Shown: piece after piece, positions 1 through 49,385 of the stretch | How positions within the stretch are numbered: the stretch's first letter is position 1 | How the letters are laid out: each line of letters opens with the position of its first letter | NCBI GenBank assembly: GCA_001828605.1 | Contig: MHZB01000064.1 | Coordinates: 1-49,385, forward strand | DNA: 49,385 nt | Source: Planctomycetes bacterium RIFCSPLOWO2_12_FULL_50_35 | GTDB lineage: Bacteria; Planctomycetota; Brocadiia; Brocadiales; Bathyanammoxibiaceae | Direction of reading: 5' to 3' | The notes under the pieces: generated by a model | What the model was told of the DNA's origin: nothing | What the model saw: only the letters and a program-made list of their open reading frames with translations | Database searches by the model: none | Position numbers and translations under genes: made by a program

Positions 1-2
1 TG

Positions 3-311
3 GGTTCGCAGCTCTACGGTCTCTTCAAGAAAACCAGCGGGCATCTGCCAATCGTAGGTCCTGTCCTCGGCGCCTATGCAATCTTTACTCAGACAGACGG
101 CAACCCAAGCGGTATAGAAAGGGAGTACGTTGAGATGTGGTTCTGGCATCACCTGTCGGGCTACAAGGGTACGGCGCATTCCCAGCAGGATGTAAGCTGG
201 TGGTGGGGCGCCTCACAGACGATAGGCAGCTCGGCAAGGATACATGACAGGGCTCTTGAACTAAAACGACTTGGCGGACTTGAGCAGGCCCCGACAGCAC
301 ACAAACAATAA
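3..311 (+). CDS. C-terminal fragment of an unidentified protein (5' end outside window)
   Basis: An open frame runs from the window edge to a TAA stop and gives 102 residues beginning GSQLYGLFKKTSGH. It is absent from the ORF track because no start lies inside the window. The piece has a glycine- and hydrophobic-rich stretch (LPIVGPVLGAYAIF), then an aromatic-rich part (EMWFWHHLSG, VSWWWGAS) and a basic tail. Codon use looks like that of the neighbouring genes, which supports real coding. I do not recognise the family. Right after the stop the sequence turns into repeats, so this is a true gene end. Confidence 0.55.
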   Translation, partial: GSQLYGLFKKTSGHLPIVGPVLGAYAIFTQTDGNPSGIEREYVEMWFWHHLSGYKGTAHSQQDVSWWWGASQTIGSSARIHDRALELKRLGGLEQAPTAHKQ

Positions 312-391
312 AGGCTTGAAACCACTACAAAAATAACTTCGGTACCCTCTGTCGTTGTGGGCGAAGCGAAAAAGCTAGCTTTTTTGTCTTA

Positions 392-447
392 TGTAGCGTG
401 GTAGCTTGCTGCCACGTTAAACGTGCGAGACAAACTCGCACGCTACA
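392..447. repeat. Composite palindrome, TGTAGCGT..ACGCTACA family
   Basis: Two tandem hairpin units share outer arms TGTAGCGT and ACGCTACA. Copies of the same family occur near 28440, 28927, 29261, 31831, 39705 and 44148. The stem bases between arm and centre differ between copies while pairing is largely kept. Confidence 0.7.
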
Positions 448-460
448 ATTTTTTTCTGGA

Positions 461-519
461 TGTAGTGTCGGGTCTCCGTACCCGACGTAAGCCGTCCGAT
501 GCGGGGATCGGACGCTACA
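461..519. repeat. Double palindrome with TCTCCG-type centre
   Basis: Two hairpins, CGGGTCTCCGTACCCG and GTCCGATGCGGGGATCGGAC, lie inside outer arms TGTAGTGT and CGCTACAC. The relatives at 14394-14465 and 45930-45953 keep the centre but carry different self-complementary stems. Confidence 0.65.
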
Positions 520-861
520 CCTGGCGTAATACGTCTGCCTGTAGTTGCCCCATTTATGGGGCAACATGAGCCTGATAAATCAGGCGACTACATCGGGGAT
601 GTAACATGTGTATCGAGATACCAAGGGTAGACAACGACCTTTATCCGCCTCAGGCGGATTGAATCAACGAAATAAATTTCGTTGTCTACCACTAAAATAA
701 TACTCCGGGTAGGTCGTGGTCATACCATGACCCCGCAATGGTCCGTCTGTTTCCTGTATTATCACCTCTGCTGATTTATAGTCAAGGCGTGGCCTTGACC
801 TACCCATTCTGTGGATGGAATAGCACAGGTAATTGAAGCAACTCTCGCAAAAGTCTAATTA

Positions 862-980
862 GAGACCTCTGGAAAATACAAAATTTTGGTGTGGGGGCGT
901 AATATATTACGCCCCCACAGTGACCAGCGCCCCGCCTGCGGTGAACCGGACTCCAAAGAAGACAATTTTGCAGAGCTCTC
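862..980. mobile_element. MITE-like non-coding element with 16-base terminal inverted repeats
   Basis: The left end GAGACCTCTGGAAAAT (862-877) and right end ATTTTGCAGAGCTCTC (965-980) match as inverted repeats at 14 of 16 positions. AATTA directly flanks both sides (857-861 and 981-985) and could be a target-site duplication, though it is short and AT-rich. The inside carries the palindrome TGGGGGCGTAATATATTACGCCCCCA. There is no coding capacity. Similar ends occur at 7374-7568, 14325-14534, 29044-29169 and 36022-36351. Confidence 0.55.
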
Positions 981-1106
981 AATTAACAAGTAAACTTACT
1001 TCCTGGAGAAAATTCTATGCAGCAGGCAGTCTATCTCAAATAATTCTAAATGATTGCAGACAAGAATGCTAAGGCGTGGTTTGAAGAGGGGGTCAACAGC
1101 AAAAAA

Positions 1107-1853
1107 CTATAGCTTATGGGCGGCCCTGAGGTGCACCCTTCTTTTCACTATGCCCAAAAATCCGGCGGCGATGTAGCCGGTGAAGATTAAGGAAGGAACT
1201 ACCTGAGGTACCCAGGCAAAAAGGAGGACTCCTCCTGATAGGATTGAGGCGTATAGGGGCGACCTGAATTGCCTATCGGCAAAGTCCATAGTGTTCGGAA
1301 ATCTCATCCTCGAAACCATCAATAGTGACAATACGACTGTGACGACTGGCATGAAATCTATTACCCTGCCGGCATTAAAACTGCCGGTGAGATATCCGTT
1401 AAGGATGACTAATGCCGCTATCATACCACCTGCCCCGGTAGTCGCCAGGCCGGTATATTCATGGTGCGGATCCCCATCCGCCTGCATTACATTGAATCTC
1501 GCCAATCGGTACACTGCTGCCAGAACAAAAGTGAATCCCAAGACCCAACCCATGATAGGATGGTCTTTACTGATGATCCCCCCTATCAGTAAGGCCGGTG
1601 CGATGCCAAACGTGGTGACGTCACAGAAGGAATCCAGCTCACAACCCAGCTTGCTCGTGGCGTTCAGATAGCGCGCCAGTTTACCGTCGTAAGCATCGAA
1701 TATCATGGCTATCATAATAAACCACGGCGCTATGTCAAACCGCCCATTTACAACGGCAATAGCCGCCCCAAAACCACAGCCCAAGTTTGCCATGGAACAT
1801 ATGTTGGGCACAGCCATCTTTAACATGTGAAATATTTTTCGCATATAGAACAC
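1107..1853 (-). CDS. pssA: CDP-diacylglycerol--serine O-phosphatidyltransferase (PssA)
   Basis: This integral membrane enzyme would transfer the phosphatidyl group of CDP-diacylglycerol to serine, the first step towards phosphatidylethanolamine. The CDP-alcohol phosphatidyltransferase signature DG-x2-AR-x8-G-x3-D-x3-D is intact at residues 56-78 (DGKLAR, then G70, D74, D78). Several hydrophobic segments follow, and the 248-residue length is normal for the short bacterial type II PssA. The ORF-track start is a GTG; an ATG three codons later (MRKIFHML) is about as likely, and neither has a strong ribosome binding site. It lies 184 bases downstream of ndk on the same strand. A second family member, pgsA, is at 41286, and the serine assignment rests on the CELDSF context and overall resemblance. 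Confidence 0.86.
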   Translation of the reverse strand: MFYMRKIFHMLKMAVPNICSMANLGCGFGAAIAVVNGRFDIAPWFIMIAMIFDAYDGKLARYLNATSKLGCELDSFCDVTTFGIAPALLIGGIISKDHPIMGWVLGFTFVLAAVYRLARFNVMQADGDPHHEYTGLATTGAGGMIAALVILNGYLTGSFNAGRVIDFMPVVTVVLSLLMVSRMRFPNTMDFADRQFRSPLYASILSGGVLLFAWVPQVVPSLIFTGYIAAGFLGIVKRRVHLRAAHKL

Positions 1854-1982
1854 ACTATCAATTTTTGTGCCAGAAAATCAAATAAAGTGGTATACACCTA
1901 AGTGTCATAACTGTAATATCTTAGGGATTTTTGGCCAATAAGCGGCCACGCATTGTTTTAACTCCTATGAACAAAAAATATT

Positions 1983-2038
1983 GCACCTCTGACCTTTGCG
2001 AACGACATCCCCAAGAATCCGACTCTTGCAGAGGTCCC
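1983..2038. repeat. Short pair of end motifs related to the MITE-like elements
   Basis: CTCTTGCAGAGGTCC near 2022-2036 closely resembles the right end of the TIR elements, and GCACCTCTGACCTTTGC at 1983-1999 is a loose inverted partner. They sit just after the ndk stop. This may be a minimal or decayed copy. The match on the left is weak. Confidence 0.35.
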
Positions 2039-2511
2039 TATATAATTGTACCCTGAGACATGTCGTAAATCCATGGGTTATCCACGGCATCATACTCCAA
2101 TATCTCATCTGTCCCAAAAAATATGTCTATTTCGGCCTCTGCAGCCTCTTGGGAGTCAGAGACATGAACCAGGTTGAATCGGCTTGAAGTGGCGTAATCT
2201 CCGCGGATAGTTCCGGGTTCGGCCTTTGTACCAAAGGTAAAGCCTGCCATCTTCCTGGTTGTTTCAACCACTTCCTTTCCCTTGAGAACCATGGCCACAA
2301 CAGGACCGGCGGTCACATATCGAATCAACGGCTCGAAAAAGTCCCTCCCCTTGTGCTGCCTATAGTTTTTCCTGGCCAGTTCCTGGGTCATCCTGATGAA
2401 TTTCATACCGACAATCTGCAGTCCCTTCTCTTCAAACCTGGAGATGATTTTCCCTATAAGTCTACGCTGTACGGCGTCGGGTTTGAGAATTACTAACGTC
2501 TTCTGCAACAT
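2038..2511 (-). CDS. ndk: Nucleoside diphosphate kinase
   Basis: The cytosolic enzyme moves the gamma-phosphate of ATP to nucleoside diphosphates through a phosphohistidine. The 157-residue protein starts LQKTLVILKPDAVQRR, with the conserved lysine at residue 10, and carries the active-site motif NLVHVSDS with His116. The end, ILEYDAVDNPWIYD, is longer than in E. coli Ndk and resembles the slightly extended forms of other phyla. It starts 20 bases after the DUF4416 gene, so the two are probably cotranscribed. The AGGTGCC sequence just upstream of the ATG is a usable ribosome binding site. Confidence 0.95.
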   Translation of the reverse strand: MLQKTLVILKPDAVQRRLIGKIISRFEEKGLQIVGMKFIRMTQELARKNYRQHKGRDFFEPLIRYVTAGPVVAMVLKGKEVVETTRKMAGFTFGTKAEPGTIRGDYATSSRFNLVHVSDSQEAAEAEIDIFFGTDEILEYDAVDNPWIYDMSQGTII

Positions 2512-2531
2512 GGAGGCACCTCTATTTTGGG

Positions 2532-3080
2532 TTATGTCCCTACAGCTTGTTTTTTAAGCTTATCCAGATAAAGTTCTCTGAGTCTTGAGAAGAATTCCAG
2601 GTATTCCTTAGTCCTATAGTCAGGATACGTCCAGGGCAGCGGCTCAAACCGGCCACTAATGTATCTGGACGTTACCTCTGCGTAGATACCTTCTCCAAGA
2701 AAGATGCGGTGGGCGTTGTCCTTTGTGGAGGCCAACACCAGTTTGCCGCCGCCTATATAGCCCGGGTCTAAATTTATGGGGCGGCTCACCGGGAAATGCA
2801 TCTTGCTGAAGTCCTCTTCCATACGGTTCGTAAAGACCTTTATAGGGGCTATTCTGCCCGGTTCTATCAGCCTCTCAAAACTGATGAATTTGCGCCTTAT
2901 ATTCCTTCCCATTTCCTTTTCGTAGTGGTCAGTGAAATTAAACGGGATGACGTCACTCGTCAGGTCTACAGGCCCGAATTCTTCCTCCAGCCTTCTCTCA
3001 ACCGACTGGAAGAGATTTTCATCGTAGGAAAGCATCCCTACGAAAAGGTTTACTGCCAACGACGGCTGTATTCTGCCCAT
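2532..3080 (-). CDS. DUF4416 family protein
   Basis: This 182-residue soluble protein has the hallmarks of DUF4416: an N-terminal LFVGMLSYDENLF segment, the middle motif IPFNFTDHYEKEMG, then LDPGYIGGGKLVLASTKDNAHRI and the end PWTYPDYRTKEY. The family has no assigned biochemical function that I know of, and it is often found near aminoacylation or nucleotide genes in Planctomycetota, Nitrospirota and Deltaproteobacteria. Here it lies between proS and ndk. There is no signal peptide or membrane segment. The family call is firm; the function is open. Confidence 0.85.
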   Translation of the reverse strand: MGRIQPSLAVNLFVGMLSYDENLFQSVERRLEEEFGPVDLTSDVIPFNFTDHYEKEMGRNIRRKFISFERLIEPGRIAPIKVFTNRMEEDFSKMHFPVSRPINLDPGYIGGGKLVLASTKDNAHRIFLGEGIYAEVTSRYISGRFEPLPWTYPDYRTKEYLEFFSRLRELYLDKLKKQAVGT

Positions 3081-3097
3081 AGATTAAACCTTTACAA

Positions 3098-3135
3098 TTG
3101 TCATTGCGAGGAGCGGAAGCGGCGAAGCAATCTTG
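3098..3135. repeat. Dispersed repeat of the TGTCATTGCGAGGAGCG type
   Basis: TTGTCATTGCGAGGAGCGGAAGCGGCGAAGCAATCTT is an imperfect hairpin of a type widely dispersed between bacterial genes. It fills the short gap between proS and the DUF4416 gene. It could stabilise or attenuate the transcript. Confidence 0.6.
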
Positions 3136-3155
3136 TATATAAATACGCCCGACTT

Positions 3156-4853
3156 TTAGGAGCCGAACAGCTTCTTTATCTCCGGTACTATTCTGTCAAG
3201 CGTCACAAACAGTGCCTCACCGCCCCCCCTGAACTGCACCTCGACCTGGCCAACGTCCTGGTATTTCTTTCCCACTACCACCCTATAGGGTATGCCAATA
3301 AGGTCTGCATCCTTGAACTTTATTCCAGGGCGCTGGTCCCTGTCGTCCAAGAGCGTCTCAACACCGGCCCCTTCCAGTTCATCATGGATCCTCAACGCCG
3401 CATCGAGACACCACTTATCTTTCACGTTGAGGGGAAGCACAAGCACCTGATACGGCGCCAGTTCAGGTGACCAGATAATGCCGTCTTTATCGTGAGAACA
3501 CTCTATAAGTGCGGCAATAATCCGGTTTACGCCTATTCCGTAACACCCCATCAACATCGGTTTTAGCACGCCATCTGAGTCAAGGAATTTCGCATCGAGG
3601 GCCTTACTGTATTTGGTACCCAGCTTAAAGACGTGACCAACCTCTATCCCGCGGGATATAACGAGTTCCTCTCCGCACTTTGGACAGGTATCGCCTTCCA
3701 CAACGTACCTGAGGTTTTCCACACGGTTAATCTTGAAGTCACGCCCCGGATTCACGTTTACGAGATGGGTATCCGCCTTATTTGCCCCGGTAACGCAGTT
3801 TTTAACCACCGAGACGGCCTGGTCTGCTATGATTTTTATATTAAGCCCCACCGGCCCGGTAAAACCCATGGGCGCCCCTGTTACGTTCGTGATAGTCTCC
3901 TCATCCGCAAGGCTGATACCGTCCTGGCCAAGTACCTTTGCCAGCCGTATTTCATTGACCTCATGGTCTCCTCTGACGAGGACTGCTACCGGTTCTCCTC
4001 CCACCTTATAGATAAGGGTCTTAACCAGTTTGTTAGGTTCTATTTTTAAAAATTCACTTACCTGCCCTATGGTGGTCACCTTGGGAGTAGGGACACTTCT
4101 TATGACCTGCTGCACGTCCTGTACGGCAGGCAGGGGTGCCGGCTCTGCCTTCTCCATGTTGACACTATAGTCACAGCCCTTACATCTTGCCAGTAAGTCC
4201 TCTCCCACCTCGGAAGGGACCATAAACTCATGGGATACGTCTCCTCCCATTGCCCCGGTGTCAGCCTCTACCGGTATGTACTTGAGCCCGCATCTGTCAA
4301 ATATCCTGCAGTAGGCGTTGTACATCGCCTTATAACTCTTATCCAGCCCCGCCTCATTTATTTCAAAGCTGTAGGCATCTTTCATGAGGAATTCCTTACT
4401 CCTTAGGACGCCGAAGCGGGGGCGGACTTCGTCCCTGAATTTCATCTGTATCTGATACAACGTTATCGGCAACTGCCTGTACGAACTTATCTCGTTACGC
4501 ACCAGATGTGTGACGACCTCTTCGTGAGTCGGCCCAAGGGCCAGCGTTCTACCGTGACGGTCCTCAAATCGAATGAGGTCTTGTCCGAAGACGTCTATCC
4601 TGCCGCTTGCCTCCAGCAGTTCCAGCGGCTGAAGGGCAGGCAAATAGACCTCAATAGCCCCGGCCCTGTCCATCTCTTCTCTAATAATGCCTACTACCTT
4701 GTTCAGCACCCTCGTCCCCAGCGGCAGATATGAATAGGCGCCCGAAAGGAGCTTCCGAATCATACCGGACCTTATCATAAGCTTATGGCTGGTAATCTCT
4801 GCCTCAGTGGGGTCTTCTTTCAGCGTCGGTATTAGGGTTTGTGACCACTTCAT
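3156..4853 (-). CDS. proS: Prolyl-tRNA synthetase, bacterial editing type
   Basis: The enzyme charges tRNA(Pro) with proline in the cytosol. At 565 residues it has the class II catalytic core with motif 1 (MDRAGAIEVYLPAL, residues 61-74), the TLALGPTHEEVV loop near 103-114, motif 2 (QMKFRDEVRPRFGVLRSKEFLMKDAY, from 136) and motif 3 (GCYGIGVNRIIAALIE). Between motifs 2 and 3 lies the inserted editing domain typical of the bacterial form, which clears mischarged alanine. A C-terminal anticodon-binding domain follows (PYQVLVLPLN...GIPYRVVVGKK). It heads the run proS-DUF4416-ndk-pssA, and a strong promoter sits upstream. Confidence 0.97.
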   Translation of the reverse strand: MKWSQTLIPTLKEDPTEAEITSHKLMIRSGMIRKLLSGAYSYLPLGTRVLNKVVGIIREEMDRAGAIEVYLPALQPLELLEASGRIDVFGQDLIRFEDRHGRTLALGPTHEEVVTHLVRNEISSYRQLPITLYQIQMKFRDEVRPRFGVLRSKEFLMKDAYSFEINEAGLDKSYKAMYNAYCRIFDRCGLKYIPVEADTGAMGGDVSHEFMVPSEVGEDLLARCKGCDYSVNMEKAEPAPLPAVQDVQQVIRSVPTPKVTTIGQVSEFLKIEPNKLVKTLIYKVGGEPVAVLVRGDHEVNEIRLAKVLGQDGISLADEETITNVTGAPMGFTGPVGLNIKIIADQAVSVVKNCVTGANKADTHLVNVNPGRDFKINRVENLRYVVEGDTCPKCGEELVISRGIEVGHVFKLGTKYSKALDAKFLDSDGVLKPMLMGCYGIGVNRIIAALIECSHDKDGIIWSPELAPYQVLVLPLNVKDKWCLDAALRIHDELEGAGVETLLDDRDQRPGIKFKDADLIGIPYRVVVGKKYQDVGQVEVQFRGGGEALFVTLDRIVPEIKKLFGS

Positions 4854-4913
4854 GTGATATTTACTCGGATTGAGCCGCCTCTCATTACTGTCCAGTTGAC
4901 GTAAGTTGAGTAC

Positions 4914-4941
4914 ATTATATTCCGTCTGGCGCTTTTTTCAA
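4914..4941 (-). promoter_or_regulatory. Sigma70-type promoter of the proS run
   Basis: Read on the minus strand, TTGAAA (4936-4941) is followed by a 16-base spacer and a perfect TATAAT (4914-4919). Transcription would start near 4907 and leave a leader of about 50 bases before the proS ATG at 4853. Confidence 0.7.
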
Positions 4942-5074
4942 GGGCGGCAAGTTGCCCGTGAGAAATGAAGCGTTTTCCATTGATTTGGAGGCGATAAATT
5001 AGTAACATCTTCCATTCCTTTCTTTGGGGCCGCACGGATGTAGTTAGTAAACTTAAGAGGAGGACCAACCCCTT

Positions 5075-5584
5075 ATGTGTTCAGGAATGAGCATAAAGAG
5101 TAAAAGTTTTTACACAATCATCCTCTTAACCATATCCGTCTTCATGTCCATAATCCCTCTTGCTGGTCTCTCGCACGCCGACGAGAAAAAAGAGGTGGAG
5201 GACCCAAAAAAGAAGGAATTGCAGGAATTAATGAAAAAGATAGACACACATTATAAGGAAGCTCAAGAGAGGATGGGTTACTATAACCTTTCAGAGAGCG
5301 ATTGGGACACGTACGTCAAGGCGGGCGAGGTCATTTCAAAGCTATCAGACAGGGTGCGGAAGGAGTTTGCACCGCCCGACGATGAGGAATACCTGAAACT
5401 CACTAAGGAAATGAAGAAGCACGCTGACGATATTCACAAGTCTGCCAGTGAAAGATACTTGGGTGCATACGAAGACATACAGTACTCTTTCGGCAGGCTT
5501 CGCAACAGCTGTAAAAACTGCCACAATCACCTGGGAATACAGATATATTCGGAGCTGTACCCCGGTGAGGCTCCCCCAGAATAA
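5075..5584 (+). CDS. Periplasmic monoheme cytochrome c, cytochrome c'/c556-like
   Basis: A 169-residue exported electron carrier. A signal peptide (FYTIILLTISVFMSIIPLAGLSHA) ends at about residue 36, followed by a charged linker. The rest is rich in helix-forming residues, and a single heme-binding motif CKNCH lies near the C terminus. A late CXXCH in a helical bundle is the layout of class II cytochromes c (c' and c556). The ribosome binding site TAAGAGGAGG lies 11 bases before ATG 5075; ATG 5087 (MSIKSKSF) is a possible alternative. It is the first of three cytochromes in a row. The redox partner is unknown. Confidence 0.82.
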   Translation: MCSGMSIKSKSFYTIILLTISVFMSIIPLAGLSHADEKKEVEDPKKKELQELMKKIDTHYKEAQERMGYYNLSESDWDTYVKAGEVISKLSDRVRKEFAPPDDEEYLKLTKEMKKHADDIHKSASERYLGAYEDIQYSFGRLRNSCKNCHNHLGIQIYSELYPGEAPPE

Positions 5585-5804
5585 ACAAAATAGGGGACAA
5601 GCTGAGGAATCGTACCCAAATTTTTTCTTGACTACCTTGTTTAATGATGTTAGAGTCTTTGACCGTTTTATCACTTGCCTTCTGGAGTCCGTTAACTGTC
5701 CGTGGGAAGGGAGGTGACAAAACTAGTTTCATCCGGTTAATACCGTCGTAGGGTTAGAGTATAAGGAAAGAGGAGGGTTCTTAAGTCGAAAAGGAGGAAG
5801 ATAA

Positions 5805-6230
5805 ATGTTGCTGAAAAGGCTGGTTATAGCAAGCACGGCCTTGCTTTTTGTTTGTGCCATATCTGTAAATAGCTATGGTGCGAATTCAGTTAGGGAACTC
5901 TGCGCCTCTTCGGCCAAGGAGTTCCAGAAGATTAACCGTCTAAAGGGTTATTTCCCGGAAGAGCTGACCGACGCAGATTATGAAACCATCGGTAAGGCCG
6001 GGGGAACCATAAAGGCAAACGAAATCGAGCGTGTTCAAAAGTTTAACGTAGACGCGAACACAAAGGTAATAAGCGAGCTCGTACAGACCCACGCCGGTAA
6101 TATAGAGGTAAGGGCCAAGGGCGATAAGGTTGGACTGATAGAAGAGGTAGGACATTCCTACAGGTTCCTCTTCCTTTCCTGCAGGAGCTGCCACCAGGTA
6201 TACATGACAGAGGCAGGTCTTGCTCCCTAG
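5805..6230 (+). CDS. Periplasmic monoheme cytochrome c, cytochrome c'/c556-like
   Basis: A 141-residue protein with a signal peptide (LLKRLVIASTALLFVCAISVNSYG) and a single heme site CRSCH near the C terminus (SCRSCHQVYMTEAG). It shares the overall plan of the preceding cytochrome (helical body, late heme motif) but little obvious sequence, so the two may be old paralogues. A very strong ribosome binding site AAAAGGAGG lies 8 bases before the ATG. The 220-base gap upstream contains a weak candidate promoter (TTGACT at 5628, TTAGAG at 5650). A purine-rich string GAGGAGGGTTCTTAAG at 5770-5785 nearly repeats the ribosome binding region of the next gene. Confidence 0.83.
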   Translation: MLLKRLVIASTALLFVCAISVNSYGANSVRELCASSAKEFQKINRLKGYFPEELTDADYETIGKAGGTIKANEIERVQKFNVDANTKVISELVQTHAGNIEVRAKGDKVGLIEEVGHSYRFLFLSCRSCHQVYMTEAGLAP

Positions 6231-6286
6231 GCTTTTCCCTAATCTTCATAAGAAATTTCGCGCCATTTAGAGGAGGGTTTTAAGAT

Positions 6287-6676
6287 ATGAAAAAAGTGTT
6301 CTTACTCGGCATTCCCGTCTTGGTCTTCTGTCTTGCTATCTGTCCTTTAGCTCTGGCGGACGAAGACATTGGAGCAGCAAGTAATCCGGAAAAGAGCGTA
6401 TTCTACATCTTCGGCAGCGGTTCAGTTCAGGGCTCATTTGCCCCCCAGGAGACATGCTGTTACTGTCATGGAAACGGCGGTAAAGGCACAACTTTTGGGA
6501 AGCAGGCCGGCGTGCCCGACTTTACGGACGCAAAGTGGCAGGCATCCAGGACAGATGAGCAGCTTATGGAAACCGTACTGAGCGGGAAGGATAAGATGCC
6601 CAGCTACAGAGGTAAACAGACTGATAATATGATGAAGAAACTGCTCCAGGTTGTAAGGAATTTCGCTAAGAAGTAA
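6287..6676 (+). CDS. Periplasmic class I cytochrome c
   Basis: A 129-residue exported monoheme protein. The signal peptide (KKVFLLGIPVLVFCLAICPLALA) is followed by a mature domain with the heme motif CCYCHG early and a downstream methionine (SGKDKMPSYRG) as the likely sixth iron ligand. This is the class I cytochrome c fold, related to c-type subunits and small electron shuttles. The ribosome binding site GAGGAGGG lies about 10 bases before the ATG. A perfect hairpin terminator follows 34 bases after the stop, so this gene closes the cytochrome cluster. Confidence 0.88.
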   Translation: MKKVFLLGIPVLVFCLAICPLALADEDIGAASNPEKSVFYIFGSGSVQGSFAPQETCCYCHGNGGKGTTFGKQAGVPDFTDAKWQASRTDEQLMETVLSGKDKMPSYRGKQTDNMMKKLLQVVRNFAKK

Positions 6677-6710
6677 TAAGCTTCCCTTTCTAATACAAGT
6701 ACTGCTTCTA

Positions 6711-6748
6711 AAGGCTCACTGTGCACAGCTTGCACAGTGAGCCTTTTT
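6711..6748 (+). terminator. Rho-independent terminator after the cytochrome cluster
   Basis: AAGGCTCACTGTGCA and TGCACAGTGAGCCTT form a perfect 15-base-pair stem around the loop CAGCT, followed by a run of T. On the minus strand the A-rich side gives no good T-tract match for the convergent hydrolase, but the stem could serve both directions. Confidence 0.93.
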
Positions 6749-6820
6749 AGTTTACAAAGAGCCCCTTCGCGCCCCCCCAATCCCGCGGAATGATAACAGA
6801 ACAGGGATTCTTCAGAAATT

Positions 6821-7351
6821 TCAAGAAGACCTAAAGGTCTTAAGCGTCTCGCTAATCTGCCTCATGGCGAACCTGTGGTCAGCGGCCCTCAGTGCGGTAA
6901 CACAATCCTCCGGTACGCTTACCTCGTAACCCCGCATGTAGGCATCAACGGCGGTATAAAGTATGCAGATGTTAGTTACAACACCCGTTAATATAAGGCG
7001 CCGCACCCCAAGCTCCTTGAGGGTCTTATCCAGTGAGGTACGGAAAAATCCCGAGTAAGTACCCGTACGTATCACAATATCCCCTTCACGAGGCTTCAGT
7101 TCGTCTATTACCTCTGCGCCGAGTGTCCCCTTTACGGCATGTGGAGGCCATATCGCAAATTCCCTGTCGTCCTTCAAATGGCTGTCACAACTGTATATGA
7201 TAGGGATATTGTTGCGCCGAGCCTTGTTTATCTCTCTCCTTATATTGGCGACAATACCCCGCGCCTTGGGTACTTCCAGGGGTGCTCCCTTTTCCACGAA
7301 GTCCCTTAACATGTCTATTACCAATAACGCCGTTTTATTTTTGTCGGGCAA
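6821..7351 (-). CDS. Isochorismatase/nicotinamidase-family cysteine hydrolase
   Basis: A cytosolic alpha/beta hydrolase of the isochorismatase-like fold (176 residues from the chosen start). The catalytic Asp lies in TALLVIDMLRDF and the nucleophilic Cys in GVVTNICILYTAVDAYMRGY, preceded by the usual VVT cis-peptide turn. The middle motif reads VIRTGTYSGFFRT. Relatives such as B. subtilis PncA-like proteins usually have Lys six residues before that Phe, where this protein has Thr with an Arg one place earlier. I moved the start from 7408 to the TTG at 7351 (LPDKNKTALLV), because AAAGGGGGTG sits just before it and the upstream codons run into a repeat. Nicotinamide is one possible substrate; it is not proven. 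Confidence 0.78.
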   Translation of the reverse strand: MPDKNKTALLVIDMLRDFVEKGAPLEVPKARGIVANIRREINKARRNNIPIIYSCDSHLKDDREFAIWPPHAVKGTLGAEVIDELKPREGDIVIRTGTYSGFFRTSLDKTLKELGVRRLILTGVVTNICILYTAVDAYMRGYEVSVPEDCVTALRAADHRFAMRQISETLKTFRSS

Positions 7352-7373
7352 ATTAATCACCCCCTTTTTGTTT

Positions 7374-7568
7374 AAGACCTCTGGAAAAGTGTGCTTTACA
7401 GGGTTCAAAACAAGTTTTCACTCCCCTTGAGAGGGTGGGGTGATTTTTGCCTGATCATATCTATTTATATCAGGCAGGCTTAGGAGATTAGGGCATCACC
7501 CGCCCCTATTCCCCTCCCCTCTAGGGAGAGGAACATTAAGTAAACCCATGGGCTTTTTCAGGGGTCTT
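7374..7568. mobile_element. MITE-like non-coding element, 195 bases
   Basis: The left end AAGACCTCTGGAAAAG (7374-7389) and right end CTTTTTCAGGGGTCTT (7553-7568) are inverted repeats at 14 of 16 positions. The interior has CTCCCCTTGAGAGGGTGGGG, paired at a distance with CCCCTCCCCTCTAGGGAGAGG, plus a TGATATAAATAG-type inner inverted repeat. No coding frame is present. It fills the gap between the isochorismatase-like and MBL genes and supplies the first 20 spurious codons of the ORF-track version of the former. Confidence 0.55.
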
Positions 7569-7576
7569 CATTTATT

Positions 7577-8368
7577 TTACAATAAAAATTCCATTAAATC
7601 CTCTGCCAGGATTATATTTCCATTATAAAAGCTCCGGCATTCACGTAAAATATCACGCCCTTCCCACTGAGGATAAAAATGGCTGAGCGCAAGCACCTTA
7701 CATCCCGACTCCTTGGCAATCTTGGCACAAAGAGAAGGTACTAAATGACCCTCTACCCTAAGGTCGTCGGGAAAGGAGCATTCCAGTATCAAGACATCAG
7801 CCCCCTTCGCCAACTCTACAATGTTCTCGCAGTAGTCCGTATCACCCGAATAGACGAGGACCTTCCCGCTCGAAAACTCCAAACGATACCCTATGGTGGG
7901 GATCATATGCGCCATTTGCCGTGTCCTTACCTTCCATCCATCAAAGACAGTCTCATCATTCCACAGCTCCGCAAGACTCAACTCATAAGATTTGGGGGAC
8001 AGGACATTACCGTACAAGCTGTTCAGACCCTGATAAAATTCCTTCAAGCCGGGTGGCCCAAAGACTTGCAAGGGCTTCACCCGTCTCGGTTCGGCATTCC
8101 TCATGGCGAAGAGGATGGACGTCATGTCCGCAGAGTGGTCAGGATGCAGATGGGTATAAAAGACCTTATCTATGTCGGCGTAAGTAATGCCTTTGTGGAG
8201 CAGTCTCGCCAGGGTGCAGGGCCCCGTGTCCAGCAGCATAATCTCACCCTCCGCCCTGACAAGAATCCCGGGATAACCGCGGGTCAGCGAAGGGACTCCC
8301 GTACCGGAGCCTATCACAGTCACCCTGGGTTGGTCACGCTCTGGAGAGGCCTTGTCTTGGGTTGGCAT
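7577..8368 (-). CDS. MBL-fold metal-dependent hydrolase, ribonuclease Z-like
   Basis: A 263-residue metallo-beta-lactamase-fold protein. The metal-binding motif is FYTHLHPDHSADM (HxHxDH). Further ligands are seen in LVYSGDTDYCENIV (Asp), VEGHLVPS and LALSHFYP (His). The N-terminal VTVIGSGTGVPSLTRGYPG resembles the start of the RNase Z/ElaC and related phosphodiesterase groups. The lengths fit, but the exosite arm of true tRNase Z is not obvious. It may therefore cleave tRNA 3' ends or a small cyclic phosphodiester. It is the last gene of a minus-strand stretch below rsgA, separated by a 247-base repeat-bearing gap. Confidence 0.8.
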   Translation of the reverse strand: MPTQDKASPERDQPRVTVIGSGTGVPSLTRGYPGILVRAEGEIMLLDTGPCTLARLLHKGITYADIDKVFYTHLHPDHSADMTSILFAMRNAEPRRVKPLQVFGPPGLKEFYQGLNSLYGNVLSPKSYELSLAELWNDETVFDGWKVRTRQMAHMIPTIGYRLEFSSGKVLVYSGDTDYCENIVELAKGADVLILECSFPDDLRVEGHLVPSLCAKIAKESGCKVLALSHFYPQWEGRDILRECRSFYNGNIILAEDLMEFLL

Positions 8369-8615
8369 GTCGAGGAGAAATTCTAATCATATTGTCGCTG
8401 CAGCGTCAAGACCTATATTCGCCGTGCGACGGTAGGTCTTATCTGCTGTCATCAGACAAGATTCCGTCAACAAGTGGAAGCATGCTGCTGAGACGTACCT
8501 CACATTATGAAAGCTGTGGGAAAGCCACTTCAATACCTATGTCATTCTGAGCGAAGCGAAGAATGACCGTTGCACAGATTCCTGAGAGCTCTCGTTGTTT
8601 CAGATAGGACAATGC
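8369..8615. repeat. Gap with GTCATTCTGAGCGAAGCGAAGAAT repeat
   Basis: The gap holds the palindromic repeat GTCATTCTGAGCGAAGCGAAGAATGAC at 8540-8566 and a loose right-end motif (CAGATTCCTGAGAGCTCTC) around 8575-8594. The rest (8395-8535) shows nothing I can identify. Relatives of the repeat are at 14348, 14478, 41029 and 44087. Confidence 0.6.
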
Positions 8616-9560
8616 CTAGTAGGGCAGTTCTTCTTTCGTGGACTCCAGGATTCTCAGGTAGCTTTCATGGCGCCTTTCGTCAAGCGAGCCCTGTTCTACG
8701 GCGGCCTTTACCGCGCAATGCGGTTCGTGACTGTGGGTGCACTTTGAAAAGCGACAGCCCTTTCCCATCTCCCAGATATCCCGGAAGAACTCTGCAACGT
8801 CACATCCCCTGACATCCCAAAGTCCGAGTTCCCGTATGCCGGGCGTATCTACCACGTACCCGCCGATGTCTATCTTGAACAGGGTTGCCCAACTGGTGGT
8901 ATGTTTGCCCTTCCTTGCGGCCTTCCTTATGTCTTGGACTCTGAGACCGAGTCCCGGCTGAATCTGATTAATAAGAGACGACTTGCCTACGCCCGACTGT
9001 CCCGCCAGAACTGTCTTCTTGCCCTTCAGCACGCCTGCAAGGCCATCTATGCCTACACCTTTAACCGCACTGGTATACAGTACCGGGTATCCCAGTCTGC
9101 TGTACAAATTTCCGACCCAGGACACCTCATCTTCGCTTACCAGGTCTACCTTGTTCACACAGACTGCCGCACTTAAACCACCGTTTTCTGCAGCAATTAT
9201 ATAGCGGTCAATAACACCGGCCTTTAAAGGCGGGTCCTTTGCGGACACCACGATAAGCACCTGGTCCATATTAGCCACCACCACATGCTCTTTACCGGGC
9301 GCCCACGGGGCAAGGCGGGATAGTTTGGTACGTCTATCCTGTATTCCTTCGATTACCCCTTCCCCTGGAGACGTCTCGCTAAACTGAACCAAATCCCCCA
9401 CAACCACGGGACTCGTCCGCTTGTCGGACACTGTCTTGAGCTTTTTCCTTAGACTGCACCTGTAGTTGTGTCCGTTAGTCTCGACCTGACACCAGGGTCC
9501 TTCTACCTTGAGCACGCTGCCTTGTTTCACATCTTTATGCCTCGGAATAATGGAATTCAA
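8616..9560 (-). CDS. rsgA: Ribosome small-subunit-dependent GTPase A
   Basis: A GTPase that checks late 30S ribosome assembly. The 314-residue protein has an N-terminal OB domain and a circularly permuted GTPase domain: NKVD (136-139) comes before the P-loop GQSGVGKSS (187-195) and DTPG (238-241). The C-terminal zinc site is complete, with C269, C274, H276 and C282 in CRFSKCTHSHEPHC. Length and order match the family. It is flanked on both sides by repeat sequence and looks like a single-gene unit. Confidence 0.95.
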   Translation of the reverse strand: MNSIIPRHKDVKQGSVLKVEGPWCQVETNGHNYRCSLRKKLKTVSDKRTSPVVVGDLVQFSETSPGEGVIEGIQDRRTKLSRLAPWAPGKEHVVVANMDQVLIVVSAKDPPLKAGVIDRYIIAAENGGLSAAVCVNKVDLVSEDEVSWVGNLYSRLGYPVLYTSAVKGVGIDGLAGVLKGKKTVLAGQSGVGKSSLINQIQPGLGLRVQDIRKAARKGKHTTSWATLFKIDIGGYVVDTPGIRELGLWDVRGCDVAEFFRDIWEMGKGCRFSKCTHSHEPHCAVKAAVEQGSLDERRHESYLRILESTKEELPY

Positions 9561-9720
9561 CCTGTAGTGGTCGAGCTTGCTCGACCGTTCATGGGGGCAA
9601 CCCTCTGTGGTTACCCTTCTTGTGGGGGCAGGTACGGGGACCTTGCCCCTATCATAAAATAATGTGCTGGCAGAGCAAGCTCTGCCACTACAATAACATA
9701 AACATAAATTATACTAGAAG
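9561..9720. repeat. Palindrome cluster between the flavoenzyme and rsgA
   Basis: The island contains CTGTAGTGGTCGAGCTTGCTCGACCG, a GGGGGCA...TGCCCC type unit and GGCAGAGCAAGCTCTGCCACTACA at about 9669-9692. The AGCTTGCT/AGCAAGCT centres are those of the TGTAGCGT family, here with the arms GTAGTGG/CCACTAC. Confidence 0.65.
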
Positions 9721-11646
9721 TTAAAGCTTGAGGGCCGCCTCTGCCCCTTCCGCCACCGCCTCCAGGGCCGTACGCCCCTCGCGGGCGTCACCGACGACGT
9801 ACTGCTCCTTTACTATGCCATCCAGGGCCTCTGCAAGGTCTTTGTTGGGTTTGTGAAGGCTTGCCATAACAATGCCGTCAAATCCGTCTAACCTCTCATT
9901 GCCTTCACTCCTCTTATTAATTACCAAAAATCCCGGCCCCACCTCAACCACCTTTGCACTCATAAGGATGTTGGCGCCGCCTTTTTTCAGCCTCTCTGAG
10001 ACGTGAAAACGGGGGTGCGCCACCAGGCCTATGCCCAACATCCTTCTCATCTCAATGACGGTCACCTTCTTGCCCCTGGTTAAAAGAAAGTCTCCCAGCT
10101 CACAACCCTCCGGACCGCCTCCCACTATGGCCACGTTTTCACCCAATGCGTCAGGCCTGTTAAAGGCATCCTTCACGTCAAAAAGATTATTGCCTGTGGT
10201 GCCCGGAATGTTCACGAATTCGTCCTTGGCTCCACACGCCAGGATGACGACGTCCGGCGCAAATTTCTTTATGGCGGCGGCCGTTGCCTCTTTGTTGCAC
10301 TGTATGTCTTCAGTATATTTTTTCGCATGTCTCACAAGGTAATCAAGAAACTTACCCATATTCTCCTTCTTGGGCGCCATGGTTGCATAACGATACCTGC
10401 CACCAAGGTCTGCGCCCTTCTCCCAGAGCCACACCTTATGACCTCGTTCCCCGGCAGTGGCCGCGGCAGAAAGCCCTGCAGGGCCGCCGCCCACTACAAG
10501 GACACGCCTTGGCTTGGTTTGTGGCATCTTTTCAATTTCCCATTCTTTTCCGATGAAAGGGTTCACGGTGCATATAAGTTTTCTTTCAATAATACTCTCT
10601 ATACAGCGATTACAGGAGATGCACGGCCTGATTTCGTCTAATCGCCCATCTTTCGCTTTAACTGGAAGGTGTGGGTCTGCAATAAGGGCCCTGCCCATGC
10701 TGACAAGGTCCGCCTTGCCCTCTTTGAGCGCCTTTTCTGCCATCTCCGGCCCTAGAATACGTCCCACCGTAATTATAGGCACACCTACCACGGACTTTAT
10801 GCCGGCCGCCAGGTGCACAAAACAACCCTCTTCCAAGTAGTAGCAAGGGATATTGTAGACTGCGGACGAGCTGTTACATGCCGATACGTGGAGGGCGCTT
10901 GCGCCGGCACGCTCGAGTATCTTTGCGATGACCTTGCTCTCCTCCAGCTTAAGGCCCTCGTCCGTATATTCATCGGCGCTTATCCTGCAAATAACGGGAA
11001 AGCCGTCCGGTACCCCGTCCCTTATCGCCTCCACTATCTCACGTGCAAACCTCGACCTTCTGTCGGTGTTACCGCCGTAGTCATCCAGTCTTTTATTAGT
11101 CTCCGGAGAAAAGAACTGGTTTACGAGATAGCCATGGGCCATGTGTATCTCAACGCCGTCCGCCCCGGCACGCACAACCCTTTCCGCCCCATCGGCGAAT
11201 CTCTTGATTATCTCCCCTATCTCCGCGGCAGACAGTTCTCTGGGCATTGTCCTGGTCAGCGGGCTGGGGATGGGGGACGGCGCAACAGGGGCAACACCCG
11301 TACAGAACTTAAGGGCCTCCTTGCCTGCATGGTTCAGTTGAATAACTACCTTGCCCCCTACCTTGTGGACCTCATCTGCAAGACGTTTCAGGCCGTCTAC
11401 GTACTTGTCGTCATGAATGCACATCATGCCGTCATTAATCCTGCCCTCAGGGTCAACAGAGATATTTTCAACCGTCACGTACCCGGCTCCGCCTTTCGCC
11501 CTCTCGCGGTAATAGGAGATAACCTCATCGGTAACGAAGCCATCCTTGTCGCAAAGATGGGTCTCCATCGCAGGCAATACAATGCGGTTTTTTATCTCCA
11601 TGGAACCTATGCGGAAGGGACTAAAAAGCCTAGGAAACGACTCCAT
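9721..11646 (-). CDS. NADH:flavin oxidoreductase / 2,4-dienoyl-CoA reductase family (OYE-FeS-FAD)
   Basis: A 641-residue multicofactor reductase. Residues 1-330 form an FMN-binding Old Yellow Enzyme barrel with the active-site run EIHMAHGYLVNQFFSP (166-181). Next comes a 4Fe-4S site with C342, C345, C348 and C359. An FAD/NAD(P)-binding part follows, starting RVLVVGGGPAGLSAA (381-395) with a second dinucleotide motif VAIVGGGPEGCELG. E. coli FadH has this architecture, as do many anaerobic ene-reductases of unknown substrate. It ends the pair with mqnE, whose stop is 11 bases away, so transcription is probably coupled. The real substrate cannot be read from sequence. Confidence 0.88.
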   Translation of the reverse strand: MESFPRLFSPFRIGSMEIKNRIVLPAMETHLCDKDGFVTDEVISYYRERAKGGAGYVTVENISVDPEGRINDGMMCIHDDKYVDGLKRLADEVHKVGGKVVIQLNHAGKEALKFCTGVAPVAPSPIPSPLTRTMPRELSAAEIGEIIKRFADGAERVVRAGADGVEIHMAHGYLVNQFFSPETNKRLDDYGGNTDRRSRFAREIVEAIRDGVPDGFPVICRISADEYTDEGLKLEESKVIAKILERAGASALHVSACNSSSAVYNIPCYYLEEGCFVHLAAGIKSVVGVPIITVGRILGPEMAEKALKEGKADLVSMGRALIADPHLPVKAKDGRLDEIRPCISCNRCIESIIERKLICTVNPFIGKEWEIEKMPQTKPRRVLVVGGGPAGLSAAATAGERGHKVWLWEKGADLGGRYRYATMAPKKENMGKFLDYLVRHAKKYTEDIQCNKEATAAAIKKFAPDVVILACGAKDEFVNIPGTTGNNLFDVKDAFNRPDALGENVAIVGGGPEGCELGDFLLTRGKKVTVIEMRRMLGIGLVAHPRFHVSERLKKGGANILMSAKVVEVGPGFLVINKRSEGNERLDGFDGIVMASLHKPNKDLAEALDGIVKEQYVVGDAREGRTALEAVAEGAEAALKL

Positions 11647-11657
11647 GACTCTCCTCT

Positions 11658-12821
11658 CTAGCTGGTAACCTTAACACAGTCCTCTGACCTGCTCTCTGCC
11701 GGATGCCAATCGTGGTCAAACCTGCCGTTTGGCCTTACTATCTCTCTATAAAGCGTATCTCTCTCCACCGGACTCCGCCCCGCCTCTTCAATGAGTCTTA
11801 CAATCTCGGTCACCGACAACTCCTCAGGCGTATCGGCCCCTGCCGAATGGGTTATCCTCTCCACCACCACAGTGCCATCTATATCGTCTACCCCGAAGCT
11901 CAGCGATACCTGGGCAAGCTTTATGCCCAGCATAATCCAGAAGGCCTTTATGTGGGGGAAATTGTCCAGCATCAACCTGCCGATGGCCAGGGTCTTTAGG
12001 TCAAGAGCGGCAGTAGTCCGAGGAAGCCCCTGCAGAAAGGTGTTATCGGAGTGAAACGCAAGCGGGATAAACGCCATAAATCCGCCGGTCTCGTCCTGGA
12101 GCCTTCTGAGCGCAAGCATGTGGTCTGTCCTCTCCTCGGCAGACTCCACGTGTCCGTACAGCATGGTGGCGTTGCTCCTCAGACCGAGACGGTGAGCCTC
12201 GCGCATAACACCCAGCCAGCCCTCTCCCGCCAGCTTGTCGGGACACAGCTCCTTCCTTACCCTGGATGAAAAGACCTCTGCCCCTCCCCCGGGGATAGAC
12301 CCTAGGCCGGCCCGCCTAAGCGCCGTCAGTGTATCCCTTAGCGAAAGACCCGCCCTCTCGGCCAGATGGGCAATCTCCACGGCAGTAAAGGCCTGGAGAT
12401 GCACCTGGGGATAACGCTCATGCAGTCTGCCAAGCATCTCAAGGTAGTAATCAAATCCCAGTTTAGGGTGCAGTCCACCCACAATGTGTATCTCCGTAGC
12501 CCCCTGCTCTACGACACCGTCCGCCTCATTCATCACCTCGTCCACGCCCATTGCATAACTGCCATCTTCTCCCTCCTCCTTAGAAAAGGCGCAGAACTTG
12601 CACTGATTCTTACAGACGTTGGAATAGTTTATGTGGCGGTTTACTATATAAAAGGTTTTGTTGCCGTTTTTGCGCTCCCTGACAATATTGGCCATGTGAC
12701 CGATTTGAAGGACATCATTCGAGGCATACAACCTGAGCCCGTCCTCCCGGCTTAACCTTTCACCGTCAACTACCTTTTTGTATATGTCTTTGAGACTGGA
12801 GGAGTTGAGTGTCTTCTTCAT
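11658..12821 (-). CDS. mqnE: Aminodeoxyfutalosine synthase, radical SAM (MqnE)
   Basis: This enzyme joins the chorismate-derived enolpyruvyl group to adenosine in the futalosine route to menaquinone. The 387-residue protein has the radical SAM cluster motif CKNQCKFCAF (Cys 70, 74, 77), preceded by FYIVNRHINYSNVC, and the later motifs TEIHIVGGLHP, GLGSIPGGGAEV, NATMLYGHVES and FIPLAFHSDNT. These are characteristic of MqnE rather than the related MqnC or CofG/CofH. It shows that the organism makes menaquinone by this pathway. Other mqn genes are not in the window. It is the first gene of a two-gene minus-strand unit with the flavoenzyme. Confidence 0.92.
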   Translation of the reverse strand: MKKTLNSSSLKDIYKKVVDGERLSREDGLRLYASNDVLQIGHMANIVRERKNGNKTFYIVNRHINYSNVCKNQCKFCAFSKEEGEDGSYAMGVDEVMNEADGVVEQGATEIHIVGGLHPKLGFDYYLEMLGRLHERYPQVHLQAFTAVEIAHLAERAGLSLRDTLTALRRAGLGSIPGGGAEVFSSRVRKELCPDKLAGEGWLGVMREAHRLGLRSNATMLYGHVESAEERTDHMLALRRLQDETGGFMAFIPLAFHSDNTFLQGLPRTTAALDLKTLAIGRLMLDNFPHIKAFWIMLGIKLAQVSLSFGVDDIDGTVVVERITHSAGADTPEELSVTEIVRLIEEAGRSPVERDTLYREIVRPNGRFDHDWHPAESRSEDCVKVTS

Positions 12822-12967
12822 CTTTTTTCCTTATCAAACCCTAAGTTAGCGGAAAATTGCCGTAAAATCAAGGCAATATCAGTACTGCACCTTGATGACG
12901 ATTGTTTTATTGTACACTGCAAAAACCGGACGGGGGACATGAAGACACACAGTAAAGTCAAAATTGT

Positions 12968-12996
12968 TTGATTAAGTCTGCGTTATAAATTAGAAT
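12968..12996 (+). promoter_or_regulatory. Promoter of the GlcF-like gene
   Basis: TTGATT (12968-12973), a 17-base spacer and TAGAAT (12991-12996) resemble a sigma70 promoter. Transcription would begin about 10 bases before ATG 13013. This would explain why that gene has no visible ribosome binding site: the mRNA would be almost leaderless. Confidence 0.45.
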
Positions 12997-13012
12997 CTGT
13001 TTTAACGTTACC

Positions 13013-14281
13013 ATGGGCATAGAAGAGGCAAAAAAAGAGATTGCAAAGTGTGCAAAGTGCGGCAAGTGCCGCTCGGTCTGCCCCGTATTTCTTGAAACCG
13101 GCGACGAGACGCGCGTCGCAAGGGGCAGGATAAGCCTGGCGGAGGCCATATTCCAGGGAGAGATTTACTACAGCCCGGAACTCCGGGACTACATCTATTC
13201 CTGCAAAAAATGCCTGCGGTGTCAGGCCATTTGCCCCTCCGGAGTGGACTTTAGTACGATTATGGATGCGCTGTTAGAAGGTATAGAACAAAACATGGGT
13301 ATACCACCCCTGGCGCGCCTTATCCTCAGGCACGTGCTGCCCAGACGCGGCCTATTTGACTTCGTACTCAATCTGGTCTCCTTCGGCCAGAACTTTCTCC
13401 CAGGCGAGCGGCGGGGGAGTCTGCGACACCTGCCTCTGTTTTTTATGGGCAGGAGATGGGTGCCGCCCCTCGCCAGGCAGACTGTGCTGAATAAACACAG
13501 ACACACAAAAAAACTCGCTAACCCCAGGATGCGGGTGGGGTTCTTTGTGGGTTGCCTTACGAACTACGTATACCCCAATATGGCAGATTCCCTGATAAAC
13601 GTACTCAATAAGCTGGACATCGAGGTAGTCGTTCCATCCAAACAGGTGTGCTGCGGTATCCCCGCCAAGTCTCTGGGGGACACTACCGCGGCCAAGAAGC
13701 TGGCGCAGAAGAACAGGGAGGTCTTTGAGGCCGAAGACCTGGACGCCATCGTCTCCGGATGCGGCACCTGTACCCTGACAATAAAGAGGGATTACCTCAA
13801 GATGCTGGGTGACTCGTGGAGACCCATGCACGACAAGATTTACGATATCAACGTATTCCTCGAAAAATTTACCCAATACGAGACTGCTCCTATAGACTCT
13901 ACGGTTACCTATCACGACCCCTGTCACCTACGCTGGGGGCAGGGTATAATTAAAGAGCCCAGGAACGTAATCAAGCGGTGCGCCACGCTTAAGGAGATGG
14001 AGACCCCGGAAAGATGTTGCGGCGGAGGGGGCGTCTTCAGCCTGATATACCGTGACCTGTCCATGATGATTGGCGACCATAAGATAAAGGCCGTAGAAAA
14101 ATCCGGAGCGGAAAAGGTGGTAACGTCTTGCCCCGGATGTATGCTTCAACTGTCGGACCTTGCCGCCGGCAAGAACCTGCCCGTGGAGACGCTGCACGTG
14201 GTAGAACTCCTGGACAGGACACTCAAGAAAAACGGCAAAGAAGGCGTCGTCGCAGGACAAACGGTGGAGGTCAGCACTTGA
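13013..14281 (+). CDS. GlcF/LutA-like (Fe-S)-binding oxidoreductase subunit
   Basis: A 422-residue protein with two N-terminal 4Fe-4S ferredoxin motifs (CAKCGKCRSVCP, residues 13-24; CKKCLRCQAICP, 64-75) and two C-terminal cysteine-rich CCG domains (CCGIPAKSLGD..., HDPCHLRWGQG...CCGGGGVF). This is the plan of the iron-sulfur subunit of glycolate or lactate dehydrogenases and of HdrD-like proteins, which pass electrons from a flavin partner towards the quinone pool. No FAD-binding GlcD partner adjoins it. The next gene, ridA, lies beyond a repeat. It is transcribed away from mqnE. Confidence 0.85.
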   Translation: MGIEEAKKEIAKCAKCGKCRSVCPVFLETGDETRVARGRISLAEAIFQGEIYYSPELRDYIYSCKKCLRCQAICPSGVDFSTIMDALLEGIEQNMGIPPLARLILRHVLPRRGLFDFVLNLVSFGQNFLPGERRGSLRHLPLFFMGRRWVPPLARQTVLNKHRHTKKLANPRMRVGFFVGCLTNYVYPNMADSLINVLNKLDIEVVVPSKQVCCGIPAKSLGDTTAAKKLAQKNREVFEAEDLDAIVSGCGTCTLTIKRDYLKMLGDSWRPMHDKIYDINVFLEKFTQYETAPIDSTVTYHDPCHLRWGQGIIKEPRNVIKRCATLKEMETPERCCGGGGVFSLIYRDLSMMIGDHKIKAVEKSGAEKVVTSCPGCMLQLSDLAAGKNLPVETLHVVELLDRTLKKNGKEGVVAGQTVEVST

Positions 14282-14324
14282 CCTCAAACCTTTTCTCAGG
14301 GACACAGGTATCTAATTTCAATTT

Positions 14325-14534
14325 GAGACCCCTGAAAAACCTTACGTAATGTCATTCTGAGGGAGTGAAGCGACCGAAGAATCTAAAAGTGTAGCGTCCG
14401 ATCTCCGCATCGGACGCCGCTCGCAGCGGTCGCACCGCCGTCGGGTGCGGAGACCCGACGCCACCGTAACCGATTGGATTCTTCGCTTCGTTCAGAATGA
14501 CATCATGTCACTGCAAGATTTTTGCAGAGACGTC
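14325..14534. mobile_element. MITE-like composite repeat, about 210 bases
   Basis: The left end GAGACCCCTGAAAAAC (14325-14340) and right end ATTTTTGCAGAGACGTC (14518-14534) are imperfect inverted repeats of the same end family. Nested inside are ATGTCATTCTGAG...GAAGAATCT, the inverted partner GATTCTTCGCTTCGTTCAGAATGACAT (14478-14504), and the palindromes CGTCCGATCTCCGCATCGGACG and GTCGGGTGCGGAGACCCGAC. The whole island is one large inverted structure without coding potential. Confidence 0.55.
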
Positions 14535-14560
14535 GGTTTATGCACAAAGGGACAGCGGCC

Positions 14561-14962
14561 ATGCATGACAAGGTAGTGATTTCCACCAAGAATGCGCCTC
14601 AGGCCATCGGGCCGTACTCTCAGGGCATCCGAGCAGGCCCTCTCGTTTTCGTCTCCGGCCAGATACCCATTGACCCTGCCACGGGAGACGTCATCAAAGG
14701 CGACATACGCACGCAGACCCACCGGGTGCTTGAAAACCTTAGAGGTGTGCTGGAGGCTGCCGGTACGTCCCTGAAAGGGGTGGTAAAGACCACCATATTC
14801 CTGGCAAACATGGAGGACTACGGTGCGGTCAATGAGGTGTATGCCGAATTCTTTAAGGACTCCAAACCCGCACGCGCAACTGTTGAGGCATCGAGACTGC
14901 CCAAGGACGTGGGTGTGGAGATTGAGGCCATCGCCATAGTAGATACCGGGGGCAAAACATGA
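14561..14962 (+). CDS. ridA: RidA family reactive intermediate deaminase
   Basis: RidA enzymes hydrolyse reactive enamine/imine products of PLP enzymes such as threonine dehydratase. The protein (133 residues from MHDKVV) has the family signatures [24 protein letters not shown] at the start and [25 protein letters not shown] at the end, including the arginine that binds the carboxylate. I chose ATG 14561, which has AAAGGGA upstream. The ORF-track start at 14522 lies inside the right end of the repeat element. It overlaps the next gene by four bases. Confidence 0.92.
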
Positions 14963-15861
14963 TACTTGTAACGGGCGGTACGGGCTTTGTTGGACGCAAT
15001 ATTGTAAGGAAGCTGGTACAGGAAGAGAAACAAAAGGTGAGATGCCTGGTAAGAAAGGGCGGGCGGCGAGAGGTGCTGGAAGGTCTCGACGTGGAATTAG
15101 TTGAGGGGGACATAACCTCTCCGGTAACGCTTGCCGGGGCAATGAGGGGCGTAGACGCGGTCATCCATATTGTGGGCATCATCAGAGAGATTCCCCCAGA
15201 CGTAACCTTTGAGAAGATACATGCGGAGGGCACGGCAAACGTGGTGGAGGCCGCCAAAAGGGCCGGGGTAAAGAAGTTTGTACACATGAGCGCCATGGGC
15301 TCACGAGCGGACACACCCAGCCGCTACCACACGACCAAATGGGCGGGGGAAGAGGCCGTCCGCTCAAGCGGGATCCCCTTCGTCATATTCCGTCCGTCAA
15401 TAATATGCGGCAAGGACGACGAGTTCGTGAACATGTTCGCACAGATGGTCAGACAGACGTGGTTCCTGCCCGTCTTCAATGTCATAGGCTCGGGGAAGGT
15501 AAAGATGCAGCCTATATACGTGGGCGACGTGGCGCACTGTTTTGTAAAGGCTGCCCTCAGCGCGGATATTGTAAACAAGACGTACGAACTGGGTGGGCCG
15601 GAACGGTTGTCCATAGATGAGATGCTGGATACCATTTTCAGGGTGATGGGAGTATGGAAGAGGAAGGTACACATGCCTATCACCGCCGCATGGCCAATGG
15701 CCTTCGTGATGGAGAAGACCTGTACGAAGCCCATGCTTACCCGCGAACAGCTCATTATGCTGAAGAGCGACAACGTGGGTGACATAACGGAGATGAAAAG
15801 GGACTTTAAACTGATGCCGATGCGGTTCGAGGACGCCATCAGAACCTACTTACAGGTTTGA
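14959..15861 (+). CDS. NAD(P)-binding atypical SDR, complex I NDUFA9-like
   Basis: A 300-residue extended short-chain dehydrogenase-like protein. The dinucleotide motif VTGGTGFVG is at residues 4-12, and a YHTTK sequence ([13 protein letters not shown]) takes the place of the catalytic YxxxK. The middle part [13 protein letters not shown] and [10 protein letters not shown] match the NDUFA9 / NAD-dependent epimerase subgroup. Bacterial members are often annotated as complex I accessory-like proteins or sugar epimerases. The start overlaps ridA by four bases (ATGA), so translation is probably coupled. The substrate is unknown. Confidence 0.8.
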
Positions 15862-15871
15862 AGACGTGAAC

Positions 15872-16846
15872 ATGGACAAGCTTCTTCGGCAGTTGGTCTG
15901 CTGCCCCGATTGTAAGTCTGGGCTGTCTGAAAAGGATGATGCCCTCGAGTGCAAAGGCTGCAAAGCCGCATTCGCACTGGAAGACGGCATCCCTTTGCTC
16001 TTCTCACAAAAAATATCCCAAGACCCCCTGTACCAATCGTACAAGAACCAATACGACGAAGACCTGGCGGGGCAGCATGAGCATGATTCCAAGCACATCA
16101 AATATATGGAGATGGGCTTGTTGGAAAAACTAAGTTATCACGTCTCAGATTGCCGCGTAGCCATGCACACGTGGAACTCCGCAAGAAAACTCTCAAAACA
16201 CTTATCAACCTGTACAAGATTCATCGGCCCCACCGCCGGTCTTACGGTACTCGACATTGGGGCAAGCGAAGGCATCCTGCTGTCCGCTCTGGGAGGCAAC
16301 AGGGTGGCATTCGACATCTCCCCATCTCATCTGAAGCACATAAGGGGAAAAGACATACTGCGCGTATCCGGCTTCGCCGAGAGGCTCCCGTTTAAGGATG
16401 CGGTATTTGACAGGGTGGTATCAATCTTTCTTTTCGAACACGTCCTCAGGCCGGAGGAATTGGCCGGCGAGATAACCAGGGTGCTCAGACCGTCGGGCAA
16501 GGCAATACTGGGCGTACCGTTCAACGAGGACCCGGAAAGGTTGTTTGAATTAGAGGAAGATCCTGCGAAAGGGGCGGCTCTGGAAACGCAACCACGAGGG
16601 GATAGGAAGAGCCACAAACCGCCAACCCTGCATTTTCGCAACTTCGAAAGAGTAGAAGACCTTACACGCTTTTTCCCGGAGCTTCATTTGACGAAGACAC
16701 AATATTATTTTTACAAAAGAAAGAGACACTTCCCAAAATGGTTTAAGACGCTTTTAAGGCCGCTCCGCTGGGCGCCAGACTCTTTTAAGAAAACCTTCCC
16801 GTCCGCCTTCGCCCCCTCCCTGCTGCAGATAGAGCTGACACGCTGA
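15872..16846 (+). CDS. Class I SAM-dependent methyltransferase with N-terminal zinc-ribbon (Trm112-like) motif
   Basis: About 324 residues. The N terminus LVCCPDCKSGL...ALECKGCKAAFALEDGIPLLFSQ is a Trm112-like zinc-binding segment (CPDC plus CKGC). A Rossmann methyltransferase domain follows, with motif I TVLDIGASEGILLSALGG, an LPFKDAVFDRVVSIFLFEHVL acidic loop and VLRPSGKAILGVPF. Fusions of this kind methylate diverse small molecules, lipids or glycans, and the substrate cannot be deduced. The ATG at 15872 follows a GTG at 15866; both are possible. It lies 10 bases after the NDUFA9-like gene and probably ends that operon. Confidence 0.75.
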   Translation: MDKLLRQLVCCPDCKSGLSEKDDALECKGCKAAFALEDGIPLLFSQKISQDPLYQSYKNQYDEDLAGQHEHDSKHIKYMEMGLLEKLSYHVSDCRVAMHTWNSARKLSKHLSTCTRFIGPTAGLTVLDIGASEGILLSALGGNRVAFDISPSHLKHIRGKDILRVSGFAERLPFKDAVFDRVVSIFLFEHVLRPEELAGEITRVLRPSGKAILGVPFNEDPERLFELEEDPAKGAALETQPRGDRKSHKPPTLHFRNFERVEDLTRFFPELHLTKTQYYFYKRKRHFPKWFKTLLRPLRWAPDSFKKTFPSAFAPSLLQIELTR

Positions 16847-16925
16847 GAAAAAGAGGCAGATTCTACAAGCCAAGGATTATGCCGGGGAGCCAATAATTGT
16901 AAAGCACATTGTGCAAGTATATATC

Positions 16926-17142
16926 TTACAGATGGTTATCAGGATTCTCTTTATCTAATTTCCACTTCAGGGAATGTTGATTATGTATTCACTGGTTTCA
17001 TTCAAGTCCTGTTCATTGCGTATAACGTGTTCGTAGTAATTGCGCTGCCAGATGCGGTTTCCTGGGGTATTGAATGTTTGATTAATCGATCTAGTTGTCC
17101 AATATTTGGAATATGCAACAATTTGTCCCAATGTGGATTTTT
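16926..17142 (-). pseudogene. Decayed RAYT (REP-associated, IS200-like) tyrosine transposase, C-terminal remnant
   Basis: Reading the minus strand gives KSTLGQIVAYSKYWTTRSINQTFNTPGNRIWQRNYYEHVIRNEQDL..., followed by YIIN. This is the conserved tail of the Y1/RAYT transposases (family pattern: WQRNYYEHIIRN...YIINNPLKW). A single-base deletion near 16969-16975 then breaks the frame. Restoring one C gives PLKWKLDKENPDN and a stop. The 5' part, with the catalytic HUH and tyrosine, is missing; the remnant begins exactly where the palindrome at 17143 starts. RAYTs are known to mobilise REP palindromes, which fits the repeat load of this window. Confidence 0.8.
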
Positions 17143-17169
17143 GTAGGGGCGAGGTCGCCTCGCCCCTAC
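17143..17169. repeat. REP-like palindrome GTAGGGGC..GCCCCTAC abutting the RAYT remnant
   Basis: GTAGGGGCGAGG-TCG-CCTCGCCCCTAC has two perfectly paired 12-base arms. It directly adjoins the broken 5' end of the transposase remnant. Copies with the same arms but other stems lie near 39666, 40347, 41046, 44059, 45750 and 47379. Confidence 0.8.
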
Positions 17170-17200
17170 GATTTTATATGCACTGTTTACAAGACCTGCG

Positions 17201-18259
17201 TTACACAATCTCCACCAGGCGTTTGCCCTTTATTACCTTCCCTATGACCACGGCGTCCTGACCCTCTGCCCGGAGAATCCGTATTACCGAATCCCCGTAA
17301 CAGTCTCCCACGATAAGCACCATGCCTATGCCCATATTGAATACCTGGTACATCTCATCTTCCGGCACGTCTCCCAGTCTCTTGATAAGCTTAAAGACGG
17401 GATAAGGCGTCCAGCTATTTTTTTCTATCCTAACCGCCGTACCCTGGGGCAGGATACGCGGTATGTTCCCGGGGAACCCCCCCCCGGTAATGTGTGCGAT
17501 ACCTTTCACCACGCGTTTTACCTTGTAGTGCTCCAACACCCTCTTCATGGCCTTAACGTAAATCTTTGTGGGCCTCAACAGTTCCTCTCCCAGTGTCACG
17601 CCAAGCTCCTCAACCTTCTTCCTGACGGACCACTTCTGTTTCTGGAAAAAGATTTTTCGTACAAGAGAAAAGCCGTTGCTGTGCAGCCCGCTTGAGGAAA
17701 GACCCACCACCACATCCCCCGGTACAATGGTCTTGCCGAGTATCAGGCCCTTCTTTTCCCTGACCCCTACCGCAAACCCGGCGAGGTCGTATTCGCCATT
17801 GTGATAAAAATCCGGCATCTCAGCGGTCTCCCCTCCGAGTAAGGCGCATTCGGCCTCCTTACATCCCGCGACTATACCTTTGATTACCTGATGTAACCGG
17901 GAAGGCACTACCTTGCTGGACGCAATGTAGTCGAGAAAAAAGAGGGGGTCGGCACCCATGGTCAAGACGTCGTTAACGCACATGGCTACGAGGTCTATGC
18001 CAACCGTATCGTGCTTATCCATCATAAACGCTATCTTAAGCTTTGTCCCGACACCATCGGTTGAGGCGACCAGCACGGGTTGACGGTATTTCTTGAACAG
18101 GCGGTTTTCGTAATGAAGGCTGAAGAGTCCACTAAAGCCGTCGGGGCATTCGATGACCCTTGGACCAAAGGTCTTTCGCATATCCGCATGTATGTCCCCG
18201 GTGAATTTCTCCTTGGTGGATATATCCACACCTGCATCTTTATAAGATATTGGGGACAT
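17201..18259 (-). CDS. purM: Phosphoribosylformylglycinamidine cyclo-ligase (AIR synthetase)
   Basis: The fifth step of purine synthesis: ATP-dependent closure of FGAM to AIR. From the chosen start (SPISYKDAGVDI) the protein has 352 residues, normal for PurM. Typical motifs are SYKDAGVDI, LVASTDGVGTKLKIAF, DLVAMCVNDVLTMGADPLFFLDYIA, LLGGETAEMP and GIAHITGGGFPGNIPRIL. The ORF-track start at 18349 would overlap purF. ATG 18259 has AAAAGGG nine bases upstream and matches the family N terminus. It follows purF by 50 bases on the same strand. Confidence 0.95.
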   Translation of the reverse strand: MSPISYKDAGVDISTKEKFTGDIHADMRKTFGPRVIECPDGFSGLFSLHYENRLFKKYRQPVLVASTDGVGTKLKIAFMMDKHDTVGIDLVAMCVNDVLTMGADPLFFLDYIASSKVVPSRLHQVIKGIVAGCKEAECALLGGETAEMPDFYHNGEYDLAGFAVGVREKKGLILGKTIVPGDVVVGLSSSGLHSNGFSLVRKIFFQKQKWSVRKKVEELGVTLGEELLRPTKIYVKAMKRVLEHYKVKRVVKGIAHITGGGFPGNIPRILPQGTAVRIEKNSWTPYPVFKLIKRLGDVPEDEMYQVFNMGIGMVLIVGDCYGDSVIRILRAEGQDAVVIGKVIKGKRLVEIV

Positions 18260-18309
18260 AACATGAGACCCTTTTAGAGGTTTGTGAGGCGAGACACGAT
18301 CTTTAAAGA

Positions 18310-19722
18310 CTACACCACAATTATGTGTTCCCCGGCCTTTTCTTCCCACTCTTCCAAGTCCGCAGGAACCTTCTTAACTACCTCTGCCGGCACGGGGTAC
18401 TTACCTGCGAAACAGGCAACACAGTAGTCCTTCGGGGGAGAAGTACAGCTCAAGAGGCCCTCTATACTGAGATAACCCAGACTGTCTACCTCCAGGAACT
18501 CAGGTATCTCCTCCAGCGGGCGGACGGCCGCTATAAGTTCCTCCCTAATCTGAAAATCTATACCGTAATAACACGGATAGCGATGCGGCGGACAGCTAAT
18601 CCTTACGTGGATCTCCTTTGCACCGGCCCTCCTCAGCAGCCCGAAACGGCTCTTGGAGGTGGTACCCCGTACGATTGAGTCGTCCACCACTATAACCCTT
18701 TTGCCTGCGACCACGCTTGAGATGGCGTTTAGCTTAATCTCTGCCTTTTGATGCCGCTGCTCGACCCGGGGCAGAATAAAGGTGCGGCCTACATAATGGT
18801 TACGTACAAAGCCCCTCTCCAAAGGGATTCCAGAGACCTGTGAATAGCCAATGGCCGCAGAATTTCCCCCCTCGGGCACAGGGACCACTATATCCGCCTC
18901 TACCGGACACTCCTCAGCCAGCTTGGCGCCCAACCGCTTGCGAAAGAGGTGGACGTTCTCTCCGTATACGACACTGTCCGGTCTGGAAAAGTATATCAGC
19001 TCAAAGATACAATAGGACGGCTTCGCCGCAGCAAAGGTCTCCGTCCTCAGGCCGTCCTTGTTTATGTGGACTATCTCGCCGGGAGAAACCTCTCTAAGAT
19101 ATTCCGCCCCAACCTGGTCAAGGGCGCAACTCTCCGAGGCCACGGCGTAGCCGTCCTTCAACTTACCGATGCATAACGGCCTGAAACCGTTGGGGTCTCT
19201 GACGGCAATCAGCTCTTCCGGAGTAAGGATTAAGAGCGAAAATGCCCCCCTAAGGTCTCCCAGAAGGCCGGGGAGATTCTCACAGTACTCAGGCCTTGCC
19301 ATCAGATGCAAAATCGCCTCGCTGTCACTGGAGGTTTGGAATACGGCGCCGCTCCTCTTAAGGGACCTTCTAAGCGATACGGCATTAACCAATTGCCCGT
19401 TGTGCGCAATCGCAACCGGACCCTTGGAGTACTCGGCCACAAATGGTTGTGCGTTTTGCCGTTCGCTCCTGCCAACGGTAGAATAGCGGATGTGCCCTAT
19501 GGCAGCGGAGTTCCTCAAGAGTTTAAGGTCTTGCAAATTGAAGACGCTGCTGACCAGGCCCATGCCCTTGTGCCAGACTATATCGCTGCCGTCTGTGGAA
19601 GCTATACCAGCGCTTTCTTCGCCGCGATGTTGAAGGGAATAAAGTCCATAGTAAACCTTCTCCGCAGCGTCCACGCTACCATAAACACCAAAAAGCCCGC
19701 ACTCGTGCTTTATCGCATCCAT
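18310..19722 (-). CDS. purF: Amidophosphoribosyltransferase
   Basis: The first committed step of purine synthesis: PRPP plus glutamine to phosphoribosylamine. The 470-residue protein begins MDAIKHECGLFGVYG. The nucleophilic Cys follows a seven-residue propeptide, as in the B. subtilis type. The glutaminase motif HRGEESAGIA and the phosphoribosyltransferase PRPP loop VIVVDDSIVRGTT are present. Cysteines in CPPHRYPCYYG and YCVACFAG suggest the Fe-S-cluster-bearing form. It is the first gene of a purF-purM unit and has a TATAAT promoter element upstream. Confidence 0.96.
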   Translation of the reverse strand: MDAIKHECGLFGVYGSVDAAEKVYYGLYSLQHRGEESAGIASTDGSDIVWHKGMGLVSSVFNLQDLKLLRNSAAIGHIRYSTVGRSERQNAQPFVAEYSKGPVAIAHNGQLVNAVSLRRSLKRSGAVFQTSSDSEAILHLMARPEYCENLPGLLGDLRGAFSLLILTPEELIAVRDPNGFRPLCIGKLKDGYAVASESCALDQVGAEYLREVSPGEIVHINKDGLRTETFAAAKPSYCIFELIYFSRPDSVVYGENVHLFRKRLGAKLAEECPVEADIVVPVPEGGNSAAIGYSQVSGIPLERGFVRNHYVGRTFILPRVEQRHQKAEIKLNAISSVVAGKRVIVVDDSIVRGTTSKSRFGLLRRAGAKEIHVRISCPPHRYPCYYGIDFQIREELIAAVRPLEEIPEFLEVDSLGYLSIEGLLSCTSPPKDYCVACFAGKYPVPAEVVKKVPADLEEWEEKAGEHIIVV

Positions 19723-19786
19723 CGAACTATTATCCTCGATTGGGACTATTCCTGTCTTCCTGACAAACGGTCAATAAAAGGGTAGG

Positions 19787-19815
19787 ATTATATAGGTATG
19801 CCTCATACATGCAGA
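19787..19815 (-). promoter_or_regulatory. Likely promoter of purF-purM
   Basis: On the minus strand a perfect TATAAT (19787-19792) lies about 65 bases before the purF ATG. The -35 position 17 bases away reads TCTGCA, a weak match, so the promoter may need an activator. I see no clear purine riboswitch in the leader. Confidence 0.42.
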
Positions 19816-19983
19816 TTCTTGATGCCTCCATAGAAAACTTAATTATAGCATCCTTGCCATACCAGTCAATACATTCTCTGCCGGTGCTAAGGGGCGGAGC
19901 CTTACTCTAGTGCATATTATACAAGGACTTCAGATAAAAACCTTGAAGGCAAAACTATATTATGATAATGATACATCCTGCAG

Positions 19984-20631
19984 ATGGCGATGAGTGACAA
20001 GGATTTGCGAAAGGCCATTAAAGAAGCAAGACTTTATGTCTTGCTCACAATCAACCTATGTAAACTGTCCGTGCTTGACACTGCAAGGCTTGCCATATGT
20101 GGAGGGGCAGATGTCCTGCAGCTTAGAGGCAAGGATGTGCCGGAAAAGGAACTCCGCAGGCTTGCTTTGGAACTCAGGGCGTTGACCAAAGAGCTTGGCG
20201 CTATATTTATCATAAACGACCGCCCGGACATCACCATAGAGGCCCAGGCAGACGGACTGCATATAGGTCAGGAAGACATGCCGATAGAAGAGGCCAGACG
20301 CCTGGTCGGTAACGACAAACTAATAGGGATTTCAGCCCACAGTATCCAACAGGCTCGTCAGGCACAGGCAAACGGGGCGGATTACCTGGGAATAGGTCCA
20401 ATCTTTCCCACGAATACCAAGGCACGAGTAAACCCCGTGGGGGCACAACTAATACAGCAGGTTGTAAAGGAGATTACCATACCGTTCTTCGCCATCGGAG
20501 GCATCGATACATATAACGTCCGGCAGGTCTTGGCCGCAGGAGCCACACGCATAGCCGTCTGTTCTGCGATTGTCTCTCAGGAAGACGTGCTGGACGCTGC
20601 GAGAGGCCTCTGCCGTGAGCTAAGCAGATGA
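19984..20631 (+). CDS. thiE: Thiamine-phosphate synthase
   Basis: The enzyme couples HMP pyrophosphate and HET phosphate to thiamine phosphate. The 215-residue TIM barrel shows the family motifs VLQLRGKD, FIINDRPDI, ADGLHIGQEDM, IGISAHSI, YLGIGPIFPTNTKA and FAIGGID. ATG 19984 has no evident ribosome binding site, and GATAAT lies only 14 bases upstream, so the message could have a very short leader. I looked for a TPP riboswitch upstream and did not find one. murJ follows 85 bases later. Confidence 0.92.
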   Translation: MAMSDKDLRKAIKEARLYVLLTINLCKLSVLDTARLAICGGADVLQLRGKDVPEKELRRLALELRALTKELGAIFIINDRPDITIEAQADGLHIGQEDMPIEEARRLVGNDKLIGISAHSIQQARQAQANGADYLGIGPIFPTNTKARVNPVGAQLIQQVVKEITIPFFAIGGIDTYNVRQVLAAGATRIAVCSAIVSQEDVLDAARGLCRELSR

Positions 20632-20716
20632 ACCTGTTGAGGTCTGACATCAGAACGCACAACCCCTTAATCATTAACACTGCACATTCAAGCAGTCCTT
20701 TAGACGGTAGACGACG

Positions 20717-22351
20717 TTGCCCAAGCACTCTTTTATAAGGTCTGCCAGCACCATAAGCCTCTGTACCCTGCTCAGCCGAGTGCTGGGCCTGGCCCGTGAC
20801 GTCCTCTGTGCCAGCGTTTTCGGCACCGGCATGGTCTGGGACGCATTTGCGGTGGCCTTCCGTATACCAAATCTATTCCGCAGGCTGTTCGGCGAAGGAG
20901 CCCTCACAGCGGCCTTTGTGCCGGTATTCACCGAATACATGGAAAAGCGGGGGGCGCGTGAATCCTGGATACTGGTAAGCGTGATTGCAACGGTATTGAC
21001 CGTCTTCCTTGGTTTGGTGGTAATCGTGGGGGAGGTCGTTTTCTATACAGTCCCAAGGCTCACACCAATAAGCGAAAAGTGGCAACTAGTGCTGGAACTC
21101 TTGGCCATAATGTTCCCGTACATGCCGCTTATCTGCCTGGCCGCCCTGGCGTCTGCCGTACTCAACTGCCTCCGCCATTTTCTCATGCCGGCCCTCTCAC
21201 CCGTGGCGCTGAACGTGTGCTGGATAATGGGCATCCTCGTCTTGTCCCCCGCCCTGGGTGACACCCAAAACGAGAAGATCTTCGCCGTCGCCCTGGCCGT
21301 TGTTGTTGGCGGTATCTTACAACTCGGCATGCAGCTATTGGTGCTTAAGAATAGAAGTACCGGCCATAATATAAGCCCTGTCTTGGAACTCTCCCATCCG
21401 GGACTCAGACAGGTTATAAGGCTGATAGGACCGGTTGTTTTTGGTCTGGCGGTGGTGCAGGTAAACGTCCTGGCAGACAGTCTGATCGCCGTGGGGCTGG
21501 CGGCTTCACCGGGAGGGGCCGGCTCCTTCACGCTGCTGGGGAATACTTATGAATACCCCCTTCGGAGTGGGGCCGCATCGGTATTATACTATGGAGACCG
21601 TATAATCGAATTCCCACTGGCGCTTGTGGGCATCGCAATGGCTACCGCAATGTTCCCCGCCCTCTCAACATATGCAGTAAGGGAGGACTGGGAAGAGTTT
21701 TCCGCCACCCTGCACAAGGTACTGAGGATAGTAATATTTACAAGCATACCGGCGTCTTTTGGACTTATGGTGCTGGGCGGGCCGCTTGTGGAACTCTTTT
21801 TTGAGAGAAACGCCTTCACTCATGAGTCCGCACTTCGCACCGCCTCAGTAATACTCTTCTATGCCACGGGGATATGGGCATACTGCTCCCTGCACATATT
21901 GATACGGGCCTTCTATTCGCTGCAGGATACGTCAACCCCCGTAAAGGTGGGTGCGAGTATGGTAGTCCTTAATCTGACCCTCAACCTCACTCTCATCTGG
22001 TTCTTAAAGGAAGGCGGTCTGGCGCTGGCCACGGCCATCTCCGCCATGGTACAGACATCCATACTGTTTATTATCCTGAAAAAAAGGCTTCATCTGAAGG
22101 GCTTTGGGGGTATATCAGCAACCGTGATAAAGACGGTAACAGCCTCAGCCGTAATGGCGTTTGTGTGTATAATCACACTGAATCTGCTGCCCGAACATCA
22201 TGGGAGTCTCGCCCTGAAGACGGCAAGACTCTTCGTGCCGTTACCCATTGCAGTGATTACTTTTCTGATAGCGGCACGCATGCTGAGGTCTGAGGAGTTT
22301 CAGTACCTGTATGACACTTTGGTCAAGAAGGTAAAAGCAAAAGAAGACTAG
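20717..22351 (+). CDS. murJ: Lipid II flippase MurJ (MviN family)
   Basis: This inner-membrane transporter flips lipid II for peptidoglycan synthesis. The 544-residue protein has about 14 hydrophobic segments and the family start SFIRSASTISLCTLLSRVLGLARDVLCASVFGTG, followed by FRIPNLFRRLFGEGALTAAFVPVF, a very typical MurJ stretch. Later motifs include YGDRIIEFPLALVGIAMATAMFPALS and RAFYSLQDTSTPVKVG. The start is a TTG without a strong ribosome binding site. Its presence shows a peptidoglycan-building cell envelope. Confidence 0.95.
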   Translation: MPKHSFIRSASTISLCTLLSRVLGLARDVLCASVFGTGMVWDAFAVAFRIPNLFRRLFGEGALTAAFVPVFTEYMEKRGARESWILVSVIATVLTVFLGLVVIVGEVVFYTVPRLTPISEKWQLVLELLAIMFPYMPLICLAALASAVLNCLRHFLMPALSPVALNVCWIMGILVLSPALGDTQNEKIFAVALAVVVGGILQLGMQLLVLKNRSTGHNISPVLELSHPGLRQVIRLIGPVVFGLAVVQVNVLADSLIAVGLAASPGGAGSFTLLGNTYEYPLRSGAASVLYYGDRIIEFPLALVGIAMATAMFPALSTYAVREDWEEFSATLHKVLRIVIFTSIPASFGLMVLGGPLVELFFERNAFTHESALRTASVILFYATGIWAYCSLHILIRAFYSLQDTSTPVKVGASMVVLNLTLNLTLIWFLKEGGLALATAISAMVQTSILFIILKKRLHLKGFGGISATVIKTVTASAVMAFVCIITLNLLPEHHGSLALKTARLFVPLPIAVITFLIAARMLRSEEFQYLYDTLVKKVKAKED

Positions 22352-22384
22352 GTCGTTAAGAACATTAATCTAAGGAGGACGCTC

Positions 22385-22663
22385 ATGGACATGGATTGGA
22401 AGGTTCTCATTACCACCTTTGGCGCCATTTTCGCTGCGGAATTCGGGGATAAGACACAGCTGGCGGCAATATTTCTGGCCAGCCAGACCGAAAAGCCCCT
22501 GGCAGTTTTTATCGGTGCAGCCCTGGCCTTGGCCGCGGTGACGCTGATAGGTGTAACCCTGGGAGCTGAGATTGCGCAGGCCGTGCCTGTAAAATACATC
22601 CGCAGCGGAGCCGCCATCGCCTTTATCGGGATCGGGGTGCTGATACTCCTGGGGAAGTTGTAG
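22385..22663 (+). CDS. Half-size GDT1/TMEM165 (UPF0016) family membrane protein
   Basis: A 92-residue, three-helix membrane protein with the family signature FAAEFGDKTQLAAIFLA (ExGDKT) near residue 20. Full GDT1 proteins carry two such repeats and move Mn2+ or Ca2+, so a single-repeat protein would have to pair with itself or a partner. No second half is seen in the window. GGAGG lies 6 bases before the ATG. It is 33 bases after murJ and probably cotranscribed. Confidence 0.82.
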   Translation: MDMDWKVLITTFGAIFAAEFGDKTQLAAIFLASQTEKPLAVFIGAALALAAVTLIGVTLGAEIAQAVPVKYIRSGAAIAFIGIGVLILLGKL

Positions 22664-22728
22664 ACATTTTGCTGGTAGGCTAATTCGGGGAGTCTTCGAC
22701 TGCCATGTAATCCTCTGTTAACTGAAGT

Positions 22729-24609
22729 TTAGTTCTTTTCAAGCTGATAATTTGCAGCAGAGACCAAATTATTGAACTTAACCTCCCTTTCTTTCGGATC
22801 AAGTAAAGGTCTAAGTCTAATTCTACATATAAAGCCATCTTGGTCCAGGGAGAATTCTACCAAATCGAATATGCGAGAGTGGCTTTGCCAGTCTATCGTC
22901 GCGTTTATCTTAAGGGAATCCATGTTCTTAACCTCGCCTCGGTTATAAGCAGATTGAACTTTAAATATCCATTCACGTATAGCGTGGGTGAGGTATAAAT
23001 CCATATCTATTTCCTTTGGACATGTTGCTTCATCTAAGATATTTATAAGTTCACCGTATCGCGCATGAATTTCTCCCTCAGTTAAATTACTCTCTAAAAT
23101 AAAATCTCGCTCTTGTTCAAAGGTTCTTACTTTGGCGGCATCTGAAATTGTGTATTTGTCGTCCTTATATTCAGGTAAATAGTGTTCAAGTTCGCCATTA
23201 GACAGAACATGCACTCCAGAACGTTTAAAAGCCTCAATTATTTTTTGGAGTCTCCCTTCGAGAAAGCTCCCTTCTTTTGTATTGCTTGAAATGAGACTCT
23301 TAATTTGCTCTCTAAGATATCTTAATCCAAGCAAGTAAACATAGCGTTTTTTATCCAATTCACTTGCTTTACAAAGCGCATCTCGGAAGTTTTGAAGATT
23401 TGACTCGGAGGTATCAGCTAACTTTGGTTCAAGTTCACTCAGGCACGCACTTATTGCCCTTTCGGCATCCCCTATCACCTGCATAAGATCTCTCCCTATA
23501 CCTTCCGTTTGCAAATATGCTCTACAGCGGTCATCTTCAGATACAGACTGCCTTAGTTTGCCTTTGGTTAATACGTCTAAATCAGCCACAAACTTAGCAT
23601 CAATGTTCAATTTCTTGCATATTTTGAAAAACAAATCTAATTCTTCTTTGCCGGTAACGTCAATAATACAAGCCACTAACGCCCCTAAAGGCTTGCCTCT
23701 TTTCTCTTGGATTAGACTGAAGACCTGTTGGTCAGAATAGCCTTCTACAAAAATTGGACGAGAGGCAAAGAAGAATTGTTTGTGATGCGTATTGAGCCTT
23801 GGCAATAGACGCTTTATTCTTCGCTCGTCTTCGCTATCTATTTGATCAATAAATGAAGGAGGCTTATCAGGCTGGAAAACGACACAGTGCTTCAAATCTT
23901 CAAGTGTGCGTATATCAACGTAATAAGGAGAATGCGTAACGATAAAAAATATTTTCTTCTCTGGAGAGTTAAGCGGATTGCCCGCAATCTTTCTAAGTTC
24001 TTGCAAAAAGAATGTTTGAAATTGTGGATGCAGATGCAACTCTGGCTCATCAATAATGAGGCAATTATAATCGTCATTATAGAGGAAGGTTAAAAGAGTA
24101 AGCAGTTCTTTGAGCCCATGGCACTCACTCTCCTTTAGACCATATTCTGGACCATATTCGTTTCCCACATCTATTTTCTGGATTCTAGGCTTGAGGAATC
24201 CGCCTTCTTCTACCAATCTTATTCGTCTACCAAACAACTGGGATAAGGTTGCTTCAATTTTTATCTTAATATCCAGTTTTTCTTTCAGAGTTACAAAGGC
24301 ATCGGCAGATAAGCCATAGTTCGTTCCAAAATTTTTAAGAACAGCAAATTGTCCCATATTTAACCCGCTCTCTAGGGCGCTATAGCCAAAATACTCATAT
24401 CTCTGCCTTTCAAGACCAGCGAGACGTTCCGAGCTCAAATATCGAACTTTGATGTTTTGGTTTTGACACTGTTGCTTTAATTGTTCAACAAATCGTGTTT
24501 TCCCAGTTGCATTAGGACCTACGAGATAGTTTATATTACCCCATTCATTCTTTTGGAACTTCTTGTTACCCCATAAGTCTGGAATCGAAATATTGATGTC
24601 GAGCTTCAT
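22729..24609 (-). CDS. OLD-family ATP-dependent endonuclease (AAA ATPase plus TOPRIM)
   Basis: A 626-residue protein with an SMC/ABC-like ATPase: Walker A GPNATGKT (31-38), Walker B CLIIDEPELHLHP (183-195) and the switch His in VTHSPYY (226). A TOPRIM nuclease domain follows, with Glu289 (FVEGYSD) and the DxD pair at 343/345 (ADLDV). This is the OLD nuclease layout, whose members act in phage defence and DNA interference. No UvrD helicase (Gabija), reverse transcriptase (retron) or AriB-like partner lies beside it, so it is a stand-alone type. Base composition is visibly more AT-rich than murJ or proB, which suggests transfer. Its ribosome binding site (TTTGAGG) lies in the tail of a duplicated proB 3' end. 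Confidence 0.85.
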   Translation of the reverse strand: MKLDINISIPDLWGNKKFQKNEWGNINYLVGPNATGKTRFVEQLKQQCQNQNIKVRYLSSERLAGLERQRYEYFGYSALESGLNMGQFAVLKNFGTNYGLSADAFVTLKEKLDIKIKIEATLSQLFGRRIRLVEEGGFLKPRIQKIDVGNEYGPEYGLKESECHGLKELLTLLTFLYNDDYNCLIIDEPELHLHPQFQTFFLQELRKIAGNPLNSPEKKIFFIVTHSPYYVDIRTLEDLKHCVVFQPDKPPSFIDQIDSEDERRIKRLLPRLNTHHKQFFFASRPIFVEGYSDQQVFSLIQEKRGKPLGALVACIIDVTGKEELDLFFKICKKLNIDAKFVADLDVLTKGKLRQSVSEDDRCRAYLQTEGIGRDLMQVIGDAERAISACLSELEPKLADTSESNLQNFRDALCKASELDKKRYVYLLGLRYLREQIKSLISSNTKEGSFLEGRLQKIIEAFKRSGVHVLSNGELEHYLPEYKDDKYTISDAAKVRTFEQERDFILESNLTEGEIHARYGELINILDEATCPKEIDMDLYLTHAIREWIFKVQSAYNRGEVKNMDSLKINATIDWQSHSRIFDLVEFSLDQDGFICRIRLRPLLDPKEREVKFNNLVSAANYQLEKN

Positions 24610-24620
24610 TACATTTTACC

Positions 24621-24681
24621 TCAAAGTAATACCATATTGTCCCTGCGCACCACCTCGTCGTACGGTTTGGAGCCCAGTGTT
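24621..24681 (-). pseudogene. Duplicated 3' end of proB (in-frame remnant)
   Basis: The 48 bases 24631-24678 match the true proB 3' end (25462-25509) at 46 positions and in the same orientation. The copy still reads LGSKPYDEVVRRDNMVLL and then TGA (24621-24623), against LGSKPYDEVVHRDNMVLI in proB. Upstream of it the similarity stops. It marks one edge of the DUF433/DUF5615 insertion, like an attachment-site duplication or the scar of an allele exchange. Confidence 0.8.
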
Positions 24682-24720
24682 TTTCTCCACTGTGGAATTG
24701 GAGGTCTCTTGTCTCGTATT

Positions 24721-25077
24721 TTACTTTAAGCTGATTCTATAACCCTTCTTTGTCAAAACCACCAACTTCCCTTTTAAGTCATCAAAGTTTGATTCTTTGA
24801 AAAATCTGTCTAGAGCCTTTGTTACATCTTCCCAAATAGAAGGATGGATCCTGACGACGATTATTCCACAGGTTTCTCTGGGTGGGTATTGCAAAATGTT
24901 TGCAAAATGTTTATCAAACGTTATAAGCGCCCTCTCTTGCTTTTTAGCAAGATTAACAACCTCGTTATCGGAGATCCTGGAAGCATTCAATTCTTTGACG
25001 TCTACAACATCGTGACCGGTTTCTACAAGGTGGGATACTATCCTGGAAGGAACATTTTCATCCGCAAGAAATCTCAA
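24721..25077 (-). CDS. DUF5615 PIN-like protein, probable toxin
   Basis: A 118-residue PIN-like protein beginning RFLADENVPSRIVSHLVETGHDV. The acidic residues of LADEN, the DNEVVNLA segment and the ALITFDKHFANIL motif are the usual metal-binding positions of the DUF5615/Mut7-C RNase group. The start is a TTG that immediately follows the stop of the DUF433 gene (TAATTG), with GAGG upstream, so the two are translationally coupled. DUF433-DUF5615 pairs correspond to the VapB45-VapC45-type toxin-antitoxin arrangement. RNase activity is inferred from the fold. Confidence 0.8.
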   Translation of the reverse strand: MRFLADENVPSRIVSHLVETGHDVVDVKELNASRISDNEVVNLAKKQERALITFDKHFANILQYPPRETCGIIVVRIHPSIWEDVTKALDRFFKESNFDDLKGKLVVLTKKGYRISLK

Positions 25078-25311
25078 TTAAACAACTTCCTCAAAGGGTA
25101 TAAACTCCTGTTCTTTTATCAGGAAAGCAGCGTAATCAAGGCAGGCCTTAATGTCCTCTACGGCAAGATTTGGGTAATAATCTCTTATAATATCTTCTGG
25201 CGTCAGTCCCTCCTTCAATAGTTCAAGTATAAGATAGACCATAACCCTTGTACCCTTAATACAGGGTTGGCCGTGGCAGACGTTTGGGTCTATCTCAATA
25301 CGTTCTTTCAT
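25078..25311 (-). CDS. DUF433 protein, probable antitoxin
   Basis: A 77-residue DUF433 protein: RIEIDPNVCHGQPCIKGTRVMVYLILELLKEGLTPEDIIRDYYPNLAVEDIKACLDYA. The CxGxPxIxGTRV motif and the winged-helix-like second half are characteristic. Such proteins sit upstream of PIN-like DUF5615 genes and are thought to neutralise them and bind their own promoter. It lies within the interval bounded by the two copies of the proB 3' end. The AT-richer composition matches the toxin and the OLD gene. Confidence 0.82.
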   Translation of the reverse strand: MKERIEIDPNVCHGQPCIKGTRVMVYLILELLKEGLTPEDIIRDYYPNLAVEDIKACLDYAAFLIKEQEFIPFEEVV

Positions 25312-25451
25312 AGTCGTGAACCAATAATATTGTGATCTAGATGCCGGAAAACACCTTCAGCCTACAATTTTACACAAATAAAAGGTTATGTCAATAAACG
25401 CGTTTAACCCCATAAACAGGTGGGCAACAAGCCCCACCCTCCGGTAATGTC
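25312..25451. other. Gap between the proB stop and the DUF433 start
   Basis: About 140 bases without a gene. It should contain the toxin-antitoxin promoter on the minus strand. I see an AT-rich stretch near 25355-25395 but no clear -35/-10 pair, and a GTGGGCAACAAGCCCCAC hairpin at about 25421-25438 that may end proB transcription. Confidence 0.35.
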
Positions 25452-26579
25452 TCAGATAAGCACCATATTGTCTCTGTGCACCACCTCGTCGTACGGTTTG
25501 GAGCCCAGTATCCTCTTTATTGACGTGCTGGACTGTCCTTGGATCTTCATAAGCTCTGCAGAGGAATAATTGGTGAGTCCCCTTGCAAACTCGGTGTTAT
25601 TGCCTGTGGCAAATACAGAGACCACGTCGCCTCTCTCAAAATCTCCGTCCACATCGGCTATCCCCGATGCCAGGAGGCTCTTGCCCCTCTTCGAGAGCGC
25701 ATCGTAGGCGCCGTCGTCCACGTATATCTTGCCCTTCGGCCTCAACGTAAAGCCAATCCAGCGCTTGCGGCTGGTGAGCTTTTCGCGCACGGGAATAAAG
25801 AGTGTGCCCAGCTCCTCACCTTCCATTATCTTTATCAGAACGTCCGGCGCCCTGCCGTTCGCTATGACAACCGCCCCGCCGGAATTTGTCGCTATGCGCG
25901 CAGCCCTTAGTTTGCTCTCCATACCACCCATACCGAGGTGTGTCTTTGACCTGGACGCAAGCCCCTCTATGTCTGCAGTAATCTCCTCCACCAGTGGTAT
26001 AAGCTCCACACCCTTATCCGGCCTCCTGTAAAGTCCGTCCACGGACGAGAGCATCACCAGCAGCTCCGCCCTCAAAAGATTGGCCACCAGGACGGAAAGG
26101 GCATCGTTGTCGCTAAAACTTATCTCCTCCACCGAAACGGTGTCGTTTTCGTTAATCACGGGTATGACCTTGAGACCGAACAGGGCGCTGATGGTGTTGC
26201 AGGTATTCAGATAACGGTGACGCCCTTCTAAATCCTCTCTGGTAAGCAGTATCTGGGCGGCATGATAGCCCTCCATCTTGAAACAGTCATCGTAGGCCCC
26301 GATTAACTTGCTCTGACCCACGGCGGCGGCCGCCTGTATCTCCGGGAGCGTGGTCGGCCTCTTGCGCATGCCAAGCTCGCCCATCCCCGCACCCACGGCG
26401 CCCGAACTCACCACAGCCACCTCGTAGCCGCGCCTCCTGAGACCCACTGCCTGTCTGGATATGCTCGCCACCTGCGTCATATCCAGAAGCCCGTCCTTCG
26501 TGGTAATCACGCCGGTGCCGACCTTTACCACCAGCCTTTTAGTCTTCGATATAATCTCTTTCCTGTAATTTTCTTTCAT
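25452..26579 (-). CDS. proB: Glutamate 5-kinase with PUA domain
   Basis: The first step of proline synthesis: ATP-dependent phosphorylation of glutamate. The 375-residue protein has the amino acid kinase domain (VVKVGTGVITTKDGLLD, VVSSGAVGAGMGELG, VIPVINENDTVSVEEISFSDND, SKTHLGMGGMESKLRAARIA) and a C-terminal PUA domain from about residue 280 (GKIYVDDGAYDALSKRGKSLLASGI). The length is that of the full two-domain type. proA is not adjacent. Its last 48 bases are duplicated at 24631-24678. Confidence 0.95.
   Translation of the reverse strand: MKENYRKEIISKTKRLVVKVGTGVITTKDGLLDMTQVASISRQAVGLRRRGYEVAVVSSGAVGAGMGELGMRKRPTTLPEIQAAAAVGQSKLIGAYDDCFKMEGYHAAQILLTREDLEGRHRYLNTCNTISALFGLKVIPVINENDTVSVEEISFSDNDALSVLVANLLRAELLVMLSSVDGLYRRPDKGVELIPLVEEITADIEGLASRSKTHLGMGGMESKLRAARIATNSGGAVVIANGRAPDVLIKIMEGEELGTLFIPVREKLTSRKRWIGFTLRPKGKIYVDDGAYDALSKRGKSLLASGIADVDGDFERGDVVSVFATGNNTEFARGLTNYSSAELMKIQGQSSTSIKRILGSKPYDEVVHRDNMVLI
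25462..25509. repeat. Direct-repeat partner within the proB 3' end
   Basis: These 48 bases recur at 24631-24678 with two substitutions, in direct orientation. The pair brackets about 780 bases holding the DUF433/DUF5615 module. Confidence 0.8.
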
Positions 26580-26600
26580 AAAGTTTTTCTATCAACCCTA

Positions 26601-26628
26601 TTGACATTTAGTTCCCGTGTGCTATTAT
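26601..26628 (+). promoter_or_regulatory. Promoter of the histone gene
   Basis: TTGACA (26601-26606), a 16-base spacer and TATTAT (26623-26628) form a strong sigma70-like promoter pointing at the histone gene. The leader would be about 90 bases. Confidence 0.65.
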
Positions 26629-26724
26629 CGGCCTTCGTTTGCCGTATATGCGGGCGGGTTTAATACCTTAGATTATAGTGCCGTCCATTACAAACTCAAC
26701 TGGTCTTTCCCAAAGGAGATGAAA

Positions 26725-26904
26725 ATGGCCAAGGAGATTCTGGTAGTAGGAAGTAAGATAAAGGAATACATAAAGTCTAAAGATTGCATGACATCTGGAG
26801 AGCTTATTCCTGCGCTGAGCGAGAAGGTCGAGTGTCTTCTGGATAAGGCCATTGAAAGGGCAAAGGCCAATAAGAGGAAAACTGTAGGTCCGCAGGACGT
26901 GTAA
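26725..26904 (+). CDS. Bacterial histone-fold protein (Bd0055-like, DUF1931-type)
   Basis: A 59-residue protein, MAKEILVVGSKIKEYIKSKD...ALSEKVECLLDKAIERAKANKRKTVGPQDV. The end pattern of a long helix followed by an xxRKTVxxxDV loop matches the alpha2-L2 part of archaeal histones (ARHAGRKTIKAEDI). The whole resembles the short bacterial histone Bd0055 of Bdellovibrio, which also lacks a long alpha3. It should bind DNA as a dimer, possibly as a nucleoid protein. I set the start at ATG 26725, because AAAGGAG lies six bases upstream and the product begins like its relatives; the ORF-track version starting at 26617 overlaps the promoter. Family assignment is from memory of the motif. Confidence 0.78.
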   Translation: MAKEILVVGSKIKEYIKSKDCMTSGELIPALSEKVECLLDKAIERAKANKRKTVGPQDV

Positions 26905-26971
26905 TGTCGGCCTCTCTGTTGTGCTGCCCGCACCAATTCTTTAATTTGCTAATATGTAAATTTAGGGGGGA

Positions 26972-28411
26972 CTAGTTTGTCTTCAGCTTCTGTATGAGGA
27001 CTTCGTTGACCATCTTAGGGTTTGCCTTGCCTGTAGACTGACGCATTACTTGGCCGACAAGGAAGCCCAGGGCCGTCTTTTTCCCTTTTTGATAATCGCT
27101 GACTGCCGACGGGTTATCATCCAGAACCTTTAGTACAAGCCGTTCCAGTTCTTCCCTGTCGCTTATCTGAAGAAGCCCTTTTTCCTCCACTATCTTAGCG
27201 GCATCACTGCCCGAGCTGGCCATGTCAGCAAATACCTCTCGGGCAGTGGGCATGCTTACGGTGCCCTTTTCGACCATTACTACCAGCCCAACCAGGGCCT
27301 CGGGGCGCACCTTAAAGTCCCTTATTCCTAACCTCCTCTCCTTAAGCTCCCTGAGCACGTCATTTGTTATCCAATTACACAGGGACTTGGGGGCGGCATG
27401 GAGTTCCACACACCGCTCAAAATAATCCGCCACTGCCTTGTCTTCCGTAAGGACCCCTGCGTCATAGTCCGAGAGGGAGTATACCTCCACAAAGCGATTC
27501 CTTCTAGTAAGCGGAAGCTCCGGAAGCATAGACCTCAGTTCGCCCAGCCAACGCTCTTCAATTACCATTGGCACAAGGTCCGGCTCCGGGAAGTATCTGT
27601 AGTCATGTGCCTCTTCCTTGGTGCGCATCCTCTCGGTCCGTTCCCTAACCTCGTCCCACAGCCTGGTCTCCATATCCACCTTTCCCCCAGAGTCTAAGAC
27701 GCCTGTCTGGCGGTTTATTTCATACTCCAGGGCCTTGAGCACGGCCTTCATCGAGTTGAGGTTCTTCATCTCCACCCTGCTGCCCAATTTCTTCTGCCCC
27801 ACGGGCCTCAGTGATATTGACGCCTCAAACCTTAGAGACCCTTCCTGCATCTTACAGTCCGACACCTCGTTATACAGCAGAATGTTTCTCAGGGTCTGCA
27901 TAAACTGCTCAACCTCTTCCAGACTGCGCATGTCAGGTTCCGTGACTATCTCAAGGAGCGGGACACCGGCGCGGTTGAAGTCCACGAGGCTGTAATCTGC
28001 CGACGCATCCTCCGGGTGGACGAGTTTGCCGGCCTCCTCTTCCAGGTGCACGTTGTTGATGTTTATCTTCTTCACCCCGCCATTTGATCTTATTTCGACA
28101 TACCCGCCCACGCCCAGGTTTAGATGGTTCTGCGATATCTGATAGTTCTTGGGCAGGTCGGGGTAGTAGTAGTTTTTCCGGTCAAACGTACTGAAAAGGT
28201 TTATCCTGCAGTTAAGCGCAAGAGATGCCTTCAGGCTGTATTCCAGGGCCTTTTTGTTTAGTACCGGAAGCACACCCGGCATTCCCAGGCACACGGGACA
28301 GACCTGGGTATTAGGGGGTGCGCCAAAAACAGTAGGACAACTGCACCAGAGCTTGGACGCAGTCGCCAGCTCCGTATGCGTCTCAAGACCTATAACTACC
28401 TCGTATTTCAT
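26972..28411 (-). CDS. gatB: Asp-tRNA(Asn)/Glu-tRNA(Gln) amidotransferase subunit B
   Basis: GatB carries the kinase activity and binds the misacylated tRNA in the GatCAB complex, which turns Glu-tRNA(Gln) and/or Asp-tRNA(Asn) into the correct aminoacyl-tRNA. The protein starts MKYEVVIGLETHTELAT and has SKLWCSCPTVFGAPPNTQVCPVCLGMPGVLPVLN, with the CxC...CxxC zinc residues, then RKNYYYPDLPKNYQISQ and a C-terminal YqeY/tail domain ending ANPKMVNEVLIQKL. I shortened the ORF-track start by 16 codons, since the upstream part is a repeat. gatA and gatC lie 1.6 kb upstream on the same strand. Confidence 0.95.
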   Translation of the reverse strand: MKYEVVIGLETHTELATASKLWCSCPTVFGAPPNTQVCPVCLGMPGVLPVLNKKALEYSLKASLALNCRINLFSTFDRKNYYYPDLPKNYQISQNHLNLGVGGYVEIRSNGGVKKININNVHLEEEAGKLVHPEDASADYSLVDFNRAGVPLLEIVTEPDMRSLEEVEQFMQTLRNILLYNEVSDCKMQEGSLRFEASISLRPVGQKKLGSRVEMKNLNSMKAVLKALEYEINRQTGVLDSGGKVDMETRLWDEVRERTERMRTKEEAHDYRYFPEPDLVPMVIEERWLGELRSMLPELPLTRRNRFVEVYSLSDYDAGVLTEDKAVADYFERCVELHAAPKSLCNWITNDVLRELKERRLGIRDFKVRPEALVGLVVMVEKGTVSMPTAREVFADMASSGSDAAKIVEEKGLLQISDREELERLVLKVLDDNPSAVSDYQKGKKTALGFLVGQVMRQSTGKANPKMVNEVLIQKLKTN

Positions 28412-28439
28412 TATCTTGTAAGATTTTCCGACTGTTAGA

Positions 28440-28465
28440 ACGTTGCAGCAAGCTGCCACGCTACA
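28440..28465. repeat. Half unit of the TGTAGCGT palindrome family upstream of gatB
   Basis: CGTTGCAGCAAGCTGCCACGCTACA carries the AGCAAGCT centre and one full arm, ACGCTACA. It accounts for the false 5' extension of gatB in the ORF track. Confidence 0.6.
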
Positions 28466-28483
28466 TTAGATCCTGCCCTTAAG

Positions 28484-28881
28484 CTAAATTGGTTCCTTGT
28501 GAATCAGACCAGATATTTCAGCTAACTTAGCACGAGTTTCAGTAAATTTTTGGTCTAAGGTACCAAGCTGGGTTTCAAGGGCTTCTAGCCTCTCAATCAA
28601 TTTGGGTATCTCTGGACTAGGTTCCAATTGCTCTGTTGACTCTAAATGTTCCTTCCAGCTTATTAATGCATCAACTGTGGTCCCTATTCTCACTATTTTA
28701 GAATCTAAGTCACCAATTCTAGAACTCAAAGCAGTAATTTTGCCTTCGTTAGCGATTCCTTTTCCAACTTTTTCTTCTAATACCGATACTTTTCCATATA
28801 GATAATACCCCCCCCACAGAGTGCAATGAGGGCAGTACTGATAATTATAAAAAATGCGCTCGTTAGATCAGGTTTTCCCAT
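28484..28881 (-). pseudogene. Membrane-anchored coiled-coil protein, frame broken at a G8 tract
   Basis: The ORF track shows only the last 81 residues. Translation clearly begins at ATG 28881, which has GGAGG eight bases upstream, giving MGKPDLTSAFFIIISTALIALCGGG. At a run of eight G (28808-28815) the frame shifts and stops after 34 codons. Adding one G joins it to YYLYGKVSVLEEKVGKGIANEGKITALSSRIGDLDSK... and continues to the stop at 28484. The product would be about 132 residues: one N-terminal membrane helix followed by a long coiled coil. It may be phase-variable, a recent pseudogene or a base-count error. Function unknown. Confidence 0.72.
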
Positions 28882-28926
28882 TTCAAGAACCTCCAAATTA
28901 AGTAAACAATGTAAAATTTAAGTTAC

Positions 28927-29287
28927 TGTAGCGTGGGAGCTTGCTCCCACGCTAAGCCTTTACCCAAAACTATCCATCAATCCACAAAAGGGATAATCCT
29001 GCTAACTCTTAACTAAACCTTTTCTAACGGAGGTCTCCAGAATGAGCGCTCTGCAAAAATAGTCTAAGCATCAATTTAAGAGTAGCCGCAGGCTTTAGCC
29101 TGCGTTATACGCACCCTAAAGGGTGCGGCTACATTTACCTCTTCAATTTGATACTTTTACAGAGGTCTCAATATGGGCAAACTTGGGAATAATTGAAATT
29201 CTTTAGTCTTAACGTCCTGTTTTTACCATACGTTTTATATCTGCTCGTTTTCACTCTACAGAACGTGGCAGCAAGCTGCCACGCTAC
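28927..29287. repeat. Repeat island upstream of the phosphoesterase
   Basis: Contents in order are GTAGCGTGGGAGCTTGCTCCCACGCTA (28927-28953); a TIR-like pair GAGCGCTCTGCAAAAAT (29044-29060) and ACTTTTACAGAGGTCTC (29153-29169) around GTAGCCGCAGGC...GCGGCTAC; and GAACGTGGCAGCAAGCTGCCACGCTACA (29261-29287). Inside the TIR pair a second inverted match (GCATCAATTTAAGAG against CTCTTCAATTTGATAC) lengthens the arms. No gene is seen. Confidence 0.65.
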
Positions 29288-29325
29288 ATTAAAAATATAG
29301 CACCAGACGCTGCACCAACGAGAAC

Positions 29326-30033
29326 TTAGAACTTTCCATGTCTCAGTTTCTTGGAAATAGTCTCAATCAAATCGTAGCGCAAGCGTGTTTCCTTCAGGGC
29401 CTTGACGGTCTCGTTAATGTCGTAATCCACCTTCTTAAACTCGACGTTACCGTCTTCCCATATAACATAGGATGCCTTGGGACTGTAACCGCTGGGGAAA
29501 CCCACACTGCCCGGATTAATGATAGTCGTCTTGCCTAGCTTCCTCTGCATGGGCATATGGGTATGACCTATAAACACAAAATCGGCGTCCACCCCCTTCA
29601 GCTCCCTGTTCATAACCTTGTCCGGGGTGTCGGGCGGAAGGAACGTACAATTATTTCCCCTTGGTGAGCCGTGGGATAATAAAATTTTGCAGCCGTCCAA
29701 CACTATCTCTTCCACCAGTGGAAGTCCCCTCAAGAACTCCTTTTCTTCTTCACTTAAAACGCTTCGTGTATACTCTTTCCCGGGCTCGGCCAGCTCAGCA
29801 TACTCCGGCGGACAGCAGCAGTCATCACGCAGCCCGCTTGCCGCGTCGTCATGGTTACCCCTTACAATCTTGTCGGAGATTGAACGCACAAGCTCAATGC
29901 ACTCCTTCGGGTTAGGCCCATAATTTACCAGGTCACCCAGACAGAATACCTTATCAACCCCCTTTTCATTCTCACGCACGGCGGACAGCGCCTGTATGTT
30001 TGAATGTATGTCAGATATTATCAGTATCTTCAT
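29326..30033 (-). CDS. YfcE/MJ0936-type metallophosphoesterase
   Basis: A 235-residue calcineurin-like phosphoesterase. The metal-binding motifs occur in order: [30 protein letters not shown] and IGHTHMP, followed by NPGSVGFP. This is the YfcE/MJ0936 subgroup, which hydrolyses phosphodiesters in vitro; the physiological substrate is unknown. [11 protein letters not shown] insertion with three adjacent cysteines after GNHDD is unusual. The start overlaps the gatA stop by four bases, so it is translationally coupled to the amidotransferase genes. Confidence 0.88.
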
Positions 30034-31520
30034 AGGTAGTCTCCCGGCCTCTTCAAATGATAATCGGTCTCTCTCTCGAAGGCACGGGCTACCTTCAGGA
30101 GCGTTGCCTCGTCAAAATGCTTACCCATTATCTGCATCCCAATGGGAAGATTGTCGCGTGTAAAACCGCATGGTATAGAAATCCCAGGTATCCCTGCCAG
30201 ATTTGCGGGAATTGTGAAGACGTCGGAAAGATACATCTCCAGGGGATTTTCGATACGTTCCCCAAGCCTGAACGCAGGCGTAGGCGAAGTGGGACATAAA
30301 ACAACGTCTACTTTCTCGAACGCCGACAAGAAGTCCTGTCTTATAAGATTCCTTACCTTGGACGCCTTGAGGTAATAGGCGTCATAATAGCCGGAGCTCA
30401 GTGCGTACGTGCCGAGCATAATCCTGCGCTTTACTTCGCTGCCGAAACCTTCGGCCCTGGAACGGCTGTACATACTAATAAGCCCATCCGACGACGCCCT
30501 GTACCCGTAGCGAACACCGTCGTACCTGGCCAGATTCGAGCTGGCCTCGGCAGTGGCGATTATATAATAAACGGCCACCGCATACATCGTGTGCGGCAGA
30601 GAAATCTCGACCACATTAGCACCAAGGCCCTCGTAGGTCCTGATAGTCCCTTCTACCGCCTGATGCACCTCTTTATTAAGTCCCTCCGCAAAATATTCCT
30701 TCGGCACGCCGATGCGCACGCCAGCTATTGGGTCATCGAGCGTTGACAGATAATCAGGTGCAGGCGCCGCAGCGCATGTAGAGTCCCTCCGGTCGTGCCC
30801 TGCAATCACCTGGAGCAAAATGGCTGCATCCCTGACATCTTTTGTGATGGGACCTATCTGGTCAAGCGATGACCCGAAGGCAACCAGGCCGTAGCGGGAT
30901 ACCCTGCCGTAGGTTGGTTTCAAGCCCACCACACCGCAGAGACACGCAGGCTGCCTCACGGAACCACCTGTGTCACTGCCAAGGGCCATATAGGCCATCC
31001 CTGCGGCAACCGCTGCAGCAGAACCGCCGCTGGAGCCGCCCGGAATACACCTCACATCCCAAGGGTTCTTGGTTGGCTTAAAACCAGAATTTTCTGTCGA
31101 GGAACCCATGGCAAATTCATCGAGGTTTGTCTTACCCACTATAATGGCGTCTTCCGCCCTCAGTCTCTCTACAACATGTGCGTCATATGGTGGAACGAAG
31201 TTACCCAAAATCTTTGACGCACAGGTGGTCCTCAGACCCCTTGTGCAGATGTTGTCTTTTACGGCAACGGGCACGCCCATAAGAAGCCCCGGTCTTTCAC
31301 CCCTCTTCACACGGGCATCTATCTCCTCGGCAGTCTTGAGGGCGCCTTCTTTGTCGAGTGTCAGGTAGGCACCTATCAGAGGTTCTTTCTCTTCTATCTG
31401 GGCAAAGAGTTCTTCTACAACCTTTTTGGCCGTCAGCTTGCCGGAAAGGGTCTTTTCCCTAAGTTCAAAAGCAGTAAGTTTACAGATAGTAGCTGTGTCC
31501 ACGTTTTTAGAATTAATCAA
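30030..31520 (-). CDS. gatA: Asp-tRNA(Asn)/Glu-tRNA(Gln) amidotransferase subunit A
   Basis: The glutaminase subunit of GatCAB that releases ammonia for tRNA amidation. The 496-residue amidase-signature protein has the catalytic Lys in [11 protein letters not shown] and the Ser-cisSer-Lys partners in [33 protein letters not shown]. The [26 protein letters not shown] stretch is diagnostic of GatA. It overlaps gatC by eight bases at its start and the phosphoesterase by four bases at its end. Confidence 0.96.
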
Positions 31521-31803
31521 TCACCTTCGGCACCTTGAAAAAGTCCCCGGCCCTGGACGGGGCGTTCTTCATGGCCTCTTCCAGGTCTATGGACGGCCTC
31601 GGCTCATCCTCGCGAAATACGTTTCTTGCAGCGGCGGCATAGGCCATAGGCTCTACCCGGGATGTGTCTAGTTCTTTGAGCTTTTCTATGTATTTCAATA
31701 TGTCCTCAAGCTGAGTGGTAAAGATCTCTCTCTCTTTATCGCTGAGTTCCAGTCTGGCCAAGAGGGCCACGTGGTCTATGGTTTTTCTGTCGATAATGGA
31801 CAT
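31513..31803 (-). CDS. gatC: Asp-tRNA(Asn)/Glu-tRNA(Gln) amidotransferase subunit C
   Basis: The small belt subunit that holds GatA and GatB together. It has 96 residues from [24 protein letters not shown]. The N-terminal helix and the [23 protein letters not shown] segment fit GatC. The C terminus, [33 protein letters not shown], is typical. ATG 31803 is preferred over the upstream TTG of the ORF track. It starts the gatC-gatA-phosphoesterase unit, just after a palindrome island. Confidence 0.93.
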
Positions 31804-31830
31804 GAATCTACTCAAGAAAAATCAGGTTAA

Positions 31831-31898
31831 TGTAGCGTGGCAGCTTGCCGCCACGTTCGGACTATAACGCCAACGTGCGAGCAAGCTCGCACGCTACA
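31831..31898. repeat. Composite TGTAGCGT palindrome between the protease-like gene and gatC
   Basis: TGTAGCGTGGCAGCTTGCCGCCACG is followed by CGTGCGAGCAAGCTCGCACGCTACA. The two hairpins share arms but have different stems. This matches the tandem arrangement at 392-447 and 39705-39760. Confidence 0.7.
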
Positions 31899-31945
31899 CC
31901 CCAATTCTACAGCTGCTCAAGCGGCAACAGCCGGCCACCTCTAAC

Positions 31946-32866
31946 CTACAAAATCCTCTCTACCGGAATGCCTCCCTTAACCTGCTCAATGACATCCAGG
32001 GGCTCACTCCCATATTTCTCCGCAAGTGCGTGTGCAGCCCTCACTTCAGACTTATCCTGCGGGCACACCTCCTCGAACTCCCCCAGCGGCATCTCCAGCA
32101 TAGCGGTTGAAAGGTACGTACACAGACCTTCCTCGCAGTCGGCAATGCTACGGCCTATCCTGTCCCGGTCTGAGGCCCTAAGCTCTTCTACCAGGAATTC
32201 TCCATACTCAAACCCCAAAAACGCCGTAAAGAGTTTGGCCTCATCCAGAGTAGAAAAGCCGACCCTCTCGTGGAATACGGACTTCCCCATGAGTTGGAAA
32301 TAGTCGAGTCCTTCTCCCAGCTTCTCCGCCGCCAGCCTGCAATACTTATTTACGGAATGAGTAACCACACCCCTGGTGCAGCGGCTCTCTCCTACGCCCC
32401 ACGCTGCCCAGGGCTTGTCCTTCAGTATACAGCACACACCGTGTTTTATTTCGTCTATGTATTCCAGAGAAAAACCGAGTTCCCAACCCTCCACCTTCCA
32501 GTCGGCTATAAACTCCCTGACAAGACGATGCATCTCAGGATTGTCACTATAAGGGTTGTGAAATGCCTGCCATGATATGAGACAGTGGAAGTATTCGTGT
32601 AAGAGCAGACAGTCAAGAAGCGTCTCGTCGAGATCGAAGACATCGTCGGATAGAAGACTGAGATTATAAAATGGTCTGGGCCTTCCGGAGACATCGAAGC
32701 CCTTGGGGAACACCAATACGTCGAAATCAGAGAGCGTCAGGCCATACTTGTACCCTACTATTTCCAGCCGACTGAGTGCGCCTTGGATAATTTCCTGTCT
32801 GCGGCTGGTCAACTGACTGCAGGCAGTGCGTAAGGAGACCGTCCTTATCGTATGACAGGGGCTCAT
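31946..32866 (-). CDS. Predicted zinc metalloprotease-like protein (HEYFH), unknown family
   Basis: A 306-residue soluble protein with LLDCLLLHEYFHCLISWQAFH, an HExxH zinc-protease motif (about residues 89-93) in a hydrophobic helix, and a downstream REFIADWKVEGWELG that could provide the third ligand. The N terminus includes a region with YNLSLLSDDVFDLDE. Cysteines are scattered. There is no signal peptide or membrane helix, so it would act in the cytosol. It lies between rpmB (4 bases from its start) and gatC on the same strand, so it should be cotranscribed with L28. I cannot name the family; the peptidase role rests on the motif alone. Confidence 0.6.
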   Translation of the reverse strand: MSPCHTIRTVSLRTACSQLTSRRQEIIQGALSRLEIVGYKYGLTLSDFDVLVFPKGFDVSGRPRPFYNLSLLSDDVFDLDETLLDCLLLHEYFHCLISWQAFHNPYSDNPEMHRLVREFIADWKVEGWELGFSLEYIDEIKHGVCCILKDKPWAAWGVGESRCTRGVVTHSVNKYCRLAAEKLGEGLDYFQLMGKSVFHERVGFSTLDEAKLFTAFLGFEYGEFLVEELRASDRDRIGRSIADCEEGLCTYLSTAMLEMPLGEFEEVCPQDKSEVRAAHALAEKYGSEPLDVIEQVKGGIPVERIL

Positions 32867-32869
32867 TGC

Positions 32870-33112
32870 CTAAGCCGCCTTCACCACCTTCACCACCTTA
32901 CCGGCCTTGAGGCATCGGGTACAGATTTTTATCCTCTTTATGGTCCCACCATTAAGCCTGGCCCTGATTGTCTGAAGATTGGCTAAATACGTCCTTCTGG
33001 TCTTACCCGTTATCTTACGGCCCACGCCGCCCTTTTTCTTGGCCAAACCTCGGCGTTCGATGGCATTGCCGGTCGTGGTGCCCTTACCACATATGTCACA
33101 AACCCTGGACAT
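32870..33112 (-). CDS. rpmB: 50S ribosomal protein L28 (zinc type)
   Basis: An 80-residue ribosomal protein starting MSRVCDICGKGTTTGNAIERRGLAKKKGGVG. It carries the CxxC pairs CDIC and CTRC (KICTRCLKAGKV), the zinc-binding C+ form of L28. The middle KTRRTYLANLQTIRARLNG is typical. GGAGG lies just upstream. The metalloprotease-like gene follows after 3 bases. Confidence 0.96.
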   Translation of the reverse strand: MSRVCDICGKGTTTGNAIERRGLAKKKGGVGRKITGKTRRTYLANLQTIRARLNGGTIKRIKICTRCLKAGKVVKVVKAA

Positions 33113-33327
33113 TTCAAACCTCCAAAACGGTAAATATTTAGATACGTGTTTTCTTACTATGTACTACAAATCCAATATTTTAGCAAGAAAAATACCACAC
33201 ACACCCGCCCGTGTACTCTAACAAGATTTATTTGCCTTCAAAACATATTGACAGGATACAAGATTTATGGAAACATAGGGTTGCTGTTACTCAACAAGCA
33301 TAGACGCCATTAATGGAGGTATCGTAA

Positions 33328-33768
33328 ATGGAAAGGCTTCATTCTATTCTGTTGAGTGGTGTACTTATCCTGCTTACGCTCTGCACCGGAGCGCCTGCCT
33401 TTGGAAAGGAGATATACGAATCCCCCGAAAGTGAGCAAAAGGTCAAGGATACCATGACCGTACTGCAAGACGGACTCGATGACCTCGAAGACGCCGTACT
33501 GCAAGGGGATATAGACCTGGCAGTCAAGTTGGCGCGCGAAATAGACGAGGCATCTCACCTTATCTGTAATATTGACCTCAGTCGTTCCGCACTATCAAAA
33601 GATGAGCAGCAAGAATTTGAAAGGCTGAGAAAAACCCTGCATTTTCGGACAAACAAGCTGACCCAGGCGGCAAATAAAGGTAATAACGATGAGATTCTGG
33701 ACCAATCCTACAAGGTAAGGGAGGCCTGTGATACCTGTCACGCCGAGTTTAAGAAAAAGAAGAAATAA
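33328..33768 (+). CDS. Periplasmic monoheme cytochrome c with late heme motif
   Basis: A 146-residue exported protein. The signal peptide (LLSGVLILLTLCTGAPAFG) precedes a helical, acidic body, and a single CDTCH lies close to the C terminus, followed by a lysine tail. The layout is that of cytochrome c'/c556-like proteins, as in the two at 5075 and 5805. GGAGG lies ten bases before ATG 33328. TTGACA at 33248 with AAACAT 17 bases on is a weak promoter candidate. It stands alone, so it is not part of the cytochrome cluster. Confidence 0.83.
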   Translation: MERLHSILLSGVLILLTLCTGAPAFGKEIYESPESEQKVKDTMTVLQDGLDDLEDAVLQGDIDLAVKLAREIDEASHLICNIDLSRSALSKDEQQEFERLRKTLHFRTNKLTQAANKGNNDEILDQSYKVREACDTCHAEFKKKKK

Positions 33769-33823
33769 CCTTTACAGGTATCCTAATGGTTCAGATAGTT
33801 GTACTGTGAGTCTCAGACGGTTA

Positions 33824-35197
33824 CTATTCAAGCAGCACGTATCTGGCAATAAAGGCTGCGGAGATGATATGAAAGGCCCAGTGGACTTCGAGTCCCTTCC
33901 CTTTTACCGCCTTTAGTATCGAATAAGACACGAAACCGAAGGCCATGCCCTCGGTTATGCTCATGCTGTAGGGGATTATGCTTATCGTAAGGAATGCCGG
34001 AATGGCCTCGCTGGGGTCATCCCAATTAATCTTCTTGGTGCCTCCAAGCATAATGCTGCCCACGATTATCAGCGCCGGAGCAATGACTGGGTAGAGGTAC
34101 CGCCCCCCTTCTACCTGATAACCGCCCCCCACCGCCTCAACCAGTGGGAAGAAGAACAACGAAATGAGCATAAGGAAGGCCGTTACCATATTGGCCAGCC
34201 CCGTCCTGCCGCCTGCCTGGATGCCTGCGGTGCTCTCTATGTACGAGCTCACGGTGGAAGTGCCCAGAACGGCCCCTATTACCGTCCCTATAGCATCCGA
34301 CAAGAGCGCCCAGTTCGCCCGGGGCAGCTTCCCGTCCCTCATAAAACCGCCGTACTCCGACACACCTATCAAGGTCCCTACAGTGTCAAACAAGTCCAGA
34401 AAGAAAAAGACAAAAATAACCGTTATAATTTCCGGGTCCTTAAACATATCTAAGAAGTTAAACTTGAAAAATGTTGGAGCCAGCGACGGCGGCAGGCTTA
34501 CGACTCCATGATACCTTATAAGTCCCAGCGGCACGGCTATACCGGCCGTAACCGCAATCCCGATGAGTATCGCCCCCTTAATCCTCCACACGATGAGAGA
34601 ACCCATAAGTATGGTGCTTAAAAGAGTGAGCCATACCTCAGGAGACTTTGGGTTACCCAGACCAACTATGGTCCCAGGATTAGGTACAACCACCCCTCCG
34701 TATTGAAATCCCACCAGGGCGATAAGCAGCCCAATACCCACGGCAAGGGAGTGTTTTATGGCGTCTGGGATAATCTCCATTATATACTCTCTGAACTTGA
34801 TACCCGTTGCAGAGAAGATAACGAATATCAGGCCGGCTATCAGGTTTGCGCCAAGCGCTGTCTGCCAGGTAAATCCCAATCCCCCTGCGGCAACGGGGGC
34901 GGCCACGATGAATGAGAAATAGAAATTGTGCCCCATTACCGGGGCAAGGGCAATCGGATAGCGAGCCAAGACACCCATTAAGATAGTAGCCACAGCAGAG
35001 GCAATACAGGTGGCGGTCATTACCGCACCAAAATCCATCCCCGTGGCAGAGAGCACTGTAGGCTGGACGAAAATAATGTAGGAAAGGCTTAGAAAGGTGG
35101 TGACACCGGCGATAACCTCGGTAAGGACCGTGGTATTAGACTCTCTTAGGGGGAAAATCTTGCTTAAGGGGCGTTTTTTGTGCTTAGCCTGTTCCAC
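33824..35197 (-). CDS. NCS2 family purine permease (AzgA-like)
   Basis: An inner-membrane proton symporter for nucleobases, 457 residues with about 12-14 membrane segments. Family signatures are EVIAGVTTFLSLSYIIFVQP near the start, FFFLDLFDTVGTLIGVSEYGG and GTSTVSSYIESTAGIQAGGRTGLANMVTAF. These match the AzgA/PbuG group (adenine, guanine, hypoxanthine). One deviation is APVMGHNFYFSF, where AzgA proteins usually have a G-x-N-A-[YF]-F stretch, so substrate preference may differ. It is a single gene. Confidence 0.9.
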   Translation of the reverse strand: MEQAKHKKRPLSKIFPLRESNTTVLTEVIAGVTTFLSLSYIIFVQPTVLSATGMDFGAVMTATCIASAVATILMGVLARYPIALAPVMGHNFYFSFIVAAPVAAGGLGFTWQTALGANLIAGLIFVIFSATGIKFREYIMEIIPDAIKHSLAVGIGLLIALVGFQYGGVVVPNPGTIVGLGNPKSPEVWLTLLSTILMGSLIVWRIKGAILIGIAVTAGIAVPLGLIRYHGVVSLPPSLAPTFFKFNFLDMFKDPEIITVIFVFFFLDLFDTVGTLIGVSEYGGFMRDGKLPRANWALLSDAIGTVIGAVLGTSTVSSYIESTAGIQAGGRTGLANMVTAFLMLISLFFFPLVEAVGGGYQVEGGRYLYPVIAPALIIVGSIMLGGTKKINWDDPSEAIPAFLTISIIPYSMSITEGMAFGFVSYSILKAVKGKGLEVHWAFHIISAAFIARYVLLE

Positions 35198-35408
35198 CCG
35201 ATATACCTTATAAAGAGATTATTCTTCTCTATCAGAATATTCCACCCCAGTTATAACGTAAATTGCACAAACCACAAGCCACTTATTACATATCAAGTAA
35301 AATCAAGTACTTAAGTCAGTGGGTAGTCCCCGGAAGCGACCTTGTCTTCCAGACAAATATTTGATATAAACCGGAGGCTTATTACATCATCCTGAAAGGA
35401 GAGCATAG

Positions 35409-35858
35409 ATGCCTCTAGAAGAAAAACTGATTGGCCTCAGCGGCTGTTTCCCTGCCAAATTTGAGAAACAAAAGGATGGTTCCCTTGTCGCCGATTTCAA
35501 GGTTGCCGAGAGGAAGGTGTTCCTGTCTAAAAAGACGCTGACGTACAGGTGCCATCTCAGGGTCAACGAACCCGAAAAGGCCGTGACATACTACGAGAGA
35601 CTGACTGAAAAGGGCCTTGGCATCCCGGTCTCTTCCTCTCTTTCCGGCGACGACCTGACCCCCGGATTCGGATTCAAAAAGGAGGTCTACAAAATCAGCG
35701 GAAAGGAGAGGGGAGGAACCATCGAGGAACAATCAAAGCTGTTTGGCAAGGACTATAAATACGCATTTGACTGGCAGAAGGTGAGAGAGACCGTCAAGAA
35801 AGAGGCACAGGACGCAGGCTACTCATTTTCCGTTTGCCTTGCAGAACGCTCAGTCTGA
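35409..35858 (+). CDS. Conserved-looking hypothetical protein
   Basis: 149 residues from ATG 35409, preceded by AAAGGAGA. It is soluble with no signal peptide. The N-terminal half looks like a small beta-rich domain (SLVADFKVAERKVFLSKKTLTYRCHLRV), followed by a helix, a glycine-rich loop and a C-terminal helix (DWQKVRETVKKEAQDAGYSFSVCLAERS). I do not recognise it. Good ribosome binding site and codon use support a real gene. Transcribed away from the purine permease. Confidence 0.7.
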   Translation: MPLEEKLIGLSGCFPAKFEKQKDGSLVADFKVAERKVFLSKKTLTYRCHLRVNEPEKAVTYYERLTEKGLGIPVSSSLSGDDLTPGFGFKKEVYKISGKERGGTIEEQSKLFGKDYKYAFDWQKVRETVKKEAQDAGYSFSVCLAERSV

Positions 35859-36397
35859 GACTTTTGTATAAGCTTGTAGGAGTGCGGTTTATCGCACCCA
35901 TAAATCAAACCCCACAATCGTTCAACGATGGTAGGGGCGCAATTTATTGCGCCCGACAATCCACATATTGAATCAGTGGGCTTGATAAATCAAGCCCCTA
36001 CAAAATATTTAAAAACGGAACGAGACTGCTGCAAAAGTTTATTAATTTCGCCAGATTTTCCCCCTCCCTTGAGGGGAGGGGGAAGGGGGAGGGTGGTCAT
36101 CCTACCTGCTAAGATTGTAAGGTGCGTCCAGACGCACCTTACATACCTGCAATATTTAAACGCAGCGGCCTTACTGGTAGGGGCACGACACGGCTTAGGC
36201 GGCTGATGTAGCGTTGGAGCCGTGCCAGAGGTCGTGGCCCGTAGGCAGATCCGCCTCTGGCGGACTTCCGCAGGAATGACAATTGATACTTCTGCGGGAA
36301 TGACACTTGAAGCCTTTCAGGGGTCTTAAATTATGGTTTTGTAGAGGTCTCGAAGTAAAAGTGAGAGCAATAACTCGCAGGCGCTCGCCGCGAGAGA
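35859..36397. repeat. Repeat island with TIR-bounded element (36022-36351)
   Basis: No gene in 539 bases. It contains GTAGGGGCGCAATTTATTGCGCCC (about 35930-35953), GGGCTTGATAAATCAAGCCC (35980-35999), and an element with left end GAGACTGCTGCAAAAG (36022-36037) and right end GTTTTGTAGAGGTCTC (36336-36351). Inside that element are a CCCCTCCCTTGAGGGGAGGGGG hairpin, a GGTGCGTC-CAGACGCACC hairpin and a second right-end-like motif, CTTTCAGGGGTCTT (36314-36327). Confidence 0.6.
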
Positions 36398-39300
36398 CTA
36401 CCCGATACCTGCCAGTTCCGAGTAGTATTCCTGCAGCGGCCGGACCTCTATCTGCCCTTTCAGCATGGCCTCTATTGCCAGGGCGGCCGCCATTGCGCCA
36501 GAGAGGGTTGTAAAGTAGGGGATGCGGTATACCAGTGCGGTGCGTCTTATGGGGAAGGAGTCCTTTTCCGTGACATTCCCTTCGGTGGTGTTTATTACCA
36601 GGTTTATCTCGCCTCTCTTAAGGTAGTCAACCACGTTTGGGCTGCCCTCAAACACCTTGAGCACTTCCTGTACAGGGAGACCTTCCCTGGATATGGCGGA
36701 GGCGGTGCCCCTGGTGGCCATGATTCTGAAACCCAGTTCATGCAGTGTCCTGGCAATATCTACAGCGTGTGGCTTGTCCTTCTCCTTGACACTGATGAAG
36801 ACCGTCCCCTTTGTAGGCAGGCAGCCATCCTGCCCCATCTGGCTCTTTGCGTAGGCCTTGCCAAAATTCCTGTCAAGCCCCATGACCTCGCCCGTGGACT
36901 TCATCTCAGGCCCCAGGATTGTATCTGCGCCTGGGAATTTTATGAATGGTAGGACGGCCTCCTTGACGGCGGTATATGGGAACGTGCGTCTTGAATGGAG
37001 TTCCATTTCCCTCAGCGTTACACCCATGATTGCTTTGGTTGCCACCTTCGCGAGCGGGATGCCGATAGCCTTGCTGACAAAAGGCACGGTTCGGGATGCC
37101 CTGGGGTTTACCTCAAGCACAAAGACCTCGCCGTCTTTCACGGCGTATTGTATATTTACCAGACCTTTTACGTTCAGTTCGAGTGCGAGCACTCTGGTCT
37201 GTCTCTCCAGTTCTTCCAGTATGTCGGCCTTTAGTGAATGCGGCGGTATGGCACAGGAGCTGTCGCCGGAGTGGATACCTGCGGCCTCTATATGCTCCAT
37301 AACCCCGCCGATAAGGACGTCTTCCCCATCCGCAACGGCGTCTACGTCAACCTCCACGGCGTCCTCGAGGAATTTGTCTACCAATACGGGATGACTGGGC
37401 GAGACCTCGGCAGCCTTGTGGATGTACTTCTTGAGGGATTCCCTGTCAAACGCCACCTGCATGGCGCGGCCGCCCAGTATGTAGGAGGGTCGCAATAGAA
37501 TCGGATACCCGATGGCCTCTGCAATCCTAACGGCCTCTTCCAGCGAGCGGGCGCTGCCATTTTCTGGTTGCTTCAGGTCCAGTTTTTTGAGGAGCCGGGC
37601 AAACCGCTCCCTGTCCTCTGCGCGGTCTATGTCGTCGGGAGACGTTCCTAATATCTTGATGCCCTCTTTTTCTAATGGGACTGCCAGTTTGAGGGGCGTC
37701 TGGCCGCCAAACTGCACAATCACCCCAAGTGGATTTTCTTTTGCCGTTATTTCCAGTGTGTCTTCCAGCGTCAGAGGCTCGAAGTAGAGTCTGTCGGATG
37801 TGTCGTAATCGGTGCTTACGGTCTCAGGATTACAGTTGACCATTATCGTCTCGTAGCCCATCTGCCTCAACGCCATCACAGAATGGACGCAGCAGTAGTC
37901 GAATTCTATTCCCTGTCCTATGCGATTGGGGCCGCTGCCAAGGATTATTACCTTCTTCTTGTCCGTAGGCTCCGCCTCGCACTCCGTCTCGTAGGTGGAG
38001 TAGAGGTATGGGGTGTAGGCCCTGAACTCTGCGGCGCAGGTGTCAACGCGCTTGAATACCGGCCTTATGCCGTGTTTATGCCTTATGGTTCTGACGGAGG
38101 ATTCCGTAGAGTCTGTGAGTTGGGCAAGGCGGTTGTCCGAGATACCGGTGGCCTTTGCCTCACGGAGGGTTTCCGGGTTTAACCCGTCAGACCTTACCCG
38201 GTCTTCTACGTCTATAATCTCTTTTATGTTGTGCAGGAACCACGGGTCTATCTTTGTCAGCCCGTACAGTTCGTCTATACTGATGCCGGACCTAAGCCCC
38301 TCCGCTACGTACCAGAGCCTGTCCCACCTGGGCGCCGACAGGTTATCCCTGACGGCCACCCTCTTCTGGTGGTCTGTCATACTGCGGAAAGATTCCAGCG
38401 CCAATCCATCCAGGTCTATTTCCAGAGACCTTACGGCCTTACCCAACGCCTCCTTGAAGGTGCGCCCGATGGCCATTACCTCACCCACGGACTTCATCTG
38501 TGTGGTGAGGCGTTCGTCTGTGCCGGGGAATTTCTCAAAGTTGAAGCGAGGGTATTTCACCACGCAGTAGTCTATCGTTGGCTCGAAGGAGGCGGGCGTA
38601 TAGCGCGTGATGTCGTTGGGTATCTCGTCCAGGGTATAGCCCACGGCAAGCTTTGCCGCTATCTTGGCTATCGGGAAACCGGTGGCCTTGGATGCAAGGG
38701 CGGAACTGCGCGATACCCTGGGGTTCATCTCGATGGCCAGCATCTCACCCGTATCTGGGTTGACCGCAAACTGTATGTTGGAACCCCCCGTATCTACCCC
38801 GATCTCACGGATAATCTTTATTGCGGCGTCCCTCATGTGTTGGTATTCCCGGTCGGTAAGAGTTTGTGCGGGCGCTACCGTGATGCTGTCACCTGTATGG
38901 ATACCCATCGGGTCAAGGTTCTCAATAGAGCAGATGATTACCACGTTGTCACGCCCGTCCCTCATCACCTCGAGCTCGTATTCCTTCCACCCGAGGATGG
39001 AGCGTTCTACCAGAATCTCATGGACCGGGCTGAGGTCAAGTCCGCGCGTTATCAATTCCTTGTACTCTTCGATATCCATGGCTATACTGCCGCCAGTTCC
39101 GCCAAGCGTAAAAGACGGGCGTATTATTGCGGGGAAGCCTATGTTCTTGACCGCATCTATCGCCTCTTCCAAGGTCTTTACGTAATAGCTTTCCGGTACT
39201 CCGATGCCTATCCGGAGCATAGCTTCCTTGAACAGGCTGCGGTCCTCAGCCTTCTTTATGGCCTCCAGTCCGGCGCCTATAAGTTCGACGTTATATTTCT

Positions 39301-39625
39301 TCAGCACCCCGGATTCCGCCAGGCTTACGGCTAGATTGAGGGCCGTCTGTCCGCCCAAGGTGGGCAGGAGCGCCTGGGGGCGTTCTTTTTCGATGATTCG
39401 TTCCAGTACGTCGGGGATCAACGGCTCGATGTAGGTGGCGTCTGCCAGTTCCGGGTCGGTCATGATGGTAGCGGGGTTGGAGTTGACCAGGACTATCTTG
39501 AACCCTTCTTCCCTAAGGGCCTTACACGCCTGTGTGCCCGAGTAGTCAAACTCGCAAGCCTGTCCTATCACGATAGGTCCCGAGCCTATTATCAGTATCT
39601 TCTGTATATCTGTTCGTTTTGGCAT
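36398..39625 (-). CDS. carB: Carbamoyl-phosphate synthase large subunit
   Basis: Makes carbamoyl phosphate for arginine and pyrimidines from bicarbonate, ATP and ammonia passed from CarA. The 1075-residue protein has two homologous ATP-grasp halves (first: [29 protein letters not shown]; second: [27 protein letters not shown]), an oligomerisation region between them and a C-terminal MGS-like allosteric domain ([56 protein letters not shown]). The length is standard. carA lies upstream, separated by a 144-base palindrome island. Confidence 0.97.
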
Positions 39626-39636
39626 TTTTCTGTTTT

Positions 39637-39760
39637 ATGTAGCGTCGGAGCTTGCTCGACTGTTTGTAGGGGCGACCCGCCGGGTCGCCCCTACCTAATT
39701 TTTATGTAGCGTGCGAGTTTATCTCGCACGTTCAACGTGCCAGCAAGCTGGCACGCTACA
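39637..39760. repeat. Palindrome cluster between carA and carB
   Basis: Three units occur in 120 bases: TGTAGCGTCGGAGCTTGCTCGACTG; the 29-base palindrome GTAGGGGCGACCCG-C-CGGGTCGCCCCTAC (39666-39694); and the double unit TGTAGCGTGCGAG...GTGCCAGCAAGCTGGCACGCTACA (39705-39760). They lie inside a probable carA-carB transcript. Confidence 0.75.
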
Positions 39761-39769
39761 TTTTGTTTA

Positions 39770-40903
39770 TCATTTTGATTGTTTTATCATCTCCGTAAAC
39801 CTCTCAAACATATACCCGGCGTCGTGCGGGCCGGGGGAGGCCTCAGGATGGTGTTGGGCGGAGAATGCCGGGATGTCCAGGCACCTCAACCCCTCTACGG
39901 ATTTGTCGTTAAGGTTTGTATGACTGACCTCAACCTTCCCGAGCGGCGTATCACAGGCACCGCCGTTTGCCTCTACTGCAAATGAATGGTTTTGGGTAGT
40001 GATTTCCACCTTCCTGGTAGAGAGGTCCATGACCGGGTGGTTGCTGCCGTGGTGTCCGAACTTTAGCTTATACGTCTTGAGTCCGAGCGCCAGGGCCATG
40101 AGTTGGTGTCCCAGGCAGATTCCCATCAGCGGCCTCTTGCCGAGGAGGGCGCGGACATTGTCTATCATATACGCTACGGCCTCCGGGTCGCCTGGACCGT
40201 TTGAGATAAGGATTCCGTCGGGTTCCATAGACAGCACCTCTCCCGGACCGGTTGTAGCAGGGACAACCGTTACCTTTGCGCCCAGTTTATCCAGACTCCT
40301 GAGGATGTTATATTTTACGCCGCAGTCGTAGACGACTATATGGTATGCAGGGGCGACCCGGCGGGTCGCCCCTACAGAAATCTTTGAGGTGGAATCCCAG
40401 TCATACACCCTCGTGGTGGTAACATCTTTAACGAGGTCGCATCCCGCCAGTCCGGGTGCGTCTTTTGCCTTTGCCTGGAGGCTCTTGGGGTCGAGGTCTT
40501 CGGTGGAGATTACCCCTACCTGCTCGCCGTAGTCCCGGATGTGCCTTGTGAGCGCGCGGGTGTCTATACCCTGTATGCTTACTATACGGTGTGCCTTCAA
40601 GAGTTCGGCCAGGTTTACCTTGGAGCGCCAGTTACTCGGATGGTTGCAATACTCTTTAACAATGAAACCGCTTAGGTACAGTTGGCAGGATTCGTTATCT
40701 TCCAGATTAACGCCGTAGTTTCCTATGAGCGGGTAGGTCAGTGTTACAATCTGACCCTTGTAAGAGGGGTCGGTGAGGACCTCCTGGTACCCCGTGATGC
40801 CCGTATTAAAAATAACCTCCCCCCTGGTCTCTCCCTCTGCCCCAAAGGACCATCCTTCGTAAAGGGCGCCGTCGGCGAGTACTAGCAAGACCCTTTTTTT
40901 CAT
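39770..40903 (-). CDS. carA: Carbamoyl-phosphate synthase small subunit, with a repeat-derived insert
   Basis: The glutaminase subunit that feeds ammonia to CarB. The 377-residue protein has the N-terminal CPSase domain (LVLADGALYEGWSFGAEGETRGEVIFNTGITGYQEVLTDPSY) and a class I glutamine amidotransferase domain with nucleophile Cys in GICLGHQLMALALG and the His/Glu pair in SAQHHPEASPGPHD. In the linker between domains, residues VGATRRVAPA (after SKIS, before YHIVVYDCGVKYNILR) are encoded by a GTAGGGGC-type palindrome (40347-40375). The open frame is intact and the domains look complete, so the enzyme is probably active. Confidence 0.95.
   Translation of the reverse strand: MKKRVLLVLADGALYEGWSFGAEGETRGEVIFNTGITGYQEVLTDPSYKGQIVTLTYPLIGNYGVNLEDNESCQLYLSGFIVKEYCNHPSNWRSKVNLAELLKAHRIVSIQGIDTRALTRHIRDYGEQVGVISTEDLDPKSLQAKAKDAPGLAGCDLVKDVTTTRVYDWDSTSKISVGATRRVAPAYHIVVYDCGVKYNILRSLDKLGAKVTVVPATTGPGEVLSMEPDGILISNGPGDPEAVAYMIDNVRALLGKRPLMGICLGHQLMALALGLKTYKLKFGHHGSNHPVMDLSTRKVEITTQNHSFAVEANGGACDTPLGKVEVSHTNLNDKSVEGLRCLDIPAFSAQHHPEASPGPHDAGYMFERFTEMIKQSK
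40347..40375. repeat. REP-like palindrome inside the carA coding sequence
   Basis: GCAGGGGCGACCCG-G-CGGGTCGCCCCTAC differs by few bases from the intergenic copy at 39666-39694 just outside carA. It is read in frame and encodes VGATRRVAP(A). Confidence 0.85.
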
Positions 40904-41258
40904 GCTGTTATAATGTGGGGGGTCATCGTATCCAAATTACGTTAATATTATCGCCGCAAGGCGTCTCTGTCAAGGTCGGGTTTTCTGGACAGACGGTATT
41001 AAGCTCTGGAAAAGTCTCTTACACCAGGTTGTCATTCTGAGCGATTTGTAGGGGCGGGGCGGTGCAACCGCTGCGAGCGGCCCCGCCCTTATCGTGGGCG
41101 AGGCGACCTCGCCCCTACGTTTCCGGCAGAATGATCCGCCTAAGGCGGATGCTTGGTTTTGCGGGGGTCTTGATAAACATGTCTGCGGCTGCGATGGTAT
41201 TCGGCCTTGACAGGGGGTGCAATATTAATGTTTAATATATTTTCTGGTTTTTCAAGCT
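40904..41258. repeat. Repeat-bearing gap between carA and pgsA
   Basis: End-like motifs AAGCTCTGGAAAAGTC (41001-41016) and GGTTTTGCGGGGGTCTT (41155-41171) bracket TTGTCATTCTGAGCG, a GTAGGGGCGGGGC...GCCCCGCCC palindrome (41046-41091), GGGCGAGGCGACCTCGCCC (41097-41115) and GATCCGCCTAAGGCGGATG. The 5' part contains nothing I can name; promoters for carA (minus) and pgsA (plus) are expected here. Confidence 0.5.
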
Positions 41259-41285
41259 GTGCCTTATACAGTCCCCGGGACGCAC

Positions 41286-41879
41286 ATGACGCTAGCCAAC
41301 AAGGTTACAATAGGACGGATTCTTCTCACGCCGTTTCTCATTATATGCCTCTTTGAGGTTGCAAGCGCCGAATGGTGGCGGTATCTTGCGGCGAGCCTCC
41401 TCTTTTTGGTTGGGATTGGCGATGTCGTTGACGGGTATCTGGCGAAGAAGAGAAATGAGGCTACGAGGCTGGGCGGGTTTCTTGACCCTATTGCAGACAA
41501 GTTCGTTGTTATAAGCCTTTGTATAATTTTGTATTCCCGTTTTTGGCCGGGGCCGCACCTGCCGTTTTGGTTGTTTGCCTTAATACTGTGCAGGGAGCTG
41601 CTTGTGATTGCCGGGTTTTTGTCGTTGTCTTTTACCAATGTCCAGCCGAATCCCTGGCCGTGTCTGCTGGGTCGTGTGAACAACAACGGCCAGCAGATTA
41701 TGTACGGCATTGTCATTGTCGGAAACGTAATGCCGGATTTTGTAATCAAGTTCTTTTGGTTTGGAGTGGGCGTTACTTCGCTCATCTCTTTTTTGGCATA
41801 CATGTGGCTTTTTGTCGGTATTCTTAGACGTCAAGCCGTTAAGCCGGGCGTTGGCCAACGTGCCCAGGAAGTGACCTGA
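41286..41879 (+). CDS. pgsA: CDP-diacylglycerol--glycerol-3-phosphate phosphatidyltransferase (PgsA-type)
   Basis: A membrane enzyme for phosphatidylglycerol synthesis. It has 197 residues from MTLANKVTIGRILLTPFLI, a characteristic PgsA start. The catalytic signature is DG-x2-AK-x8-G-x3-D-x3-D (VDGYLAKKRNEATRLGGFLDPIADK), with Lys in place of the usual Arg after Ala. Four to five hydrophobic segments follow. The ORF-track start at 41259 is a GTG without support, so ATG 41286 is preferred. ribBA begins 13 bases after the stop. Confidence 0.85.
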   Translation: MTLANKVTIGRILLTPFLIICLFEVASAEWWRYLAASLLFLVGIGDVVDGYLAKKRNEATRLGGFLDPIADKFVVISLCIILYSRFWPGPHLPFWLFALILCRELLVIAGFLSLSFTNVQPNPWPCLLGRVNNNGQQIMYGIVIVGNVMPDFVIKFFWFGVGVTSLISFLAYMWLFVGILRRQAVKPGVGQRAQEVT

Positions 41880-41892
41880 TAGGAGTTTGCAG

Positions 41893-43125
41893 ATGGTATA
41901 CAATTCTATTTCATCGGTTTTAGAGGACCTCAAGCAGGGCAAGATGGTTGTGGTGGTGGATGACGCCAGCAGGGAGGACGAAGGCGACCTTACCATGGCC
42001 GCAGAGAAGGTCACCCCAGAGGCCATAAACTTCATGCTCAATCACGCCCGTGGGATTATCTGCCTTGCCATATCGTCGGAAATGGCAGAAGCACTCAACC
42101 TCCCGCCCATGGTCACTAATAATAACGCAAAGTTTGAGACGCCTTTTACGGTGTCTATAGACGCCAGGAAGGGAATAACTACAGGCGTGTCTGCCGAAGA
42201 CCGTGCCAAAACGATACTTACGGCCGTGAGTGAGGACTGCAAGCCCGACGACCTGGTGAGACCCGGTCACATCTTTCCTCTCAAGGCCCGCTTAGGTGGT
42301 GTGCTGGTAAGGACGGGGCACACTGAGGGGGCCGTAGACCTGGCCAGGATGGCCGGCCTTCGCCAGGCGGCAGTCATCTGCGAGATTATGAACGCCGACG
42401 GAAAGATGGCCAAGCTCACCGAGCTGAAGAAATTTGCCGAAGAACATAATATAAAGGTCTGTACAATAGCCGATATAATCAAATACCGTCATGAGAAAGA
42501 GCGCCTTATAGAGAAAAAGGTTAGAGTAAGGCTGCCTACCGTGTACGGTGAGTTTATGGTGCACCTCTACCGTTCGTTTGTGGATGAGTATCTGCATATA
42601 GCGTTCTGCAAGGGCGATATTGGGGCTGAGGGCGACGGTCCAGCCCCTCAGCACAACGAGCCTGTGTTGGTCAGGGTGCATGACGAATGTCTTACGGGTG
42701 ATATATTCGGGTCACTGAGGTGCGACTGCGGTGAGCAGCTCAATAGTGCCCTGGAAATGATTCAGCAGGAGGGCAAGGGAATTTTACTGTACATGCGGCA
42801 GGAAGGCAGGGGTATCGGACTTGAGAACAAGCTTCATGCGTATGCCCTGCAGGAAAAAGAGGGACTCGATACTGTGGAGGCAAACGAAAAACTGGGCTTC
42901 CTCCCGGATAAAAGGGACTATGGGATAGGTGCCCAGATCCTCAGGGACCTCGGCATAACCAAGATGAGGCTCCTTAGCAACAATCCTAAGAAATTCAAGG
43001 GTCTTGCAGGGTATGGGCTGGAGATTGTGGAGAGGGTTCCCATCGTCGTTACTCCTACTAAGGAGAACGCCCGGTATCTCCAGGCAAAGAAGAACAAACT
43101 AGGTCATTTACTAGACGTGATATAG
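41893..43125 (+). CDS. ribBA: Bifunctional DHBP synthase / GTP cyclohydrolase II
   Basis: Supplies both precursors of riboflavin. Residues about 1-205 form the RibB domain (KMVVVVDDASREDEGDLTMAAEKVTPEAINFM, RPGHIFPLKAR, RTGHTEGAVDLARMAG). The rest is RibA with the zinc site ECLTGDIFGSLRCDCGEQL and the GTP-binding run LYMRQEGRGIGLENKLHAYALQE. Both halves look complete. I use ATG 41893 (TAGGAG eight bases upstream) rather than the TTG two codons earlier. It is followed after 13 bases by a ferritin-like gene. Confidence 0.96.
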   Translation: MVYNSISSVLEDLKQGKMVVVVDDASREDEGDLTMAAEKVTPEAINFMLNHARGIICLAISSEMAEALNLPPMVTNNNAKFETPFTVSIDARKGITTGVSAEDRAKTILTAVSEDCKPDDLVRPGHIFPLKARLGGVLVRTGHTEGAVDLARMAGLRQAAVICEIMNADGKMAKLTELKKFAEEHNIKVCTIADIIKYRHEKERLIEKKVRVRLPTVYGEFMVHLYRSFVDEYLHIAFCKGDIGAEGDGPAPQHNEPVLVRVHDECLTGDIFGSLRCDCGEQLNSALEMIQQEGKGILLYMRQEGRGIGLENKLHAYALQEKEGLDTVEANEKLGFLPDKRDYGIGAQILRDLGITKMRLLSNNPKKFKGLAGYGLEIVERVPIVVTPTKENARYLQAKKNKLGHLLDVI

Positions 43126-43138
43126 AGGAGGGCGGCGA

Positions 43139-43651
43139 GTGGCTCAAATTCTTAAGCTTATTAATGACGATGAGGCCCTGAGAATTGCCTCCAATCTGGA
43201 GAAGGAGGGTTACAGTTTTTATACTGCGGTCGCAAAGAATACAAAGGACAGCGACTCAAAGCGTATGTTTACGCAGCTGGCCGAGGCTGAAAAGAAACAT
43301 CTGGCGGTCTTCGAAGAGCTCCGCGCCAACCTGCATGCCAGGAAAGGGCAGATACCTTGGGGGGAAGAGGACGATTTGGTGAGTGCCTATCTTCGGAACC
43401 TGATTGATACGGGCATTTTTACCGGTTCCGAAAAGAAGTCGGCTGTAAAGAAGAAGGACATTACCGAGACAGAGGCGTGTAGGGTAGGCATTCAGACCGA
43501 GAAAGATTCCATACTGTTCTTCGGCGAGGCGTCCAGGCTGTGCAGGGACCGCAGGGGCAGGAAGATGTTTAAGTCCCTGATAGACGAGGAGAAACAACAC
43601 CTGACGGACCTGGCTAGACATCTCAGGCATTTAAGGCAGAAAAAGGGCTAA
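43139..43651 (+). CDS. Ferritin-like diiron (rubrerythrin-type) protein
   Basis: A 170-residue four-helix bundle protein starting with GTG, with GAGGAGGG upstream. The diiron ligands are visible as E-x-x-H pairs AEAEKKH (about residue 51-54) and IDEEKQH, and single Glu residues in NLEKEGYSFY and IQTEKDSILFF. It lacks the C-terminal rubredoxin domain of a classical rubrerythrin, though a separate one-iron protein gene follows at once. A peroxide- or oxygen-reducing role is likely. It belongs to the pgsA-ribBA run by spacing. Confidence 0.85.
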   Translation: MAQILKLINDDEALRIASNLEKEGYSFYTAVAKNTKDSDSKRMFTQLAEAEKKHLAVFEELRANLHARKGQIPWGEEDDLVSAYLRNLIDTGIFTGSEKKSAVKKKDITETEACRVGIQTEKDSILFFGEASRLCRDRRGRKMFKSLIDEEKQHLTDLARHLRHLRQKKG

Positions 43652-43670
43652 GTGTAGGAGGGAAATATAG

Positions 43671-43787
43671 ATGACGGAAGCCGATGAGATATATTATTGT
43701 GAGGTCTGCGGGGCGGAGGTGAAGGTAATAAAGGGTGGCGCCGGGACGCTCGTTTGCTGCGACCAGCCGATGACTCTAAAGTCTTAA
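43671..43787 (+). CDS. Desulforedoxin-like 38-residue protein
   Basis: This gene is too short for the ORF track. ATG 43671 has GTAGGAGGG eight bases upstream and the frame ends at TAA 43785-43787. The product, TEADEIYYCEVCGAEVKV...GTLVCCDQPMTLKS, has CxxC followed by a CC pair. That is the four-cysteine Fe site of desulforedoxin and of the N-terminal domain of desulfoferrodoxin. It lies 19 bases after the ferritin-like gene and could be its electron donor. The length and cysteine spacing match stand-alone desulforedoxin. Confidence 0.88.
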   Translation: MTEADEIYYCEVCGAEVKVIKGGAGTLVCCDQPMTLKS

Positions 43788-44342
43788 AAAGTTTTTGTGG
43801 TTAAGCAATTTTATGAAGAAGTTAGAGAGCTGGTCAGGCCATTATCCGCTTATGTTTTATTGTCCTCCTTACATTCCCGCTTCATTGCGAAGACAGACTC
43901 CGAGTAAGGCATTTTGATATTGCATTCTTATTCCTTTTCCTTGGGAGTAAGCAGGTTGTGCGGGCATATGGGCGGTATGGCCGCCTTGCCCATTTTTTAC
44001 TCTAGGTATTAATTGAAACTTTGCAAAACCCCTGCGTGATTGACATTCTGACCGAATTGTAGGGGCACGTTGCAACGTGCCCCTACTAGATTCTTCGCTC
44101 CGCTCAGAATGACATATGGTGTTCGTGTACTTTTGCAGGGCTCTCAATGTAGCGTGGCGGCAGCAGAACGTGGCAGCAAGCTACCACGCTACACCTGTGG
44201 AACGCCATTCCTGCGAAAGTCACTTGTCCAGTCTGTCATTCCTCCGAAAGCGGGAATCCATGGATTCCGCATTTAATGCGAAATGATGTGCGTGACGAAG
44301 CCTGCACATAACCGAGACTTAAATTAATATTGGTGGAGATTT
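43788..44342. repeat. Repeat island before dinB
   Basis: The first 200 bases show only a modest GGGCATATGGGCGGTATGGCCGCCTTGCCCAT hairpin. After that come the perfect 28-base palindrome GTAGGGGCACGTTG-CAACGTGCCCCTAC (44059-44086), its flanking CATTCTGA...TCAGAATGACA arms, a right-end motif CTTTTGCAGGGCTCTC (44130-44145), TGTAGCGTGGCGG...CCACGCTACA (44148-44193) and GTCATTCCTCCGAAAGCGGGAATCC. No gene. Confidence 0.65.
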
Positions 44343-44351
44343 TTGAGGATA

Positions 44352-45521
44352 ATGCGAAAGATAATCCATGTAGATATGGACGCCTTTTACGCCTCCGTGG
44401 AGGAGTTGGATAACCCAGGGCTCGGTGGTAAGGCGGTGATAGTGGGCGGGAGCCTGGAGGGCAGGGGCGTAGTTTCTTCCGCCTCGTATGAGGCAAGACG
44501 TTACGGTGTCCGCAGCGCTATGCCGGTCTCAAGGGCAAGGAGGCTCTGTCCACACGGCATCTTTGTGGAGGCGCGGATAGAACGGTATGCAGAGGTGTCA
44601 GAACAGCTCCTGCGCATCTTTAAGGAATATACTCCCCTGGTTGAGCCTGTGTCGCTGGACGAGGCATATCTTGACGTGACGGGTCTAGAAGAGACACTGG
44701 GCGATGCGGGGCATATCGGAAGGCAGATAAAAAAGAGAATAAAGGACGAGTTGGGGCTTATCGCCTCCGTGGGTATCGGACCTAACAAATTCCTTGCGAA
44801 ATTGGCGTCAGGGTTAAAGAAACCGGACGGCTTTGTGGTTATAAAGGAGGAGGAGAGGGAAGAGTTTTTAACAGATCTTCCCGTCTCAAAGATAATCGGT
44901 GTCGGCCGCGTTACGGAAAAGGCCCTTTACAAGATGCGTATCTATACCATTGGCGAACTCAGGCAGCGCCCTCTCGATGAATTGGTGGAAAATTTTGGGA
45001 AGTGGGGGAACGCCCTTTACTATCTGTCGCGAGGCATAGACGAGAGCCCCGTTGTGGCCGAGTGGGACCCCAGGTCTGTAAGCAGGTCTTTTACGTTTGA
45101 GAGGGATGTAAAAGACCTGCTTGCGATACGCAGGGAATTGTACAGGCTTACCGAAGACGTAACGGGCCACCTGAAAGATACCGGCGTTAAGGCCAGAACG
45201 ATTACCGTCAAGATACGGTACAGTAATTTCAAGACCATCACCCGCAGTATTACGATCGTCCCTCCGACTGACCTGACGGAAATGGTGTGGCGACATGTTG
45301 ACACACTCTTAAAGGAGAAGGTAACTCTAAAGGACAAGGCCGTGAGGCTTGTGGGTGTAACGCTGTCTAATCTTGCCCCGGCTGTGACTGAAGAGTTTGA
45401 ACAACTATGTCTCTTTAAAGGCTTGAACACCAGTTTAGATGAAAAGCTGCAGCGCGCCGCCGACCGGATTACCAAGAAGTACGGCAGCGGGTCTCTGAAG
45501 AAGGGCCTGCTGCTGCCTTAG
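44352..45521 (+). CDS. dinB: DNA polymerase IV (Y family)
   Basis: An error-prone translesion polymerase, 389 residues from MRKIIHVDMDAFYASVEELDNP. The first metal-binding Asp is in HVDMDAFYASVE and the catalytic acidic pair in PVSLDEAYLDVTG. The thumb follows with IASVGIGPNKFLAKLASGLKKPDG and the GVGRVTEKAL helix-hairpin-helix. The little-finger domain is complete, ending with FEQLCLFKG. A C-terminal clamp-binding motif may lie in EQLCLF. The TTG start of the ORF track is three codons upstream; ATG 44352 is preferred. It is a neighbour of the LexA/CI-like repressor gene, but the two converge. Confidence 0.95.
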   Translation: MRKIIHVDMDAFYASVEELDNPGLGGKAVIVGGSLEGRGVVSSASYEARRYGVRSAMPVSRARRLCPHGIFVEARIERYAEVSEQLLRIFKEYTPLVEPVSLDEAYLDVTGLEETLGDAGHIGRQIKKRIKDELGLIASVGIGPNKFLAKLASGLKKPDGFVVIKEEEREEFLTDLPVSKIIGVGRVTEKALYKMRIYTIGELRQRPLDELVENFGKWGNALYYLSRGIDESPVVAEWDPRSVSRSFTFERDVKDLLAIRRELYRLTEDVTGHLKDTGVKARTITVKIRYSNFKTITRSITIVPPTDLTEMVWRHVDTLLKEKVTLKDKAVRLVGVTLSNLAPAVTEEFEQLCLFKGLNTSLDEKLQRAADRITKKYGSGSLKKGLLLP

Positions 45522-45966
45522 GCTGCTGCATCAAACGGGTTCGATAAATCGAACCCCTACTGCAAGATATTTTGTAGGGGCGTGATTTATCACGCCCGGG
45601 GCTTAATAAATCCAGTAGCTGCATTAGGTTTGTAGCAGCTGGTCTCCGTACTAGATATAAGGCGTATATAACACGGGTTTCGCAGGGCTGAAGCCCTGCG
45701 AAACCTGCAAATGTTTTTGGTAGACAGCCACCTTTATGGTCATTGACCTGTAGGGGCGACCCGGCGGGCCGCCCCTACTTTATAATATCGGAAGCAAGAC
45801 GTCCGATACGAAGGCTTCGGCGGTGAGCCCTTCGGTTGACTCAGGGGCTGAGGCTTCGACGGTGAGCTCAGCCGAACCGCTTGTCGAAGCCTCAGCCGAA
45901 CCGATCGGACGCTACACCATTTTTTGCAGCGTTGGGTCTCTGTACCCAACGTTTTTCTCCGTACCG
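45522..45966. repeat. Repeat island with nested palindromes
   Basis: It contains GGGTTCGATAAATCGAACCC (45537-45556), GTAGGGGCGTGATTTATCACGCCC (45574-45597), TTTCGCAGGGCTGAAGCCCTGCGAAA (about 45678-45703), GTAGGGGCGACCCGGCGGGCCGCCCCTAC (45750-45778), a GTCCGAT..GATCGGACGCTACACC unit split by a 95-base insert (45808-45902), and GTTGGGTCTCTGTACCCAAC (45931-45950). There is no coding potential. Confidence 0.7.
45808..45902. repeat. Inner repeat inserted into another repeat (GGCTTCGAC / GTCGAAGCC type)
   Basis: The outer unit GTCCGAT...GATCGGACGCTACACC is contiguous at 494-520 apart from a short loop, but here it is separated by 95 bases. The inserted block is itself palindromic: AAGGCTTCGGCGGTGAGC...GAGGCTTCGACGGTGAGCTCAGCCGAACCGCTTGTCGAAGCCTCAGCCGAAC. 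Confidence 0.6.
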
Positions 45967-46659
45967 TCACCTCGCCCTTCTAAACCAGACGCAGGGATGC
46001 AAGAGACTTACATCCTCCTTTCTGAATATCAATGGGTCATGGTCTTGTGTGTTAAACGATTCCAATACTAAAACACTATCTGTGCGTCTTAGCTGTTTTA
46101 CATATACCTTCCCTGTTGTCCTCTCACGGCAGATGACAACGTCCCCCGCCTTGGCGGGAGTGTTGGTTACAACCACAACGAGAGAATCTTCGGGTAGAAA
46201 GGGTGCCATACTGTTACCTTTTACGAACAGGGCATAGGCGTTGGGGTCGGTAACTCCATCAGGTCTTCTAATTTCGTCTATGCCGTATCCTACAGGATAA
46301 CCGGCATCTCCATAGGGCACTTCTATTTCACCAGCGGAGACGTAGGAAATGATGGGTATAGTTTCGAGTGTTTCCCTAACTTCCTCTGCCTGTTTAATGC
46401 CGACCCTCCGGGGTATTCTGTTCAATTTATCCCCTGGTTGAGGCGGAAAGTAGTCCGCTCTAAGGAGATAGTCAACCGTTACCCCAAATGCCCTGCTTAA
46501 CTTCAATAATTCATTGTCGTCGAAGGAACCCTGTCCGGTATTTACGCGCCAAAGTTTAGTTCTAGAAATACCTGTTTCTTTGGCGAATTTGTGGAGTGTC
46601 CATTTATCACGTTTCAGAAAGGCGTAGATTTTCTCTGTTATGTTCACGGGACTAAACAT
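45967..46659 (-). CDS. LexA/CI-like repressor (HTH plus S24 peptidase)
   Basis: About 230 residues. An N-terminal helix-turn-helix of the XRE type (TLHKFAKETGISRTKLWRVNTGQGSFDDNELLKLSRAFGV) is joined to a C-terminal S24 self-cleavage domain. The possible cleavage site is Ala-Gly in SYVSAGEIEVP. The catalytic Ser lies in FVKGNSMAPFLPEDS and the Lys in GKVYVKQLRR. Such proteins repress phage or stress genes until RecA-stimulated self-cleavage. It is divergent from the TPR gene, whose promoter carries a candidate operator. The start is uncertain (ATG 46659 or GTG 46674; neither has a good ribosome binding site). No phage genes adjoin it. Confidence 0.88.
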   Translation of the reverse strand: MFSPVNITEKIYAFLKRDKWTLHKFAKETGISRTKLWRVNTGQGSFDDNELLKLSRAFGVTVDYLLRADYFPPQPGDKLNRIPRRVGIKQAEEVRETLETIPIISYVSAGEIEVPYGDAGYPVGYGIDEIRRPDGVTDPNAYALFVKGNSMAPFLPEDSLVVVVTNTPAKAGDVVICRERTTGKVYVKQLRRTDSVLVLESFNTQDHDPLIFRKEDVSLLHPCVWFRRAR

Positions 46660-46721
46660 ACGAATTTGCAACACTTACGGCAACCGCACATGTATTATGA
46701 TTCAATAAAGGAACAAAAAGC

Positions 46722-46749
46722 TTGACAGCGAGATGCAATATTATACAAT
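46722..46749 (+). promoter_or_regulatory. Sigma70-type promoter towards the TPR gene
   Basis: TTGACA (46722-46727), a 16-base spacer and TACAAT (46744-46749) face the TPR gene. The transcription start would be near 46757, within the candidate operator. Confidence 0.65.
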
Positions 46750-46750
46750 T

Positions 46751-46768
46751 TGTGTCAAATGTGATACA
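46751..46768. promoter_or_regulatory. Candidate operator TGTGTCA-AATG-TGATACA
   Basis: An imperfect inverted repeat with 7-base arms matching at 6 positions. It lies immediately downstream of the -10 box in the divergent region next to the repressor gene, a good place for blocking transcription. Assignment to that repressor is inferred from position. Confidence 0.45.
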
Positions 46769-46805
46769 TCTGTAGCCGGCACATGCGGGCCGAGGGCAAA
46801 CAGGA

Positions 46806-46880
46806 ATGAAAATATTTAGTCTCGCCGTGGAACGGCTAGAAAGGCTCTTCCTAACACAAAAATTCTTTTTGGGAAAATAA
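46806..46880 (+). CDS. Possible 24-residue leader peptide upstream of the TPR gene
   Basis: ATG 46806 opens a 24-codon frame (KIFSLAVERLERLFLTQKFFLGK) that ends four bases before the TPR start. CAGG just upstream is a weak ribosome binding site. It could couple translation or be chance. Nothing beyond position and amphipathic composition supports it. Confidence 0.25.
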   Translation: MKIFSLAVERLERLFLTQKFFLGK

Positions 46881-46884
46881 TCTC

Positions 46885-47256
46885 ATGCCAGAGGCGAGTT
46901 CAGCCGCGACGAATTTGTCTCCGTCCAATAATAACGCTGAGACAGGAATGGCTGCCGGTCACATCAAGCGTGGATGCGACTTATTGAAAAGAGACGATGT
47001 CAGGGGGGCAATAAGTGAGTTCAGGCAAGCGACTGAACTTGATCCAAAATCTTCAGAGGCGTATGGCTATATGGGTAGGGCTTATGAGGAATTGGGCCAG
47101 TGGGATGAGGCGGTGCAGGTATATAAGCAGCTTGTCCTCCTCAAGCCGGATGACGCAAAGGCACTTTATTGTCTCGGTACTGTTTACAAGAATCTTTGTC
47201 AGTGGGAAGAGGCGGTGAGATCTTTCGAAGAAGCACTTCGTCTTACCTCCAAATAA
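46885..47256 (+). CDS. Small TPR-repeat protein
   Basis: A 123-residue soluble protein. After a Ser/Asn-rich N terminus come about three tetratricopeptide repeats: AGHIKRGCDLLKRDDVRGAISEFRQATELDPKS, SEAYGYMGRAYEELGQWDEAVQVYKQLVLLKPDD and AKALYCLGTVYKNLCQWEEAVRSFEEALRLTSK. The repeats fit the consensus well. TPR proteins act as protein-binding adaptors. The promoter and candidate operator upstream suggest control by the divergent LexA/CI-like repressor. The partner is unknown. Confidence 0.82.
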   Translation: MPEASSAATNLSPSNNNAETGMAAGHIKRGCDLLKRDDVRGAISEFRQATELDPKSSEAYGYMGRAYEELGQWDEAVQVYKQLVLLKPDDAKALYCLGTVYKNLCQWEEAVRSFEEALRLTSK

Positions 47257-47811
47257 TCCTTACAGAAAGCTCTGAAAAACTATATTTTTGAGACCTCTGG
47301 AAAACCCTGTATTTTCGTATATCCCGTCTCGATTGTAGGGGTGCCCCCCGGTTAAATCAGGGGTATCGCACCCACTAGGTAGGGGCGAACGGCCGTTCGC
47401 CCCTACTTGATAAATCAAGCCACTACAGGGGGTTTAGTCTATGTCATTCCGTGCTTGCCCCTGATTTAATCAGGGAATCCTGCTTTCGCGGGAATGACAA
47501 TTCCTGTCATCCATAGGCAGGTCTCCGCCAGAGGCGTACCTGCCTCCAGCATGACGGCCTGCCTGTAGGGGTAGGTCTTGCGTCTACCCTGGGCCACCCG
47601 CCACCTGGGCATTTTACAGGGGACCCTGTAACTATGTGGTGCGGATATTAAATCTGTTGCCAAAGCGGCCATTTTGGTATAATTTGCCACATACTAACAG
47701 CAGGAAGGCAGTCTCCTGTTCCGAAACGATATAGAGGGCCACGCATTAAAAAATTAAAGGAACATTTAGACTCTTCATGACATAAAAAGCCGGAAAGGTG
47801 TTGGTGATGTC
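47257..47811. repeat. Repeat island between the TPR and sensor genes
   Basis: It contains two left-end motifs (AAGCTCTGAAAAAC near 47268 and GAGACCTCTGGAAAAC at 47290-47305), a GTAGGGGTGCC..CGCACCCAC unit, the perfect 28-base palindrome GTAGGGGCGAACGG-CCGTTCGCCCCTAC (47379-47406), CTTGATAAATCAAG (47407-47420) and ATTCCGTGCTTGCCCCTGATTTAATCAGGG...GCGGGAATGACA. From about 47650 to 47811 the sequence is unique and likely holds the sensor gene's promoter, with no clear boxes. Confidence 0.65.
47379..47406. repeat. Perfect 28-base palindrome, GTAGGGGC family
   Basis: GTAGGGGCGAACGG and CCGTTCGCCCCTAC are exact reverse complements with no loop. The copy at 44059-44086 is equally perfect with a different inner stem (ACGTTG/CAACGT). 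Confidence 0.9.
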
Positions 47812-49385
47812 ATGGACATTAATGCAGATATAAAAGGTCTTGCCAGCCGCATCCAGAAGGCCGTAGCAACCTACCCCATTCCAGAGGTCTTTCACGAGAT
47901 TTCAAGAGAACTTAAAGAAATCTTTCGCGCTGATCGCCTTTGTCTCGTCTTGATAAGAGAGGATAAACACTCTGCCATAGACTACTTCGTATATACTACT
48001 CACGGGAATTCTTTCCTTCCAGTAGGCTCCGTTTTTTCCTTAGAGGGCAGTATAACAGGGGAGATTTTAAAGACCCGCAACCCCGTGATTGTAGAAGATA
48101 CGACAGAAGGCAGGTACTCTACCGATAGCCTCCTCCTGAAAGAAGATATACGCTCCAGGCTTGGCCTGCCTTTATTTTACGGCGGCGAGGTTATTGGCGC
48201 CCTTTGCATGGGGAGCTGCATGGTTGGAAATTTTTCAGCAGAACACGTTGCGGTTTGGATGAAGATTTCCCCGTTCATCTCGGTTGTGGCAGAAAATGCC
48301 CGGCTTATACAGAGATTGAAGGATTCGTCGGAAGAACTTACAAAAGAAATCAATGAGCGCAAACGAATGGAAGAGGAGTTGAAGGCGCTCAACGAATCTC
48401 TGGAGCAGCGCGTGGCCAGACGTACGGCGGAACTGGCGGAAAGTGAGGAGAAATTCCGAAAGATCAGCGCTTCAGCTCAAGATGCCATCATTATGTTGGA
48501 TAACGAAGAAAGGGTTTCATATTGGAATGAAGCCGCTGAGAAGATGTTTAATTGTTCAAAAGAAGAAGCGGTTGGAGAGAATTTACATAAGTTAATCATT
48601 CCCGATAGGTTTTGCGGACGCCATTTAAAGGGATTCAAGATATTCCAGAATACGGGGCAGGGTCCTATTATCGGAAAGACAATTGAAGTGATGGCGCTCA
48701 GGAAGGGCGGGACAGAATTCCCAATAGAACTTTCCCTCTCGGGAGTACAGATAAAAGGCAAATGGAACGCGATAGGGATAGTAAGGGATATAACCGAGCG
48801 CAAGGGAGCGGAGGAGGTGCTGAGAAGAACTGTGGAAGAAAGGAATGATAGTATCAAGGAGATGAAACATCTTATGGACTTCTCCACCCTTATGAGGGAG
48901 GAGACACGGAAGGATGAGTTGATTGAACATATGGCACAGGTCTTAAAAAATATCTTCGACCCGGATATTCTGGCGGTATTGATGCTGGACAAAGAGAAGA
49001 ATGTGCTTGATGTGGCCCTCAGAGACCCCCCGATACCTGTGGATGAACTTATCAGAGCAGAAACTATTCTGGACCCCTCACTATGCCGTGTAATGCGTAC
49101 AGGACACGAGCACATTGTAAGAGACATCAATAGAGACCCCTCCTGCAGCTGCCTCCTTTATAAAATCGAAAGGGGTGGTTACGTGTGCTTTCCCATAATA
49201 GCAGGCGGAGCCACAGCGGGGGTGGTTCTGATGATTAAAAAAAGAGAGGACCACTGGGGCAGTGAAGAAAGACTCAGGCTTGTCTCGACCTATGTAGGTA
49301 TGGCGGCGGCAGCCCTGCACAGGGTACAGCTTATGGATATCACCAGGCGTGCGGCCGTAACAGATGCGCTTACAGGGGTATACAA
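47812..49385 (+). CDS. GAF-PAS-GAF-GGDEF signalling protein, 3' end outside window
   Basis: The ORF track misses it because no stop lies in the window. ATG 47812 begins DINADIKGLASRIQKAVATYPIPEVFHEISRELKEIF and the frame stays open for 524 codons. The order is a GAF domain (about 15-165), a coiled-coil linker (SSEELTKEINERKRMEEELKALNESLEQRVARRTAEL), a PAS domain (FRKISASAQDAIIMLDNEERVSYWNEAAEKMF ... IGIVRDITERKGAEE), a second GAF (about 345-510, with a CSCLLY cysteine pair) and the opening of a GGDEF domain (AAVTDALTGVY). It is probably a diguanylate cyclase making c-di-GMP in response to a cytosolic signal. No membrane segments are seen. Confidence 0.88.
   Translation, partial: MDINADIKGLASRIQKAVATYPIPEVFHEISRELKEIFRADRLCLVLIREDKHSAIDYFVYTTHGNSFLPVGSVFSLEGSITGEILKTRNPVIVEDTTEGRYSTDSLLLKEDIRSRLGLPLFYGGEVIGALCMGSCMVGNFSAEHVAVWMKISPFISVVAENARLIQRLKDSSEELTKEINERKRMEEELKALNESLEQRVARRTAELAESEEKFRKISASAQDAIIMLDNEERVSYWNEAAEKMFNCSKEEAVGENLHKLIIPDRFCGRHLKGFKIFQNTGQGPIIGKTIEVMALRKGGTEFPIELSLSGVQIKGKWNAIGIVRDITERKGAEEVLRRTVEERNDSIKEMKHLMDFSTLMREETRKDELIEHMAQVLKNIFDPDILAVLMLDKEKNVLDVALRDPPIPVDELIRAETILDPSLCRVMRTGHEHIVRDINRDPSCSCLLYKIERGGYVCFPIIAGGATAGVVLMIKKREDHWGSEERLRLVSTYVGMAAAALHRVQLMDITRRAAVTDALTGVY

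Follow-up and report, generated by a model that had tools for sequence, protein, structure and literature searches.

The window, a stretch of 49,385 nucleotides of an assembly from Planctomycetes bacterium RIFCSPLOWO2_12_FULL_50_35 (1.99 Mb in 122 contigs, 89.6% complete), carries an operon in the order gatC-gatA-phosphoesterase-gatB that is tightly packed except at one place. There, on the operon strand between the calcineurin-like phosphoesterase and gatB, lies a small gene whose two reading frames part at a run of G, and it is surrounded by repeats. The features of this region are listed below in window coordinates.

26972..28411, minus strand: gatB, downstream operon neighbour, likely ATG at 28411
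28441..28468, minus strand: REP palindrome of the GTAG type on the 3' side of the gene, with its GTAG end turned toward the gene
28484..28807, minus strand: downstream frame, 107 codons and stop, helical and coiled-coil-like segment (from codon bias, open frame and AlphaFold2)
28777..28881, minus strand: upstream frame, ATG, 34 codons and TAG, predicted membrane helix at about residues 8-25
28808..28815, minus strand: run of eight G (G8) where the coding frames lose register with each other
28890..28894, minus strand: ribosome binding site GGAGG
28928..28955, plus strand: REP palindrome of the GTAG type on the 5' side of the gene, with its GTAG end turned toward the gene
29043..29170, no strand assigned: interspersed repeat of about 130 bp with two palindromes, MITE/BIME-like, about 20 near-complete genomic copies
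29260..29291, minus strand: third GTAG-type REP palindrome in the spacer
29326..30033, minus strand: calcineurin-like phosphoesterase, upstream operon neighbour (PF12850, 4.4e-28)

The ATG of the gene (28881-28879) is preceded at a distance of 8 bases by the ribosome binding site GGAGG (28894-28890), and the zero frame, MGKPDLTSAFFIIISTALIALCGGGIIYMEKYRY, encodes in its 34 codons a hydrophobic helix with a Cys-Gly-Gly end, then crosses the G run and ends at TAG (28779-28777). Exactly eight G make up this tract (28808-28815, minus strand). One base out of register, a second frame extends uninterrupted over 107 codons between the tract and its stop codon at 28486-28484, and apart from the frame change these codons show no decay. 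These observations bear out the initial annotation, which had described a membrane-helix gene with an excellent ribosome binding site whose frame stops shortly past a run of eight G, and the 132-residue product that it obtained by adding one G is arithmetically right. The second half, which it gave as an intact frame of 81 codons, is indeed open, but is merely the part of the 107-codon frame that follows the first TTG.

Codon scores, for which either the window and neighbouring genes or a single gene of a low-GC island served as the training set, favoured one frame upstream of the tract and another downstream of it. Upstream, the ATG frame was the best of three (+1.3 vs -5.7 and -2.3). Downstream, with the window genes as training, the shifted frame scored -16.9, leading its two sister frames (-53 and -56) by 36-40 log units, and the opposite strand scored -25 to -33; when the low-GC island gene was used for training, the shifted frame scored +9.9 compared to -34 to -45 for the sister frames and -2 to -15 for the opposite strand, which lay below the shifted frame with every training set. 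In first-order Markov sequences of the same composition, any frame was open over the downstream length in 0.055% of trials. AlphaFold2, run on the downstream part as a single sequence, predicted helices at residues 2-57 and 66-103 with a mean pLDDT of 77.5. Because a hydrophobic periodicity of 3.5 residues as strong as that observed was reached by 7.7% of shuffles and is suggestive only, it is chiefly the AlphaFold2 helices that justify the term coiled coil; the downstream part is likely, if not proven, to form a coiled coil, and a small membrane-anchored helical protein is a fair description of the product. The codon statistics and the modelled helices support the view of the initial annotation that the G8 run interrupts a true coding sequence. 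Were there no gene, and had an AT-rich spacer simply left two frames open by chance, homologues would be expected to be absent everywhere searched and family matches to fall below cut-off, as they do; however, the strong ribosome binding site and membrane helix, the frame-specific codon bias on both sides, the rarity of so long an open frame per trial and the helical model make this very improbable.

Homology searches were made with the 81-residue frame or with the X-joined protein as queries. No detectable relatives were found in the 8 other genomes of the family or a phylum sample of 392, in 84,980 species genomes (about 85,000), or in IMG/VR, phage or plasmid collections, and Pfam, NCBIfam and PHROGs returned merely weak coiled-coil chance matches, far under the cut-offs. 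On these searches, the gene appears to be a lineage-specific orphan, known from one uncultured Planctomycetota genome.

The spacer between the phosphoesterase and gatB measures 914 bp here. Counted from the phosphoesterase stop to the gatB ATG, the same spacer is 65 bp in G006 (which matches CSMAG_3136), 77 bp in G004 and 3 bp in G005 (which matches CSMAG_693; measured from position 209 of L041, where the match ends, to the ATG at base 216), three relatives from the same family in which the site is empty of the gene. The 914-bp length is due to the presence of the gene together with the REP and MITE-like repeats. Each of the short spacers of G006 and G004 holds one palindrome of the same REP family. 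The approximately 130-bp repeat is present in about 20 near-complete copies in the genome, mostly at 82-92% identity, and a scan of the spacer for promoters and terminators gave nothing exceeding shuffles. The initial annotation described the locus accurately, and could see neither these REP and MITE-like surroundings nor that relatives lack the gene.

The REP palindromes are short, open with GTAG and recur at about 31 places in the genome (with 3 or fewer mismatches), dispersed and extragenic, as is characteristic of GTAG-type REPs, repeats that have been described in Planctomycetes too (PMC3733652). The stop codon of the gene lies 15 bases from the 3' REP, and the ribosome binding site lies 33 bases from the 5' REP. 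Further GTAG-type REPs in the window are found at 393-416, 31832-31897, 39736-39759 and 44169-44192, some of the window REPs being inverted pairs (31832/31874). The genome also contains Y1-type transposases, with five PF01797 matches over cut-off that may belong to the RAYT subclass, and no REPs of the same family flank the four transposase loci examined. The arrangement resembles the GTAG REPs and REPINs associated with RAYT transposases (PMC3733652, PMC3116915) in the GTAG start, the tens of dispersed copies, the inverted pairs and the Y1-type transposase genes in the same genome; dissimilar from those systems, a reading frame of about 400 bp is situated here between two inverted REPs, and the four transposase loci have no flanking REP of the family. 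The REPs may have moved the gene or may simply flank its landing place. It would be extremely improbable, in our estimation, that the inverted GTAG REPs carry the orphan gene as a RAYT-mobilised cassette and that its product is, in addition, switched or recoded at the G8 run.

To place the tract among others of its kind, all G8 matches of the genome were collected and the surroundings of each run were inspected individually. The 24 overlapping matches represent 21 runs (18 of G8, three of G9, none longer), and the window has 3 G8 matches compared to 4.5 +/- 3.0 from shuffles. About a dozen of the G8 and G9 runs lie within intact frames of conserved genes, the names of which were given by eye from the translations, with a family search covering some only: purM (G9), lspA (G9), rpsC, murD, rsmH, nuoE, gyrB, and methylene-tetrahydrofolate-reductase-like, TPR, glycosyltransferase-like, lysylphosphatidylglycerol-synthase-like and other genes. 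The purM run (17477-17485) is in the same window, codes for Gly-Gly-Gly in an intact frame and would serve well as an internal standard when homopolymer lengths are called. The remaining runs are in spacers, ahead of gene starts, at a gene end or in a low-complexity frame, and only the run at 28808-28815, out of all 21, parts two frames. Among six relatives from the family, G8 matches are far more numerous in four (69-84 each), similar in number in one (26) and a little less numerous in one (20). GGG accounts for 25% of the Gly codons in neighbouring genes and is no rare codon, and thus a run of GGG is no sign of special selection. The G8 run at 28808-28815 is, in itself, nothing special. One further G8 run is positioned directly 5' of the ATG of a rny-like gene (L014 2001-2012, G000:C75), where it may act as a ribosome binding site.

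These run statistics bear directly on how the break should be read. In the initial annotation, the position of a G8 run at the boundary of two frames was taken as the mark of a phase-variable gene, in which slipped-strand changes of the tract would turn a full-length membrane protein on and off. The locus does share with the poly-G and poly-C genes of Campylobacter, Helicobacter and Neisseria an early G homopolymer in a membrane protein gene, here just past the membrane helix, whose length sets the frame, and both frames are kept; switching at such tracts is a mechanism known from other bacteria (PMC3711429, PMC2823697). A literature search of limited scope found no report of such switching in Planctomycetota. 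Unlike in those systems, however, long G runs are not enriched here (21 runs in 2 Mb, and no over-representation in the window), are not concentrated in contingency-type genes but frequent in intact housekeeping genes, and have no tail of longer runs, and the genome encodes a full-length MutS. The run statistics and MutS speak against the use of G runs as switches in this genome; the proposal that such a run marks a phase-variable gene is not supported, and phase variation of the gene is rather unlikely. In recoding, a backward slip of the ribosome by one base on G-GGG-GGU, or stuttering of RNA polymerase, would allow the full-length protein to be made alongside a 34-residue peptide from a single mRNA. 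This would be similar to what occurs in dnaX, IS elements and GeneTack clusters (PMC3711429), in which two frames are connected through a slippery homopolymer and the joined protein arises by a -1 slip. The zero-frame GGG GGT after G allows -1 re-pairing toward the joined product, and the downstream frame is undamaged; however, the heptamer G GGG GGT fits the pattern X XXY YYZ trivially because of the G run, the run is of G and not of A or T, where transcriptional slippage is described as mostly taking place (PMC3711429), no downstream stimulatory structure was found (fold z-score of -0.48), no SD-like stimulator was seen upstream by eye, and the gene has no detectable relatives in which conservation of the site could be followed. 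We consider recoding quite improbable.

A more mundane possibility is that the cells hold an intact gene and that the length of the tract was miscalled in the assembly or consensus. Homopolymers are the commonest place of such errors, and the genome is fragmented and incomplete (122 contigs) and, like its named relatives, very likely metagenome-assembled. Against this, not one of the dozen or so other G8 and G9 runs in conserved genes disrupts its frame, which indicates that the assembly reads such runs properly as a rule and that the genome tolerates them; with 0 of 12 runs broken, the error rate per run is roughly below 22% at 95% confidence. The chance of a consensus error is thereby lowered, not removed, and such an error is somewhat unlikely to account for the break.

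Since similar G runs are harmless in many intact genes here, ordinary slippage is the most likely origin of the break. Our preferred reading, held tentatively and at slightly less than even chances, is that an orphan gene was gained in a landing zone of REP and MITE-like repeats, that a single slippage event then split its frame, and that the break has no function. The lineage-specific gene that entered the repeat-rich spacer would have encoded a small membrane protein with a single pass and a helical, coiled-coil-like tail, and slippage by one base, in a G run that is itself incidental, would have shifted its two halves relative to each other in the population that was sequenced. From the allele as assembled, no more than a membrane peptide of 34 residues would then be made, and the gene would now be a young pseudogene or a neutral polymorphism. 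We infer that the frameshift exists in the cells, arose recently and plays no part in regulation; however, it should be noted that a clean downstream frame is also expected if a switched or recoded gene is still expressed.

Homopolymer frameshifts, orphan genes and REP-rich spacers are already known kinds. The locus serves as a control case, because a G8 run between two preserved frames mimics phase variation when it is viewed alone, while runs of G8-G9 are everyday features of purM, lspA, rpsC, murD and gyrB in the same genome. More useful is the setting itself, in which an orphan lies among REP and MITE-like repeats that widened an operon spacer of 3-77 bp to 914 bp, and the locus is thus an example of an entry point for new genes in a packed operon. 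Elsewhere in the window, the low-GC (39%) island at 22729-25311 encodes an OLD-like TOPRIM/AAA ATPase and a DUF433/DUF5615 (PIN-like) pair, and the genes of this island resemble defence and toxin-antitoxin genes.
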